Notes under the pieces: generated by a model
What the model saw: only the letters and a program-made list of their open reading frames with translations
What the model was told of the DNA's origin: nothing
The model's database searches: none
Source of the DNA: Nothopassalora personata
Taxonomy: Eukaryota > Ascomycota > Dothideomycetes > Mycosphaerellales > Mycosphaerellaceae
Reading direction: 5' to 3'
DNA: 64,000 nucleotides
NCBI GenBank assembly: GCA_033816765.1
Contig: CM066297.1
Span: 496,001-560,000, forward strand
Translations under genes and position numbers: made by a program
Part shown: one piece after another, positions 1 to 64,000 of the stretch
How the letters are laid out: each line of letters opens with the position of its first letter
Numbering within the stretch: the stretch's first letter is position 1

Positions 1-399
1 GTGCTAGTAACTGTCGAGAAGAGCCACTAGTATAGTAGGCCTACGCATCTTAAGCGTTATTATTACCTCCTAAGGTGATGCGGCTAGTGTTAGCATCTAT
101 AGTAGGCGCTAAGGAGCGTGGATCTACGCCTTCCTTAGCTATGTTAAGCAGCTTTACGAAGTGCTTATGCTTTTATAGTAGTAGCAGCTTAGTGAGCCTA
201 TCTATAGGCATGTCGTTAGTGTTAAGATACCGAATCTCGATATCTCCTCGTTAGTCTCTCTAGCGGAGCCAATAGTAATAGATGTCAACATAGCGCAGCT
301 TAGTGTTAAGCTTTTGCCCTTACTAGTTAACAAGTCGAATAGTCTAGGTGTTATTATAGTACAGGTATATGTACTAGTTAAACTCGAGATAGATCTCGG

Positions 400-1650
400 C
401 GAAGATGCGTTCCCACTAGATTAGCTCTAATGCCGCTTATAATAGGCTAAGGAGTTCGGCTTCGGTTAAGGACTTAGTAACAGTAATCTACTTAGAGGCT
501 TTATAATCAACTAGTCCGCCGAACAGCATAAAGATCCATCCGCTAGAGCTAGTCCTATCGACGTTTATGCCGTAGGAGGCATCTAATGCGCTAAAGAATT
601 CATAGTTCTTACCGAGATGTTTAGGCTAACTATGTAGGCTAGTAATGTGCTTACTAGCGCCATATATAAGGCAGAGGTTCTTAGTCTCTAGGAGGTAGCG
701 TAAGTACTAATCCGTAAGCTTTAGATATGTGTCCGTTAGCTTAGTTAGGTACTGCGAGAGTATAGACAGGGAAAAGGCGATATCTAGGCGTATGTGCGTT
801 ACTACGAAGTTTAGAGACCTAATACGTTGTTAGTACGTAAGGATCTTTATAGCGTCTACGACGTAACCCTCGGGCACCGTCTAGTCGAGGTGTTAATCCA
901 CTAGCACATTGGTCTTGCGTGCGCTAGTAGATATGCTGAACTTAGCGGCGAGCTTCTCTATGTAGTCCTCTTATAAGAGCTACAGCAGTCTCTTTTACCG
1001 GTCTCGTGTTACCTTAATTCCTAAGAACTAGGTTAGATCTCCAAGCTTGTGCATCTCGTATACGTTAAGAAGCTGTTACTTGATATGTGCCGCATAGGCC
1101 TTATTCTTACGATAGTAGAGCATAACTAGGTCGTCTACGTAGAAGAAGAACATAACCTTGTCGTTATAATAGATACACTTAGAGTCTAATAGGGGAACTA
1201 GGCCTAAAGAGGAGAGCGTTGTAGTAAGGGAGTTGTACTAAAGGAGAGGGGATTCCTTAAGTCCGTAGAGAGCCTTAACTAGTTTAAGAGCATAGCTAGA
1301 TCTATCCGATGGTCGATCGATTCTAGGAGGTAGTTATAGGTACATAGTATACGGTAGGTCCGAATTTAGAAAGGCATTCATAACATTAAACTGTTTAGCT
1401 TCTAGGTCGAAGCTCGCGGCCATAGTATAGTAGAGGCGGAATATGCTTACTAGCAGTGTAGCGGCGTATATATCTAAGTGTGTGCCCTATAGATTGCCTC
1501 TTACGCATAGCCGGGCCTTAAAGCTCTTTAGTATACTATGCTTATCTAGCTTATACTTGTACACCCACTTTAGCGGCAGTAGTGGCTAAAGTCCCTCCTC
1601 TTCTTACTAAGCATTATGATCCTTCTCTTACTAAGTTGCCCATTTGAATA
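400..1650 (-). pseudogene. Copia reverse transcriptase and RNase H domains (degraded)
   Basis: On the minus strand, MFFFYVDDLVMLY is readable, with the YVDD catalytic box encoded at 1130-1141; this is the Copia RT palm motif. Further along the element (493-591) the frame reads DASYGINVDRTSSSGW and then FMLFGGLVDYKASK. This is the fungal Copia RNase H segment usually written DASFADD.DRKSS.GY..KLFGG. Stops from RIP interrupt the frame repeatedly, so no protein can be made. The domain order and motifs identify the superfamily with confidence. Confidence 0.85.
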
Positions 1651-2689
1651 TACTAGTAGAGATTGCCTTAGCAAACTCCTTAGCTATAGCTTTACGCTAT
1701 TATTAGGCGAAGCGGTGCTTTATAGCGGCACGGTAGTTTAGAGGTTCGGGCGGAAGGTCATCGCGGTGCATCGACGTAATAGTGTTAACACGGCGTAGAG
1801 GAGAGAAGTCGCGTGTACGTTCGGATCGAAGAACATCGTAGTACTTACGGCCTAGATAACGAGGTCTCTAGCGGATGCCCGCTATCTAGCTAATAATAAC
1901 GTTAGCAACCATGATATTATGTAGAGTATAGTAGAAGTAGGCCGTTCTAAGTCTCTTACCGGATCCGGTGAGGGCGTAATTAGTATTAGCGGAAAAGTCA
2001 TCCATTTAGCTAAGTTCTTCGAAGGGGATTGTAGGCGGAGCGGTAGCGACATTTGAAGTCGTCGAAGCATCTACTATAAGCTCCTTACGATCTTCCTCTA
2101 TAAGGGCATCCATTAACTGCTGTTATAGTGTGTTGATGTACTATTGTTTAGACGCGTTACTGTTGTTTACCGCGTTATTGTTGTAGTTAGAGTTCTCTAT
2201 GCTCTTATTAGTCGCTAGTTCGACCCCGGATTTAACCTAGTCTCGTAAAAGTGTAGGGGTTATAGCGTTATTTGTTAATGGCCAATTAAGTGGCTAGAAA
2301 CTGCTATTACCTTTAGGTTAGTTAAATGTTGCTAGCGCTCGGTGTTGTAGCTAGTGTGGTTTATGCCTAAGCAGTAATTGTTAATAGGCGTGTTAACGAG
2401 GGTTTTAATAGAGCGGCTGCTATTAAGCCTATTCTTCTACCCCCTCGGCCTATGCTATGTCCTACTTATAGTAAGCCACATATAGGTCGTAGTACTGTTT
2501 AGGCTCTTTAGCCGGTTCTACTATTGCGATATTCTTAATAGGGGTTAAGTAACTAGCAGTAAGAATTAATAGGTCGTAGAACGTAGTCTTATTAAAGAGG
2601 ACGTCCTTTACCCGTATAACCCTATCTTTCGATGGGTCCTACACCCTGTAGATGTTAGTAGAGTCGTAGCCTACAAGGTATCCGATAAG

Positions 2690-3350
2690 TGCTCGTTCTT
2701 TAAGCTTCTTAGTCTTACCTAGTTAAGTAGTGCTATGAATATACACGTAGGCTAGGCAGCCGTACACTACTATGTGGCCCACATTTAGTACCCTACCTAT
2801 TACCAATTCGAAGGGAGTCTTCTAGCCTTTTAATTGGATTAGTAACCGCTAGAGAATGTAGACGGCAGCTGCTATGCATTCATTCTAGAGCTTTTTAGGT
2901 AGGCGAGCATAAATGCGGATTGTGCGAGACATCGTAATAATGACGCCGCCCGCTCGTTTTACTAGGTCCTAGTTAGACGCGTAGTTAGTAGTGTTATGCT
3001 ACTCAATTTAATTGTTATTAATAGTTAAGCGGAAGGCTATGCTAATGGCTGCTTTATTATCGCTGTAGAAGCAAACAAACCTACGCCTAATGAAATTGAT
3101 AAAGCTAAGTAGGCTGTTGAAGCAAGCTAATACTAATAGTTAGTCCCTATTCTTAATAGTGAATTGAAAGTGCCTATAGGTATCTAAATCGTAGAAATGA
3201 ACTAGGTAACGATCACTATTGTATGCTAGTATGAACTTAGCCAAATCTATAGCTACGTGCCTATAGGGAGTTATTACCCTAATTAGCTTAGTCCTGTTAA
3301 ACACTTTATGTACCTTAGCTAGGCTACATGCTCTATAATGTGCAGTGAGG
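2690..3350 (-). pseudogene. Copia integrase core (degraded)
   Basis: The minus-strand frame reads DLAKFILAYNSDRYLVHFYD, followed by FTIKNRDQLLVL and INFIRRRFVCFYSDNKAA. This is the fungal Copia integrase with the first D (around 3240), the second D (SDN) and the expected spacing. The putative GAG-pre-integrase/zinc part (LRHPSLH-like) lies at about 3330-3360. Integrase would insert the cDNA, but here it is broken by stops. Confidence 0.8.
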
Positions 3351-3789
3351 GGTGCCTTAGGTGCATTAGGGTTAATGACTACCCCCTCAACTCTAAACGG
3401 AAGCTAGTTAATGCGTTTAGCGCTAATATGGCCGAAGATTTAGTGCCACTAGCGGCCTAAGAGCTTACGGTGTTTAATGGGGGTCCTACTAGACGTTACT
3501 GCACCTTTAGTGCCCCCTATGCTGTTCATTACTGCCATAACGGTACGGTCGCCGTTAGAGTCCTAAATAGGCGGTATTTAGATAGTATTACCCTTACCAA
3601 TTGTGCTAATAAAGTGCGCTGTGCGCTACTTCTTAGTAATCTTTAGTAGGATGCTCCCATTATTGCTCGATGGCTATTTGTAGACCATCTCTAACTGAGG
3701 CGGTGTGACTACCTTAAAGAAGGGGATTGTGCTAGTAGGGCGGTGTAGGTCCATCAATTTCTTGTTATTATAATAGACTGAATTAGTGC

Positions 3790-5395
3790 GTCCGTGCTAC
3801 TAAAGTCTAGCCGTCTCTATACGTAAGTAGGAGATAACGTTTATATAAAAGCCTAGGCAATAGGCTACATCCAATAGGGTAAATAGTATCCCCTCTATCT
3901 TTATGCGAACCTTACCTAATACGGCAATAGGGAATGTCGTGGTTCCGGCTTAGATTAATAATGTAGTTAGGCGCTCTATAATGAATTCTACGCCCTACTA
4001 GTTATAGTGATTAATAACATAGGTGTCCGAGCAGTTATCGTATACCTAGCAATCCCTAAAGTTGAAGCTCAATTAGCTTATCGAGCTCGAAAGGACAGTA
4101 AGACTAGTGAAGCCGTGCGGTGCGGCCTTGCCCTTAGCAATTGCCTTATCTCGTTCCTTATCCGTACGCCTATTGCGGTTCAATACGCCTAGTAAGCGTT
4201 TACTATTATCGCCTAAGCAGTAATTAATAAAGTGCTTCTAGCACTTCTTCTACTGCTTAGAGCGCTAATCCTTTAATAGACGCTTCTTAGGGTTAACTAC
4301 ATCGCATAAATAGAGGTTCTTATAATAACTCTCCTTAGGCTCGCCGGTAATGTTCTAGTAGCCGCTTAGCTTATCACTGCTCTTATTATCCTTGTTACTA
4401 CGGTTACGGCTCTTGTCGCCGCGGCTGCGGCCACGCGTGTTATTGTTATTCCTACCCCCTATGCCTGCTGTAGGTGCTAGGGTCGGTAGGACTTCTAGAG
4501 GATTGTGTTCGGCTAATAGCTCGCCTACGAAGGTTGTAAAGACTAATCGACCGCTATTAGTAACTAGGGTAGTATCGCGTATCTATTCGAGGTATCGCTT
4601 AGTAAGTTTACTAAGAGAGAGCTTGTTACGCTTCTACTCGTTATACAGTAATGCTCTATAGGTAGGAGCTTACTTCTACTATATTGCGAGTAAGAAGTGT
4701 CGTACTAGGTCTCCGTACTTAGCGTAGTTACAATCTAGCATCTTAGTCTATAACACTAGCTAGTCTAAGCACTAGTCGTTAATCCTTCAGGCTTAGCTCT
4801 TCTAAAGCCTATTTAGCTCTAGTGTAAGTTGTCGCTTACGTAGCATGTCGTCTAGTCTATACTATGTCTTTAGAGCCTAGTACTTGCCTCTAAGAGTGCG
4901 TTTCCTATGCATAAGCTCTTAGCCTAGCTCCGTAGTAGTACGGATTAGGTAGGTGACCAGTTTAGACCTTACTGCGGTAAAGATGTTATATATCCGCTGC
5001 CTACGCTTAGCGTCCGACTAACGGAGCTTAATAAGCTCTTTATCTACCGCCGTAGCGTCTTTAGTAGTGTATGCTAATTGGATCTATTCGAACGTTAAGA
5101 ACACCGGCTCTACTAGCTCGGCGATAGTGTCGTTCGGATCTACATACTTCTAGATGTTTAGAGACTTAGCGTAAAGCTCTAACTAACGGTTAAACTTGTC
5201 CTATTAGTCATAACTCTTAAGAACGATAGTAGCGTGCGGCAAAGCACCGGTACTACTGGGTGTCTCGGTAGTCGCTATAACGGTGTTAATGGGCCTAATG
5301 AAAGTTCCTATAGGTCCACTGGGGTTACTGCACTGCTGTGCAATAGTTATTAATGGGATAATGATAGATCCCACTAGTTTTTGATAACGATGCAA
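3790..5395 (-). pseudogene. Copia gag and protease region (degraded)
   Basis: Around 4000-4040 the minus strand reads YDNCSDTYVINH and then a block like FPIAVLGKVRIKIEGILFTLL. This resembles the Copia aspartic protease (D-[NSA]-G/A-x-D-T-H-V box followed by the G-x-G-x(2)-I strand). Upstream, from 5395 down, an open stretch begins MHRYQKLVGSI and probably marks the degraded gag start. The gag portion has no motif I can name, so only the protease part is a firm assignment. Confidence 0.55.
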
Positions 5396-5439
5396 AATCT
5401 ACTCTAGGGCTTCGTTTTGTGTAGCGAACGTTAGTAAGC

Positions 5440-5458
5440 GCCTGTCGGGCTCATAACT
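5440..5458 (-). other. Copia primer-binding site (half tRNA-iMet type)
   Basis: Read on the minus strand this is GTTATGAGCCCGACAGG. It would pair with the anticodon arm of initiator tRNA-Met (GGGCUCAUAAC), the half-tRNA primer used by Copia elements. It sits directly inside the 5' LTR, which fixes the LTR inner edge at 5459. Confidence 0.65.
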
Positions 5459-5593
5459 ATCACGTTACAAGTGGTTAGAAGTTATAAAATGGGCTCATAA
5501 AGGTGTTTTAAAAGCAGATAGTAGATTGTATGTGTCTAAGCTAGAATTGAAGGGGCTGCTTATAAAAAGGCTGTAGGTGACTAATTAATGTCA
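5459..5593 (-). repeat. Copia 5' LTR (outer edge uncertain)
   Basis: The inner edge follows from the primer site at 5440-5458. A TATA-like ttataa (minus strand, around 5560-5565) fits an LTR promoter. The outer edge is set at the last CA, at 5592-5593, but no second LTR is in the window to confirm it. A 7-bp inverted repeat, aggtgac/gtcacct with an 8-nt spacer, lies at 5575-5596. Confidence 0.4.
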
Positions 5594-5629
5594 CCTGATT
5601 CTTGGCGGCTGCTGCCTTAGGTTTGATTA

Positions 5630-6250
5630 GGCTGTAGCGCCGGTGTACGCTTAGATCGTAACAAGCTAAGCGTCTAGGTATAGATATTAAGTTATATCTC
5701 TACTACCTCCTATACTTTATACGTAGTAAGTATTCGCTACGCTCGCCGCTTATAATACGCTTACTAATCGTATAGTAGACGAGCTAGATACGTATAATAG
5801 TATTACTACCGGTAAGCTACTTAAGAAGTATAGGCGCTATAGAACTAGTAGGTACCCGTACGTAAGTAATACTAGCGTCTCTATCGCGTAGCTAGTAGCT
5901 CGCCTACGTACTATACGCGCCTAGTATAATAAGCTCATCCGCGAGCTTAGCGATCCTCCTACCTAGAAGGAGTAGGATACTCTAGATAAGTAGTACCGTC
6001 TCTACGCTGACCTAGGTAAGTAGATTCTAGATATAAGTACTACGCCTCGTAAGCGCTCCGTACGCTCGCCGCGTACGCCGTACTATCGCTCCTTATATAA
6101 ATTAGCTAATCTCCTTATAGGGTAAGAGGTAGTATAGTACCTATAAGAATAAGCATATAGGTAATACTCGTATACGCTTCGCCGGCGCCCCTACTACTAG
6201 CTCCTCCTCCGCCGCTACTACTACGTCTATAGTACTATAGTAAGAGTAGA
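5630..6250 (+). pseudogene. Antisense six-Cys gene of GyA-1 (RIP-degraded)
   Basis: Runs opposite to the host element, as in GyA-3. The end of exon 1 reads LYLYYLLYF, matching CMRCLPYF of GyA-3 with Tyr where Cys stood, as expected from TGC-to-TAC. A donor gtaagt at about 5729 and an intron ending in cgtatag precede DELDTYNSITTGKLLKKYRR. That aligns with DEADDCDSVTTGELLKKCGR, again with Tyr for Cys. The shared intron position and cysteine pattern show that the gene was already part of the family before this copy was mutated. The 5' part of exon 1 is lost or unreadable near the Copia boundary. Confidence 0.75.
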
Positions 6251-6779
6251 ATAGGGCCCTTAACGGGCTATTTAAGCTTAGCCGAGCTATAAGTAGCCTA
6301 TACGTTATATTATATACGTATTATATACTAACCGCGGTTATAGTTTTTATAGGCTAAGAATATTAATACTATACTCGTAGATAGGGCGTTCCTACCGCCC
6401 GCCTTACGCGGTAAGTATAATAAGGATAATAATAAGGAGGAGGATAAGAATAACGAGTAATTACGCGTATTACGCCTACTAGCCGCCTACTACGCGTCTA
6501 TCTTCTATCTACGTAGCGCTACGCCTCTATATTGCGCCCCTATAAAAGTTTACTTTTGTTTTTATTTTTATAAATAAATAATCTTCTCTCCTATCTCCTA
6601 TCTCCTCTATTATTACTATCGGGTAAGACCTCTCTCCTATATAGATACTATTAGATAAGGCCTCCCCTCTATATTATTAATAAAGAATAAAGCTATATCT
6701 ATATTATTACTAAAGGGTTAGGCCCTTCTATTTTACTAGTAAAGGGTAGGAGCTAGATATATAGCCTCTCTAATCCCTT

Positions 6780-9700
6780 CTACGCCTTATATTACCTTCG
6801 CTAACCCCTTATATTCGGCTACTATACGTATAGTATTTATAAGGCCTTATACTAGCTCCTAGCTATTATATTCCTCTAGCTAGCCCTTCTATCGTACTAG
6901 GTACTATACTTTACCCCTATACCTACGCTTTCCTAGTACTACCTCTACTTTATATTCCCTATCCTTATTAGCGAGGGGTATAGTACCTCTATCCTTCTCG
7001 CTACCCGTAACGGCTTAAGGAGGGATATATAAAATATATCGTAGATTCTTAACTCCCCTAGTAGTACTAGGTAGTACGCCTACGAACCGATAGCGTCGAT
7101 AATATAATACGGTCCGATAAACTTCGTCCCTATCTTCTTCTTTAGTAATACTAACCTTAGGTTCTTCGTAGATAATAAGACTATATTACCTACGTAATAG
7201 CTCTTAGCCTTATAAGTCTTATTATAGTAGCGAGCCTAGTTATCTACTACGGTTTCCTAGCGCTTCGTAAGCGTAGCGCGTATTTCTCGTATACGATTAA
7301 CTAAGTCTACCGCTACTAGTATCTCCCTTTCCTAGATCTTGCCTCGAGATTATATAGGTGTTAGGGTAATCTTAGGTCTCTAACTATACGCTATCTCGAA
7401 TAGGCTTATACGTAGCGTAGGGTAGATACTATTATTATATATAAATTTAGTAATAGCTAGCTACTTAGCCTACTCTATCTAGTTCTCGCTATAGTAATAA
7501 CGAAGGTACTATTCTAAGGTTTAGTTTACCCTCTTAGTCTAACTATTAGTCTAAGGGTAAAAGGCTATAGATAGCTTACGCTTTACTAACGCCTTAAAGT
7601 AGAAGTTACTCTAGAACCTACTCGTAAATACTAACCCGTAGTTACTTACTATACTCGCTAGAATACTATAGTACTATACAACCTCGTCTCGTAAGATCCT
7701 CGTAAGCTCCGCGGCTATATATATCTTAGTCGTAGAAATATATAAGTTTATTTTAGAGTAGCGGTAAACGATTACTAGGATTATATTATATATATATTTA
7801 CCTTACTTACTTAGCGGTAGGTCTATAATACAATCTATAGTAATTTCTTACTATAGACCGTCTAGCCTAGGTAGCGGTTATAACTCGTCGTAGGGTCGAT
7901 AGCACCTTACCTTCGAGGTCTAATATACCCTATAGTTTTCTATATACTCTCTTATATCCTTACTAAGGGATTCCTACTAGTAGTAATGTTATAGTAGCTC
8001 TTTAGTCTTTATCTTACTAAAGTGTCCTACTAGTAGGTTATTATAATATATATAGAGTAGCTATACTCTTACCGTATAATCTTTAGGTACTACTATCGCG
8101 TTTCTACGATAGACTAACCCGTCTTTTATATACTAGTCCTTAGCGTCCTCTTCGCTAGGCGCCTACGATAAGTATATAACGTACCTATCGTCTCTCCCCT
8201 ATACGATTTTTATTAGTAGTATAAGTAGCTTACCTAGGCCGCCTTATATTATTATAGCGTATACTCTTACTAGTAGCGATTAGGTCCCCTACGGTTTATA
8301 GACTACTACTACTATTATCGCCGCCTTATCCTATATATTCTCGTAGGTAGCGGTTACGCGCCTTACTATAGGCTCGTCCTCTCTTAGTAGGGATTCCTTC
8401 TAGAAAGATAGCTTACTCTATAGAGTAGGAAGTAAGTTTAACGTCTACTATACTACGTATATATAGTTACTATATTGCGATAGCGTATTAGCTAGGTTAC
8501 TCTTCCCTAGCCTATAGTCTACTAGAAAGTTAAAAGATTATAGGAATCTTATATATCGAGCTTACCTTCTATTTAGCTACTTTACTATTATAAAACCCTA
8601 TAGATTCGTATAGTTAACTAGTACCTAAACCTTATACGATACGCCTTCTAGGTACGGCTACTAATACTTAAATACCTCTACTACTAGTAGCTCCTAATTG
8701 TAGGTCTTATAGTTATACTTAGTAGGTATTATCTTATAAGAATAGAAGGTAATTAGGTGCTACTTAGTACTAAATAGCTAAGAGATAATACTCGTAATTA
8801 TAGAACCGGAGGCGTCCGTTTTAACCCTCGTACGTAACGTAGGGTTAAAGTACCTTAAGATAGGTACTCCGAGGAACCTAGCTTTTAGCCGTTAGAACGC
8901 TTACTCCTTATAAGTAGACTATATAAGAGGCCCTTACTTCTTACTATTCTTATATCCCTTTAGTAGGTCTATTAATAGCTTTGTAATCCTTAAGTACCCT
9001 TTAATAAAACACCTATAGAAGTTATAGAACCCTAGGAAGGATTAAACCTTATAAAAACTTGTAGGCGTAGGCTATTCCTTAATTACGGCTACTCTACTCC
9101 TATCTATCGATACGCCTATAACGCTTACGATAAACCTTAGGAACTCGGTACTCTTCTAGAAGAAGCTATACTTCTTTAGGTTTACGAATAGGGTAAACTT
9201 TCGTAGTCTCTCTAGTATCGCGTGTACGGCTCGTACGTACTCCTTACGTATTACGCTATAGATAAGAATATTATCTAGGTAGACTACGTAGATATTATCT
9301 ACTAACCTAGTAAGAGCCTTATGAATATACCCCTAAAAGGTAGTTAGTATATTAGTTAACCTAAAAGGTATTACTAGGTACTCGTAGTAACCGTATTACG
9401 TATAAAATATAGTCTTCTACTCGTCTTCTTACTTAATAGGAATATAGTAGTAGGTATCCTATAGGTCGATTATAGTAAGCCTCGTACTATATAGCCTATC
9501 TAATATCTCGCTAATTAGGAGTACTAGATATTAGTTCTTTACTATAATCTTATTTAGGCCTCTATAATCTATATAGAGCCTAAGAGTACCGTTCTTCTTT
9601 AGTACAAATAGGATAGGCGGACCCGCCTCGCTTATAAATCGCCTAATCTACTCCTTCTCTATTACTTATGTAAGGTATTCCTTTAAGATCTCTAGCTTTA

Positions 9701-10310
9701 CTAAGGACTAGTAGTATAGCGGCTTAAAGGGGGGCTTCTTTCCCTCTACGAGATTAATCGTATACTTAATCCCGTCGGGTATCTCACGCTTTACCTACTT
9801 ATTAGGTACGTATATATCTTAGAAGTCTATAAACTCTTTAGGCTATAAAGAACCCTCTCCTTTAGATACTGCTATAGTAATAACCTAAATACTTATCGTA
9901 TATACCTACTTTAAGCTCTTAAGATCCTTAAGGAACTCGCGTACGTTACGCTACTAAATTATAGGCGTCTCGGTACCGTAGAACTACTAGTTATTCCTAT
10001 TAGCCTTTATAATCTAATTATAATACCGCTAAGGTCTTCCTAAAATTACTAACGGCCTATATATAGGCGCTATATAGTAGATAGTATTACTTACGCGCTC
10101 TACTCCTATATTGTTAGCGACTTATATGTAAACCGTATAAGCGCCGTAGTAATACCCTTAGTCCTACGCGTACGACTCTAGTTTTAGAAGCTTTATACTA
10201 CTAATAGGCTATATTTAGTATTAGGGTATATACTCGTATAATACTAAGCTTAAATCTATACTGTTATCTAGGAGAAACGTAGCCTCGCGAAAGCCCTTAT
10301 ACGTCTCGAC
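6780..10310 (-). pseudogene. GyA-1 pol (protease, RT, RNase H, integrase, chromodomain; degraded)
   Basis: Minus-strand pol remnant. The chromodomain lies at about 6795-6975 and reads EYKVEVVLGKRRYRGKV, followed by EEYNS-ELV, matching the chromodomain of GyA-3. The RT catalytic box reads YLDN at about 9269-9283 (D changed to N by RIP), and the protease region is at about 10230-10310. Long stretches align by eye with GyA-3 pol, with C-to-T and G-to-A differences only. Stops make it non-coding. Confidence 0.85.
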
Positions 10311-10315
10311 GGCGC

Positions 10316-10513
10316 TATAAGGGCAGCCTATAGCTAACCCTTATATATAATGCGGCTATGCCCGGCTTAGCATGCCGCACGTAACGCGTATACGTACACT
10401 AGGAGACGCGTATAGCGTTAATAGAAGAAAGTAAGCTTTAGTTCATCTACGATTAGAAGATCGTAGGCGTACTATATATTACGACATCCCCTTATAGCCT
10501 TACGGCCCTTATA
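10316..10513 (+). repeat. GyA-2 5' LTR
   Basis: Begins tataaggg (RIP form of TGTAAGGG) and ends cccttata (RIP form of ...ACA). It aligns with the reverse complement of the GyA-3 LTR and with the GyA-2 3' LTR. It contains AAGCTTTAG at 10433-10441, which is complementary to the sequence just inside the LTR at 10517-10525. Confidence 0.85.
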
Positions 10514-10516
10514 GTT

Positions 10517-10525
10517 CTAAAGCTT
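10517..10525 (+). other. GyA-2 putative self-primer binding site
   Basis: CTAAAGCTT begins 3 nt after the 5' LTR. It is the exact reverse complement of AAGCTTTAG in the LTR at 10433-10441 (and 24051-24059). In GyA-3 both partners differ at two positions and still pair. No tRNA-type TGG site is present. Confidence 0.65.
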
Positions 10526-10549
10526 CCCTTCGTTATAATCTATATATAC

Positions 10550-11735
10550 TATAGAGCCCGATCGCGACGTATACGACGGCGAGTTGCCTACGCCGCCCCT
10601 AAGCCCTAGAGTATAGTAGTAGGCGCGTCGTGTAGCCTTAGTTACGAGAAGAGAGGCCTTACGGGCTAAGATTAAAGAGTAAGAGATACAGCGGGAGATC
10701 GAGCGGCTAGAGATCTTACGCGCTATAAGCGTACCGCCTCTAGAGCGTATAGGAGGGAGGAGAGAAGATTACCTCCCTACTATAACCCCTACCTCTATCT
10801 CTATAACTACTAACGATAATATTATAGTACGAGGCGCGGCCGTAGCGTATATAACGCGACCGCGTCTAAAAGAGCCGACGCCTTTTAGAGGGGATTCGAT
10901 AAGGAAGGTAAGGGTATTCCTTCGGGAGCTCTTACTTATCTTCGCCCTCTTAGGCACTATGTACGCGATAGACGAATTAAAGGTCCTATATAGGGTTATA
11001 TACCTTAGCGGAGAGGTAAGCGAGCGATAGTATACTAACTATAGCGCCGTTAACCTTATAGGGTATATATACTAGGACTTTAAGGAGTTCTACGGAGATG
11101 TATACGGCGATCCTATAAATCGTGTACTTAACGTTATATTAGAGTACGAGGTTACGAGATAGAAGGATAACTAGACAGCGCGACAGTTTGCGACTAAGCT
11201 AGATATTATAGAGGACTAGTTAGGTAACTACTCGGAAGCGTAACGTATACGGTACCTACTAGTAAAGCTTACGCCTCGCTTACGGTCCGCTATCGTTAGC
11301 TACTATAATATCCCTACGACTAGAGAAGACCTAGTAGTCCTAGCCTCGCGTATCGAAAGCACCGAGCGCCGAGGTAGTAGCGGAGGGCACGACCGCGGGT
11401 AGTATATACGTCGTAAGCGTAAAGCTAAGGGCGTATATAAGTAGGCTAATCGCCTAAAGTAATAGAAGTAGAGTTAAGTACCGGGCGCCTCGGGTACGAG
11501 TTAGTAGCGAGACGCCGGTAGCTCGTCTTTAACTAGCTAGAAGTCGAAAGTAGAGTACTACGGCTACGGTAGGAAGGGTTACTATAAGACGGAGTGCCGG
11601 AATAGACACCTATAGAAAGACCGCGACGCGTAAGCGGTTCGTAGGTTAGAAACTATCGAGGCTTTAACTAAGAAGGGCGAATAGGGAAAAGGTAGAGGAC
11701 TAGGTAAGGGTCGCTCCTAAGTCCGAGTTTCTATA
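10550..11735 (+). pseudogene. GyA-2 gag (RIP-degraded)
   Basis: Homologous to GyA-3 gag. It contains the retrotransposon gag core at about 10860-11300 and a zinc knuckle at about 11558-11597 that reads YGYGRKGYYKTEC, where GyA-3 has CYGCHKKGHIKTDC. The replaced Cys and His codons are all RIP-type changes. At 11163-11195 the frame lacks the extra base that breaks gag in GyA-3, so it records the ancestral frame. GGGAAAA, the presumed frameshift heptamer, is conserved near 11695. Confidence 0.8.
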
Positions 11736-13543
11736 TAGACCCCTTAAGGCAAGTCGATACGAGTCTAGCGCGTTACTTACGAGGCGCCGTCGAGACGCGT
11801 AAGGGCTTTCGCAAGGCTACGTTTCTTCTAGATAACGGTATAGATTTAAGCTTAGTATCGTACGAGTATATACTCCGACACTAGATATAGCCTATTAGTA
11901 GTATAAAGCTTCTAAATCTAGAGTCGTACGCGTAGGACTAGGGGCATTACTACAGCGCCTATACGGTTCGCGTGCGACTAGCTAACGATACGGGAGTAGA
12001 GCGCGTAAGCGACGCTATCTACTATATAGCATAGCGCCTATAGGTAGGCCGTTAGTTATTTTAGGTAGACCCTAGCGGCATCGTAATCGGATAGTAAAGG
12101 CCGATAAGGATAACTAGTAGTACTACGGTATAGAGACGCCTACGATTTAGTAGCGTAACGTACGCGAGTTCCTTAAGGATCTCGAGAGCTTAAAGTAGGT
12201 TTATGCGATAAGTGTTCGGGCTATTACTATAGTAGTACCCGAAGCAGAGGGCCCCTCGTAGCCTAAAGAATTTATAGACTTCCGAGATATATACGTACCT
12301 AATAAGTAGGCGAAGCGTAAGATGCCCGACGGGGTTAAGTATACGATTAATCTCGTTAAAGGAAAGAAACCCCCTTTTAAGCCGCTATACTACTAGTCCT
12401 TAACTAAGCTAGAGGCCTTAAAGAAGTACCTTACGTAAGCAATAGAGAAGGGGTAGATTAGGCGATCCGTAAGCGAGGCGGGTACGCCTATCCTATTCGT
12501 GCTAAAGAAGAATAGCACTCTTAGGCTCTATATAGATTATAGAGGCCTAAATAAGATTATAGGAAAGAACCGGTACCTACTGCTCCTAATTAGTAAGACC
12601 TTAGATAGGCTATAGGGCGCTAGGCTCTTTACTATAATCGACCTATAGGATACCTACTACCATATTCCTATTAAGCGAGGAGACGAGTAGAAGACTACGT
12701 TTCGTACGCGATACGGTTACTACGAGTACTTAGTTATGCCTTTTAGGTAACTAACGTACTAGCTACCTTTTAGGGGTACATTAATAAGGCCCTTACTAGG
12801 TTAGTAGATAACATCTACGTAGTCTACCTAGATGACATCCTTATCTATAGCGTAACGCGTAAGGAGCACGTACGAGCCGTACGCGCGGTGCTAGAGAGGC
12901 TACGAAAGTTCGCCCTATTTACGAACCTAAAGAAGTGCAGCTTCTTCTAGGAGAATGCCGAGTTCCTAGGATTTATCGTAAGTGTCGTAGGCGTATCGAT
13001 AGATAGGAGTAGGGTAGCCGTAATCGAGGAATGGCCTACGCCTATAAGTTTTTATAAGGTTTAATCCTTCCTAGGATTCTACAACTTCTATAGGCGCTTT
13101 ATCGAAGGGTACTCGAGGATTACGAAGCTATTAATAGACCTACTAAAGGGATGTAAGAATAGTAAGAAGTAAGGGCCTCTTATGTAGTCCGCTTACGAGG
13201 AGTAAGCGTTCTAACGGCTAAAAGCTAGGTTCCTCGGAGCACCTATCCTAAGGCACTTCGATCCTTCGTTACGTACGAGGGTTAAGACGGATGCCTTAGG
13301 TTTTACGATTATAGGCATTATCTCTTAGCTATTTAGGACTAAGTAGTATCTAATTGCCTTCTATTCTCGTAGGATAATACCTACCGAGTACAATTATAAG
13401 ACCTATAACTAAGAGCTACTAGTAGTAGTAGAGGCATTTAAGTATTAGCGACCGTATCTCGAAGGCGTATCGTATACGGTTTAGGTGCTAGTCGACTATA
13501 CGAACCTATAGGGTTTTATAATAGTAAAGTAGCTAAACGGGAG
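11695..13543 (+). pseudogene. GyA-2 pol, first part: protease, RT, start of RNase H (degraded)
   Basis: The protease box reads LLDNGIDLSLV at about 11827-11859; GyA-3 has DDC at the matching place. RT motifs follow, with VYLDDILIYS readable at about 12820-12850. RNase H starts at about 13270 (RVKTDALGFTIIGIIS-like). The sequence is broken at the GyA-3 insertion. Only one copy of the 99-bp unit that is tandemly repeated in GyA-3 is present here. Confidence 0.85.
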
Positions 13544-13548
13544 GTAAG

Positions 13549-13745
13549 TGTTAAGGGGATGTCGCAATGTATAGCACGCCCACGACCTGCCAGTCGTAGA
13601 TGAACTAATTCTTGCCTTTTGTTCAAGACGCATCGCGCGTCGCAAGGTGTACTCATGCGTGTCACGTGCGGCTTGGCAGCCGGTCGCGACCGCATGTCAC
13701 ATGCAAGGCCACATGTAGGGGTTAGCCACTGGGCTGCCCCTTACA
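13549..13745 (-). repeat. GyA-3 3' LTR
   Basis: 197 bp, TGTTAAGGGG...CCCCTTACA on the plus strand, so the ends form an inverted repeat (TGTTAAGGGG/CCCCTTACA). It is identical to the LTR at 20277-20473. The polypurine tract on the minus strand, GGGAGGGGAGGCAAT, abuts it at 13746-13760. The self-primer segment is at 13605-13613. Confidence 0.93.
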
Positions 13746-13760
13746 ATTGCCTCCCCTCCC

Positions 13761-14046
13761 GTGCGAGCTGTCCTCAGCTCGCTAGTTGCTACGTAGAGGC
13801 TCCTATGTACTTCCAGAACCATAGTTGCTATGCGGCCCACATGCGGGTTGCGTGCGTGTCGTCATGTAGGTGTAGGTGAGTGAGGCTTGGTTGCTATGCC
13901 GACGCAGCTGGTTAGGGGCATAAAACTCCAGCCCAACCCAGCCCTTTCTCAGCACGCTCCCCAGCTCATCACCTTCGCCACACCACCACCACGCACCCGC
14001 ACCGCACCATCATCGCAAGCGCCTCGCCAGCATCATCATCATCATC
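13761..14046 (+). promoter_or_regulatory. Promoter and 5' leader of the GyA-3 antisense gene
   Basis: Between the polypurine tract and the antisense ATG. It contains CATAAAA at 13919-13925, CT/CA-rich leader sequence and a run of CAT repeats just before the start codon. No open pol frame crosses it. GyA-2 has a TATAAA-like stretch at the equivalent place. Assignment as promoter is inference from position. Confidence 0.45.
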
Positions 14047-14817
14047 ATGTCGGCCGTGCCCTCCTCGCCGCCATTCTCTGGCCGCTCCGCCTCCTCCAGC
14101 AGCACCAGCAGCGACAGCACCACCAGCGCCGCAGAAGACGAGCGCCGCCAGGCGGCTCTGGTGCGCGACGCACCCAGAACGCCTGGTGGTCGCAAGCGAC
14201 CAGCATCACCCTCGCAGCCACCAACGCCCTCGCCAGCCACCAAGCTCTCGCAGAGAATCAACATGTGCATGCGGTGCCTCCCGTACTTCGTCAGGGGTAA
14301 GTCTCCACGCGCGTCGCCTGCGATTCGCATGCTAACCACTTGCTAGACGAGGCCGATGACTGTGATAGTGTCACCACCGGCGAGCTCCTGAAGAAGTGTG
14401 GCCGCTGCAGGCGCAGCAAACACAGCTGCGTGCCCAACACCAGCCACGCCATCGCCTCGCTGGTGAGCCGCCTGCGCGCCGCGCGGTCCCAGCGCGACTT
14501 CCTCACGGCCATGATGGGCCAGGCGCCCACAGACCTCCAGCAGCAGGAGCTGGTGGAGCAGATCCGCCTGTGTGCCCAGCTGGGCAACGACATCAAGGAG
14601 GTAAGTCGCTGCTTCGCTCGTGCGAGTCGACTGCTACTCGCGGGGGAGGGCTCTAGTGCGTCCCCTGTGCTTCGGCTGACCCTTCCTATAGGCCATCAGG
14701 CAGTTCAATGCCTACAAGCACAAGCGTGCCGGGGAGACCCGCATGCGTGCCTCCGCCGCCGCCGCCACCACTGCCGACCAGGCATTCTTGCCTGAGTCAC
14801 TGCGTGACGACAACTGA
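14047..14817 (+). CDS. Antisense spliced gene in GyA-3: six-cysteine (zinc-cluster-like) protein
   Basis: A 209-residue protein is predicted from three exons: 14047-14296, 14347-14600 and 14692-14817. Intron 1 (gtaagt...gctaac...ctag, 50 bp) and intron 2 (gtaagt...gctgac...atag, 91 bp) have textbook fungal splice and branch signals, and the frame is open across both. Residues 1-70 are Ser/Pro/Thr-rich. Six cysteines then fall as C-x2-C-x12-C-x11-C-x2-C-x6-C, with CMRCLPYF and CGRCRRSKHSC. A helical region follows, and the tail is basic, then Ala-rich. The layout recalls fungal Zn2Cys6 DNA-binding clusters, but the spacing is not canonical, so DNA binding is inferred. A TATA-like CATAAAA is at 13919-13925 and a pyrimidine/CA-rich leader precedes the ATG. 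The gene converges on pol, whose stop is at 14952. Degraded orthologues sit at the same place in GyA-1 and GyA-2. Confidence 0.8.
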
Positions 14818-14951
14818 GGCGCTCGCCTCACACGCTGCTCGCGGGCTCCTCGCCTGCTACCACTCTGCGTGGCCCCTGGTGGGCGCGCCACTCTTCAGCT
14901 TTTGTTTTGTTTATAGTTGAGAAAGGTTTTGTTTGTGCTCCAGTGCCAGTC

Positions 14952-17900
14952 TCATTTGCTTCTCCTTGACGCCTCATAGCCGGCTACCATGCGATCCGCA
15001 TTCGCGAGGCCCTCCGCCGGTTCCCAGCTGTTGTACTCCTCTGGCCAGTCCTTCCACTGGACTAGATACTGCAGCTTGCCCTTGCGCTTACGCCTATCCA
15101 GCACTGCCTCTACCTCATACTCTCCGTCCTCATTAGCTAGAGGGGGTACGGGTCCATCCTCATCGCTACCGATATACGGCTCGAGGAGAGAGACATGGAA
15201 GACGTTGTGGAGCCTTGAGTCGGCTGGTAGCGCTAGGCGGTACGCCTGCGAACCGACAGCGTCCGTAATGCGGTATGGGCCGATGAACTTCGGACCCATC
15301 TTCTTCTTTGGCACTGCCAACTTGAGGTTCTTCGTTGACAACAGGACTAAGTCACCTACGCGGTAGGTCTTGGCTTGGTGGGTCTTGTTGTAGTAGCGAG
15401 CCTGGCTTTCTGCTGCAGCCTTCCATCGCTCCTCGAGTGTAGCGCGTAGTTTTCGCATGCGACTCGCAGCTGTTACCGCTGCTGGTACTTCCCCCCCCCC
15501 TGGGTCTCGTCTCGAGATCCAGTTGGTGCAGGGGCAATCTCAGGTCGCCAACCGTGCGCTATTTCGAACGGACTCATCCGCAGTGTTGGGTGGATGCTGT
15601 TATTAGCTGCGAATTCAGCAACTGCAAGCCACTCAGCCCACTCAGTTTGATTGTCACTGCAGTAACAACGAAGGTATTGTTCGAGGGTTTGGTTTGCCCT
15701 CTCAGTTTGGCCGTCAGTCTGAGGGTGAAAGGCCGTGGATAGCTTGCGCTTCACACGCGCCTCGAAGCAGAAGTCACTCCAAAACTGACTAGTGAAGACC
15801 GGACCTCGGTCGCTCACTATGCCTGACGGGACACCATAGTGTCGCACGACTTCGTCTCGCAGGAGCCTCGCAAGCTCCACGGCTGTGCAAGTCTTCGTCG
15901 TCGGGATGTACAAGCTCATTTTTGAGTAGCGATCGACTATCACTAGGATCGCATCATACACGCAACCGGCTCGCGTGCTTGGAGGTAGGTCCGTAATGAA
16001 ATCCATGGTGATTTCCTGCCACGGTCGCTCCGGTCTAGGAAGCGGTTGCAGCTCGCCGTAGGGTCGATGGCGCCTCGCCTTCGAACCCTGGCAGGTTCTG
16101 CAGGTTTGGACGTATTGTTTCACGTCCGTGCTAAGTGAGTCCCACCAATAATTACGTCGCAACAGCTCTTCAGTCTTGGTCCTTCCAAAGTGACCCGCGA
16201 GGACGTCGTCGTGGTGCATGCGAATCAGATGCGACCTGATTGCGTGATCCCTGGGTACCACGATCGCGTCTCCGCAGTACACAAGGTCATCCTTCACATG
16301 CCATCCCTTGGCGTCCCTCGCGCTTGGCGCCTGCGCCAAGCATGCGACACACTGGTCGTCTTGCTGCTGCGCGATCTTCATCAAGAGTGGGATCAACTCA
16401 CCCGTCGAGCTGTAAGCTTGACCCTGTATCACTGCAGCGCACACTGCTGCTGGTAAAGACGGCTTGTCTTGATGGGGAAGGTCACCTCTCCGCATTGCCA
16501 TCGCCGCGCCTATGCCGCCCTGCATCGCCTCGCAGGTGGCAAGCACGCGCTTCACCGTCGGCTCGCTTGTCCCTTCCAGAGACTCCTTCCAGAAAGACAG
16601 CTTACTTTGCAAGGTAGGCAGCAAGTTCGAAGTTTGTTGCGTTATGGCTGCGTAGTCACTGCGTCTCGAAGGCGCGTCGGCTGGGTTAGTCTTACCCGGC
16701 CGATGCTCCACTACAAAATCAAAAGACTGCAGGAACGTAGCCCATCGAGCTTGCCGCCCATTCAGCTGCTTTACTGTCATGAAGCCCTGTAGGTTAGCGT
16801 GGTCGACTAGCACTCGCACCGCATGCGTAGCGCCCTCCAAGTATGGCCTCCAATGCTTGAAAGCCTCAACCACTGCAAGTAGCTCCTGATCGTGCGTCTC
16901 GTAGTTGCACTCAGCTGGTATCATCTTGCGTGAATAGAACGCGATGGGATGCCACTCAGCACCAAACAATTGGGATATGATACCTGCGATCGCGAAACCT
17001 GAGGCATCCGTCTCGACTCGCGTGCGCAGCGCAGGATCGAAGTGCCTAAGTATTGGTGCACCTAAGAATCCGGCCTTAAGCTGTCGAAACGCCTGCTCTT
17101 CGCTTAAGGTCCACGTGAGAGGGCCGTGCTTCTTGCCGTCCTTGGATCCCTTTAGCAGGTCCGTTAGGGGCTTGCAGACCCTTGAGTATCCTTCTATAAA
17201 ACGCCGGTAGAAGTTGCAAAACCCAAGGAAGGACTGGACCTCATGAAAGGTCGTAGGTGTAGGCCATTCCTCGATAGCGGCTACCCTGCTCCTGTCCATC
17301 GACACGCCTGCGGCGCTCACGACAAACCCAAGGAACTCTGCACTCTCCTGGAAGAAGTGACACTTCTTAGGGTTTGCGAACAGGGCAAACTTTCGTAGCC
17401 TCTCCAGCACCGCGCGTACGGCTCGCACGTGTGCCTCACGCGTCTCGCTGTAGATGAGGATATCATCTAGGTAGACCACGCAAATGTCATCAACTAAGCC
17501 GGGCAGCGCCTTGTTGATATACCCTTGAAAGGTTGCCGGTGCGTTGGTTAACCCGAACGGCATCACCAGGTACTCGTAGTGTCCGTATCGCGTGCGAAAC
17601 GCAGTCTTCCACTCATCGCCTCGCTTAATAGGGATACGATGGTAGGCGTCCTTCAAATCGATTGTAGTGAAGAACCTGGAACCTGATAGCCTATCTAGCG
17701 TCTCGCTGATTAGGGGCAGGGGGTATCGGTTCTTCACTGTAATCTCATTCAGGCCTCTGTAATCAACACAGAGCCTAAGAGTGCCATTCTTCTTTGGCAC
17801 GAACAGGATAGGCGCACCCGCCTCGCTTGCGGACCGCCTAATCCACCCCTTCTCCATTGCTTGCGCAAGGTACTCCTTCAAGGCCTCCAACTCAGTCAAG

Positions 17901-19117
17901 GACTGGTGGTACAGCGGCTTGAAAGGGGGTTTCTTTCCTTCAACGAGATCAATCGCATGCTCAACCCCGTCGGGCATCTTGCGCTTCGCCTGCTCATTAG
18001 GTGCGTATACATCTCGGAAGTCTGCAAATTCTTCAGGCCACGAGGGGCCCTCTCCTTCAGGTACTGCTGCAGCAATAGCCCGAACACTCATCGCATAAAC
18101 CTGCTTTGAGCTCTCGAGATCCTCAAGGAACTCGCGTGCGTCACGCTGCTGAACCGCAGGCGTCTCTGCACCGTAGTACCACTGGTCATCCTTATCGGCC
18201 TTCACTATCCGATTACGATGCCGCCAGGGTCTACCCAAAATCACTGATGGCCTATCCATAGGCACCGCGTAGCAGATGGCGTCACTCACGCGCTCTACTC
18301 CCGCGTCATCAGCGAGTCGCAGCCGAACCGCAAAGGCGCCGTAGCAATACCCTGGGTCATGCGCATACGACTCTAACTTCGGCAGCCTTGCCCCATCAAT
18401 GGGTTGCATTTGATGTCGGAGTACATACTCATACGACACTAGGCTGAGATCCGCACAGTCATCCAGGAGAAACGTGGCCTCGCGAAAGCCCTCACGAGTC
18501 TCGACTGCGCCTCGCAAGTGACGCGCTGGACACGCATCCACTCGCCTCAAGGGGTCGACTTCAGGAAAACTCGGACTCAGGAGCGACCCACTTATGGTCC
18601 TCTGCCTTTTCCCTGGTCGCTGCGATGGACACACATCCACTCGCCTCAAGGGGTCGACTTCAGGAAAACTCGGACTCAGGAGCGACCCACTTCTGGTCCT
18701 CTGCCTTTTCCCTGGTCGCTGCGATGGACACACATCCACTCGCCTCAAGGGGTCGACTTCAGGAAAACTCGGACTCAGGAGCGACCCACTTCTGGTCCTC
18801 TGCCTTTTCCCTGGTCGCTGCGATGGACACACATCCACTCGCCTCAAGGGGTCGACTTCAGGAAAACTCGGACTCAGGAGCGACCCACTTCTGGTCCTCT
18901 GCCTTTTCCCTGGTCGCTGCGATGGACACACATCCACTCGCCTCAAGGGGTCGACTTCAGGAAAACTCGGACTCAGGAGCGACCCACTTCTGGTCCTCTG
19001 CCTTTTCCCTGGTCGCTGCGATGGACACACATCCACTCGCCTCAAGGGGTCGACTTCAGGAAAACTCGGACTCAGGAGCGACCCACTTCTGGTCCTCTGC
19101 CTTTTCCCTGGTCGCTG
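14952..19117 (-). CDS. GyA-3 Pol: protease, RT, RNase H, integrase, chromodomain (one frame break)
   Basis: The main open frame runs 19045-15473 (1190 residues from its first Met) and is probably entered by -1 frameshifting near 19105. Residues 1 to about 170 are 33-residue repeats. A protease-like box LLDDCADLSLVSY is at about 190 and ILGRPW follows. RT has LCVDYRGLNEITVKNRYPLP and VYLDDILIYS (about 522), and RNase H has VETDASGF. Integrase has an H-H-C-C zinc module (about 940-985), MDFITDLPP, VSDRGPVFTS and TDGQTERANQ. At a run of ten C/G (15491-15500) the frame shifts into a 168-residue stretch (15458-14952). That stretch has the GPY/F-like module (MGPKFIGPYRI) and a C-terminal chromodomain (EYEVEAVLDRR, LVQWKDWPEEYNSWEP), which would target insertion to methylated histone. 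The RIP copies lack this shift, so a 1-nt deletion or an assembly error is likely. Confidence 0.9.
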
Positions 19118-19118
19118 C
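18525..19118 (-). repeat. 99-bp tandem repeat, six copies, at the gag-pol junction
   Basis: Six head-to-tail 99-bp units, almost identical; the outermost at 18525 differs by a few bases. 99 is a multiple of three, so in the pol frame each unit adds 33 residues (RRVDVCPSQRPGKRQRT...). In the gag frame each unit contains the TGA that ends Gag. GyA-2 has only a single unit, so the array grew in the GyA-3 lineage. Confidence 0.92.
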
Positions 19119-20257
19119 CCTTCTCAGTCAGAGCCTTCGCAGCGTCTACCCTGCGAACCGCTTGCGCGCCACGGTCCTTCCACAGGTGCCTGTTCGGGCA
19201 ATCCGTCTTAATGTGACCCTTCTTATGGCATCCATAGCACTCCGCTTTGGTCCTATCAAAGGTCACAGACGATCCGCCGGCGTCCCGCTGGTAACTCGCA
19301 CCCGGGTCGCGCGACGCCTGACTATGCTTCTGCTGCTTCGAGCCACGATCGCTTCGCCCTTGGTCGCCCTCAGTCTCTCGCCTGCGGCGACCATGCTGCC
19401 CGCGGTCGTGCCCTCCGCTGCCACGCTCCGTGCTTTCAATGCGCGAAGCCAGGATCACCAGTTCCTCTCTGGTTGTTGGGATGTCATGAAACTTGACGAT
19501 TGCGGACCGCAGGCCAGGCGCAAGCTTAGCGAGCATATGTCGCACGCGTTGCGCCTCCGTATAGTCCCCCAACTGATCCTCCATGACATCCAGCTTCAGT
19601 CGCAAACTGACGCACTGTCTGGTTGTCCTTCTGTTTCACCGCCTCATACTCCAACATCACGTTGAGCACGCGGTTCACAGGATCACCGCATGCGTCTCGA
19701 CAGAACTCCTCAAAGTCCTGGTATGTATACCCTTTAAGGTCAAGGACGCTATGGTTGGCGTGCCATCGCTCACTTGCCTCTCCGCTTAGGTACATAACCC
19801 CATACAGGACCTTTGACTCGTTCGTCACATACGTGCCGCCTGAGAGGGCAAAGACAAGAGAGAGCTCCCTTAGGAATACCCGTGCTTTCTTGATCGAGTC
19901 CCCTCTAAAAGGCGTAGGTTCTTTGAGACGCAAACGTGTCGCATGCGATGCGACCGCGCCTCGAGCTGCGATATCATCGTCAGTTACTACAGATGGAGGA
20001 GGGGGAGGGGGAGTAGGGGATAGTTCTCCGCCGGATTCGCCCTGAGGGTCCGCCGGCGGCACGCTTGCGTCCCGCAAGATCTCCAACTGTTCAATCTCCC
20101 TCTGTATCTCCTTCTCCTCAACCTCTGCCCGAAGGGCATCCCTCCTTGCGACTAAGGCTGCACGCCTCGCTTGTTGCTGGGCCCTAGGGCTCAGGGGAGC
20201 CGCAAGCGTAGCGCTGCTGTCGTCGCGTTCGGACTCCATGGCGTGTATGGATTGCAA
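19072..20257 (-). CDS. GyA-3 Gag (frame broken by a 1-nt insertion)
   Basis: Gag packages the RNA and forms the particle. The start is at 20257 (MQSIHAMESERDD) or the second Met. An N-terminal Arg/Glu-rich helix and a Pro run precede the gag core (PTPFRGDSIKKARVFLRELS, WHANHS, FEEFCRDACGD). A zinc knuckle CYGCHKKGHIKTDC near the C-terminus has perfect C-x2-C-x4-H-x4-C spacing. The frame changes at about 19597, where GyA-3 has one extra base (ACTGAAGCTGG) relative to GyA-2 (actaagctag). Gag is therefore split into 20257-19526 and 19605-19072. Either this copy is defective and was moved in trans, or the extra base is a sequencing error. Confidence 0.85.
19102..19108 (-). other. Putative -1 ribosomal frameshift heptamer GGGAAAA
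   Basis: On the minus strand the gag codons are CAG GGA AAA GGC, giving G_GGA_AAA in the X_XXY_YYZ register required for -1 slippage. Slipping by -1 enters exactly the pol frame (AGG CAG AGG ACC). The gag stop TGA follows within about 30 nt. GGGAAAA is preserved in RIP-degraded GyA-2 near 11695, also upstream of the gag stop. The heptamer is inside the 99-bp repeat and so recurs six times, but only the first is reached in the gag frame. Confidence 0.65.
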
Positions 20258-20264
20258 CGAAGAG

Positions 20265-20273
20265 AAGAATTAG
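20265..20273 (-). other. GyA-3 putative self-primer binding site
   Basis: CTAATTCTT (minus strand) starts 3 nt after the 5' LTR. It is the exact complement of AAGAATTAG within the LTR (20333-20341). The corresponding pair in GyA-2 is CTAAAGCTT with AAGCTTTAG, so two substitutions are compensated. This supports Tf1-type priming by the transcript's own 5' end. Confidence 0.7.
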
Positions 20274-20276
20274 AAC

Positions 20277-20473
20277 TGTTAAGGGGATGTCGCAATGTAT
20301 AGCACGCCCACGACCTGCCAGTCGTAGATGAACTAATTCTTGCCTTTTGTTCAAGACGCATCGCGCGTCGCAAGGTGTACTCATGCGTGTCACGTGCGGC
20401 TTGGCAGCCGGTCGCGACCGCATGTCACATGCAAGGCCACATGTAGGGGTTAGCCACTGGGCTGCCCCTTACA
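20277..20473 (-). repeat. GyA-3 5' LTR
   Basis: 197 bp, identical to 13549-13745. It carries AAGAATTAG (minus strand) at 20333-20341, complementary to the site just inside the LTR. LTR identity implies very recent insertion. Confidence 0.93.
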
Positions 20474-22255
20474 GTAAGCTCGATAGGCGACGTTTCTATA
20501 ATCTTTCGACTTCGTAGTAGAGTATAGGTCGGGGAAGAGTAACCTAGCCGATATGCTATTGCGACGTAGTAACTACGTACGTGTAGCGTAGTAGACGTCG
20601 AACTTGCTTCCTACGCTATAAAGTAAGCTATCTTTCTAGAAGGAATCCCTATTAAGAGAGGACGAGCCTATAGTAAGGCGCGTAACCGCTACCTACGATA
20701 AGATGTAGGATAAGGCGACGATAATAGTAGTAGAAGCCTACGAGCCGTAGGGGACCCGATCGCTACTAGTAAGAGTATACGCTATAATAATGTAGGGCGG
20801 CCTAGGTAAACTACTTATACTACTAATGAAAATCGTATAGGGGAGAGACGATAGGTACGTCGTATACTTATCGTAGGCGCCTAGCGAAGGGGACGCTAAG
20901 GACTAGTATATAAAAGACAGGTTAGTCTATCGCGGGAACGCGATTATAGTACCTAAAGACTATATAGTAAGAGTATAGCTACTCTACATACATTATCACG
21001 ACCTACTAGTAGGGCACTTCGGTAAGGTAAAGACTAAAGAGCTACTACGACGTTATTACTAGTAGGAATTACTTAGTAAGGATGTAAGGGAGTATATTAG
21101 AAACTATAGGGCTTATTAGACCTCGAAGGTAAGGCGCTATCGACCCTACGACGAGTTATAACCGCTACCTAGGCTAGACGGTCTATAGTAGGAAATTACT
21201 ATAGATTTTATTACGGACCTACCGCTAAGTAAGCGAGGAGAATGCGTGTATACTACGATCCTAGTAATTATCGACCGCTACTCTAAAATGAACTTATACA
21301 TTCCTACGACTAAGACATATATAGCCGCGGAGCTTACGAGGATCTTACGAGACGAAGTCGTACGGTATTATAGTGTGCTAGCGGGCATAGTAAGTAACCG
21401 CGGGTTAGTATTTACGAGTAAGTTCTAGAGTAACTTCTACTTCGAGGCGTAGGTAAAGCGTAAGCTATCTATAGCTTTCTACCCTTAGACTAACGGCTAG
21501 ACTAAGAGGGTAAACTAAACCTTAGAATAGTACCTTCGTTATTACTATAGCGAGAACTAGATAGAGTAGGCTAAGTAGCTAGCTATTGCTAAATTCGTAT
21601 ATAATAATAGCGTCTACCCTACGCTACGTATAAGCCTATTCGAGATAGCGTATAGTTAGAGACCTAAGAGTGCCCTAATACCTATAGGATCTCGAGGCGA
21701 GATCCGGGAAGGGGAGGTACTAGTAGCGGTAGACTTAGTTAACCGTATGCGAGAGATACGCGCTACGCTTACGAAGCGTTAGGAAATCGTAGTAGCCGAT
21801 TAGACTCGCTACTATAATAAGACTTATAAGGCTAAGAGCTATCGCGTAGGTAACATAGTCTTATTATCTACGAAGAACCTAAGGTTAGCATTGCCGAAGA
21901 AGAAGATAGGTCCGAAGTTTATTAGACCGTACCGTATTATCGACGCTATCGGTTCGTAGGCGTACCGCCTAGTACTACTAGCCGACTTAAGAATTTATAA
22001 TGTATTCTATATATCCCTCCTCGAGCCGTACGCGGGTAGCGAGAAGGATAGAGGCACTATAGCCCGCGCTAATAAGGACGGCGAATATAAAGTAGAGGCA
22101 GTACTAGGAAAGCGTAAGTATAAGGGTAAAGTGTAGTACCTAGTGCGATAGAAGGGCTAGCTAGAAGAGTACGATAGCTAGGAGCTAGTATAAGGACTCG
22201 CGAATGCTACGCGTATAGTAGCCAAATATAAGGCGTTAGCGAAGACGGTATAAGC
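20474..22255 (+). pseudogene. GyA-2 pol, second part: RNase H end, integrase, chromodomain (degraded)
   Basis: Resumes after the gtaag duplication with RWATFL-SFDFVVE, the RNase H/connection sequence. The integrase core includes ILVIIDRYSKMNLYIPTTKT at about 21255-21315 and VSNRGLVFTSKF (SDRG box, D to N) to 21428. The chromodomain at about 22079-22235 reads EYKVEAVLGKRKYKGKV-YLV. Stops throughout. Confidence 0.85.
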
Positions 22256-22829
22256 CGGCGGAAGGATCTACGAAGGCTACGCGTATAGTAGTCGAATATA
22301 AGGTGCCTACGAAGGCTGTATAAGGCGCTAAAATAAGGGCATAGGTTATGTATTTAGGCCTTAACCCTCCGGTAGCTAGATATAAGGACCTCTACCCTAA
22401 TAGTAAACTTAGCTATAACTAGCATAGAAGACACTAACCTATAGTGTCTTCTATCGGACTAAAAGGCTCGCTTACTTAGTCGAGTAAACACCCCCGATAG
22501 TAATAACATTAGAGAGGGAGGTAAGGAGAGAGAAGAGTAGAGAGAAGAGTATTTATTTTAAAAACAAACTTTTATAGGTATACTACGGCGCTACGTAGAT
22601 AGAAGATAGGCGCGTAGTAGGCGGCTAACATACGCGGAGCGCGCGATTACTCGTTATTATCCTCCTTATTATCCTCCTTATTATACTCGCCCCGTAGGGC
22701 TAGTAGTAAGAAGGCCCTATCGGCCGTAGTAGTATCGATATTTCTAGCCTATAGGAACTATAACTACGGTTAGCATAGGACACGTATACGATACGTATAT
22801 TACTTATAGTACGGCCGAGCTCGAAGAGC

Positions 22830-23750
22830 CTATTAAGGGCCCTATTCTACTCTTACTATAGAACTACGGACGTAGTAGCGGCGGCGGAGGAGGGGGTAGT
22901 AGTAGTAGAGGCGCCGGCGAAGCGTACGCGGGTGTCGCCTATACGCTTATTCTTATAGGTAGAGAACTGCCTCTTAGCCTAGGAGGAGGTTAGCCGATTT
23001 ATATAGGGAGCGATAGTACGCCGCACACGGCGAGCGTAGGGAGCGCTAGCGAGGCGTAGCACTTACCTCTAGGATCTACTCGCCTAGCTAGGCGTAGAGC
23101 TCGTACTACTAGTCTAGAGCATCCTACTCTTATTTAGTAATAGGGTTACTAAGCCCCTAGATAAGCTTATCGCGGTAGGCGCGAGCGGTACGTAGGCGAG
23201 CTACTAGCTACGCGATAGCGACGCTAGTATTACTAACGTAGGGGTGCCTAATGTCTCTATAGCGCCTATACTTCTTAAGTAACCCGCCGGTAGTAATACT
23301 ATTATACGTATCCTACTCGTCTACTATACTATTAGTAAGCGTATCGTAAGCGAAGAGCGTAGCGAATACTTACTACCTACGAAGTACGGGAGGTACCGTA
23401 TATATATCTTAATGTCTATACCTAGGCGCCTAGCTAGTAAGGACTTAGGGGTCTACGGCCCTAGTGCGCTAAACTTACGCTTCGCTAGCGTATCTAGTAC
23501 GCTGAGCGCGCTAGACATCTATGCTCGTAGTGCTAGTAATAGTGTTAGTAGTACTAATAGGCCCCCTATAAGGGCCTCCTAGCGGAGCTAGTCTTAGATA
23601 GCTTCCTCTAAAGCTATAGTAGTACTAGCGGGTCGCTAGGTAGTCGCTAGCGAGGAGCTAGTAGATCGCTAGTAGTACGGGTATAGTGCGCTACGAGAAC
23701 GTAGTATAAGGGAAAAAGAAGGAAAAGGAGGGAGAGGGTACGCTTCTTAA
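22830..23750 (-). pseudogene. Antisense six-Cys gene of GyA-2 (RIP-degraded)
   Basis: Lies between pol and the 3' LTR on the strand opposite to the element. Exon 1 ends (23363-23450) IYIRYLPYFV, which is CMRCLPYFV of GyA-3 with Cys-to-Tyr RIP changes. The donor gtaag and an acceptor tag follow. Exon 2 (about 23215-23330) reads DTYNSITTGGLLKKYRRYR and then PYVSNTS. A TATAAA-like stretch lies upstream at about 23780-23790. Gene position, orientation and intron agree with the intact copy in GyA-3. Confidence 0.75.
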
Positions 23751-23933
23751 ACCCTCGAGTTAGTTAACCCGGTAACTATAACTTTATACCTACCTATACT
23801 ACGATAACGATACGTACGAGACCCGTAGGCGGGTCGTATAGTAACGGAATCTACAAGAAGTAGATAGATTACTTATATAGAAATCTCCTAAAGCCGCGAG
23901 CTAAGGGTAGCTCGGCCTAGAAGGGGAGGCAGT

Positions 23934-24131
23934 TATAAGGGTAGCCTATAGCTAACCCTTACATGTAATGCGGCTATGCCCGGCTTAGTATACCGTACGT
24001 AACGCGCATACGTACACTAGGAGACGCGCATAGCGTCGATAGAAGAAAGTAAGCTTTAGTTTATCTACGATTAGAAGATCGTAGGCGTGCTATACATTAC
24101 GACATCCCCTTATAGCCTTAAGGCCCTTATA
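23934..24131 (+). repeat. GyA-2 3' LTR with polypurine tract
   Basis: 198 bp, begins tataaggg and ends cccttata, aligning throughout with the 5' LTR at 10316-10513. It is directly preceded by the purine run aaggggaggcag (about 23921-23932), equivalent to the GyA-3 polypurine tract. Confidence 0.85.
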
Positions 24132-25862
24132 GTAGCGTTATTAAGTACAATTTTAGTATAGTAGCCGTACCTATAGAAGACATCCTTATATAGAAACTTA
24201 GTAACCGTCTTAGAGCTAGGAGGTGCCCTCGTTACTCTAGCCTCGATCTAGTTACTAAGTACTTCGCGCGTAACTAGGAGGTATCTATTTTTATACACCT
24301 AGACGGGGTCTAAGTACTACTTCTTACTAATAACCTAAGGTGTCGATAAGTAAAGCTTACTAGCGCGCTAGTTACCTTCGCGAAACCTATAAGGAGCATA
24401 ACTTTAAACCTACGTAGAGACATTAGCGAAGTACCCGTCCTAGTAATACCGATCGGAAATAAGGTTATATACGACCTTAGCGCTGCGATAACCGTGTCTC
24501 TTATAGTATTCTATAACGATCTCCTTCTAAGCCTTATTTATTATCGTTAATTATAAGTTATAACGGTACTCCTCGGCGCTTCTCGAAGAATAGTAATTAA
24601 TCCCGGATAAAGAAATTAACGCTCTTCTTTACTAGCCGCCGGTACTTAGTACGGGTAATACTATCGGGCCGGGTCCTAGTTTCTATAACCTAAGTAAGTT
24701 GCTAAGAGCTTTTAGAATATTAGTCCCCGAGATGTCGTGTTTTCTAGATTTTAACTAGATAGGTATCGACCGGCTCCGGGTACCCGAATAGCTTATTATT
24801 AATTATCCGGTCGACTTTGTCTTCGTTAGCTTCTATAGGTTCCTAAAGTGTAGAGGGCCTACGAGACAGGGCATCTAGGCTAGTATACCTAGTCCCCGTA
24901 ACGTGCTTTACTTCGAACGTAAATAGCCTAATCTATACGACCTACCGGGCTATTACCGAGTTAGGCAGGTCTAAAGCCGGCCGGTTAAGCTACTATATAA
25001 GTGTCTTAGTATTAACCTTAAGGATAAAATTAACGCTAGTAACATATCTCTAGATCTTCTTAAGCCCCTTAAGGACCCTAAGGCATTCCCGCTTACTAGT
25101 ATTATATCTAGATTCTAACGCGTTCTAGACTCTACTCTTATACCGTACCGGGTAACGCCGTCGGGTACTGTCTATTAATTCTTAAGAAACGATACATTCC
25201 TATCTAGTGCCGCTAGTATTAACTAAGACAAAGATAGACCTAGTACTAGGTAAGTAGTAGAGGGTAACTAAAGCTAGAGCCTATATAAGATATCTAGTAA
25301 CCTCTTCTTTCAAGAACTGCTCATTTTCTATCTAGGTGAACTCGGCGTCCTTCTTTAGTAGCTTATATATTAGTCGAGCGATAATAACGAACTAGGGGAT
25401 CTATATCCGGAAGTATATATATAGCCCTACATAGGTGCGGACCTCCTTAATATAGGTAGGCGTAGGCTAATCTAGGATCTTAGCTATAACCTTTAGGTTA
25501 GGATAGCAACTATCCGGGCTAGTAACGTACCTAACAATCTTAAGCTTTTTGTATAACTATTAGGATTTGCCTCTAGTAACTACCGTACTAGCTCTTTCTA
25601 AGTTAGTAAGAACTAGATCTAGGGAAATAATATGCTTAACGACCTATTTCCTTAACCTAGGCTCTACTTCTATATTCCTATAGTCCTTAGTTAGTCCCTT
25701 AATACCGATGTTATCGAGAAACGGCTTCGCTCGATGCGAGATATAATTAAGTAGAATCTTTATTACCGCACGTACGAACTAAGTAACTAAATTAGTAGCT
25801 CCTTAATTGATTGATTGATTATTCCATTAACGTGCTATTTGAGTCAAAGACTATGCAACACG

Positions 25863-25880
25863 GGTCTCGAGAACGAGACC
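25863..25880 (-). other. Hairpin near the RzR 3' end
   Basis: ggtctcg-agaa-cgagacc: perfect 7-bp arms with a 4-nt spacer, about 56 nt from the 3' terminus in the element's sense. It is present in all three RzR copies. LINE/SINE 3' ends often carry a hairpin recognised by the partner RT; that role here is inference. Confidence 0.45.
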
Positions 25881-26488
25881 AAAATTTGAGAGAAGGAGAA
25901 AAGCCCCGTCGTACCCCGGACGTAAAAACTCCTTAAAAGATGCGAGCAACGCTCGCTATTCGAACCGTAAATCGAATATATTGCGGCGTAGTACGCGCGT
26001 ACCCGGTAGTCGTGTCTTGTCGAGAATTGCGGTTTGTCGCCTTGCCCCGGGCGAGACAAGTTTTGCGCCCGTGTCTCGTTCTTGTTTTAAAAAGCCAAGC
26101 CGGCCGTACCCGTACGCACCGAGCAAAATCCCAAGAAACACCCGTTGCCTCTGTTTCAATCCAGTCGCGTTCTCCGGTCTCGAGTGTAGCTCCTCGGTCG
26201 CAGTGGCCTCGCTGTCGTCCCCCCCTCGGCCTCTCTTGGTTCCAGCCGTGCAGTATACGTGGTTTGCGCCCCTAAACGCCTCTCTTGGTTCCAGCCGGCA
26301 GTTTACGTGGTTTGCCGGGACGACAGGTAGACAGCGCCTTCGTTGTTCGAGCGACGTGTACGCTATGTACGTCGCTTTCCCTTCTCGCAGTTCCGGAGTT
26401 CTTGTTTGTAGATTTCGAGCGTATCTCGTTCGTTCGGTTCGTCCGACCTGTCTTTTCTTGTTTCGAGTCGAGTAGGCTTGTATTTTTT

Positions 26489-26572
26489 CGAGAGAGAGAG
26501 TCTTAGTTTCTCTTCGTCGTAACGAAGATACTTACGTCGTCCGCCGCGTGAAGGCGCTCTCTATAGGACGAC
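26489..26572 (-). ncRNA. HDV-like self-cleaving ribozyme at the RzR-1 5' end
   Basis: Numbering from 26572 on the minus strand: P1 is GTCGTCC (1-7) with GGACGAC (31-37), seven perfect pairs. P2 is AGAGAG (11-16) with CTCTCT (73-78). P3 is GCC (18-20) with GGC (28-30), closing the 7-nt loop TTCACGC, which resembles the HDV L3 (UCCUCGC). P4 is TCTTCGT (45-51) with ACGAAGA (56-62), capped by TACG. J4/2 is GAAACTAAGA, with a CUAAG in which C67 matches the catalytic cytosine position. P1.1 is weak (C23-G38 plus a U-U). Cleavage 5' of G1 would fall exactly at the element/target boundary, as in R2-type LINEs. Function is inferred from fold and position. Confidence 0.82.
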
Positions 26573-28005
26573 TAGTAGCTCCTTAAGGTAGAGTCGTGTT
26601 ACGTACTAGGCTAAGAGGGGTTATAAAGGCTATTAAGTCCCGGTAGGACTTATCTAAAGTGATCTAATTATAACCTAAAAACAGGTCTATAAGTGAAGCG
26701 ACTCGGTACCCGGTAAAATCCTCTAAGAAGCTATCCGTGTCCGGTAGAATGTTAGCATCGCGTATAGTAACCTTATTTAGGAGTATAGCTAAATTAATTA
26801 ACTAATATAGCACATCGCTTCTAGAGGCATTAACTTTCTTTACGGCTAGGAACTAGCTATTAGAATATGCCCCCTATAAGTATTCTAGGATGTTGTTCTT
26901 AATCCGGGCCCTAATTATGCGTTTAACAACTGCCCTAAGACTTAGGTACAACCGGATAGGGCGTGCCTACTATAGCTTATAAGGGACCGTATAAATCTTC
27001 TAATGTAGTATAACGTCGTGCCTAATTTACCTTATGTAAGTAGAATCCTAAGCGAGGGCTGCCTCCCGGTTATAGAGTATCTTATTAAATAAGGCCCTTT
27101 CTATTACTAATAGCTTAATGCTAACCTTAATTAAGGTAAGCCGTTCTAGAGTAATCCGGCTACCTCGCTCTATACTTAAGAATTTCTTAGTTAAGTACTT
27201 CCCGTTAAACGGACCTTATCCTTTAGGCATCTTAGACTCTAGGTATAGTGCCCTACGCTTCTATTCTATATCTCCCTTAACTCGTAATTCTAGGCGCTCG
27301 TAAACGCTCGCGTCTACTAGCTTCTTCTTATCCGCCTTACGCTTGTACATCGTAAAGACCTACGGTATCCTAATGTTAGCTATATATTAGCCTACTTATT
27401 ACTTCCGTGCCTAAGCATTTAATGTAGATTACCTTAAGATCTCGGAGGGCTAATTCCCTTAAACTAAATAAACGTTAGTAATAGAATCTCCCTTAAACGC
27501 GCCTATTCTAATTTCTATAACTCGTTCCTTTATTCTAGCACTCCTAAGCAATCCTAATAAGTAAGCTAAATAGTTACTAGGCGTTAGAGCCTTGCCGGGT
27601 TCCTATAGATGCGTCGTGTCGCAGTCCTATCCGTTTTCCTTACTATAGCTATTTGCCGGTCCCGGGACCGGTAAATTAAAGTCCGAGGTTTCTCCGAGAT
27701 AGTACGAGAACCTTACTAATTTTATTAAATCCGGCTTTAGCAAGTTAACGGTAGGTTAAGCGCCGTAAATTAACCTACCCTTCTATTTCCCGACGCTTTT
27801 AACAGTTCTTAAAGGGTCTTACACCTATCCGAACTAATTAGGGTAGTAAACATAACACTTTTACCTTTACGGCTAGTAATAGTCCCCTTCTACGAACTAT
27901 TATCGCAGTTACGGGCAGTAAGCCGCACCTTACGGGCCTACGGTCGTCCTAGGATTGTTAGTAAGTTTAGATCCGAGGAGATAAACATATCTACCTAGTA
28001 GTAAA

Positions 28006-28409
28006 TGTTAGGTTTAGTATAACCTAATAATATTATAGGTTAAGAAGACAAGCTTAATCGGGTTTATTCTCGGGCCGATAGGAAGTCCAGGGAGAGTAAT
28101 AAAGCAGTAGCTGTCTTGTCTCGTAAAGACTAAGTAGTAGTAAGGTAGAGGTTAGGTTATAGTATATTCTAAACAGTAATATTAAATAGTAAGTTAAACG
28201 CCTCGAAACTATAGGGGGTTCTTAGCGTTCCTAAATATAAAGGAGATTCGTAGATCTCGGTAATTAGTCTAATCATTCTAAGTATAAGCAGTCTAATTAG
28301 TCTAAGCATAAGTAGTCTAATCGCTCTAAGTCTAAGCGCTTAGGTAGGATAAATTACGTATTTATCTTATCGTTATAATTCTAGGGTCTATAGGAATTAT
28401 TCCGTAACA
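28006..28409 (-). repeat. GyC-1 3' LTR
   Basis: 404 bp from tgttaggttta to ccgtaaca on the plus strand. It contains ttaaacgcc at 28194-28202, exactly complementary to ggcgtttaa beside the 5' LTR (34586-34594). It contains an array of related short units (agtctaat/aagcataagc) at about 28268-28330. Confidence 0.8.
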
Positions 28410-28427
28410 CTATCCCCTTCTTAGCCT

Positions 28428-28444
28428 AGCTTCGTCCCGAAGCT
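28428..28444 (-). other. Hairpin next to the GyC-1 polypurine tract
   Basis: agcttcg-tcc-cgaagct, perfect 7-bp arms, just outside the polypurine tract (28410-28422) of the 3' LTR. GyC-2 has the equivalent with the same or a covarying stem (52881-52897 and 59832-59852). Confidence 0.55.
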
Positions 28445-28482
28445 TCTTAAGCCGTTATCGTTTCTTATAGTAATAGTTAACT

Positions 28483-29030
28483 ATGTCTTCTTCCTCCTAT
28501 AAACGCCGTTAACGACTTACTTAGGATACCGAAGTTTCTAGTATCGAAATAGCTCTATACACGAATTGTTAGAAGTCTCGATCCTCGGGCGTAGTAGTAA
28601 AGTGTATCGTAGGTTCTCGGTCCGGAAAGTGTTCGGCCTATATTCGAAAAGGCTATAAGGATTGCTTCGTACGTCTTTCTCGTCCGGAGTAGGAACGTCT
28701 TCGCGATTCGCGCGATAATCTTAAGCTAGAGCTTAAGAGGATTAAAGAGGAGGAGGTACGGCTAAAGATACGTAAGATCCGTCTTCGGAAACAGCTACGA
28801 TTAGCTAAGCGTCGTACCGACGATGCCGTCGCTAAGGAGTTAGAGGAGCTCGAGGAGGAAGAGGCGCGCGAGGAGCTAGCGTCTCTTAAGCGGGCGTCGG
28901 GGGTAGAGGTGTCGCCTTCGCTAGTTTCTTTTTCGGATATCCTAGAGATGCCCGTAAATAACTAGGCGGCGCTTTCTAGAGCGGAGCCTTAGGGCGAGTC
29001 CCTAGGGGTAGAGACTTATTAGGGTATTTA
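28483..29030 (+). pseudogene. Antisense six-Cys/coiled-coil gene of GyC-1 (RIP-degraded)
   Basis: Opposite strand to GyC-1, between the 3' LTR and the tRNA-like unit. It starts ATGTCTTCTTCC (MSSSS). After in-frame stops it reads YTNC, VVVKCIVGSRSGKCSAYI and GYKDC. Counting Tyr at TAC/TAT as former Cys, the order is C-x2-C-x11-C-x8-C-x2-C-x6-C. A long Lys/Arg/Glu-rich segment (LKLELKRIKEEEVRLKIRKI, EELEEEEAREELASL) follows and looks like a coiled coil. The same gene occurs twice in GyC-2. Function unknown; a zinc-cluster DNA-binding protein is a reasonable guess. Confidence 0.6.
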
Positions 29031-29061
29031 TTCGTAAGTCGCGTCCCTATTCTTATTAATC

Positions 29062-29135
29062 GGCTAGGTAGCTTAGTAGTAGAGCGTAAGCTATCTACAC
29101 TCTTAAGGTCGTAGGTTCGATTCCTACCCTAGTCG
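29062..29135 (+). tRNA. tRNA-like sequence within GyC-1 (Pol III box A/B), probably not a working tRNA
   Basis: 74 nt. Acceptor GGCTAGG pairs with CCTAGTC (one G-U), the D-arm is GCTT...GAGC, and the T-arm GTAGG-TTCGATT-CCTAC is intact. GGTTCGATTCC matches the Pol III B box exactly and TAGCTTAGTAG fits a RIP-altered A box. The anticodon region is irregular: ACTCTTAA resembles a Lys CUU loop, but no proper 5-bp stem closes a 7-nt loop. A second copy is in GyC-2 at 52168-52241, at the same place relative to pol. Confidence 0.6.
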
Positions 29136-29169
29136 CTCGTTAACCGAGAGATCGATTATCGTTAGTTAT

Positions 29170-32100
29170 ATCGGTGGACCCATTTTTAGTATTGTCGGAT
29201 CTTTTACTAATAGTTTTGTAGGTTTTGTTTTAGTTCCTAGGTATTTTCTAATTCGTCGTATCCTTTCCACTTAATAAGGTATCGATAACCTGTCTTATCT
29301 AGGATTTTTTCGACTTTAAATTCGTTTTCTGCTTCCGGCTCGAAATGGAAGCTTTCCTAGTAGGGTGTTTCGGTGTCTACGGGTTCTAACTTAGAGATAT
29401 GGAAGACTAGGTGGATTTTTGCGTCTAGTGGTAGTCGTAGGCGGTAGTTAACTAGTCCTATAACTTTGTCGATGAAAAATGGTCCGACCTTAATGTGATC
29501 TAGTTTCTTAGTCTATCTTCTTGTTCTTAAGTTTTTTATAAGGAGATAGACCTTATCCCCCTCTTTTAGTAGAGGTGCTATTTTTCTCATGTCCTACCGT
29601 TATCGAGACAGTTTTTATTATGCATCTTCGATCGCCTTACGTGTTTCTTTATGTACTTCCTTAAGAGTATCCGTCGTTACGATTGCTCTTTCGGCTTATA
29701 GGTGAGATCTAGGTGTTCTAAATAGGTTAGGATCTTTACTAAAGTTCGCATAAAATAGTGTCGTTAAAGTTGTCTCCGATTTATGGTTATTTAGTATAAT
29801 CTGCGCTATTAGCAGTAATGAAACCTAGTTGTCTTATGCATAATTGATGTAGTGTCGTAGGTATTGTTCTAGCGTTTAATTCATCCTTTCGGTTTATCCG
29901 TCTGTTTCCGGATAATATACTATTAATAGCTTATATTTAATTCCGGTCGTTCCTATAAGCGTCTTCTAGTAATTTAATGTAAATAGCTTATCTCTGTCCG
30001 TTATAAACGCTTAAGGGAATCCGTAGTATCGGATAAGTCTATCTAGTACGAGGTATCCGAGCTACTCTACATTGTACGTTTCCGATGTAGGAATAAAGTG
30101 TGCGTATTTCGTAAGTCTATTAACTATAACTAGTATTATGTCGTATAGTTGTTTCGTAATTTAATCTCTTAACGGTAGGAGTTTCGTAATAAAGTCTATT
30201 GTAACTTCGTCCTATGGTTTTATAGGTAGTGTCCTAAACTATAGATGACCGTATTTTATATGTCTCGTAGCCTTATTTCGTTAGCAGTGTACGCATTGTT
30301 TAATGTAGCGTAATACCTTAAGTCTTATCTATAGAAATAAGAAACTGCGTTATATTAGGTCTATTGTCTTTAAAGTTCTAGGGTGTCTATAAGTTAGTCC
30401 GTCGTAATGTTGTCGTATGCATTCTTCTTCTCGATCCTTTAGTACCTAGTATTTTCCTTACGATATAGGGAATTGTTCGTCCCTATCGCCTAATATCCGT
30501 ACGATGTTGTTAAATTCTCTTATGTTAGTACTAAGACTTCCGTCGGGGTTTGTCTTTAGTAATTTATGTTGCACTAGTTCTTTTCCTTCTATGTAGTTGC
30601 TTCTTCGGCTTAGCGCGTCGGCGCGGCCATTCTCTCGTCCTAGAGTATATTTAATTTCGAACTTATATTGTCCTAGTAGCTCCGACTAGCGGGCTTGCCT
30701 TCGGGTAAGTTCTTTCGTTATCGTAAAGTACGTAAGATTCTTATAGTTAGAAAGAATCGTTAACTTCGGTAGGCCCTCAATATATACTCTCTAATGTTAC
30801 ATAGTAGCAACAATAGCTAGAAGCTCTTTATTATAGATATCGTAGTTCTATTCCGCTATAGTTATTTTCCGGGAGTAATAGGCTACTAGGTGTCTCTACC
30901 TATCGTGTGTCTATGTTAGACATGCGCCTATTGCTATATTAGACGCATCGGTCTCGATGTAGACTTCCTTACTACTATCGAATAGTCAAAGCGTAGGGGC
31001 TAAAGCGCATTGTTCCTTAAGTTTCTTAAACGCTTTAATCTGTTCCTTTCCCTATTTCTAAGTAACGTCTTTTCTCGTAAGCATCGTTATTAGTACTGCT
31101 GTTTTTACGTAGTCCTTAATGAATTTCCGGTTATAGTTCGCTAGTCTAAGGAATAATTGTACGTCCTTAACTGTTTTTAGTTCTAGCTATTCTCTAATTA
31201 ACTATGTCTTCGTAGGGTCGATCGTTATCCCTATAGTGCTAATAATAAAGCCTAAGAATTTAACTTCTTTCTTATAGAATTCGCATTTCTCGGGTACTGT
31301 CTTGAATCCTAAACGTGTAAGTCGTTCGAAGACGTCCTAGACTTGTCTTATGTGTTCCTATAGGGATCCTTTTATGTAGACTAGTATGTCGTCTATGTAG
31401 GCGATAACGTATACGTCGAGTAGGTCTCTAAGTGTTTCGTTAATAAGGTCCTAATAGGATGCGGGTGCGTTAGTTAATCCTATTAGCATAACTAAGAATT
31501 CGTAGAGTCCGTATCTTATTCTAAAAGCGGTTTTCCATTCTTCTCCTTCTACTATTCGTATAGCATAGAAGGCATCTCGTAGGTTAATCTTCGTGTACTA
31601 GTCCGATCCGGTTAATCTATCTTATGCTTCTTCGATATTAGGTAGCGGGTATCGGTTCTTAATCGTGATCTCGTTTAACTTCCTATAGTCTTATACGAGT
31701 CGTAACTTCCCGTTTACTTTTAGAACGAACATATATAGAGTTCCTACACTCGAGGTAGATCTTCTTATCTATCCTTTAGCTAGCTTCTCCTTTAGCTATT
31801 CTCGTAGGGTCTATAGCTCTTTCTTAGACATTTAATATAGGGGTCCCTATAGAGGCTCTTTCCCTAGCTAAATGTTAATCTTGTGATCCTATAGACGGTG
31901 CTTAGGTAAGGCGGTTTTGCCTCTCTCCTCTTTAAAGAGTCGCGACCACTTACGATACTCCTTAGGAATACTTAACTCTAAGATGTTAGTATTCTTCGAT
32001 GGTGCGTTACTTCTATTACTTCTAGTAACTTCGTAACCCGGCGGCCCTACGCTAGTGTCTATCCCGGTCGAAGGTAGTTCTTCTGTCCTTCTAGTCGGCG

Positions 32101-34580
32101 TAAGCTCGAATGCGTTAAGCTATTTCCTTGCCTTATCTACTATCGTCCGCTATCGATACGTAGGCTAAATGTCGATAACGTAGTCGCATTCCCTGAATGT
32201 AAGTACTCCTCTTCTCTAGTCGATTACTAGATTGTGCTTTCTTAACTAAGGCATACCTAATACTATGTTATAACTAGCTATATTAGTAACATCTAAGGTA
32301 ATATTCTCGTAGTGCTATTAGATAGCTAGTAGCAATGGTGTCGTCTCCCATTCTACGCTAGGTAACGATAATCCGTTTACCGCGATTAACTCGTAACCCT
32401 ATTTCTTCTTTAGGGTAGCGAACCCGTTTCTTCTTACGAAAGACTTAGAGATAAAATTCCCCGCTGCTCCTAAGTCGATTATGACACTAGTCTTATGTCC
32501 GTTAACGATTACTTATGTCTAGAAAACTGTGTTTAATGTCGATACGTGAGCCTAAGTATTGCATAACTCCCTTTAGTTGCTTATTCCTAGGGAGCTAATC
32601 CTTTTCCTAAATAGTATATAGTTCGCTATGCTTCGTGCCTAGAAGCTTCGGCTAGAACCTATAGCCCGTTGCCCTATGTCTACACTTATAGTCTATTACG
32701 TTCCTAGATCTTCTACGATTCTAAGTAGAGAGCCCGTACATACTATACTGCTGTTCGTAGTTCGTTTAAGACGAAAGTTCCTACCGGTGTTAGGTATCCG
32801 GTATCCGTTATTCGGCTTCCTATAGATAGTCGTTCGATAACCGCTTTAGCCAAGTTCTTAGTATTGTTTATAGTTAGGTAGCCCTATACTATGCCCCTTA
32901 TTATATTAAGTGTCTTGTCAAATTCGTTGGGGTTTAGGTATCGTTTCCCTAAGAACTTTAGTAGGAATTCTTCGTACCTTCGTTAGAGGTAGATAATTAA
33001 CTTATAGAGTTTCTTTAGCGCATCTACCGTAAATGTGTATACTTCGTTTTCGTCGTCGGTATCGCTCTCTTCTTCTTTGGATGAGTCCTCGCTTAACTCC
33101 TCCGGTACGTAATCTTCTTCGATAGTATCCAGTTCGTTTGTTTATTGTTCTAGTGCTAGTAACTAGCGTCCGTTCTATTCTAGATCCTAGTTTTCTTTAT
33201 TGTCGTTATCGAAGTAAGATTCGTCTATATCTACTTCTTAGAGCTTGTTTTGTCCGTACTAAGCTCCTAGGGTTCCTACCGGTTGTCGTAGCTAGTACCC
33301 TACGCCTAACTTAGCGTCGTAGTAGGTTTAACACAAGTCCTAGTAACAGAATCGCTAGTGAAGGCTTCCGTAACCGTGTCGAGATTCCTTCTTAACTTTA
33401 TAGTTAGCTCCTCGTGCTATTATGCTAAACAATCTAATAGTCTTTAATTGTTAGTTATTTGGTAGTAGTGTATGTTATTAAATATAGTATCCTCCTCGTC
33501 CTTATAAGGGGTCTAGGAGAGGCGTCGTAACCCGGTTACTATCCTTCTCCTCTACTCTCTAAGTATAGTTAAATTGTCGGGGTCTAACACTACTCCTAGA
33601 TTTGCCTACCTTTAGTTACATTATATTAAACTGCTCGCGGCGCACTATATTTTTACCGCGGTAATCCCGCGCTATATAGCCTTCCTTACTATAGGCATAG
33701 TATATAAGTTTTCCTTTTCCTTTAAAGGGCTTTCCGTAGCCCCTACTCTTGTCGATCTTCCGTCCTCGTTAGGTAACGTCTAGTTCTATTAGCTGTAGTC
33801 TATAGTAGGGCTAGCTTTGTCGTAAGAATTCTCCCTTCGTAACGTATCCTCCTAAGGGTCTACGATCCGGAGTGTATCCTACTATACCTCCTACTTTAGA
33901 GTCGTGTTTCTTTTCCTAGTGTCGTTCCTAGAGCTAGTTATCGACGTTAATCGACGCCTTTATTAGCTCTTCGAGGTTAGTGATCCGTCCCCGTGTCTTA
34001 TTAACTCGTCCTTAACGGAGTCCTTAAGCCTACGTCGGAACATAGTTATTAACGCCGTCTAGTCCTATCCGGTAATTTGTCCATATTCTTTAAATTTGGC
34101 TACATACTCTAAAGTAGACGTCTTCTGCTTTAGATGTTGAATAATTTGTATAGCCTATTAGACTTCGTTCGAGGTTCTAAAGATTGATTTCATCTTTTCT
34201 TTAAAGAGGGTATAGCTCCTAAACATTCCGGTAGGGTCTTATCGTCCTATACCTTTAAGGTATTCTTAAGGTAAGGTTTAATCTAGTTCTACGCACTTCC
34301 GCAAAGGTACGTAATAGCGAAGATAGTTCTTTTATTAGCATCGACTAGGTTAAACATAAGATATATATCTATCTAGTTAACCCAGTCGTCGAACTTAGCT
34401 CTGTCTCTATAGAAGAGGTCTAGCTTAGTAGCCTTAACGTCGTTCTTCCTTAGAGTAGGCTCGTTATCGTTATTAGACTTATCGTCCTTCGTAGTGGTCT
34501 ATTATAGTAGCGCACGGCGGATGCTTCCTACTTCGCTAGGGGCGGGTATTCCCCTACTAGCTACTTAAGTAGCGCCTATC
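29170..34580 (-). pseudogene. GyC-1 gag-pol (degraded)
   Basis: Minus-strand remnant. The RT catalytic box reads AYIDDILV at about 31379-31402. RNase H and an H-H-C-C/integrase core follow towards about 29600. Chromodomain-like sequence (FEPEAENEFKVEKILD, RYLIKWKGYDELE-like) lies at about 29190-29345. The gag half (about 33400-34560) has no motif that I can read with confidence. Numerous stops. Confidence 0.75.
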
Positions 34581-34585
34581 CTAAG

Positions 34586-34594
34586 GGCGTTTAA
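34586..34594 (-). other. GyC-1 putative self-primer binding site
   Basis: TTAAACGCC on the minus strand, 2 nt inside the 5' LTR. It is the exact complement of ggcgtttaa in the 3' LTR (minus strand of 28194-28202). GyC-2 has the same arrangement. Confidence 0.5.
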
Positions 34595-34596
34595 AG

Positions 34597-34956
34597 TGTT
34601 ATGTCTCGTTCTAGGGCTAGTCTTAAAGGAGAGATAAGTTAAGTTACGTAGCGGTATTCTTTAGAGAGGCTAAAGTAAGCTAAGCGAAGATAAATGATAG
34701 AAATAAGAGTTGTATTCCAATTAGTGAGATAGTAATATAAGTTAAACGTATTAGAACCATAAGGGTTTCTAGCGTTTCTAAATACAAAAGAGATTCGTAG
34801 ATCTCGGTGATTAGTCTAATCATTCTAAGCATAAGCAGTCTAATCAGTCTAAGTATAAGCAGTCTAATTGCTCTAAGTCTAAGCGCTTAGGTAGGATAAG
34901 TTACGTGTTCGTCTTATCGTTATGATTCTAGGGTCTCTAGGAATCATTCCGTAACA
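34597..34956 (-). repeat. GyC-1 5' LTR
   Basis: 360 bp, begins tgttatgtctcg and ends ccgtaaca on the plus strand. From about 34760 to 34956 it matches 28215-28409 closely; the first 150 bp do not. Its self-primer segment is mutated at two of nine positions. Confidence 0.7.
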
Positions 34957-37061
34957 TACTAATAAAGGACTACCTAAGGATATGCCTATTAGTCCCGTAA
35001 ACGCCCCCTTCGCATAAAGGAAGCGTATGTAGAATGCTAAGACTATAAGGATTAATAACTACGTCCGACAATATAGTTTAGCTAGTAATAGTCCGCTTAT
35101 AAAGGAAGAGGGTATTATCTACTAGATTAATTAGATCCTCTAGACAACGTTTCCTAATGTAAACGCTTAAGATTAGTTTCGATATAGTCGCTAGTTTAAG
35201 GCTACCCTCTTTAGTCGCGTTACTAACACCCCCGCTCTTTAGGAGAAGCTCGCTACAGTACGACGTCTTGTAGGAAAGGACCCTAAGGTTCGCACTAGAT
35301 AAGTAGTTACCTATAAAGATAAACCTAAGTATAGTAAGGAGGTCTTCCGCGAAGATAGTTAGGCCTAGTATATCGGAGTGTATTTAACTATGCTTTACTC
35401 TAAGGGTACGGTCCCTACTACTAAGCTATATAAGGACATTAAGAAAATCGGGCTCTCTAGTATCCTTAATAACTTTACTATAGTTCCTAGTCCTTAGGTA
35501 GTAGCGGAGTTTAGGATAAATAAGAACTAGATTAGGTTTCTAATTAATAAGGGTTCCGAGGTGAATATTATCGGCTAGAGGAACGCTTATAGGTTTAGGT
35601 TACTAGTAATGTCGAGTACTTAGCTTACCTTTCGAGGTGCTAGAGGGCGGGCCTAGTTTAAAGGTGTTATAGGCAATTTGGATGTTTAGGTATTTAGGGT
35701 TTACTACTAGGTAGACATGTTTATCTCCTCGGATCTAAACTTACTAACAATCCTAGGACGTCCGTAGGCCCGTAAGGTGCGGCTTACTACCCGTAACTGC
35801 AATAATAGTTTATAGGAGGGGACTATTACTAGCCGTAAAGGTAAAAGTATTATGTTTACTACCCTAGTTAGCTCGGATAGGTGTAAGACCCTTTAAGAAC
35901 TATTAAAAGCGTCGGGAAATAGAAGGGTAGGTTAAGTTACGGCGCTTAACCTACCGACTTGCTAAAGCCGGATTTAATAAAATCGGTAAGGTTCTCGCAC
36001 TATCTCGGAGAAACCTCGGACTTTAATTTACCGGTCCCGGGACCGGTAAATAGCTATAGTAAGGAAAACGGATACAACTACGACATAATGCATCTATAGG
36101 AACCCGGTAAGGCTCTAACGCCTAGCAACTATTTAGCTCACTTATTAGGATTGCTTAGGACTACTAGAGTAAAGGAACGAGTTATAGAAATTAGAATAGG
36201 CGCGTTTAAGGGAGATTCTATTACTAACGTTTATTTAGTTTAAGGGGATTAGCCCTCCGAGATCCTAAGGTAGTCTACATTAAATGCTTAGGTACGAAAG
36301 TAATAAGTAGGCTAATATATAGCTAACATTAGGATACCGTAGGTCTTTACGATATATAAGCGTAAAGCGGATAAGAAGAAGCTAGTAGACGCGAGCGTTC
36401 ACGAGCGCCTAGAATCACGAGTTAAGGGAGATATAGAATAGAAGCGTAGGGCGCTATACCTAGAGTCTAAGATGCCTAAAGAACAAGGTCCGTTTAACGG
36501 AAAGTACTTAACTAAGAAATTCTTAAGTATTAAGCGAGGTAGCCGGATTACTCTAGAATAACTTACCTTAATTAAGGTTAGTATTAAGCTATTACTAATA
36601 GAAAGGGCCTTATTCGATAAGATGCTCTACAACCGGGAGGCAGTCCTCGCTTAGGATTTTAGTTACATAAGGCAAATTAGGTACGACGTTATGCTACCTT
36701 AGAAGATTAACACGGTCCCTTATAGGCTATGGTAGGCACGCCCTATCCGGTTACACCTAAGTCTTAGGGCAATTGTTAAACACATAATTAGAGCCCGGAT
36801 TAAGAACAATACCCTAGAATACTTATAAGGGGCATATTCCAATAGCTAGTTCCTAGTCGTAAAGAAGGTTAATGCCTCTAGGAGCGATATGCTATATCGG
36901 TTAATTAACTTAGCTATACTCCTAAATAAGGTTACTATACGCGATGCTAACAATCTACCGAACACGGATAGCTTCTTAGAGGATTTTGCCGGGTACTGAG
37001 TCGCTTCACTTATAGACCTGTTTTTAGGTTATAATTAGATCACTTTAGATAAGTCCTACCG
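34957..37061 (+). pseudogene. GyB-2 gag end, protease and N-terminal RT (degraded)
   Basis: The protease-like box IRFLINKGSEVNIIG is at about 35525-35570. RT sequence at 36720-37050 includes RPIRLHLSLRAIVKHIIRA, NTLEYL-GAYSNS-FLVVKK, YRLINLAILLNKVTIRDANN and FLEDFAGY, followed by VASLIDLFLGYN-ITLDKS. These are the standard fungal Gypsy RT blocks. The RT is then cut by GyD-1 after ITLDK and resumes at 44755. In-frame stops are frequent. Confidence 0.8.
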
Positions 37062-37253
37062 TGACACGAGGCCTACGAGTGTAAGAGGGAAACGTAGGGT
37101 GTAGGGAATAGAGACGTAGTTAGACGAAGTATCTAGAGGTAACGCGCGAAGTACGAAAGATAAAGCAAAGCGCCGAGGCGTCGCGCTAGCGCCGGGAGAT
37201 CACGTGACCCTGATCACGTGACCGAACATCCAAATCAAGGTCGCTTCGTGACA
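37062..37253 (-). repeat. GyD-1 3' LTR
   Basis: 192 bp, tgacacgag...cgtgaca; the termini form a 7-bp inverted repeat (TGACACG/CGTGACA). It is identical to 44558-44749. It contains two TCACGTGA palindromes (37200-37207, 37214-37221) and the self-primer segment (37117-37125). The pol stop codon at 37186 lies inside it. Confidence 0.95.
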
Positions 37254-40200
37254 GTACCCCCCCCTCCACGAGACGAGCTCCTGCGACGTCGTTCAGGCTA
37301 TTGCGTTGCGTGCCAGTTGCACTTGCGTGCTTGCTGGTATTGCTTGTTCGCTGCTCATCATATGACGGCTGACTGCTGGTGTGCGAGTGTTGTTGCATGG
37401 TCTCACCCATTGAAGAGGTAGGCCGCTTTGAAGAACTTCCATCCAGCCGAATGCCTTCTGCGAGTGAGTAGAAAGGAGGCGTGGACTTCGTAGGCGGTGT
37501 GGCGTCTCCAGAGATCACTGCGAGACCATAAACTGAGACGCTAAATACGTGCGCCATGAACTCATCGTCAACCTCCGTAGGTCGTGGCTTGTCTGGGTAT
37601 GCGCGGTGAAATTCTTGCACCAGCTCCTCAGCACCTGGCAGCAGTGAGGTGTATGGGCGTTCGCTCATTGTGCCGTCCTTCCACAAAACCTTGTACCAGA
37701 CTTTGCGGTATTTTATCCTTGAGTCAACCACCTCTTGAACTTCCCATTCAGTCGATTCTTTACCATCTCTTACTATTTCGAGCGGCGGCGGCGGCGGCAG
37801 GTGCTGTCCAGGCAGCGGGTCTTCGGGTGCGCGGCGTAGGAGACTCGAGTGGAAAACATCGTGGAGGTGGGCGAGATCAGAGTTAGGTGGGAATCGCAGG
37901 CGGTAGGAACGGCGCCCAATAGGCTCGACGACTTCGAAGGGACCGAATGCTTTACTGTCGAGTTTCTTGGATGGTCGTGTAGTGCGGATGTTGCGTGCGT
38001 CGAGGAAGACTTTGTCGCCCTTTTGGAAATTTGGTGCGGGTGCACGTGCCACATTAGCTTGATCCGTGTTCTTGGCTTGGGTCCAAGCGTGCTCCGCTCG
38101 CATTTGCTCGAGCACGGCCTGTGTGAATTGCTCAAAGTCTTTGAGGTTGTCTGCAAAGGTGTCGGCTGCATCAAGCTGTTTCACCTTGTCTGCCGTGACT
38201 TGTGGACGGGCTTCAGATGGCTTCACATTCATCCCTAAGCTCGGGTGCCTTCCTGTGTTCGCAAAGAATGGTGTAACGCCTGTGCTGGCAGCTACATGGT
38301 TGTTCATCGCGAATTCCGCGGTCGGCAGCCAGTTAACCCAGTCGTCCTGGAGATAGTTACTGAAAGCTCGCAAGTATTGCTCTAACGCTTGGTTAGTTCG
38401 CTCCGATTGACCGTCGGTCTCTGGGTGGAAGGAAGTTGACAGGTTTTGTTTGATGCCGAGCCGCTGGCAGAGTCGTTCCCAGAAGGCGCTTACAAACTGC
38501 GTCCCGCGGTCTGACACAAATATTTCTGCGACGCCGTGATGGGGCATAATGTAATGGTAGTACAGGTCAGCTGTGTGTTCTGCATCCATACGGTCCGTAG
38601 GGATGAAGTGCACCTGCTTGGAGAGCATGTCTGTTACTGTCAGGATATTGGTGTATGTCTTGCCATCTCTGCGAGATTTGCTAGGCGGCAGGTCGACTAT
38701 GAAGTCCATGGCGACGTGTTTCCAGACGTCCGGTGGTGTACGATGGGCGGAGAGCGTCCCTTGGTACCGTGAACGAGACGGTGTTGATCTCCTACAGATG
38801 TAGCAGTTGCGCACGTATTGGGTGATGTCTTTCTGCATGAAAGGCCACCATAGGTCATGGCGTAGAATCAGTTCGTGTGTGCGTGCCATGCCTTGATGCC
38901 CAGCAAGAGGCGCGTCATGGTAGCTCTGCACTATCTTTGTGCGTAGGTTGCGGTATTCCGGCACAAACAGCCTGTTGTTCACGTACAGCCTCCCGTCTTG
39001 CATGCGGCACTCTGAAGCTGTAATCTTGCGCTGTTGCAGAAACTCAGACGTCTTGCGGTCGCGGAGATCTTTCTGAAGGCGCTTCATACGCATGCTGAAG
39101 CGTGGGTCCTTGTAAGCTGTATTGAGCATTGAGAGCACGTTGTCGTCCGAGTCTGCTGGTTGCTGCAACTCCGGCCAGTCTTCCTTGGGAGTGTCTGGCT
39201 CGTTGGGCGTTGGCTGGTCAGGGACTGTCGCCAGATCTGACCCGTCTTCTAGCGCTTGTTCAGGTGCCTTATGCTCGTCATCTTTTGGGACTTCGGGGAT
39301 GTTCGCATTCTCGTCGTCCGCATTCTCGTCGTTCGCTTTGTTGGCCAGCCTAGCGCTTCGTCGAGGTTCTGTAGGCGGGTCCGTGGTGATTGCGAATGCG
39401 GAGACTATATCCAGGTTATCCGGCTTCAAGATGGTTTGTTCGCGGTACTGTGTCCGTGCATCAATCCCTTCAGGCAGGTCTTGGGAGCGTCTCGTCAGGC
39501 TGTCCGGTTTGGTGCCCTGGACGCCCGGTCGATACGTGATCTTGAAGTTGAATTGTGACAGGAACTCGGCCCACCTAGCCTGGCGCTGGTTGAGTTGCTT
39601 CGTGGACATAAACCACTCCAGGTTCTTGTGATCTGACAGCACTCGGATGGGTTTCTGGTCATCCGCCTCTGGCACTAGTTCGTACTGCCATTCTTCGAAC
39701 GTCTTGACAATAGCGAGCAGCTCCTTGTCGTAGATGTCGTAGTTGCATTCTTGCGGACTCATCTTCTTGGAGAAGTAGGCTATCGGCTTGAGCAGAAACT
39801 CGCCTTCCTTCTCCGGATCTGGGTGCTTCTGGGACAGAACGCCTGCAGTTACGTAGTCTGACGCATCCGTCTCAATCCAAACTTCCAGTCCTGGTTGGAA
39901 GTGTGCCAGGATTGGTGCTGAGACGAATCGCTTCTTCAGCTTATCGAATGCTTGCTGGCATCCCTCGTCCCACTGCCAGGGTGTATCTTTCTTTGTCAGT
40001 GCTGTGAGCTTGCGCACGACTCTTGAATACTCATAGATGAAGCGTCTGTAGAAACCACTGAACCCGAGGAACGCAAGGACGTCCTTGACGTTCCGGGGTG
40101 TCTCCCAGTTCTGGATTGCTTCAACCTTAACTGGATCCATCTCGATACCTTCGGTAGTGACAATAAGGCTAAGGTACTTGATCTTCTTGACGAAGAATTC

Positions 40201-41691
40201 GCTCTTGTCAATGTCGATAGGCATACCGGCTTCGCCTACTTTCTTAATGACTGCTCGTACGTGCTGGACATGTTCTTCTTCGCTGTCGCTGTAGATGAGA
40301 ACATCGTCAAGATAGACTGTGCAGAACCGATCGAGGTACTCTCGCAGTACTTCATTGATTCGTCTCTGCCAACTGCTTGGCCCGTTGCAGAGCCCGAACG
40401 GCATAACCTTGAACTCGTAGAGGCCATATCTTGTGATGAAGGCTGTCAGCCATTCCTGTCCATGCGCAATGCGAAGGTTGTTGAATGCTGCTACGATGTC
40501 GAGTTTCGAGAACATCTTGGCCTTAGCCAGACGATCCAGGGTTTCTCGGATCAAAGGAATAGGATATCGGTCCTTAATCGTGAGGGCGTTCAATGCTCTG
40601 TAATCGACGCATACGCGCAGTCCACCACCAGGCTTCTTGACAATGAGCAGTGGTGATGCGCAGGGCGACTTGCTTTCTTGCAATGAACCGTTTGCAAGGC
40701 CATCGTCGAGAAACTTCCGTACCACGGCCAACTGCTCAGCATTCATTGGGATCATCTTGCGATAAGGCGGTGTAGTACCTGGTTTGAGCTTAATCTCATG
40801 GTCACTAGGACCATGCTCAGGCAGTACAAACTCCGACTTGTGCTTGAAGTACAGAGCTAGATCCTTAAGCACTGCTGGCAGCTTTTCTTCTGGGTTCGAC
40901 TTCTTGCACGCTGTCATGAAGCGTTCCCAGTCCTCTGGCGCCATCGCGAAGCATGAAAGTTGTTCTCCCTCCCCCCCAAACGGATCTTGCGGTGGCGGCT
41001 TATCGGGTGGTTCGGGTGGGACGTCGTCAGGTGGTGGTGTTAGGTCTTCAGGCCAAAGGGCAAAGAGCTGATTGTCCTTATCCTTTGACATCTTCATGAA
41101 CGCTTGCGCACTGACGATGTCGATATCATCAGAGCTGTGAAAGTCAGGGTCGACGTTGTGGGTCTTGCCGCGACGATCTATTGTTACGACGCAGACCAGA
41201 CTTCTGAAGTTATGGTTCAAGCAGCAGTTCGTGCTGTTGAAGGTCATTGTCCTGTTCTTGAAGCTGATCTCGGGGTCATGTTGTTCTAGCCATGACATTC
41301 CGATGACGATGTCATATGTGTCAAGGTCTGTAACGTAGTACAGATCCTGGTCGCGATGTGCTCCGACGTCCAGGGTGACGAGGACTGCATGTGTTATCAT
41401 AGAGCGGTGCCCGTCCGCAAGTCGCAAACGCTTAGGTTTCGCAAGAGGGATAAGGTTAAGGTGATGTGTGCGCACGAAGTTGTTATGGATGAAGAGGTCT
41501 GTTGCGCCTGTGTCGATCAAACTTTTTGCATTATAAGGTCCTAGTCTACTGTGTACCTTTGCAGAGCATACAAGGTGTTTGCCCTGTCTAGGCTGGACAG
41601 TGACGTTCTGGATGCCTCCTGCTGTCTCGGCACAAGACAGTGCAAGTTCGTTGTTGTCATAATCGTCATCTCTTAGGGTGCAAAGGTTCAT
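37186..41691 (-). CDS. GyD-1 Pol polyprotein (1501 residues)
   Basis: A complete Ty3/Gypsy Pol. Aspartic protease has LIDTGATDLF (catalytic D at residue 60). RT has CVDYRALNALTIKDRYPIPL, VMPFGLCNGPSSWQ and VYLDDVLIYSDS (about 458). RNase H has ETDASDYVTAGVLSQ and YDIYDKELLAIVKTFEEW. Integrase has an H-H-C-C zinc module (about 924-965), MDFIVDLPP (about 997), VSDRGTQFVSAFW and TDGQSERTNQ (about 1090). A chromodomain-like end (about 1311-1368) reads TEWEVQEVVDSRIKYRK and VLWKDG. The pol ATG is 48 nt past the gag stop and in another frame. The pol frame is closed by a stop about 12 codons upstream of that ATG, so simple frameshifting from gag does not join them. The last ~68 nt, including the stop, lie in the 3' LTR. 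Confidence 0.93.
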   Translation of the reverse strand: MNLCTLRDDDYDNNELALSCAETAGGIQNVTVQPRQGKHLVCSAKVHSRLGPYNAKSLIDTGATDLFIHNNFVRTHHLNLIPLAKPKRLRLADGHRSMITHAVLVTLDVGAHRDQDLYYVTDLDTYDIVIGMSWLEQHDPEISFKNRTMTFNSTNCCLNHNFRSLVCVVTIDRRGKTHNVDPDFHSSDDIDIVSAQAFMKMSKDKDNQLFALWPEDLTPPPDDVPPEPPDKPPPQDPFGGEGEQLSCFAMAPEDWERFMTACKKSNPEEKLPAVLKDLALYFKHKSEFVLPEHGPSDHEIKLKPGTTPPYRKMIPMNAEQLAVVRKFLDDGLANGSLQESKSPCASPLLIVKKPGGGLRVCVDYRALNALTIKDRYPIPLIRETLDRLAKAKMFSKLDIVAAFNNLRIAHGQEWLTAFITRYGLYEFKVMPFGLCNGPSSWQRRINEVLREYLDRFCTVYLDDVLIYSDSEEEHVQHVRAVIKKVGEAGMPIDIDKSEFFVKKIKYLSLIVTTEGIEMDPVKVEAIQNWETPRNVKDVLAFLGFSGFYRRFIYEYSRVVRKLTALTKKDTPWQWDEGCQQAFDKLKKRFVSAPILAHFQPGLEVWIETDASDYVTAGVLSQKHPDPEKEGEFLLKPIAYFSKKMSPQECNYDIYDKELLAIVKTFEEWQYELVPEADDQKPIRVLSDHKNLEWFMSTKQLNQRQARWAEFLSQFNFKITYRPGVQGTKPDSLTRRSQDLPEGIDARTQYREQTILKPDNLDIVSAFAITTDPPTEPRRSARLANKANDENADDENANIPEVPKDDEHKAPEQALEDGSDLATVPDQPTPNEPDTPKEDWPELQQPADSDDNVLSMLNTAYKDPRFSMRMKRLQKDLRDRKTSEFLQQRKITASECRMQDGRLYVNNRLFVPEYRNLRTKIVQSYHDAPLAGHQGMARTHELILRHDLWWPFMQKDITQYVRNCYICRRSTPSRSRYQGTLSAHRTPPDVWKHVAMDFIVDLPPSKSRRDGKTYTNILTVTDMLSKQVHFIPTDRMDAEHTADLYYHYIMPHHGVAEIFVSDRGTQFVSAFWERLCQRLGIKQNLSTSFHPETDGQSERTNQALEQYLRAFSNYLQDDWVNWLPTAEFAMNNHVAASTGVTPFFANTGRHPSLGMNVKPSEARPQVTADKVKQLDAADTFADNLKDFEQFTQAVLEQMRAEHAWTQAKNTDQANVARAPAPNFQKGDKVFLDARNIRTTRPSKKLDSKAFGPFEVVEPIGRRSYRLRFPPNSDLAHLHDVFHSSLLRRAPEDPLPGQHLPPPPPLEIVRDGKESTEWEVQEVVDSRIKYRKVWYKVLWKDGTMSERPYTSLLPGAEELVQEFHRAYPDKPRPTEVDDEFMAHVFSVSVYGLAVISGDATPPTKSTPPFYSLAEGIRLDGSSSKRPTSSMGETMQQHSHTSSQPSYDEQRTSNTSKHASATGTQRNSLNDVAGARLVEGGVLSRSDLDLDVRSRDQGHVISRR

Positions 41692-41741
41692 CTCTTCTTC
41701 ATGTTCTTCGTTTGAGCAAGGCTTAGGGTCGCGACTTGACT

Positions 41742-44402
41742 CTAAGCCTGAGCATTTCCCTGGTCGGGGGCTGCTGTTGGTGCTTCGGTGGCAAGGGCGG
41801 CGAGGCGAGTAGTGTCGCCCACACCATGCTGACGGCGGAACTCGTCGACGCTCATCTCTCTAGTAATGAGGTTGCTGAAGTCCCAATTGCCCTTGTTGTA
41901 GTGGAAGGGGCAAGCTGGATCCTGTGGCAAGACGTGCGTACGGTCGGTACGACGACAGCGCCAGCATTGGCCATTAGCTGCCATTGCTTCCTTCTGTTCC
42001 TTGGTCAATTGACCGACCACTTTCCAAGAGGCAGGCAGGATGCGGGTAACTGGCTCGCTGCGCTTCTTGTTCTTTCGCTCGTTGCCGGTCTCGGTGTTGG
42101 ATGTGGTCATGGCGGCATTACCGATGATGGTAGTGTTGCCTAGTGCGCTGCCACCGCGGCCACGGGTGTTGCGGTTGCCATTGCCATTGCCTGTAGGGGG
42201 AGCCGGTGCTTCGGGCTTGTACATCTTGATGAGCTGATCACTCTCCTCGAGATCGTAGCCAGCTTGTTGGAACTCGGCGAAAGAGTCACCACGCTCCTTC
42301 TTGAGCTCGTTCTGCCACTTAGGTGTGAGACGTGTCCACAGCTTGCGGGATGACATCTCTTCTCCTGCCTTCAAACATAGAGTCTTGTACTTAGTGACAA
42401 ATGCGGTGAAGGTCTCGGTGTTCACCATCTTCAGGTTGGCGAGCTCTGCTTGCGCCTTCTCTACTGTGTCCTTGTCACCGAACTGCTTGTCGAGATCTGC
42501 CCACATCTGTTCCAATGACTCCCAAGCTTCGCTGTTGATGTTGGCGTCCGTGAAGTCGAAAGGGAAGCCGGAAGTGCGGTCGCGGACGTAATCGAGGATC
42601 TCGAACATGGGCGTGCTCTCATCATAAGACGCGCGAATCTTACCATCCATAGCGATCTTCCAGTTCTTGTACGGTGGCTTGCCGTTGTTGTCGAACTTCT
42701 CGGGGTGATCGCGCTTTGTTTTGGACTGGTAGAAGTACGAAGAGGACGTTGACAGCGCAGGTGTTGGGCGAACACTCCGGTTGATGCCCGGGGCAGGAGT
42801 GCGAATGCCGGTCTCACGAATAGTGCGACCTCCGTCTCCGTTGCCGAACAGTCCACCGTTGGTGCTGTATGCGTTTTCGACTTGTGGGGTGGTGCGACGG
42901 CTCTCACGAAGGCCTGTACCCTCAGCAGGCTTAGGTGCTGCACCGGTAGCGCCGACCTGTGCTTCCAGCTGCGTGATGCGATCTGCCATCTGCTTAATGG
43001 TGTTGTCACGTTCGTCGATGTCGTCCATGAAACCGTCACAGTCGGTCTCCGCGGACTTGAGGTTGGCAAGGTGGATTCTGGCTTCTTCCTGTGCCTGCTT
43101 CAGCTTCTCATTCAGGTCCTCGATCTGATCTGCTGCGGTGTCGAGCTTGCCGACCGCAGTGTCGTTTTCTTGGCGAAGATCAGAGATCTTGCTATTTAGA
43201 TTCTTGACGATCTTCCTGTGGGTAGCCTGGTCCTGGTTGTAGACGTTCTCGAGCTGTTCGTAGTTGTCCTGAATTTCCATGAGCGTGGCGCCCATATCCT
43301 TAAGGGCCTGCAGCCAGGTGTTTGGGTGCTTCCGCACTTTGGAGATGAAGTCGTTCGCGGTGACTGCCCGATAATCCTCCGCTTCGTAGTAGTCGGTGTT
43401 GTGGTTGACGAAGTTATTCATGTCGATGTAGTCCTCTTCCGGTTCTTCTCGCTCTGCCGCGGACTCCATCTGTTGTAGCGGACTCGGTCCCACCTTAGCC
43501 TTCACAGGCTTCGGTGCTGGCAGTGGTGGTGTCGGGGCGCGTGGTGGTAGAACCGGGTAGGACACCGATGGCTTTGGACTCGCTCGACGGCTTTGGCGTT
43601 CTTGAGGTTGAGACTGAGAACGACCGATAGTATCTTGGGAGTATGCACCCGGGACTTGGGATGCAATCCTCGATGTAGCGGACATGAGCGAGCTGTCGAG
43701 CTCTTGCTCTGTTCGTGTCGTGAAACCGTGGCGGTCACGGTCACGGTTGATGGGTGATGGGCGACGGCCTGGCACAGTCGAAGGCAACGCCGCTGCTTGT
43801 CGCTGCAGGCTTCTGGACTCGCGGGAGGCTGGAAGAGCTGCTGCTGCGCTTCTGACAGCGGCTACTCGAGTAGCCCACTGAGTTGCGGTGTTGTCATAGT
43901 CTGGGACTCCTGACTTGGACTCCTCAAACAACTTCTGCATGTCCTGGAGCTTGAAGATGCGTGTAGCTACATCTTCTTCGTCGTTGAATTGGGTTTCACC
44001 TGTCGCGTCTAGCTCGCGCAGGTCGAACATGCCTTGAGGTAGTTGGTATGACGAATTGGTATCGAGATCATCCTCATCTTCATCCTCGATCTCGTCCTCC
44101 TCGGGCTCATCGTCGATCTCATCTTCTTCGGCCTGCACTGTCACATGCGGCTGTCCTCCAGACTGAGGTGGTGACTTCGGCGACTCGACGACAGGTGCAT
44201 CCTGCGTCTGCTCTTCCTCGCCGTTCAGGCCATGCCGCCTCAGTGCTTCCTCGCTCTTGTGCTGCCGCAGGGCTTGCCGCCCTCGGAGCCTAACTTCCTC
44301 GATTTCGGCGTCTCGAGTCTTGGTTGATTCGGGGTGTTGTTCTTGATGTCTCTTCAGTGCTGCGGCGATGGCGTCGCCGGGCTCGTTGTCGTCTGTAGTC
44401 AT
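41742..44402 (-). CDS. GyD-1 Gag (886 residues)
   Basis: Structural protein of the virus-like particle. The first third is acidic, with a Glu/Asp run around residues 90-115. Residues about 370-480 form a long heptad-rich coiled coil (YEQLENVYNQDQ, LNEKLKQAQEEARIHLANLK). The gag core at about 570-740 includes WKIAMDGKIRASY, FDFTDANINSEAW, LEQMWADLDKQFGD and FTAFVTKYKTLCLKAG. Near the C-terminus (about 806-830) CWRCRRTDRTHVLPQDPACP is followed by FH. This C-x2-C-x14-C-x3-H arrangement is not the usual C-x2-C-x4-H-x4-C knuckle. The start at 44402 is the first Met after a 155-nt leader behind the 5' LTR. The frame is clean. Confidence 0.9.
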   Translation of the reverse strand: MTTDDNEPGDAIAAALKRHQEQHPESTKTRDAEIEEVRLRGRQALRQHKSEEALRRHGLNGEEEQTQDAPVVESPKSPPQSGGQPHVTVQAEEDEIDDEPEEDEIEDEDEDDLDTNSSYQLPQGMFDLRELDATGETQFNDEEDVATRIFKLQDMQKLFEESKSGVPDYDNTATQWATRVAAVRSAAAALPASRESRSLQRQAAALPSTVPGRRPSPINRDRDRHGFTTRTEQELDSSLMSATSRIASQVPGAYSQDTIGRSQSQPQERQSRRASPKPSVSYPVLPPRAPTPPLPAPKPVKAKVGPSPLQQMESAAEREEPEEDYIDMNNFVNHNTDYYEAEDYRAVTANDFISKVRKHPNTWLQALKDMGATLMEIQDNYEQLENVYNQDQATHRKIVKNLNSKISDLRQENDTAVGKLDTAADQIEDLNEKLKQAQEEARIHLANLKSAETDCDGFMDDIDERDNTIKQMADRITQLEAQVGATGAAPKPAEGTGLRESRRTTPQVENAYSTNGGLFGNGDGGRTIRETGIRTPAPGINRSVRPTPALSTSSSYFYQSKTKRDHPEKFDNNGKPPYKNWKIAMDGKIRASYDESTPMFEILDYVRDRTSGFPFDFTDANINSEAWESLEQMWADLDKQFGDKDTVEKAQAELANLKMVNTETFTAFVTKYKTLCLKAGEEMSSRKLWTRLTPKWQNELKKERGDSFAEFQQAGYDLEESDQLIKMYKPEAPAPPTGNGNGNRNTRGRGGSALGNTTIIGNAAMTTSNTETGNERKNKKRSEPVTRILPASWKVVGQLTKEQKEAMAANGQCWRCRRTDRTHVLPQDPACPFHYNKGNWDFSNLITREMSVDEFRRQHGVGDTTRLAALATEAPTAAPDQGNAQA

Positions 44403-44546
44403 GATCGCGGGCGATTGGCAGATCGGGTCGCGAAAGGGTAGGTAGGTGTGTCGGTAGTTATAGTAGTCGCTGTCGCAGTCGGCAGCGGCGGTACTTTCCT
44501 GATGTTTCTGCAGCGCAGTGCATGTAGATAATCGGAAAGAAGGGTG

Positions 44547-44555
44547 GTCTAACTA
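44547..44555 (-). other. GyD-1 putative self-primer binding site
   Basis: TAGTTAGAC on the minus strand, 2 nt inside the 5' LTR. It is the exact complement of GTCTAACTA in the LTR (minus strand of 44613-44621). No tRNA-type TGG follows the LTR. Confidence 0.6.
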
Positions 44556-44557
44556 AC

Positions 44558-44749
44558 TGACACGAGGCCTACGAGTGTAAGAGGGAAACGTAGGGTGTAG
44601 GGAATAGAGACGTAGTTAGACGAAGTATCTAGAGGTAACGCGCGAAGTACGAAAGATAAAGCAAAGCGCCGAGGCGTCGCGCTAGCGCCGGGAGATCACG
44701 TGACCCTGATCACGTGACCGAACATCCAAATCAAGGTCGCTTCGTGACA
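44558..44749 (-). repeat. GyD-1 5' LTR
   Basis: 192 bp, identical to the 3' LTR. The self-primer segment is at 44613-44621 and the TCACGTGA sites at 44696-44703 and 44710-44717. Confidence 0.95.
44696..44717. promoter_or_regulatory. Paired TCACGTGA E-boxes in the GyD-1 LTR
   Basis: Two perfect TCACGTGA palindromes 14 bp apart (start to start) within a duplicated gatcacgtgacc. CACGTG is the binding site of fungal bHLH factors of the Cbf1/Pho4 type. Both LTRs carry the pair. Regulation is inferred. Confidence 0.4.
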
Positions 44750-44754
44750 TACCG

Positions 44755-45177
44755 GGACTTAATAGCCTTTATAACCCCTCTTAGCCTAGTACGTAACACG
44801 ACTCTACCTTAAGGAGCTACCAATTTAGTTACTTAGTTCGTACGTGCGGTAACAAAGATTCTACTTAATTATATCTCGCATTGAGCGAAGCTGTTTCTCG
44901 ATAATATCGGTATTAAGGGACTAACTAAGGATTATAGGAATGTAGAAGTAGAGCCTAGGTTAAGGAAATAGGTCGTTAAGCATATTGTTTCCCTAGATCT
45001 AGTTCTTACTAACCTAGAAAGAGCTAGTGCGGTAGTTGCTAGAGGTAAATCCTAATAGTTATACGAAAAGCTTAAGATTATTAGGTACGTTACTAGCCTA
45101 GATAGTCGCTATCCTAACCTAAAGGTTATAGCTAAGATCCTAGATTAGCCTACGCCTACCTGTATTAAGGAGGTCCG
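44755..45177 (+). pseudogene. GyB-2 RT, middle segment (degraded)
   Basis: Continues RT after GyD-1 (in frame TRLYLKELP, where the family has TLPQGATN) and ends at the GyC-2 insertion. Contains the unoccupied RzR-1 site at 44809-44822. Aligns with the reverse complement of GyB-1 over its length. Confidence 0.75.
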
Positions 45178-45319
45178 TGTTACGGTCTAAGCGCGATAGG
45201 CCTAAGGCTCCCCCGTACTAGTACGTAGAGACATTAGGATCCGTGTCTCGTAACACAGATCCCCTATATAGAGGATCTGTCGCTCCCTCGATAGACACTA
45301 TAGACCCTTTAGATCTATA

Positions 45320-46080
45320 TTGATTGATTATTCCATTAACGTGCTATTTGAGTCAAAGACTATGCAACACGGGTCTCGAGAACGAGACCAAAATTTGAGA
45401 GAAGGAGAAAAGCCCCGTCGTACCCCGGACGTAAAAACTCCTTAAAAGATGCGAGCAACGCTCGCTATTCGAACCGTAAATCGAATATATTGCGGCGTAG
45501 TACGCGCGTACCCGGTAGTCGTGTCTTGTCGAGAATTGCGGTTTGTCGCCTTGCCCCGGGCGAGACAAGTTTTGCGCCCGTGTCTCGTTCTTGTTTTAAA
45601 AAGCCAAGCCGGCCGTACCCGTACGCACCGAGCAAAATCCCAAGAAACACCCGTTGCCTCTGTTTCAATCCAGTCGCGTTCTCCGGTCTCGAGTGTAGCT
45701 CCTCGGTCGCAGTGGCCTCGCTGTCGTCCCCCCCTCGGCCTCTCTTGGTTCCAGCCGTGCAGTATACGTGGTTTGCGCCCCTAAACGCCTCTCTTGGTTC
45801 CAGCCGGCAGTTTACGTGGTTTGCCGGGACGACAGGTAGACAGCGCCTTCGTTGTTCGAGCGACGTGTACGCTATGTACGTCGCTTTCCCTTCTCGCAGT
45901 TCCGGAGTTCTTGTTTGTAGATTTTGAGCGTATCTCGTTCGTTCGGTTCGTCCGACCTGTCTTTTCTTGTTTCGAGTCGAGTAGGCTTGTATTTTTCGAG
46001 AGAGAGAGTCTTAGTTTCTCTTCGTCGTAACGAAGATACTTACGTCGTCCGCCGCGTGAAGGCGCTCTCTATAGGACGAC
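45320..46080 (-). mobile_element. RzR-2: ribozyme-headed retroposon inside an LTR
   Basis: 761 bp, nearly identical to RzR-1, same minus orientation. Target duplication tttagatctata at 45308-45319 and 46081-46092 (12 bp, or 13 with the ambiguous terminal c). The unoccupied site is seen once at 59999-60010 in the 3' LTR. The tail has one ttga unit fewer than in RzR-1. Intact ribozyme at the 5' end; no recognisable protein. Confidence 0.87.
46003..46080 (-). ncRNA. HDV-like ribozyme of RzR-2
   Basis: Same sequence and fold as in RzR-1: P1 GTCGTCC/GGACGAC, P3 GCC/GGC with a TTCACGC loop, P4 capped by TACG, J4/2 CTAAG, P2 AGAGAG/CTCTCT. G1 is at 46080, immediately next to the target duplication. 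Confidence 0.82.
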
Positions 46081-46356
46081 TTTAGATCTATAGGATCTAT
46101 AGGTAGACACTATAGATCTAGATAATGTATTCTTTATATTTAGGAACGCTAAGAACCCCTTATAGTTTTGAGGCGTTTAACTTACTATTCAATCTTACTA
46201 TTTAGAATATAACCTTACCTAACCGCTGCCTTGCTACTGCTTTATACTACTCTCCCTCTTACTCCTACTCGACGAGAACAAATCTCGATCGAACGAAGGT
46301 TACCTAACTTATTAGTTAACTTAGTAAGATTATAGGTTTAACTAAACCTAATAGCT

Positions 46357-46365
46357 TTGAACGCC
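46357..46365 (+). other. GyC-2 putative self-primer binding site
   Basis: TTGAACGCC, 3 nt inside the 5' LTR. The LTR has ggcgtttaa at 46172-46180, which pairs fully if its single C-to-T (CpA-to-TpA, RIP type) is allowed for; as it stands 8 of 9 are Watson-Crick and one is G-U. Confidence 0.5.
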
Positions 46366-46379
46366 CTCTAGAATAGGAG

Positions 46380-47330
46380 ACCAACAGAGCACTAGGGGAA
46401 CACCCGCCCCTAGTAAAGTAGATAGAGGTACCTAACTACGGACCGCGAACGATACTATTAATGCCTTAGCTACTTACGTAGGTAATAAATCCCTTAAGGT
46501 TAGTAAGCTAGAGTTCTACTATAGCGATCGAGACAAGTTCGACACTTAGGTTACTTAGATAGACACGTACTTCTTATTTAACTCTATAGCTAAGAACCTT
46601 AAGCCTATCTTCGCTACTACCCTCTTAAGAGGACGAGTATAGCATTCGGTTAAACCCTTCCTAAGGACCTACTTAGATAGCAACGGCACCGATAACGCTA
46701 ACAGAATCTTTACGTCTTATAACTACCTTAAGAATGCTATAAAGAGCGTCTTTAGGATCTCTAACGAGGTCGCTACTACCGTTCGTATTATATAACACTT
46801 AACTTAGAAGACGTCTACCGCCTAGTATACTACTAAATTCTAGGAATACGCTTAACTTACCGATTAGGACGATAAAGCCTTATAAGTTATATACCGACGT
46901 AGCTTAAAGGAAAACGTTAAGGACGAGTTGATACGGGATAGTCGAAGAATCGATAACTTAGGTAACCTTATTAGAGTTACGGTCAATCTTAACGATAAGC
47001 TCTATAAGAGAGCTATAGAACGACGATACGACTTTAAGGTATCCGGAAAAGCCGGATTTACACTAGGCTACGACAATCGTAATAGGGACTATAATAGCTT
47101 TAATAATAATAAGCCTAGCTACAAGCTATACTATAGACTACAGCCTATAGAACTCGACGTTACCGAGAAAGGTCGTAAGATCGGAAGTAAGAATAGGGGC
47201 AAGAAAGGGCCTAAGAGTTCGAAAGGAAGCTTTACTTACTATAACTGTAGTAAGGAAGGCTATATAGTAAGGGACTGCTACGGTAAGAAAAATATAGTGC
47301 GCCGTAAGCAGTTTAACATAATGTAACGAA
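46380..47330 (+). pseudogene. GyC-2 gag (degraded)
   Basis: An open stretch at 46928-47326 keeps the C-terminal half. It ends with YYNCSKEGYIVRDC at about 47235-47280, a CCHC zinc knuckle (C-x2-C-x4-H-x4-C) with Tyr for the first Cys and for His. Lys/Gly-rich sequence precedes it. Upstream gag core sequence is interrupted by stops. Confidence 0.7.
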
Positions 47331-48830
47331 GAACTAGTAAACTCGAGAGTAGTATTAGACCGCTAGGAGGTACTAACTATACTCGAGGAGTAGAGGAGAG
47401 AGTTAGTAACGGAAGCAACATACCTCTCCTAGACCCCTTATAAGGACGAGGAGGATACTACGGGTAACTAATAGAAGCTACACTATTTAGGTTATAGAAC
47501 CGGCTATAACAGTTTAAAAGAACATGCTAATTTAACACGATCTAGATAAAAGACACCTCGGGAAGTTACCGAACGACCGAAAATGTAGAAATTAAGATGG
47601 TCGAATAAGCGAAACGAGAGATCCTAGAGAAGCTAGAACAAGACCTCTCGGACATCGAGACGAACGAGGTACTTACGAACGATCCCTAGGAACGCCTCTC
47701 GTTATTATAGGACTAACTTTAAAAGGCAACTAAAGGGGTTAGTAAATTGTTACTAGTAACGAAAGACAAAATACTAGAACACTTCCTCTAGATTACCTAC
47801 GGGGAACTCGCCTCTAGATGTATGTATACTATAGTATAACTCGATAAGCTTAAAGAATTCTACTAATAGGGAAAACGAGAACTTAGCATAATAGTAAGAA
47901 GAGTTAACTACGAGATCGAACGAGATGCTCGAAATAGTTACGGAGCCCTTTATTAGCGTTTCTATTACTAAGACTCGTGCTAAACCTACTACTCCGCTAA
48001 GGAAGGCGTAGGGTATTTCCTATAGTAACTACGAGGAACCCTAGGAGCGACATATAGGTAGAATGCTACGCTCCGAGAAGTAGACATCGACGAATCCTAC
48101 TTTAACAACGATAGAAGCGATAAAGAGAACTAGGACCCGGGATAGAATAGATCGTAGTTACCGGAACTATAGGAAGAAAGTTAAGAAACCACCGGGCTAG
48201 ACACTATCGAGGAGAACTAGGATCTAGAAGAATTAAGCGAAGAAGATTCCTCTAAAGGAGAAGAGAGCGACACTAACGACGATAATAAACGACTAACCTT
48301 CACGATCGACGTACCTAAGAAACTATATAACATAATCGTACACCTATAAAGAAGGCACGAAGAATTCCTACCTAAAATAGGCGGACGACGAATGCTACAC
48401 TCTATTAAGTTCGATAAAACACTCGATACCCTACGAGGCATAGCCTAGGGTTACCCGCTTATAGAAACGACCGAAAACCTAGTAACCGCTATTTTAGAAC
48501 GACTACCGATAGGAAGCCGAATAGTAGATACCGGATATCTTACACCGTTAGGAACATTTATATCGAATAAATTACGTAACGTAGTGTAACACGTACGCGC
48601 ACTCTACTTAGAAACGTAGAAGATCTAGGAACGTTACCGAAGACAGGTGTAGACATAGAAAGGCTCGCGCTAGGTTTAAGCGGAGGCCTCGAGACACGAA
48701 GCACGACGTTCTATATACGAACAGGGAAAAGGATCGACTCCTTAGGAATAAGCGACTAAAAGGAGTTATGTAACACGTAATAAGCTTAAGTATCGACAAT
48801 AGTCTTCCGAACAATAGTAATCGTTAATAG
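47331..48830 (+). other. Gag-protease spacer of GyC-2 (no domain recognised)
   Basis: About 1.5 kb of RIP-degraded sequence between the zinc knuckle and protease. In the element's frame it is Glu/Arg-rich and interrupted by stops. GyC-1 has comparable sequence at about 32600-33500. I cannot name a domain. Confidence 0.4.
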
Positions 48831-48834
48831 TTAT

Positions 48835-51800
48835 AGGACTAAGGTTATAATTCACTCCGGAGCGAGCGGGAATTTTGCCTCCGAAGCATTTATTAGGACT
48901 AAAGGGATCGCAACTTAATATAAGAACGAAGGGTATAAATTAATCGCGGTAGACGGATTATCCTTACCTAGCGTAGAACGAGAGACGATACCGTTACCAC
49001 TAGTAATCTAACGGCACCACGAGGAAATTGTCTTAGATGTTACTAACATAGCTAGTTATAAGATCGTACTAGGCATACCTTAGTTAAGAAAGCATAATCT
49101 AGCTATCGACTAGAGAAGAGGAGTACTTACATTCGAGTAATACGATTGCGTTATCGACATTAATCCTACGTAGCGGTAGCGTTCGCTAGTAGATAAGGTA
49201 AAGAGATAGCTTAATCGAATAGAGCTTACGCTAACTAGAAGGATAGAAGAACTACCTTCGACCGGGATAGACACTAGCGTAGGGCCGCCGGGTTACGAAG
49301 TTACTAGAGCTAATAGACTTAACGCACTATCGAAGGATACTAACATTTCGGAGTTAACTATCCCTAAGGAGTACCTTAAGTAGAAGAGGCTCTTTAAAGA
49401 GGGAAAGGACGAAGACGCCTTATCTACATACTAACTATAGGACCTTCAGATAAACATTCAGCTAGGGAAAGAGCCTCTATAGGGACCCCTATACTAAATG
49501 TCCAAAAAAGAGCTAATAACCCTACGAGAATAGCTAAAGGAGAACCTAGCAAAAGGACGAATACGGAAGTCGACCTTAAGCGTAGCATCTCTATATATAT
49601 TTATTCTAAAAGCAAACGGGAAACTACGACTCGTATAAGACTACCGGAAGTTGAACGAGATTACTATTAAGAACCGATATCTACTACCGAACATCGAAGA
49701 AGCATAGGATAGATTAACTAGATTAGACTAGTATATAAAGATTAATCTATAGGACGCCTTCTACACTATCCGTATAGCGGAAGGAGAAGAATGGAAAACC
49801 GCATTTAGGACTCGATACGGACTATACGAGTTCTTAGTTATGCCTTTTAGATTAACTAATGCACTAGCCGCATTCTAAGACCTAATTAACGAGACACTAA
49901 GAGACCTACTAGACGTATGTGTTATTGCCTATGTCGATAATATCCTTATCTATACGAAAGGGACACTCTAGTAACACATACGATAGGTCTAGGACGTACT
50001 CGAGCGACTATCTAAAATAGGTTTCCGATAAGAAAGAAGTTAAATTCTTAGGATTTATCATTAGTATAACTGGAATCTAGATCGACCTAGCTAATACATA
50101 GTCTATTAGAGAATAGCTAGAGCTAACATACGTTAAGGACGTACAATCATTCCTTAGCCTAGCTAACTACAACCGGAAATTTATTAAGGACTATTCGAAG
50201 ACATCGATACCTATAACGATGCTTACGAAGAAGGATGTTAGATAGACATAGGGTAGCGTATAACGATAAGCATTCGAACAACTAAAGGAACAATGCGCCT
50301 TAGTACTAGCGCTTCGATTGTTCGACGGTACGAAGGAAGTCTAAATCGAAACGGACGCATCGGATATAGCTATCGGAGCATACCTTACCTAAGAGCATAA
50401 TAGGAAACGACATCCAGTAGCCTACTACTTAAGGAAACTATTACCCGCGGAACAAAACTACGACATCCATAATAAGGAACTTCTCGCTATTGTCGCTACA
50501 ATGTAGCACTAGAGAATATATACGGAAGGAGTACCTAAGTTAACGATTCTTTCTAATTATAAGAATCTCACTTACTTCACTACGACTAAACAGCTAACGA
50601 GAAGACAGTGCCGCTAGTCGGAACTACTTAGTTAGTACAAGTTCGAAATCCGCTATACTCCCTGTAAGGACAATAGTAGGGCCGACGTACTAAGCCGAAG
50701 AAGCGACTATATAGAAGGAAAAGAACTAGTGCAGCAATAAGTACTTAAGGCAAATCCTAATAGAAGCCTTAGTACTAACATAAAGGAGTTTAATAACATA
50801 GTACGTGTTCTTTAAGACATAGAAGAACAATTCCTAATAGCATAGGGAAAATACTAGGTACCGAAGGACCGAGAAGAAGAATATATACGACAGCATTATA
50901 ACGAACTAATATATAGACACCCTAGAACGTCTAAGACAGTAGAACTCATTTAGAGGAGCTTCGTATTCCCGCAGTTACGACAGAAGGTACTACGATACAT
51001 TAAACGATACGAACACTATTAGAAAAACAAGGCCGCAAGACACGTAAAATACGGCGAGATATAATTCCGGGCGCCGCTAATAAATCTATAGGATAAGGTC
51101 ACGATAGACTTCATTACTAAATTACTAACGTTAGAGGAACGAACTACCGGGTAACGATATAACATAATATTATTTATAGTTAATAGACTTATAAAATACG
51201 CACACTTTATTCCTACATCTAAAACGTACAATGTAGAGCAACTTAGACACCTCGTACTTAATCGACTCGTACGATACTACGGATTCCTAAAGGCCTTTAT
51301 TACGGATAGGGACAAGTTATTTACATTAAACTACTAGAAGACCTTAGTCTCCACGATTGGAATTAAACATAAACTATTAACGGCCTACTACCCGTAGACG
51401 GACGGGTAAACGGAAAGGATAAACTAAACTCTAGAACAATATCTACGACACTATATCAATTACGTATAAGATAACTAGGTTACCCTCCTACCTATAGTAC
51501 AATTAGTACTAAACAACCATAAGTCTAAGACAACGGACAAAACACCTTTCTTTGCGAACTATAGGAAGCACCCGAACCTATTCGGCGAAGAAGGATTACA
51601 TCCATAAGCTAAAAGGGCAATCGTAACTATAGAGGCGATAAAAACCATCTACGAAAACTTAACACGAAGGGTTAAGAGTAACTAAGATAAGATTGCGACA
51701 CTACATAACAAGAAACGACAAATAGCACCTTAGCTTAAGAAGGGGGATAAGGTCCATCTCCTCACTAAGAATCTTAAAATAAGAAGAAAGACTAAAAAAC

Positions 51801-52140
51801 TAGACTAGGTAAAAGTCGGACTATTTCTCGTTAAAGAAGCACGAGGACCCGTTAACTACCGACTACGGCTACTAAAGGACGCAAAGATCTACCTAGTGTT
51901 CCATGTTTTGCTATTAGAACCCGTAGACGCCGAAACACCCTACTAGGAAAGCTTCTATTTTGAGTTAGAAGTAGAAAACGAATTCGAAGTCGAAAAGATC
52001 CTAGATAAGAAAGGTTAGCGATACCTTGTTAAGTGGAGGGGATACGACGAATTAGAAAATACCTAAGAACTAAAACAAAACCTACAAAACTGTTAGTAAA
52101 AGATCCGATAATACTAAAAATAGGTCCGCTAACATAACTA
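48835..52140 (+). pseudogene. GyC-2 pol, first copy: protease to chromodomain (degraded)
   Basis: The protease box IHSGASGNFASEAF is at about 48850-48892. The RT box AYVDNILIYT is at about 49927-49956 (YVDD with the second D to N), preceded by [13 protein letters not shown]. RNase H has ETDASDIAIGAYLT at about 50349-50390. Integrase zinc and core run from about 50830 to 51560. The chromodomain at about 51960-52090 reads FEVEKILDKKG, RYLVKWRGYDELENT. Stops throughout. Confidence 0.85.
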
Positions 52141-52167
52141 CCGATAAGCGACCTATTAGCCGACGAG

Positions 52168-52241
52168 CGACTAGGGTAAGAATCGAATCTACGACCTTAA
52201 GAGTATAGATAGCTTACGCTCTACTACTAAGCTACCTAGCC
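52168..52241 (-). tRNA. tRNA-like sequence within GyC-2
   Basis: Second copy of the tRNA-like unit at 29062-29135, with the same acceptor, D-arm and box A, differing by a few transitions in the T-arm (GTAGATTCGATTCTTAC). It lies antisense to pol, directly after the chromodomain. The anticodon arm is equally irregular. Confidence 0.55.
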
Positions 52242-52299
52242 AATTAATGAGAATAGGGACATAACTTACGAGTAAATACCCTAACGAGTCTTTACCCCT

Positions 52300-52838
52300 A
52301 GGGACTCGCCCTAAGGCTCCGCTCCGGAGAGCGCCGCCTAGTTATTTACGGGCTATCTTATAGAACTAGAAGGAATAGAGAAATCGACCGCGCTATTAAC
52401 AAAGTCGATCGAGGACTACATAGTAGGAGAGAGGCTAATAGTCGTATCGGTAGTAGGATAATCGACGTCCTTAATCTCTCTAGAGGCCTCTATTTCGGCC
52501 TCTAGATACTACGCCTTCTTACGCGCGCGCTCCTCCGCTTAGCAAAGTATTGCCTTATCCCGCATTAACCGTACTAAGATCTCCGTAAGCTCTTCCTTAT
52601 CTTTTTCGACCCTTTTCCAGTACTCCTCCCGGGTCTTGTTAAGAGACTCCTAGGATAGGTTTATATACTTACGCCTACGACGAACATCCTCCGAACACCG
52701 AAGCCAAAAGTTGCCTTCTATAGCGACGTAGGATAAACCGTCAAAGAAGCAATAGTTACACGCGAGATCTACTAGACGACCGTGTTCGTTAATTTCCTTA
52801 GCGAGCCGGAGACGGTTTTTAGAAGAAGAAGAAGACAT
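52300..52838 (-). pseudogene. Antisense six-Cys/coiled-coil gene, first GyC-2 copy (degraded)
   Basis: Starts MSSSSSKNRLRLAKEIN at 52838. LACNYCFFDGLSYVAIEGNF and WLRCSEDVRRRRKY follow. With Tyr for Cys this is C-x2-C-x6-C-x9-C-x2-D-x6-C, one expected Cys being Asp. A charged helical segment with frame breaks (TREEYWKRVEKDKEELTEIL, EERARKKA) continues to about 52480. Position and orientation match GyC-1. Confidence 0.6.
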
Positions 52839-52880
52839 CGTTATAGGCTACGAAGAGGGGACATTATGTTATCTTATATA

Positions 52881-52897
52881 AGCTTCGGGACGAAGCT
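52881..52897 (+). other. Hairpin beside the polypurine tract, first GyC-2 copy
   Basis: agcttcg-gga-cgaagct, followed by the polypurine tract agaagggggatag (52903-52915) and the LTR at 52916. Confidence 0.55.
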
Positions 52898-52915
52898 AGG
52901 CTAGAAGGGGGATAG

Positions 52916-53325
52916 TGTTACGGTCCGGATTAAGCTACGACGGCACGCCTAACTCTTAGCTACAGAAATCACGTGCGCCGTACGAGATTACTTACTTACT
53001 AGCGACTTAGTGATTCGAGATCACTCGCTTACTAGCGACTTAGTAATTCGAGATTACTCGCTTACCGGCGATTAAGTAATTAAGACTAAGACTAGTAATG
53101 TCTCCTTTGTATTTAGGAACGCTAAAAACCCTTATGGTTTAGAAGCGTTTAACTTACTGTTTAATCTTACTGTTTAGAATATAACCTTACCTAACCGCTG
53201 CCTCGCTACTGCTTTATACTACTCTCCCTCTTACTCCTACTCGACGAGAATAAATCTCGATCGAACGAAAGTTACCTAACTCGTTAGTTGACTTAGTAAG
53301 ATTATAGGTTTAACTAAACCTAATA
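52916..53325 (+). repeat. Internal GyC LTR of a different subfamily
   Basis: 410 bp, TGTTACGGTCCGG...CCTAATA. The last ~220 bp match the 45178 and 59869 LTRs closely, but the first ~190 bp are unrelated to them, with cgacttagt(g/a)attcgaga(t)cactcgctta repeated twice (about 53003-53066). It therefore belongs to another element, not to the 45178/59869 pair. Confidence 0.75.
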
Positions 53326-53339
53326 AAACGTAGGGAGCT

Positions 53340-56040
53340 CCGGGTTCTAGTAGGCTAAAACTAGTGCTTTGCAGTACTTGTCCTTTAGGGTCTTAAACGT
53401 ATTAGCCTAACGATCTCCCTAGGAAAACACCTTGTTCTTACCGGTTAGCGACGTTAAGGGCTCGGCGAGCTTTAAATAGTTTAGAATAAACATTCGGTAG
53501 TAGTTCGCGAAGCCTAAGAACCGCCGTACTTCCTTCTAGGTAACTAGTGCCTTCTAGTCCTTTACTACTACTACCTTTTCGGGGTCGGGTCCTACTCCTA
53601 TCCCGTCGGTATATACGATAAACCTAAGGTACTTAACCTTCTTCTATACGAACTTATACTTCCCTAGATCTAGGAAAAGGCCTCCGTCCTAAAGCTTCTA
53701 GAGCACGATACGAACCTTCTAGAAATAGTCCTCTTTTATTCCGTCGGAGTAAATAACGACGTCGTTAGCGTAGGCCGAGGCGAAGTCGTCTAGGTAGTCC
53801 CGTAACAAACTGTTAATGTACCGCTAGAATGTTACGGGGGCCCCGGATAAACCGAACGGGTATACTAGCTATTCCTATAGACCGAATCTAGTTCGAAAAG
53901 CCGTCTTATACTCTTTACCTCGAGCTATCCGGAGGTAATAGAATGCGGTAATAACGTTAACCTTCGTAATCTATCTAGCGCCCGTTAGGTTCCGAATAGT
54001 TTCTAGGATTAATAGAAGCGGGTAACGGTCCTACTTAGTAATCGAGTTTAGTGCTCTATAATCGTAGTAGAACCTAAGTCCTCCCCCGGGCTTCTTTATA
54101 AATAGGACGGGAGCCGCCGCTTCTAAGGTAGAAGGGCGAATGTAACCCTTACGCTATAGCTCCGTTAGCGACTTCCGGAGGACAAGTAGCTCGTCTTTCG
54201 ACATGCTATAGAGCGGTCCCTAGGGCAATGGTTCTAGGCTTCCGTCGGCTTTCGTCCGTATTTCGATCTTATAGTTAAGGTCGCCGCGGTATAGAGCTAG
54301 TTTATTAGCTTCCCTAGTAGAAAATAACGGTAGTATATCCTAAAGTTCTAGAGGCAAGCCCTTCTTAAGTTCCTCTCGCGTAGGCGGCTCCTTTTTACTA
54401 AGGGCTTTCTTAATATCTTCTACGGTTACCGCGGTAATCGTAGCGAAACGCTCACCCGACTCGTGTTCTTCGTAGTTACGCCCTTTGGGTACCTATTTCT
54501 TTACTAAGCTATAGTAGTACCGGCGCTTTTTAGGCGCGGTCCGGATCTAATTGTACGCCTTCTACGGGTTCCCTAGAATTACAGGGAAGTCTAGATTAGA
54601 CACGACATAAGCATAAACCACCTAGTGGATCCTGGCAATTTCTATACGGAAGGCGACTACTCCTTCGATCGAGTTCCGCATCGCCTTCGTAAACCCTATA
54701 GCCCTACGGCTCTCGTTACTAACATACGTAAGACCGAGGCCTTTCGCTAAGTCTCCGTTAATTATAGCGTAGCATATACATCCTTTATCGATAAGGGTAA
54801 ACGTTCCGTAACTTTCGTTTAGGAGTACGTTAGTATATACAAGATTCCCATTTATAGAACTCTTAACTACGTTCTACCCCTTTACTAGTGCTTCTTTATC
54901 TCCTAGTTCTAGCTTTCGACTAGGAGCTAGTCTTTTCCTATCTCTCCGGGATCCGACTTAAACCCGTCGTCCTCTAGGAATGCCCGTACGCCGTAGCAGT
55001 TAATCCTAGTAGGATTAACTGCTACGGCGTACGAGCATTCCTTTACTCGATGTCCGCTCGCTATATAGCGGAAGTAGAGCTATTCTTAACGCCTACGATC
55101 TCTCTCCGCGGTATCTACCCATTTTACTCTCTACCTCCCTTTATCCTCCTTCCGATCTCTACGACTTCTAGGGCGGCCTCCGCTTATCCGGGTTAGTGCT
55201 ATAATGGTATTACCATCGGCATTAACCTAGTTACTAGCCGCTCTCGTAAAAGAACGGGTAGTAACTATAGCGGTTGCACTAGAGTCCTTATTATTATCCT
55301 TCTACCTCTTATAGGCTATTTTAAACTAGTCCGTGTCCTCGAGGTTAGTTATAATCCGTTCGACCTCCTCCGTAAACTCGTAGTAGTCCTCCTTTTTTGG
55401 CATAGCCGCCGTATATATCCGAACGGGGTTCGAGAAGGTGTTACGTAAGTAACTAATCTTCGCGTCGTCGCTCTAGTTCTCTCCGCCGGCGCTTAGTAGG
55501 AGTCCGTCGAATTTCATCTAGTAATCGTACTAAGGTTAACCGTTCGTATATTTAATCTTAGTAAGCTACTCTAGGGCCTTAGCGCGCTCGTTACTATTAC
55601 CGAAGACTTTCTCGAGTTACGTAAAGAAAGTAACGGGGTCCTTCCTAAGTTCGCCGTCTCCCTTATCCTAGAAGTGCCGTATCCTAGTACGCTCTCTCGC
55701 TAGTAAGGTGTCGTTAATCGTATCCTAGTAATACCCCTTAGAGAGCGTCGGTTTTAGGGCGGATCGCACCCTAAAAGAGCTCTTTAACCTTAAGAAGTAA
55801 TCGCGGAATGTCTCTACCTTACCGTCCTAGGAAGGGGGGTTCTAACCTCTAGGACCCGACGGTTCTTCCCCGGTACGCGGCGAGGGCGCGGCGGCGTTTA
55901 GCGTCTATAGTAGCTATCTTATTAGGTTACTAGTAGTCGTCTTATTATAAACTAGTAGCGAGACTATAGATGTTAACTAACGTCGAGCGTCTTCTGATTC
56001 TTTTAAAGCGGCGCGCGTTATAATTAACTCGGCTTACATC
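53340..56040 (-). pseudogene. GyE gag-pol (degraded)
   Basis: Gag ends with YFRYIASGHRVKEC at about 55040-55085, a CCHC knuckle with Tyr for the two leading Cys. A protease-like segment includes FTLIDKGCICYAIINGDLA (about 54755-54815) and NLDFPVILG. RT has RDYLDDFASAYANDVVIYSD at about 53745-53805, where AYANDV is the catalytic YxDD box with D to N. RNase H is truncated at 53326. RIP stops are frequent. Confidence 0.75.
54976..55042. repeat. Near-perfect 32-bp inverted repeat in GyE gag
   Basis: Arms 54976-55007 and 55011-55042, 31 of 32 positions complementary, 3-nt spacer agt. It lies immediately after the zinc-knuckle codons. The single mismatch is a G/A transition of RIP type. Confidence 0.85.
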
Positions 56041-56059
56041 TCTTCCTATCGCTAGTATA

Positions 56060-56832
56060 TTGATTGATTGATTATTCCATTAACGTGCTATTTGAGTCAA
56101 AGACTATGCAACACGGGTCTCGAGAACGAGACCAAAATTTGAGATTTGAGAGAAGGAGAAAAGCCCCGTCGTACCCCGGACGTAAAAACTCCTTAAAAGA
56201 TGCGAGCAACGCTCGCTATTCGAACCGTAAATCGAATATATTGCGGCGTAGTACGCGCGTACCCGGTAGTCGTGTCTTGTCGAGAATTGCGGTTTGTCGC
56301 CTTGCCCCGGGCGAGACAAGTTTTGCGCCCGTGTCTCGTTCTTGTTTTAAAAAGCCAAGCCGGCCGTACCCGTACGCACCGAGCAAAATCCCAAGAAACA
56401 CCCGTTGCCTCTGTTTCAATCCAGTCGCGTTCTCCGGTCTCGAGTGTAGCTCCTCGGTCGCAGTGGCCTCGCTGTCGTCCCCCCCCTCGGCCTCTCTTGG
56501 TTCCAGCCGTGCAGTATACGTGGTTTGCGCCCCTAAACGCCTCTCTTGGTTCCAGCCGGCAGTTTACGTGGTTTGCCGGGACGACAGGTAGACAGCGCCT
56601 TCGTTGTTCGAGCGACGTGTACGCTATGTACGTCGCTTTCCCTTCTCGCAGTTCCGGAGTTCTTGTTTGTAGATTTTGAGCGTATCTCGTTCGTTCGGTT
56701 CGTCCGACCTGTCTTTTCTTGTTTCGAGTCGAGTAGGCTTGTATTTTTCGAGAGAGAGAGTCTTAGTTTCTCTTCGTCGTAACGAAGATACTTACGTCGA
56801 CCGCCGCGTGAAGGCGCTCTCTATAGGACGAC
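56060..56832 (-). mobile_element. RzR-3: ribozyme-headed retroposon in GyE
   Basis: 773 bp, minus orientation. Target duplication tatcgctagtata (56047-56059) and tgtcgctagtata (56833-56845), 12 of 13, the mismatch being TG-to-TA. It differs from RzR-1 and RzR-2 by an extra gagattt unit near the 3' end and by a T-to-A at 56800 within the ribozyme. No recognisable protein. Confidence 0.85.
56755..56832 (-). ncRNA. HDV-like ribozyme of RzR-3 (P1 mismatch)
   Basis: Same fold as in RzR-1, but position 33 is T instead of A, so P1 has a central T-T mismatch (GTCGTCC with GGTCGAC). All other paired and core positions agree. Activity is probably reduced. Confidence 0.75.
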
Positions 56833-57144
56833 TGTCGCTAGTATAGTTACTAAAGCATAAGTTAGAAGTTTTTATTCGGGGCACTAGTCCCGGGGTTCTC
56901 GCTACCCGGCGACGTTATTACGTATCCCGTCTCTTTAATAGTAGGTATCTAGCTAACTCGAATGGATCGAACTTAATATTACGGGTAAACGACGTATATA
57001 CTAAAGTTCTATGAAGTTTGTAATAAGTTCGATATAGAAGAAAGGGGAAGTTATACGCTGTCCGAAGAAAAGGTGTCGGAAAGCAATCCGAACGTATAGG
57101 CGTAGCCTATACTAAGAAACAGGGGCCCGCCCCTTATAGACTAG

Positions 57145-59160
57145 AATCTAGATCAACCTAGCTAAGACATAGTCTATTAGAGAATAGCTAGAGCTAACAT
57201 GCGTTAAGGACGTATAATTATTCCTTAGCCTCGCTAACTATAACCGGAAATTTATTAAGGACTATTCGAAGACATTAATACCTATAACAATACTTATAAG
57301 GAAGGATGTTAAATAGATATAGGGTAGCGTACAACGACTAGCATTCGAACAACTAAAGGAACAATGCGCCTTAGTACTAACGCTTCGATTATTCGACGGT
57401 ATAAAGGAAGTCTAAATCGAAACGGACGCATCGGATATAGCTATTGGAGTATGCCTTACCTAGGAGCATAACGGGAAACGATACCTAGTAGCCTACTACT
57501 CGAGGAAACTATTAACCGCGGAATAAAACTACGACATCTATAATAAGGAACTTCTCGCTATTATTGCTATAATGCAGTACTAGAGAATATATACGGAAGG
57601 AGCTCCTAAGCTAACGATTCTTTCTAATTATAAGAATCTCACTTACTTCACTACGACTAAATAGCTAACGAGAAGACAGTACCGCTAGTTGGAACTACTT
57701 AGTTAGTATAAGTTCGAAATCCGCTATACACCCGGTAAAGACAATAGTAGGGCCGACGTACTAAGCCGAAGAAGCGACTATATAGAAGGAAAAGAGCTAG
57801 TGTAGTAATAAGTACTTAAGGCAAATCCTAATAGAAGCCTTAGTACTAACATAAAGGAGTTTAATAACATAGTACGTGTTCTTTAAGATATAGAAGAACA
57901 ATTCCTAATAGCATAGGGAAAATACTAGGTACTGAAGGACCGAGAAGAAGAGTGTATACGATAACATTACGATAGACCTACCTACGGGCACCCCGGAACA
58001 TCTAAGATAGTAGAACTTATTTAGAGGAGCTTCGCATTCCCGTAGTTACGATAGAAAGTACTACGATACATTAAACGATACGAACACTGTTAGAAAAACA
58101 AAGCCGCAAGACACGTAAAATACGGCGAAATACAATTCCGGACACTACTAATAAACCCATAGGACGAAGTTACGATGGACTTTATTACTAAGTTGCTAAC
58201 ATTATAGGATTAAACTACAGGACAATAATATAACATAATACTAGTTATAGTAGACCGACTTATAAAATACGTACACTTTATTCCTACATCTAAAACGTAC
58301 AATATAGAGTAACTCGGACACCTCGTACTTGATCGACTCGTACGATACTATAGATTCCTAAAGGTCTTTATTATAGATAGAGACAAGTTATTTACATCTA
58401 ACTACTAGAAAACCTTAGTTTCTACGATCGGAATTAAACATAAGCTATCTACTACCTACTATCTATAAACTAATAGGCAAATACAAAGAATGAATCAAAC
58501 CCTAGAACAATATCTACGACACTATTTGAACGATGTATAGGACAATTAGATTATACTCCTACCTATAGTACAGTTAGTACTAAACAACTACAAGTCCGAA
58601 ACAACGGGCGAAACACCTTTCTTTGTAAACTACGGAAAACACCCGAACCTATTTAGCGAAGAAGGATTACATCTATAAGCTAAAAGGGTAATCGCAACTA
58701 CGGAGGCGATGAAAACCATCTACGAAAACTTAATACGAAGGGTTAAGAGTAACTAAGATAAGATTGCGACACTATATAATAAGAAACGACAAATAGCACC
58801 TTAGCTTAAGAAGGGGGATAAGGTCTATCTCCTTACTAAGAATCTTAAAATAAGAAGAAAGACTAAAAGACTAGACTAGGTAAAAGTCGGACCATTTCTC
58901 GTTAAAGAAGTACGAGGACCCGTTAACTACCGACTACGGCTACTAAAGGACGTAAAGATCTACCTAGTGTTCTACATATCGCTATTAGAACCTACGGACG
59001 CCGAAACACCTTATTAGGAAACGTTCCATTTTGAACCGGAAGTAGAAAACGAATTCGAGGTCGAAAGGATACTAAATAGGAAGGGTTAGCGATACCTTAT
59101 TAAGTAGAAAGGATACGACGATTTAGAAAATACCTAGGAACTAAAGGCGAACCTTACAAA
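57145..59160 (+). pseudogene. GyC-2 pol, second partial copy (RT end to chromodomain; degraded)
   Basis: Aligns with 50070-52090 from the last part of RT (IWINLAKT-SIREWLE-like), through RNase H (ETDASDIAIGVCLT at about 57420-57460) and integrase, to a chromodomain at about 59030-59160 (FEVERILNRKG, RYLIK-KGYDDLENT). The start coincides with the right edge of GyE. Confidence 0.8.
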
Positions 59161-59792
59161 TTGCCGCTAGCTACTAAAAGATTTCCACTACCGCTGAGTA
59201 GCGGGAGCGCGCCGTTAACCGGTTCCGCTACTACACTATTAAGAAAATCCTAGAACCTATTATCGGTAAAGCTATCTATAGCGCTCCGAGTTAGAGGACT
59301 TAGAGCAAGACCGGAATTAGGTATAGGTTCGAGTAGTAAGCCCTACGCTACTAGCTCCCGAACCGCCGCTTCCTCCTCCTCGATCTCTCGCTCCTCGAGA
59401 GTACGACCCTCCTCTACCTTACGGTTAATAGCATCTAACTACTTCCGAAGACGCATCTCCTTCGTATACGCCTCTATTATTTTTACCGAAGCTTCCGAAA
59501 GAGCCTCCTTCGTATGATCGAGATCGGCTAATAACTTCTTTCGCTAATCTCCTAGCTTTTTCCACTCTATCTTAGTTACCTTCGTATCGTACCGCGCTAC
59601 GTTACTAAGATAATAATAGGAACACTTTCCGGACAAGATATGCATACGGTATACTAGGTTATTCTTCGTATACCGAGAATAAGGCTTTATAACTTCTTCT
59701 CCGAGGCAATAGACGCGGTTTACGCGGTTCTTTCGTTTTCGAGTAGATAACGCGTCTAAGGGCAAGATAAGAGTAGGAAGAAGGAAAGACAT
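59161..59792 (-). pseudogene. Antisense six-Cys/coiled-coil gene, second GyC-2 copy (degraded)
   Basis: From 59792 the minus strand reads MSFLLPTLILPLDAL, then YSRYTKNNLVYRMHILSGKC and SYYYLSNVARYD. Counting Tyr as former Cys gives C-x2-C-x6-C-x8-C-x2-C-x7-C, which falls within the Zn2Cys6 binuclear-cluster pattern. A charged coiled-coil-like region follows (DHTKEALSEASVKIIEAYTK, EEREIEEEEAAVREL). An open stretch covers 59544-59792 and stops occur further on. It lacks the tRNA-like neighbour seen in the other GyC copies. Confidence 0.6.
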
Positions 59793-59831
59793 CCTTACCT
59801 ATAGTCGAAGTAGGAAACGTTAAGGTTATAA

Positions 59832-59852
59832 CTAGTCTCGGGACGAGACTAG
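59832..59852 (+). other. Covarying hairpin beside the polypurine tract, GyC-2 3' end
   Basis: ctagtctcg-gga-cgagactag: 9-bp perfect arms around the same GGA loop as at 52881-52897, but with a different stem sequence. The polypurine tract ggaagggggatag is at 59856-59868. Confidence 0.6.
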
Positions 59853-59868
59853 GCCGGAAGGGGGATAG

Positions 59869-60271
59869 TGTTACGGTCTAAGCGCGATAGGCCTAAGACT
59901 CCCCCGTACTAGCACGTAACGACATTAGGATCCGTGTCTCGTAATACAGATCCCCTATATAGAGGATCTGTCGCTCCCTCGATAGACACTATAGACCCTT
60001 TAGATCTATAGGATCTGTAGGTAGACACTATAGATCTAGATAATGTATTCTTTGTATTTAGGAACGCTAAGAACCCCTTATAGTTTCGAGACGTTTAACT
60101 CACTATTTAATCTTACTATTTAGAATATAACCTTACCTAACCGCTACCTCGCTACTGCTTTATACTGCTCTCCCTCTTACTCCTACTCGACGAGAACAAA
60201 TCTCGATCGAACGAAGGTTACCTAACTTGTTAGTTAACTTACTAAGATTATAGGTTTAACTAAACCTAACA
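59869..60271 (+). repeat. GyC-2 3' LTR
   Basis: 403 bp, TGTTACGGTCTAAGC...CCTAACA. Partner of the 45178-46353 LTR. It carries the unoccupied RzR-2 target at 59999-60010. Confidence 0.88.
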
Positions 60272-60276
60272 GTCTG

Positions 60277-62390
60277 CACCTATATAGGGCTGTATATATA
60301 CTTCCGGATATAGATTCCCTAGTTCGTTATTATCGCTCGACTAATGTATAAGCTACTAAAGAAGGACGCCGAGTTTACCTAGATAGAAAATAAGCAGTTC
60401 TTAAAAGAAGAGGTTACTAGATATCTTATGTAGGCTCTAGCCTTAGTTACCCTCTACTACTCACCTAGTGCTAGGTCTATCTTTGTCTTAGTTAATGCTA
60501 GCGGCACTAGATAGGGATGTATCGTTTCTTAAGAATTAATAGACAGTACCCGACGGCGTTACCCGGTACGGTATAAGAGCGGAATAATCTAGAACGCGTT
60601 AGAATCTAGATATAATGCTAGTAAGCGGGAATGCCTTAGGGTCCTTAAGGGGCTTAAGAAGATCTAGAGATATATTACTAGCGTTAATTTTATCCTTAAG
60701 GTTAATGCTAAGACACTTATATAGTAGCTTAACCGGCCGGCTTCGGACCTGCCGAACTCGGCAATAGCCCGGTAGGTCGCGTAGATTAGGTTATTTACGT
60801 TCGAAGTAAAGCACGTTACGGGGACTAGGTACACTAGCCTAGATGCCCTATCTCGTAGGCCCTCTACACCTTAGGAACCTAGGGAAGCTAACGAAGACAA
60901 AGTCGACCGGATAATTAATAATAAGCTATTCGGGTACCCGGAGCCGGTCGATACCTATCTAGTTAAAATCTAGAAAACACGACATCTCGGGGACCGATAC
61001 TCTAAGGGCTCTTAGTAGCTTACTTAGGTTATAGAAACTAGGACCCGGCCCGATAGTGTTACCCGTACTAAGTACCGGCGGCTAGTAAAGAAGAGCGTTA
61101 ATTTCTTTATCCGGGACTAATTGCTATTCTTCTAGAAGCGCCGAGGAGCACCGTTATAACTTATAATTAACGATAATAAGGCTTAGAAGGAGATCGTTAT
61201 AGAGTACTATAAGAGACACGGTTACCGTAGCGCTAAGGTCGTGTATAACCTTATTCCCGATCGGTATTACTAAGACGGGTGCTTCGCCGATGTCTCTACG
61301 TAGGTTCGAAGTTATGCTCCTTATAGGTTTCGCGAAGGCAACCGGCGCGCTAGTAAGCTTTACTTATCGAGCCCTTAGGTCATTAGTAAGAAGTAGTACT
61401 TAGACCCCGTCTAGGTATATAAAAATAGATACCTCCTAGTTACGCGCGAAGCACTTAGCAACTAGATCGAGGCTAGAGTAACAAGGGCACCTCCTAGCTC
61501 TAAGTTGGTTACTAAGTTTCTATACGAAGATGTCTTCTATAGGTACGGCTACTATACTAAAATTGTGCTTAATAACACTACGGTTTATACGGCTAAGGTT
61601 AAGCGGTTGCTCGTAGGACTTAGTATTCGAAGGATCCGAGTATTACCGTACTATCCGTAGTCTAATACTCTAGTCGAGGTTAGGCACCGTCTAATTCTTA
61701 TAGCGTTAGTAAAGCTTATAAGGAACATATACCGCGGATAGGAGTAATAGGTACCCGCTATGTTATAGGCTAATAGGACCACGACCTATCGTACTACTAG
61801 AATAACGCTAGCTTAGGTTCTATATAGCTATCGTACGATTCTACCAATTGAGGTTAAGTACCCGACGTAGGCGAATTACTAATGGGGATCGGTAAGAACG
61901 ACTAAGGACCTACTTGCTATACGTGCGCGTTAACTCTAGGCTCGAGACCTTAGTTTAGAAGAGCTATATACTCGAAGGAAGCGACTAAGAGAACTTAGTA
62001 AGGACTACTTTAATTCTCACCGGAATGTTAACTCTATTAGTTTCTAGAAGGGCGACCTTGTTATAAGATTCGATAAGCTATATAAGGATGACTTCTTACG
62101 TAAGATCGGTTACCGATAGTAAGGTCTATATCGGGTGTCTAGTGTCTCTAGGGAATTTAGTACCTATATTCTTAAGGAACTTAATAGCACGCTAATAAAG
62201 GGTGTTTAGGCACGGGAAAACCTTAAGCTAGTTCTAGAACTTCGCCCGGATAACATAGGAGTACTAAGCTTAGATAATAGGACCGATCTCGTAATAGGGG
62301 AGGGAGAAGTCGCTAATAGCGTCGCTAATAGCAAAGATAGTCGGCATAGGTAAGAGCTACTAGGATGAATTCCTTAGTAATAAGAAGCTT
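60277..62390 (+). pseudogene. GyB-2 RNase H and integrase (degraded)
   Basis: RNase H block: SIFVLVNASGTR (about 60478-60513), RRRYPVRYKSGII, ESRYNASKRECLRVLKGLKK and LDALSRRPS (about 60838-60866). Integrase follows, with zinc-module and core remnants including YRSAKVVYNLIPDRYY-DGCF (about 61223-61282) and RAPPSSKLVTKFLYEDVFYR. Later sequence LEELYTRRKRLRELSKDYF and FDKLYKDDFLRKIGYR resembles the end of fungal Gypsy pol. Frame breaks are frequent. Confidence 0.75.
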
Positions 62391-62394
62391 AATG

Positions 62395-64000
62395 TCTTGT
62401 TTCCTATCGTCGGTAAGATTCGTAAGACCGGTTTAGAGATTCGTAACCGAGAGAAGACTCTTCGAGCTACGCTTACCCGCTACTAGCTATAGTAGATAGA
62501 CAATAAGATTCTTAATCGACGCGTTATCTCCGAGCTTTATAGTACTAATAGCGGGCGCCGCCAGTTTACGGCCTTTATTAACAAGTACCTAGACTATAGT
62601 AGGGCTGTTAGTAGAATTTAGAGGGTATTAATCTAGCGTATAAGGATCGGCCGTAAGGGTATAGATCGTAAGCGAATTCTAGAGCCTAGTAATCTTACCC
62701 GGTGCGATAGGGAGGCTAAAGCACGCAGTATTAATCCGTAGTCGGCTAAGAGTAGGGAGATCATTAGAAGACACCGCCTAGCCGTCTATAAGGATAGCCT
62801 TCTATACTTTATAGAGGGTACTATTACTAAGAAGTCCGCGTCCCCGGAGGATAGCATAGATTAACCTAGACTATCTAGCTAGTAATAGCCTTAGCTACGT
62901 TAGCTACTACCGGGTAGTAAAGGTAAAGGACGTGTAAAGAGTACTACGCTAACTCTACTAGCCTCTACCTAGCCTATAGTCCTATCGAGAGGCGGTCGTA
63001 AGTCGAGTCGACTTAAGTAGCTCCGTATAGGCGAGAGCATAGGTAAGGGCATAACTACGCCTACTTAATCCTCGCCTAACCGAACGCTAGACGGCGTACC
63101 TATACGCGAAGGTAGTCCGCTAGGTACACCGGTTAGCACCCTACGATCTACTCCGGCCCTAACTAAGAATAGCAATCCGATACTTACTATGTTACCTTCG
63201 GCTATAATTAGGGATGTATTAGTCTTTAAGGATTAGATCCTATAAGAAGACGAGGCCCTCCGGATTAAGCGCGCTAACTGTACCTATAATAAGCGGTACT
63301 ATAGTATTAAGTTTAGAAACTCGATTGACGTAGATAGCATTAACTAGCTACCTAAGTACCGGATAGCGGGCCTTAAGATGCTCGAATATACTGTCTCGGA
63401 GGTTCTTAAGAGGGATAGTAAGGTTAGCGCTATAATGTGCGATTAGTATGTTTAAGATTTCTACTATAAGGCCCTCTACTTTGTTACAAATCCCGGTATT
63501 ACCGCTAATACCCTATGTAAGCGCGCGCTTAAGGTCTAAGACTAGCTCTTTAAAGGTAAGAGTTTTTTAGCTATTAAGGTGAAGAATAGGTCGTGGTTTC
63601 GCCCTAATAAGCGTGGTTAGAAGACTATTAACCCGCTTAGCTACCTCCGCGTTCGAGGTAAAGTCGGCACTACGAGTAGCATCGTTACGTATGCTAACTA
63701 TAACTAGATCCTCGATAAATTTAGCATCGATAAAGCTAACTAAGCCGATCTTAATAGTACCGGTACCTACATTAATAGTAACATGCTATACTAGTATAAT
63801 AACGCTAAACTAGCGCCGCGGGTTAAAATAGTTAGGGAGATAATAAGTCGAGAATTCGACGTGCACCGATAGTACCTACGAGAATTAAATAAGGTTAGTA
63901 ACGGCGGCGTCTACTAGAACATGTAGTATTCTCTAAGCTAATAGATTATACAATAAGACCCCGGGCTATAGCTCTTATAAGTAGCTCTACACTCTTAATA
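62395..64000 (+). other. Unassigned RIP-degraded coding-like sequence
   Basis: Downstream of GyB-2 integrase. Fairly open, stop-interrupted frames read KIRKTGLEIRNREKTLRATL, GRRQFTAFINKYLDYSRAV and, later, PKYRIAGLKMLEYTVSEVLK, ALYFVTNPGITANTLCKRAL and SFLAIKVKNRSWFRPNKRG. Base use is RIP-like. It may be the 3' part of GyB-2 or the gag of another element. I recognise no domain. Confidence 0.35.

Follow-up and report, generated by a model that had tools for sequence, protein, structure and literature searches.

A predicted fungal-type HDV-like ribozyme at the 5' boundary of a dispersed, probably LINE-dependent retroposon in Nothopassalora personata

The DNA analyzed here, referred to as the window, is a stretch of 64,000 nucleotides from the ascomycete Nothopassalora personata (assembly GCA_033816765.1, contig CM066297.1, positions 496,001 to 560,000 of the forward strand). 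It holds three copies of a non-coding retroposon, RzR, the first of which is ~766 bp long, runs from 26572 to 25807 on the minus strand and ends 3' in (AATC)n. A first-pass annotation, made from the letters of the window, had placed an HDV-like self-cleaving ribozyme at the exact 5' end of this element. The features that follow are given in positions of the window, and all lie on the minus strand.

26573-26586 (minus): target-site duplication TTAAGGAGCTACTA, 5' copy; repeat on both sides of RzR copy 1
25807-26572 (minus): RzR copy 1, whole element from ribozyme head to (AATC)n tail; from genomic copies, flanking duplications and open reading frames
26496-26572 (minus): predicted HDV-like ribozyme, G1 to the end of the P2 3' strand; from pairings, alignment and a sub-threshold RF02682 match starting at 26572
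26566-26572 (minus): P1 5' strand GTCGTCC, with predicted cleavage directly before 26572; 7/7 pairs with 26536-26542, paired changes in diverged copies
26557-26561 (minus): P2 5' strand GAGAG (plus one outer A-T pair); pairs with 26496-26500, double changes absent
26556 (minus): extra C17 between P2 and P3; hallmark of the fungal HDV variant (PMC5640933, in part)
26543-26555 (minus): P3 hairpin GCC-TTCACGC-GGC; pairing, double changes absent
26536-26542 (minus): P1 3' strand GGACGAC; pairing, paired changes in diverged copies
26508-26532 (minus): P4 with loop-E motif (AGTA 26532-26529 against GAA 26510-26508) and TACG loop; both-side changes in five P4 pairs
26506 (minus): C67 of J4/2, the cytosine expected to be catalytic; found in 90% or more of the 57 aligned rows
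26496-26500 (minus): P2 3' strand CTCTC; pairs with the P2 5' strand
26229-26315 (minus): tandem pair of ~38-nt internal repeats (units 26229-26267 and 26278-26315)
25807-25865 (minus): LINE-common 3' tail of 59 nt, with 95% identity to the 3' end of LINE locus L096, with the same (AATC)n; from comparison of RzR with L096
25793-25806 (minus): target-site duplication TTAAGGAGCTACTA, 3' copy; repeat on both sides of RzR copy 1
45320-46080 (minus): RzR copy 2, the second full-length copy in the window, with P1 7/7 and a 12-nt target-site duplication TATAGATCTAAA
56059-56832 (minus): RzR copy 3, also full-length, with one P1 substitution (GGTCGAC; P1 6/7) and a target-site duplication ending 2 nt before G1

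The first-pass annotation took G1 to be the first base after the target duplication, and this is borne out by the recurrence of TTAAGGAGCTACTA (26586-26573) at 25806-25793. A coding function was rejected for the element, in which the longest frame has 71 amino acids on the element strand and 164 amino acids, with a TTG start, on the opposite strand. The internal tandem word reads GCAAACCACGTAWACTGC...CTGGAACCAAGAGAGG, and by eye the diverged copy L170 has a single word related to it; the tandem-repeat region forms no unusually stable domain (folding energy z = 0.03). Elsewhere in the window there are two near-identical tRNA matches at 29062-29135 (plus strand) and 52168-52241 (minus strand), with 54.6 and 43.9 bits; one has T-stem mismatches, and they are perhaps repeated copies or a tRNA-derived element.

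RzR was searched for across the genome (54.5 Mb in 40 contigs), and the best 40 of 378 first-look candidates were scored. The young copies analyzed comprise the window copy and 39 fetched ones, which are 98.7-99.9% identical to the window copy (L029 aligning in two pieces), an identity that is partly selected because these are the best-scoring of the 378. In all 40, the alignment starts at the same G1 and ribozyme positions 1-80 are identical. A perfect target duplication of 12-15 nt ends at base -1 of G1 in 36 of these best-scoring copies; in two the duplication is one nucleotide shorter at the G1 side, and in the last two none was found. The 40 copies have 39 distinct 5' flanks, with only one pair sharing a flank. 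The base preceding G1 is A in 35 of the 40, which we read as a target preference since this base lies within the duplication where the duplication is perfect. Exact-word counts in the genome give 269 RzR 5' heads (first 38 nt) and 290 3' ends (last 33 nt). Contigs C1-C4 carry 79 exact 3' ends, 66 of them with an exact head at full-length distance, and 68 exact heads, 66 of them with a matching 3' end, so that most RzR insertions appear to be complete. The remaining 13 3' ends may be truncated, or just mutated in the 38-mer.

The first ~77 nt of the element can be drawn as a nested double pseudoknot of helices P1 to P4, in the order P1-P2-P3-P3'-P1'-P4-P2' of HDV-like ribozymes. All of the pairings described earlier were found where they had been placed on the minus strand: P1 GTCGTCC/GGACGAC with seven of seven pairs, P2 AGAGAG/CTCTCT, P3 GCC/GGC with its TTCACGC loop, and P4 TCTTCGT/ACGAAGA capped by TACG. 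The same is true of the J4/2 segment GAAACTAAG, which contains C67 at 26506. In the three window copies, a 7-bp P1 has its first base at the element boundary, with 7/7 pairs at 26572 and 46080 and 6/7 at 56832; the DNA boundary of RzR would correspond to the 5' end of its RNA. By analogy with HDV ribozymes we take C67 in J4/2 to be the probable catalytic residue, and AGTA/GAA is a form of loop E. Of the 57 aligned rows described below, 90% or more have the expected base at each position of AGTA and GAA flanking P4, and the same is true of the extra C17 between P2 and P3. For P1.1, inspection by eye gives at most one Watson-Crick pair, the weak point that the first-pass annotation had itself named. 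The cleavage-site pair among 56 rows is G-C in 34, G-U in 8, A-U in 4 and unpaired in 10, with no case of the C-G pair of the fungal variant; by subfamily, it is G-C in alpha and G-U or A-U in beta.

The covariance-model check proposed with the original claim came out negative, as the Rfam scan of the window gave no ribozyme hit at gathering score; such a score serves to detect HDV-like ribozymes and does not define them. RF02682 was the only HDV model to respond, with 19.9 bits against a cut-off of 44 and an alignment beginning exactly at 26572, and no Rfam family for the fungal HDV variant responded on RzR. Sub-threshold matches to CRISPR-DR32, CRISPR-DR9, TLS-PK5 and snoR30 were regarded as chance. 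A strict helix descriptor matched two of the three RzR copies and nothing else in the real window, against a chance rate of 0.58 hits per dinucleotide-shuffled window (35 in 60 shuffles). With loop E required, the descriptor matched the same two copies and had no hit in 60 shuffles, the loop-E requirement having entered it after Li & Breaker 2017 had been consulted. The nested folding energy of the ribozyme is ordinary in comparison with shuffles (z = -0.12), and the minimum-energy fold includes P1, P3 and P4. A broader pattern scan of the same genome returned four places, all of them known members, and another returned three, namely window copy 3 and two that are member-like by their letters. 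Scans of viral and prokaryote contigs gave no match and are uninformative for fungi. Taken alone, the RzR fold is unconvincing; its coincidence with the insertion boundary in 40 copies and the paired changes in diverged copies raise it above chance.

Two old RzR copies first turned up in L093. A 13-mer search of the genome then gave 48 places (0 with the reversed word as control), and searching the DNA with one of the old copies gave 45 candidates, of which the best 40 were listed. From these, 58 diverged loci were fetched, consisting of 47 of the 48 13-mer places and 11 others from the old-copy search. L125 and L145 were dropped as an unrelated repeat with the same 13-mer, leaving 56 loci that form 57 aligned rows together with the window copy. 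The row of L129 is misregistered in this alignment by a 6-nt insertion, which counts against the structure, and P1 pairs 5-7, shifted by MAFFT, were excluded from the covariation score and tabulated separately. Both-side changes occur in 9 of 19 helix pairs, and 90.3% of cells are paired, against at most 55.6% with the partners slid. The covariation score is 0.240; shuffles give 0.170 ± 0.007, and sliding the partners gives no more than 0.103. Of the five covariation measures, two (pairs with a double change, and further pair types) are not above shuffles. P2 and P3 have no double changes in the 57-row alignment and so add no covariation support. At the third P4 pair, 44 rows have U-A and 12 have A-U, without exception, and at the second P1 pair 42 have U-A and 11 have C-G. 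These clearest pair switches both mark the beta subfamily and therefore represent few events.

We conclude from the alignment that the old subfamilies keep the fold via paired changes in P1 and P4. Across subfamilies, L3, J4/2, loop E and the cytosine expected to be catalytic are all retained. C-to-T and G-to-A changes, which we read as being of the RIP kind, are found in many old copies; such changes break pairs and are uninformative about selection. The first-pass annotation had held that homologues extending 5' of G1 would speak against its reading. Among the young copies, such an extension is confined to the one pair with a common flank, while among the diverged loci it is indeed seen in 14 of 56, in groups of 10, 2 and 2, which on our reading are probably inserted copies duplicated inside a larger repeat. 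One such group consists of L168 and nine other diverged loci, with the RzR head within a larger repeat that has common 5' sequence; the LINE tail was not seen in the stretch of L168 examined. A further locus, L171 (C9:1445000-1446200), has a ribozyme with P1 7/7 and no match to the LINE tail in its stretch. It lies 345 nt upstream of the ATG of a frame of at least 216 amino acids with a start that by eye resembles a secretion signal, and this ribozyme is possibly kept for gene control.

The beta subfamily offers a separate view of the boundary. Its members have full P1 pairing only if G1 lies one nucleotide downstream of the alpha position given by the alignment, and the prediction is that the target duplication runs to the shifted base. 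Examination of the 3' flanks of eight beta copies showed that the duplication reaches the shifted G1-side base in five (L157, L158, L159, L160 and L129). It is perfect in L157, has one RIP-type difference each in L158 and L159, is weak in L160 (9 of 12 positions exact, two differences of RIP type), and extends over 13 of 14 positions in L129, there only after a register correction for the 6-nt insertion behind P1 that followed an initial failure. In L158, L159 and L160 the next base matches too, leaving the end of the duplication uncertain by one. Among the other three, the duplication in L115 is one nucleotide short of the shifted base, L151 has the tail and no visible duplication, and L149 has no tail in the stretch fetched. 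A ninth beta copy, L169, agrees with the shifted register over 11 of 13 nt, and in L170, which belongs to a third subfamily, the duplication agrees likewise over 11 of 13 nt.

A search of the genome for LINE endonucleases gave 18 places, 11 of which belong to one young family with 99.6-99.9% identity over at least 3.1 kb compared. A frame of 1110 amino acids is open in 7 of these 11 loci. The frame of L096 matches RVT_1, Exo_endo_phos_2 and Exo_endo_phos, that is, a reverse transcriptase with an apurinic-type endonuclease; by sequence its nearest solved structures are those of LINE-1 ORF2, with R2 proteins further off. The best species-named relatives of the LINE protein are Sclerotinia proteins with 46-49% identity, and other relatives reach up to 82%. 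It is the 3' end of this LINE that recurs as the 59-nt tail of RzR copy 1, and outside the tail RzR and L096 have only short matches at chance level. Old beta copies share a longer LINE 3' region, as in L169 with 75% identity over 204 nt. The genome is rich in reverse transcriptases, with 1916 RVT_1 first-look candidates, the best 150 of which all scored above the cut-off; among those 150 are many frames of more than 1000 amino acids, beside old RIP-like copies.

The conserved 5' start of the LINE has no ribozyme-like hit in the four copies scanned. A loose hit (P1 6/7) ~245 nt inside the LINE was the only one apart from hits in flanking DNA, and the LINE was rejected as the donor of the ribozyme. 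The comparison for a head donor covered this LINE family and 30 reverse transcriptase loci with 1.5 kb on either side. Five LINE 3' stretches were fetched: two reached the LINE end, two others missed it, and the fifth fell short. Both ends could be read in three LINE copies, where the duplication is separated from the conserved LINE start by 88, 32 and 0 extra nucleotides, the first two at L096 162-263 and L098 345-390; these extra nucleotides are possibly template jumps or 5' transduction. The clean 5' ends of RzR contrast with them, a suggestion based on three LINE copies only.

Taking the fold and its covariation together with the exact boundary, the duplications, the common tail and a young LINE with open frames, we consider it very likely that RzR is a non-autonomous retroposon with a self-cleaving 5' head of the fungal-variant HDV fold and a LINE recognition tail, whose read-through RNA cuts itself before G1 and is copied in trans by the LINE. 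In this proposal, a read-through transcript of an RzR copy would cleave directly before G1, leaving RNA whose 5' end is fixed. The LINE protein would recognize the common tail, nick the target and prime on the target site, and would then copy the RNA from the tail to its extreme 5' end, giving a full-length insertion with a 12-15-nt duplication. The ribozyme would strip any upstream sequence in each round, which would explain why 39 different neighborhoods have left no trace in the 40 young copies. We infer the cleavage, the read-through origin of the RNA and the mobilization by the LINE from sequence comparisons; in the same sense RzR is probably a LINE-dependent retroposon. The central claim of the first-pass annotation, that a fungal retroposon begins exactly with an HDV-type ribozyme, finds support in the precision of the boundary, in the diverged subfamilies and in the match to a fungal variant class whose cleavage has been proven by experiment. 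That annotation did not yet include the old subfamilies, the LINE partner or two features of the fungal variant, loop E and the extra C.

A fixed 5' end can also arise in another way, as ordinary SINEs owe theirs to transcription initiation at an internal promoter. G1 could accordingly be a transcription start set by an internal Pol III or Pol II promoter, with the pseudoknot kept for protein binding or RNA stability, and by eye RzR does contain a B-box-like word, GGTTCGAATAGC. We regard this as improbable. The word is not retained, by eye, in the diverged copy L170, and a promoter at G1 does not predict a conserved HDV fold or a boundary that shifts with P1 in the beta subfamily. The element also has no Rfam match to tRNA, 5S or 7SL, and a Pol III small-RNA origin of RzR was rejected on this result.

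Another reading is that the head has the HDV fold but is catalytically dead and gives the LINE protein a structural signal at the 5' end, comparable to the 5' pseudoknot of R2 RNA. The weak P1.1 and unusual cleavage-site pair of RzR would fit such a role. Against it, L3, J4/2, loop E and the cytosine expected to be catalytic are retained across subfamilies, the LINE start itself has no such head, and two members of the matching fungal class cleave in vitro (PMC5640933, in part); we regard this reading as quite unlikely. That the resemblance to HDV is a coincidence of short inverted repeats ending an unrelated repeat is strongly disfavored and in our judgment has hardly any probability left: the helix-only descriptor with its chance hits and the ordinary folding energy would allow it, but the covariation with its slide controls, the coincidence with the boundary and the loop-E match do not agree with it.

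More tentatively, and with rather less than even confidence, we suggest that the ribozyme acts as a portable maker of 5' ends that replaces a promoter and would turn any read-through transcript into a full-length LINE substrate, and that elements with a ribozyme head and a LINE tail make up much of the scattered fungal HDV-variant class. That class comprises 230 representatives in 26 species, with varied gene neighborhoods still lacking an explanation. If RzR works as proposed, fungal HDV-variant ribozymes would gain a biological role as the 5' ends of retroposons. A ribozyme head and a LINE tail would then suffice for a very successful element beyond animals and trypanosomes, and one genome would allow ribozyme-made 5' ends to be compared with ordinary LINE 5' ends.

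The fungal HDV variants were described by Li & Breaker 2017 with 230 representatives from 26 species and widely variable gene associations (PMC5640933, in part). According to passages of that paper, they differ from ordinary HDV ribozymes in having a loop E that replaces part of P4, one additional nucleotide, in most cases C, between P2 and P3, and typically a C-G cleavage-site pair; two of them, from Penicillium chrysogenum and Aspergillus niger, cleave at the base of P1. RzR resembles them in its nested double pseudoknot, the loop E in P4, the extra C and the expected cleavage at the base of P1, and differs in its cleavage-site pair, which is G-C or G-U/A-U rather than C-G, so that two of the three hallmarks are found. 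The words transposon and retrotransposon have no occurrence in the main text of PMC5640933, and the passages seen of PMC8216456, which cites Li & Breaker, do not mention HDV or ribozyme. Among the papers listed for the open literature, a scope outside which subscription journals, preprints, Repbase and the Li & Breaker supplements lie, we found no description of a fungal ribozyme-headed retroposon.

Short fungal elements include Mg-SINE and MGL of Magnaporthe (PMC2104539, in part) and AfuSINE2 of Aspergillus fumigatus (PMC5063351, in part). According to the portions of these sources at hand, one or more of Mg-SINE and AfuSINE2 resemble RzR in a LINE-common 3' sequence, while AfuSINE2 differs in that the heads are tRNA-related (PMC5063351, in part); the word ribozyme does not occur in the main text of either paper. 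RzR has the SINE traits of being short and non-coding, with target duplications and a LINE-common tail, and lacks a head from a Pol III small RNA gene. It also departs from a SIDE, which takes both ends from one autonomous LINE, in sharing the 3' end only. In the absence of a tRNA, 5S or 7SL head, we therefore call RzR SINE-like or SIDE-like.

The closest parallels in behavior come from animals and trypanosomatids. The R2/R1 hybrid SIDEs of Drosophila have an HDV-like 5' ribozyme, a LINE 3' end and 14-bp duplications, and are thought to be mobilized by the owner of the tail (Eickbush & Eickbush 2012, PMC3414825, in part). Like RzR they are non-autonomous, with the ribozyme directly at the 5' end and a LINE-type 3' end; they occupy a single rDNA site and take their head from R2, whereas RzR is fungal and dispersed in hundreds of copies, with a head whose source lies outside the partner LINE. 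NARTc and RIME of trypanosomatids are short, non-autonomous, LINE-related elements with an HDV-like 5' ribozyme, and the 5' Pr77 ribozyme and promoter are found in their LINEs (L1Tc and ingi) as well (PMC4035085, in part), in contrast to the RzR partner, which has no ribozyme at its start. R2 elements that cleave at the element end have variable 5' junctions, uniform junctions going with upstream cleavage (PMC3774820, in part). RzR differs in having uniform junctions despite cleavage predicted at the element end, a point against the proposed mechanism; on that prediction, its second-strand attachment must differ from that of R2.

Judged by these comparisons, RzR appears to act like the R2/R1 SIDEs and NARTc/RIME, and is neither a strict SINE nor a strict SIDE. 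Ribozyme-headed non-autonomous elements are already known from R2 and R2/R1 SIDEs and from NARTc/RIME; what is new here is that the RzR tail is common to a young LINE with an apurinic-type endonuclease, the start of which is without a ribozyme.
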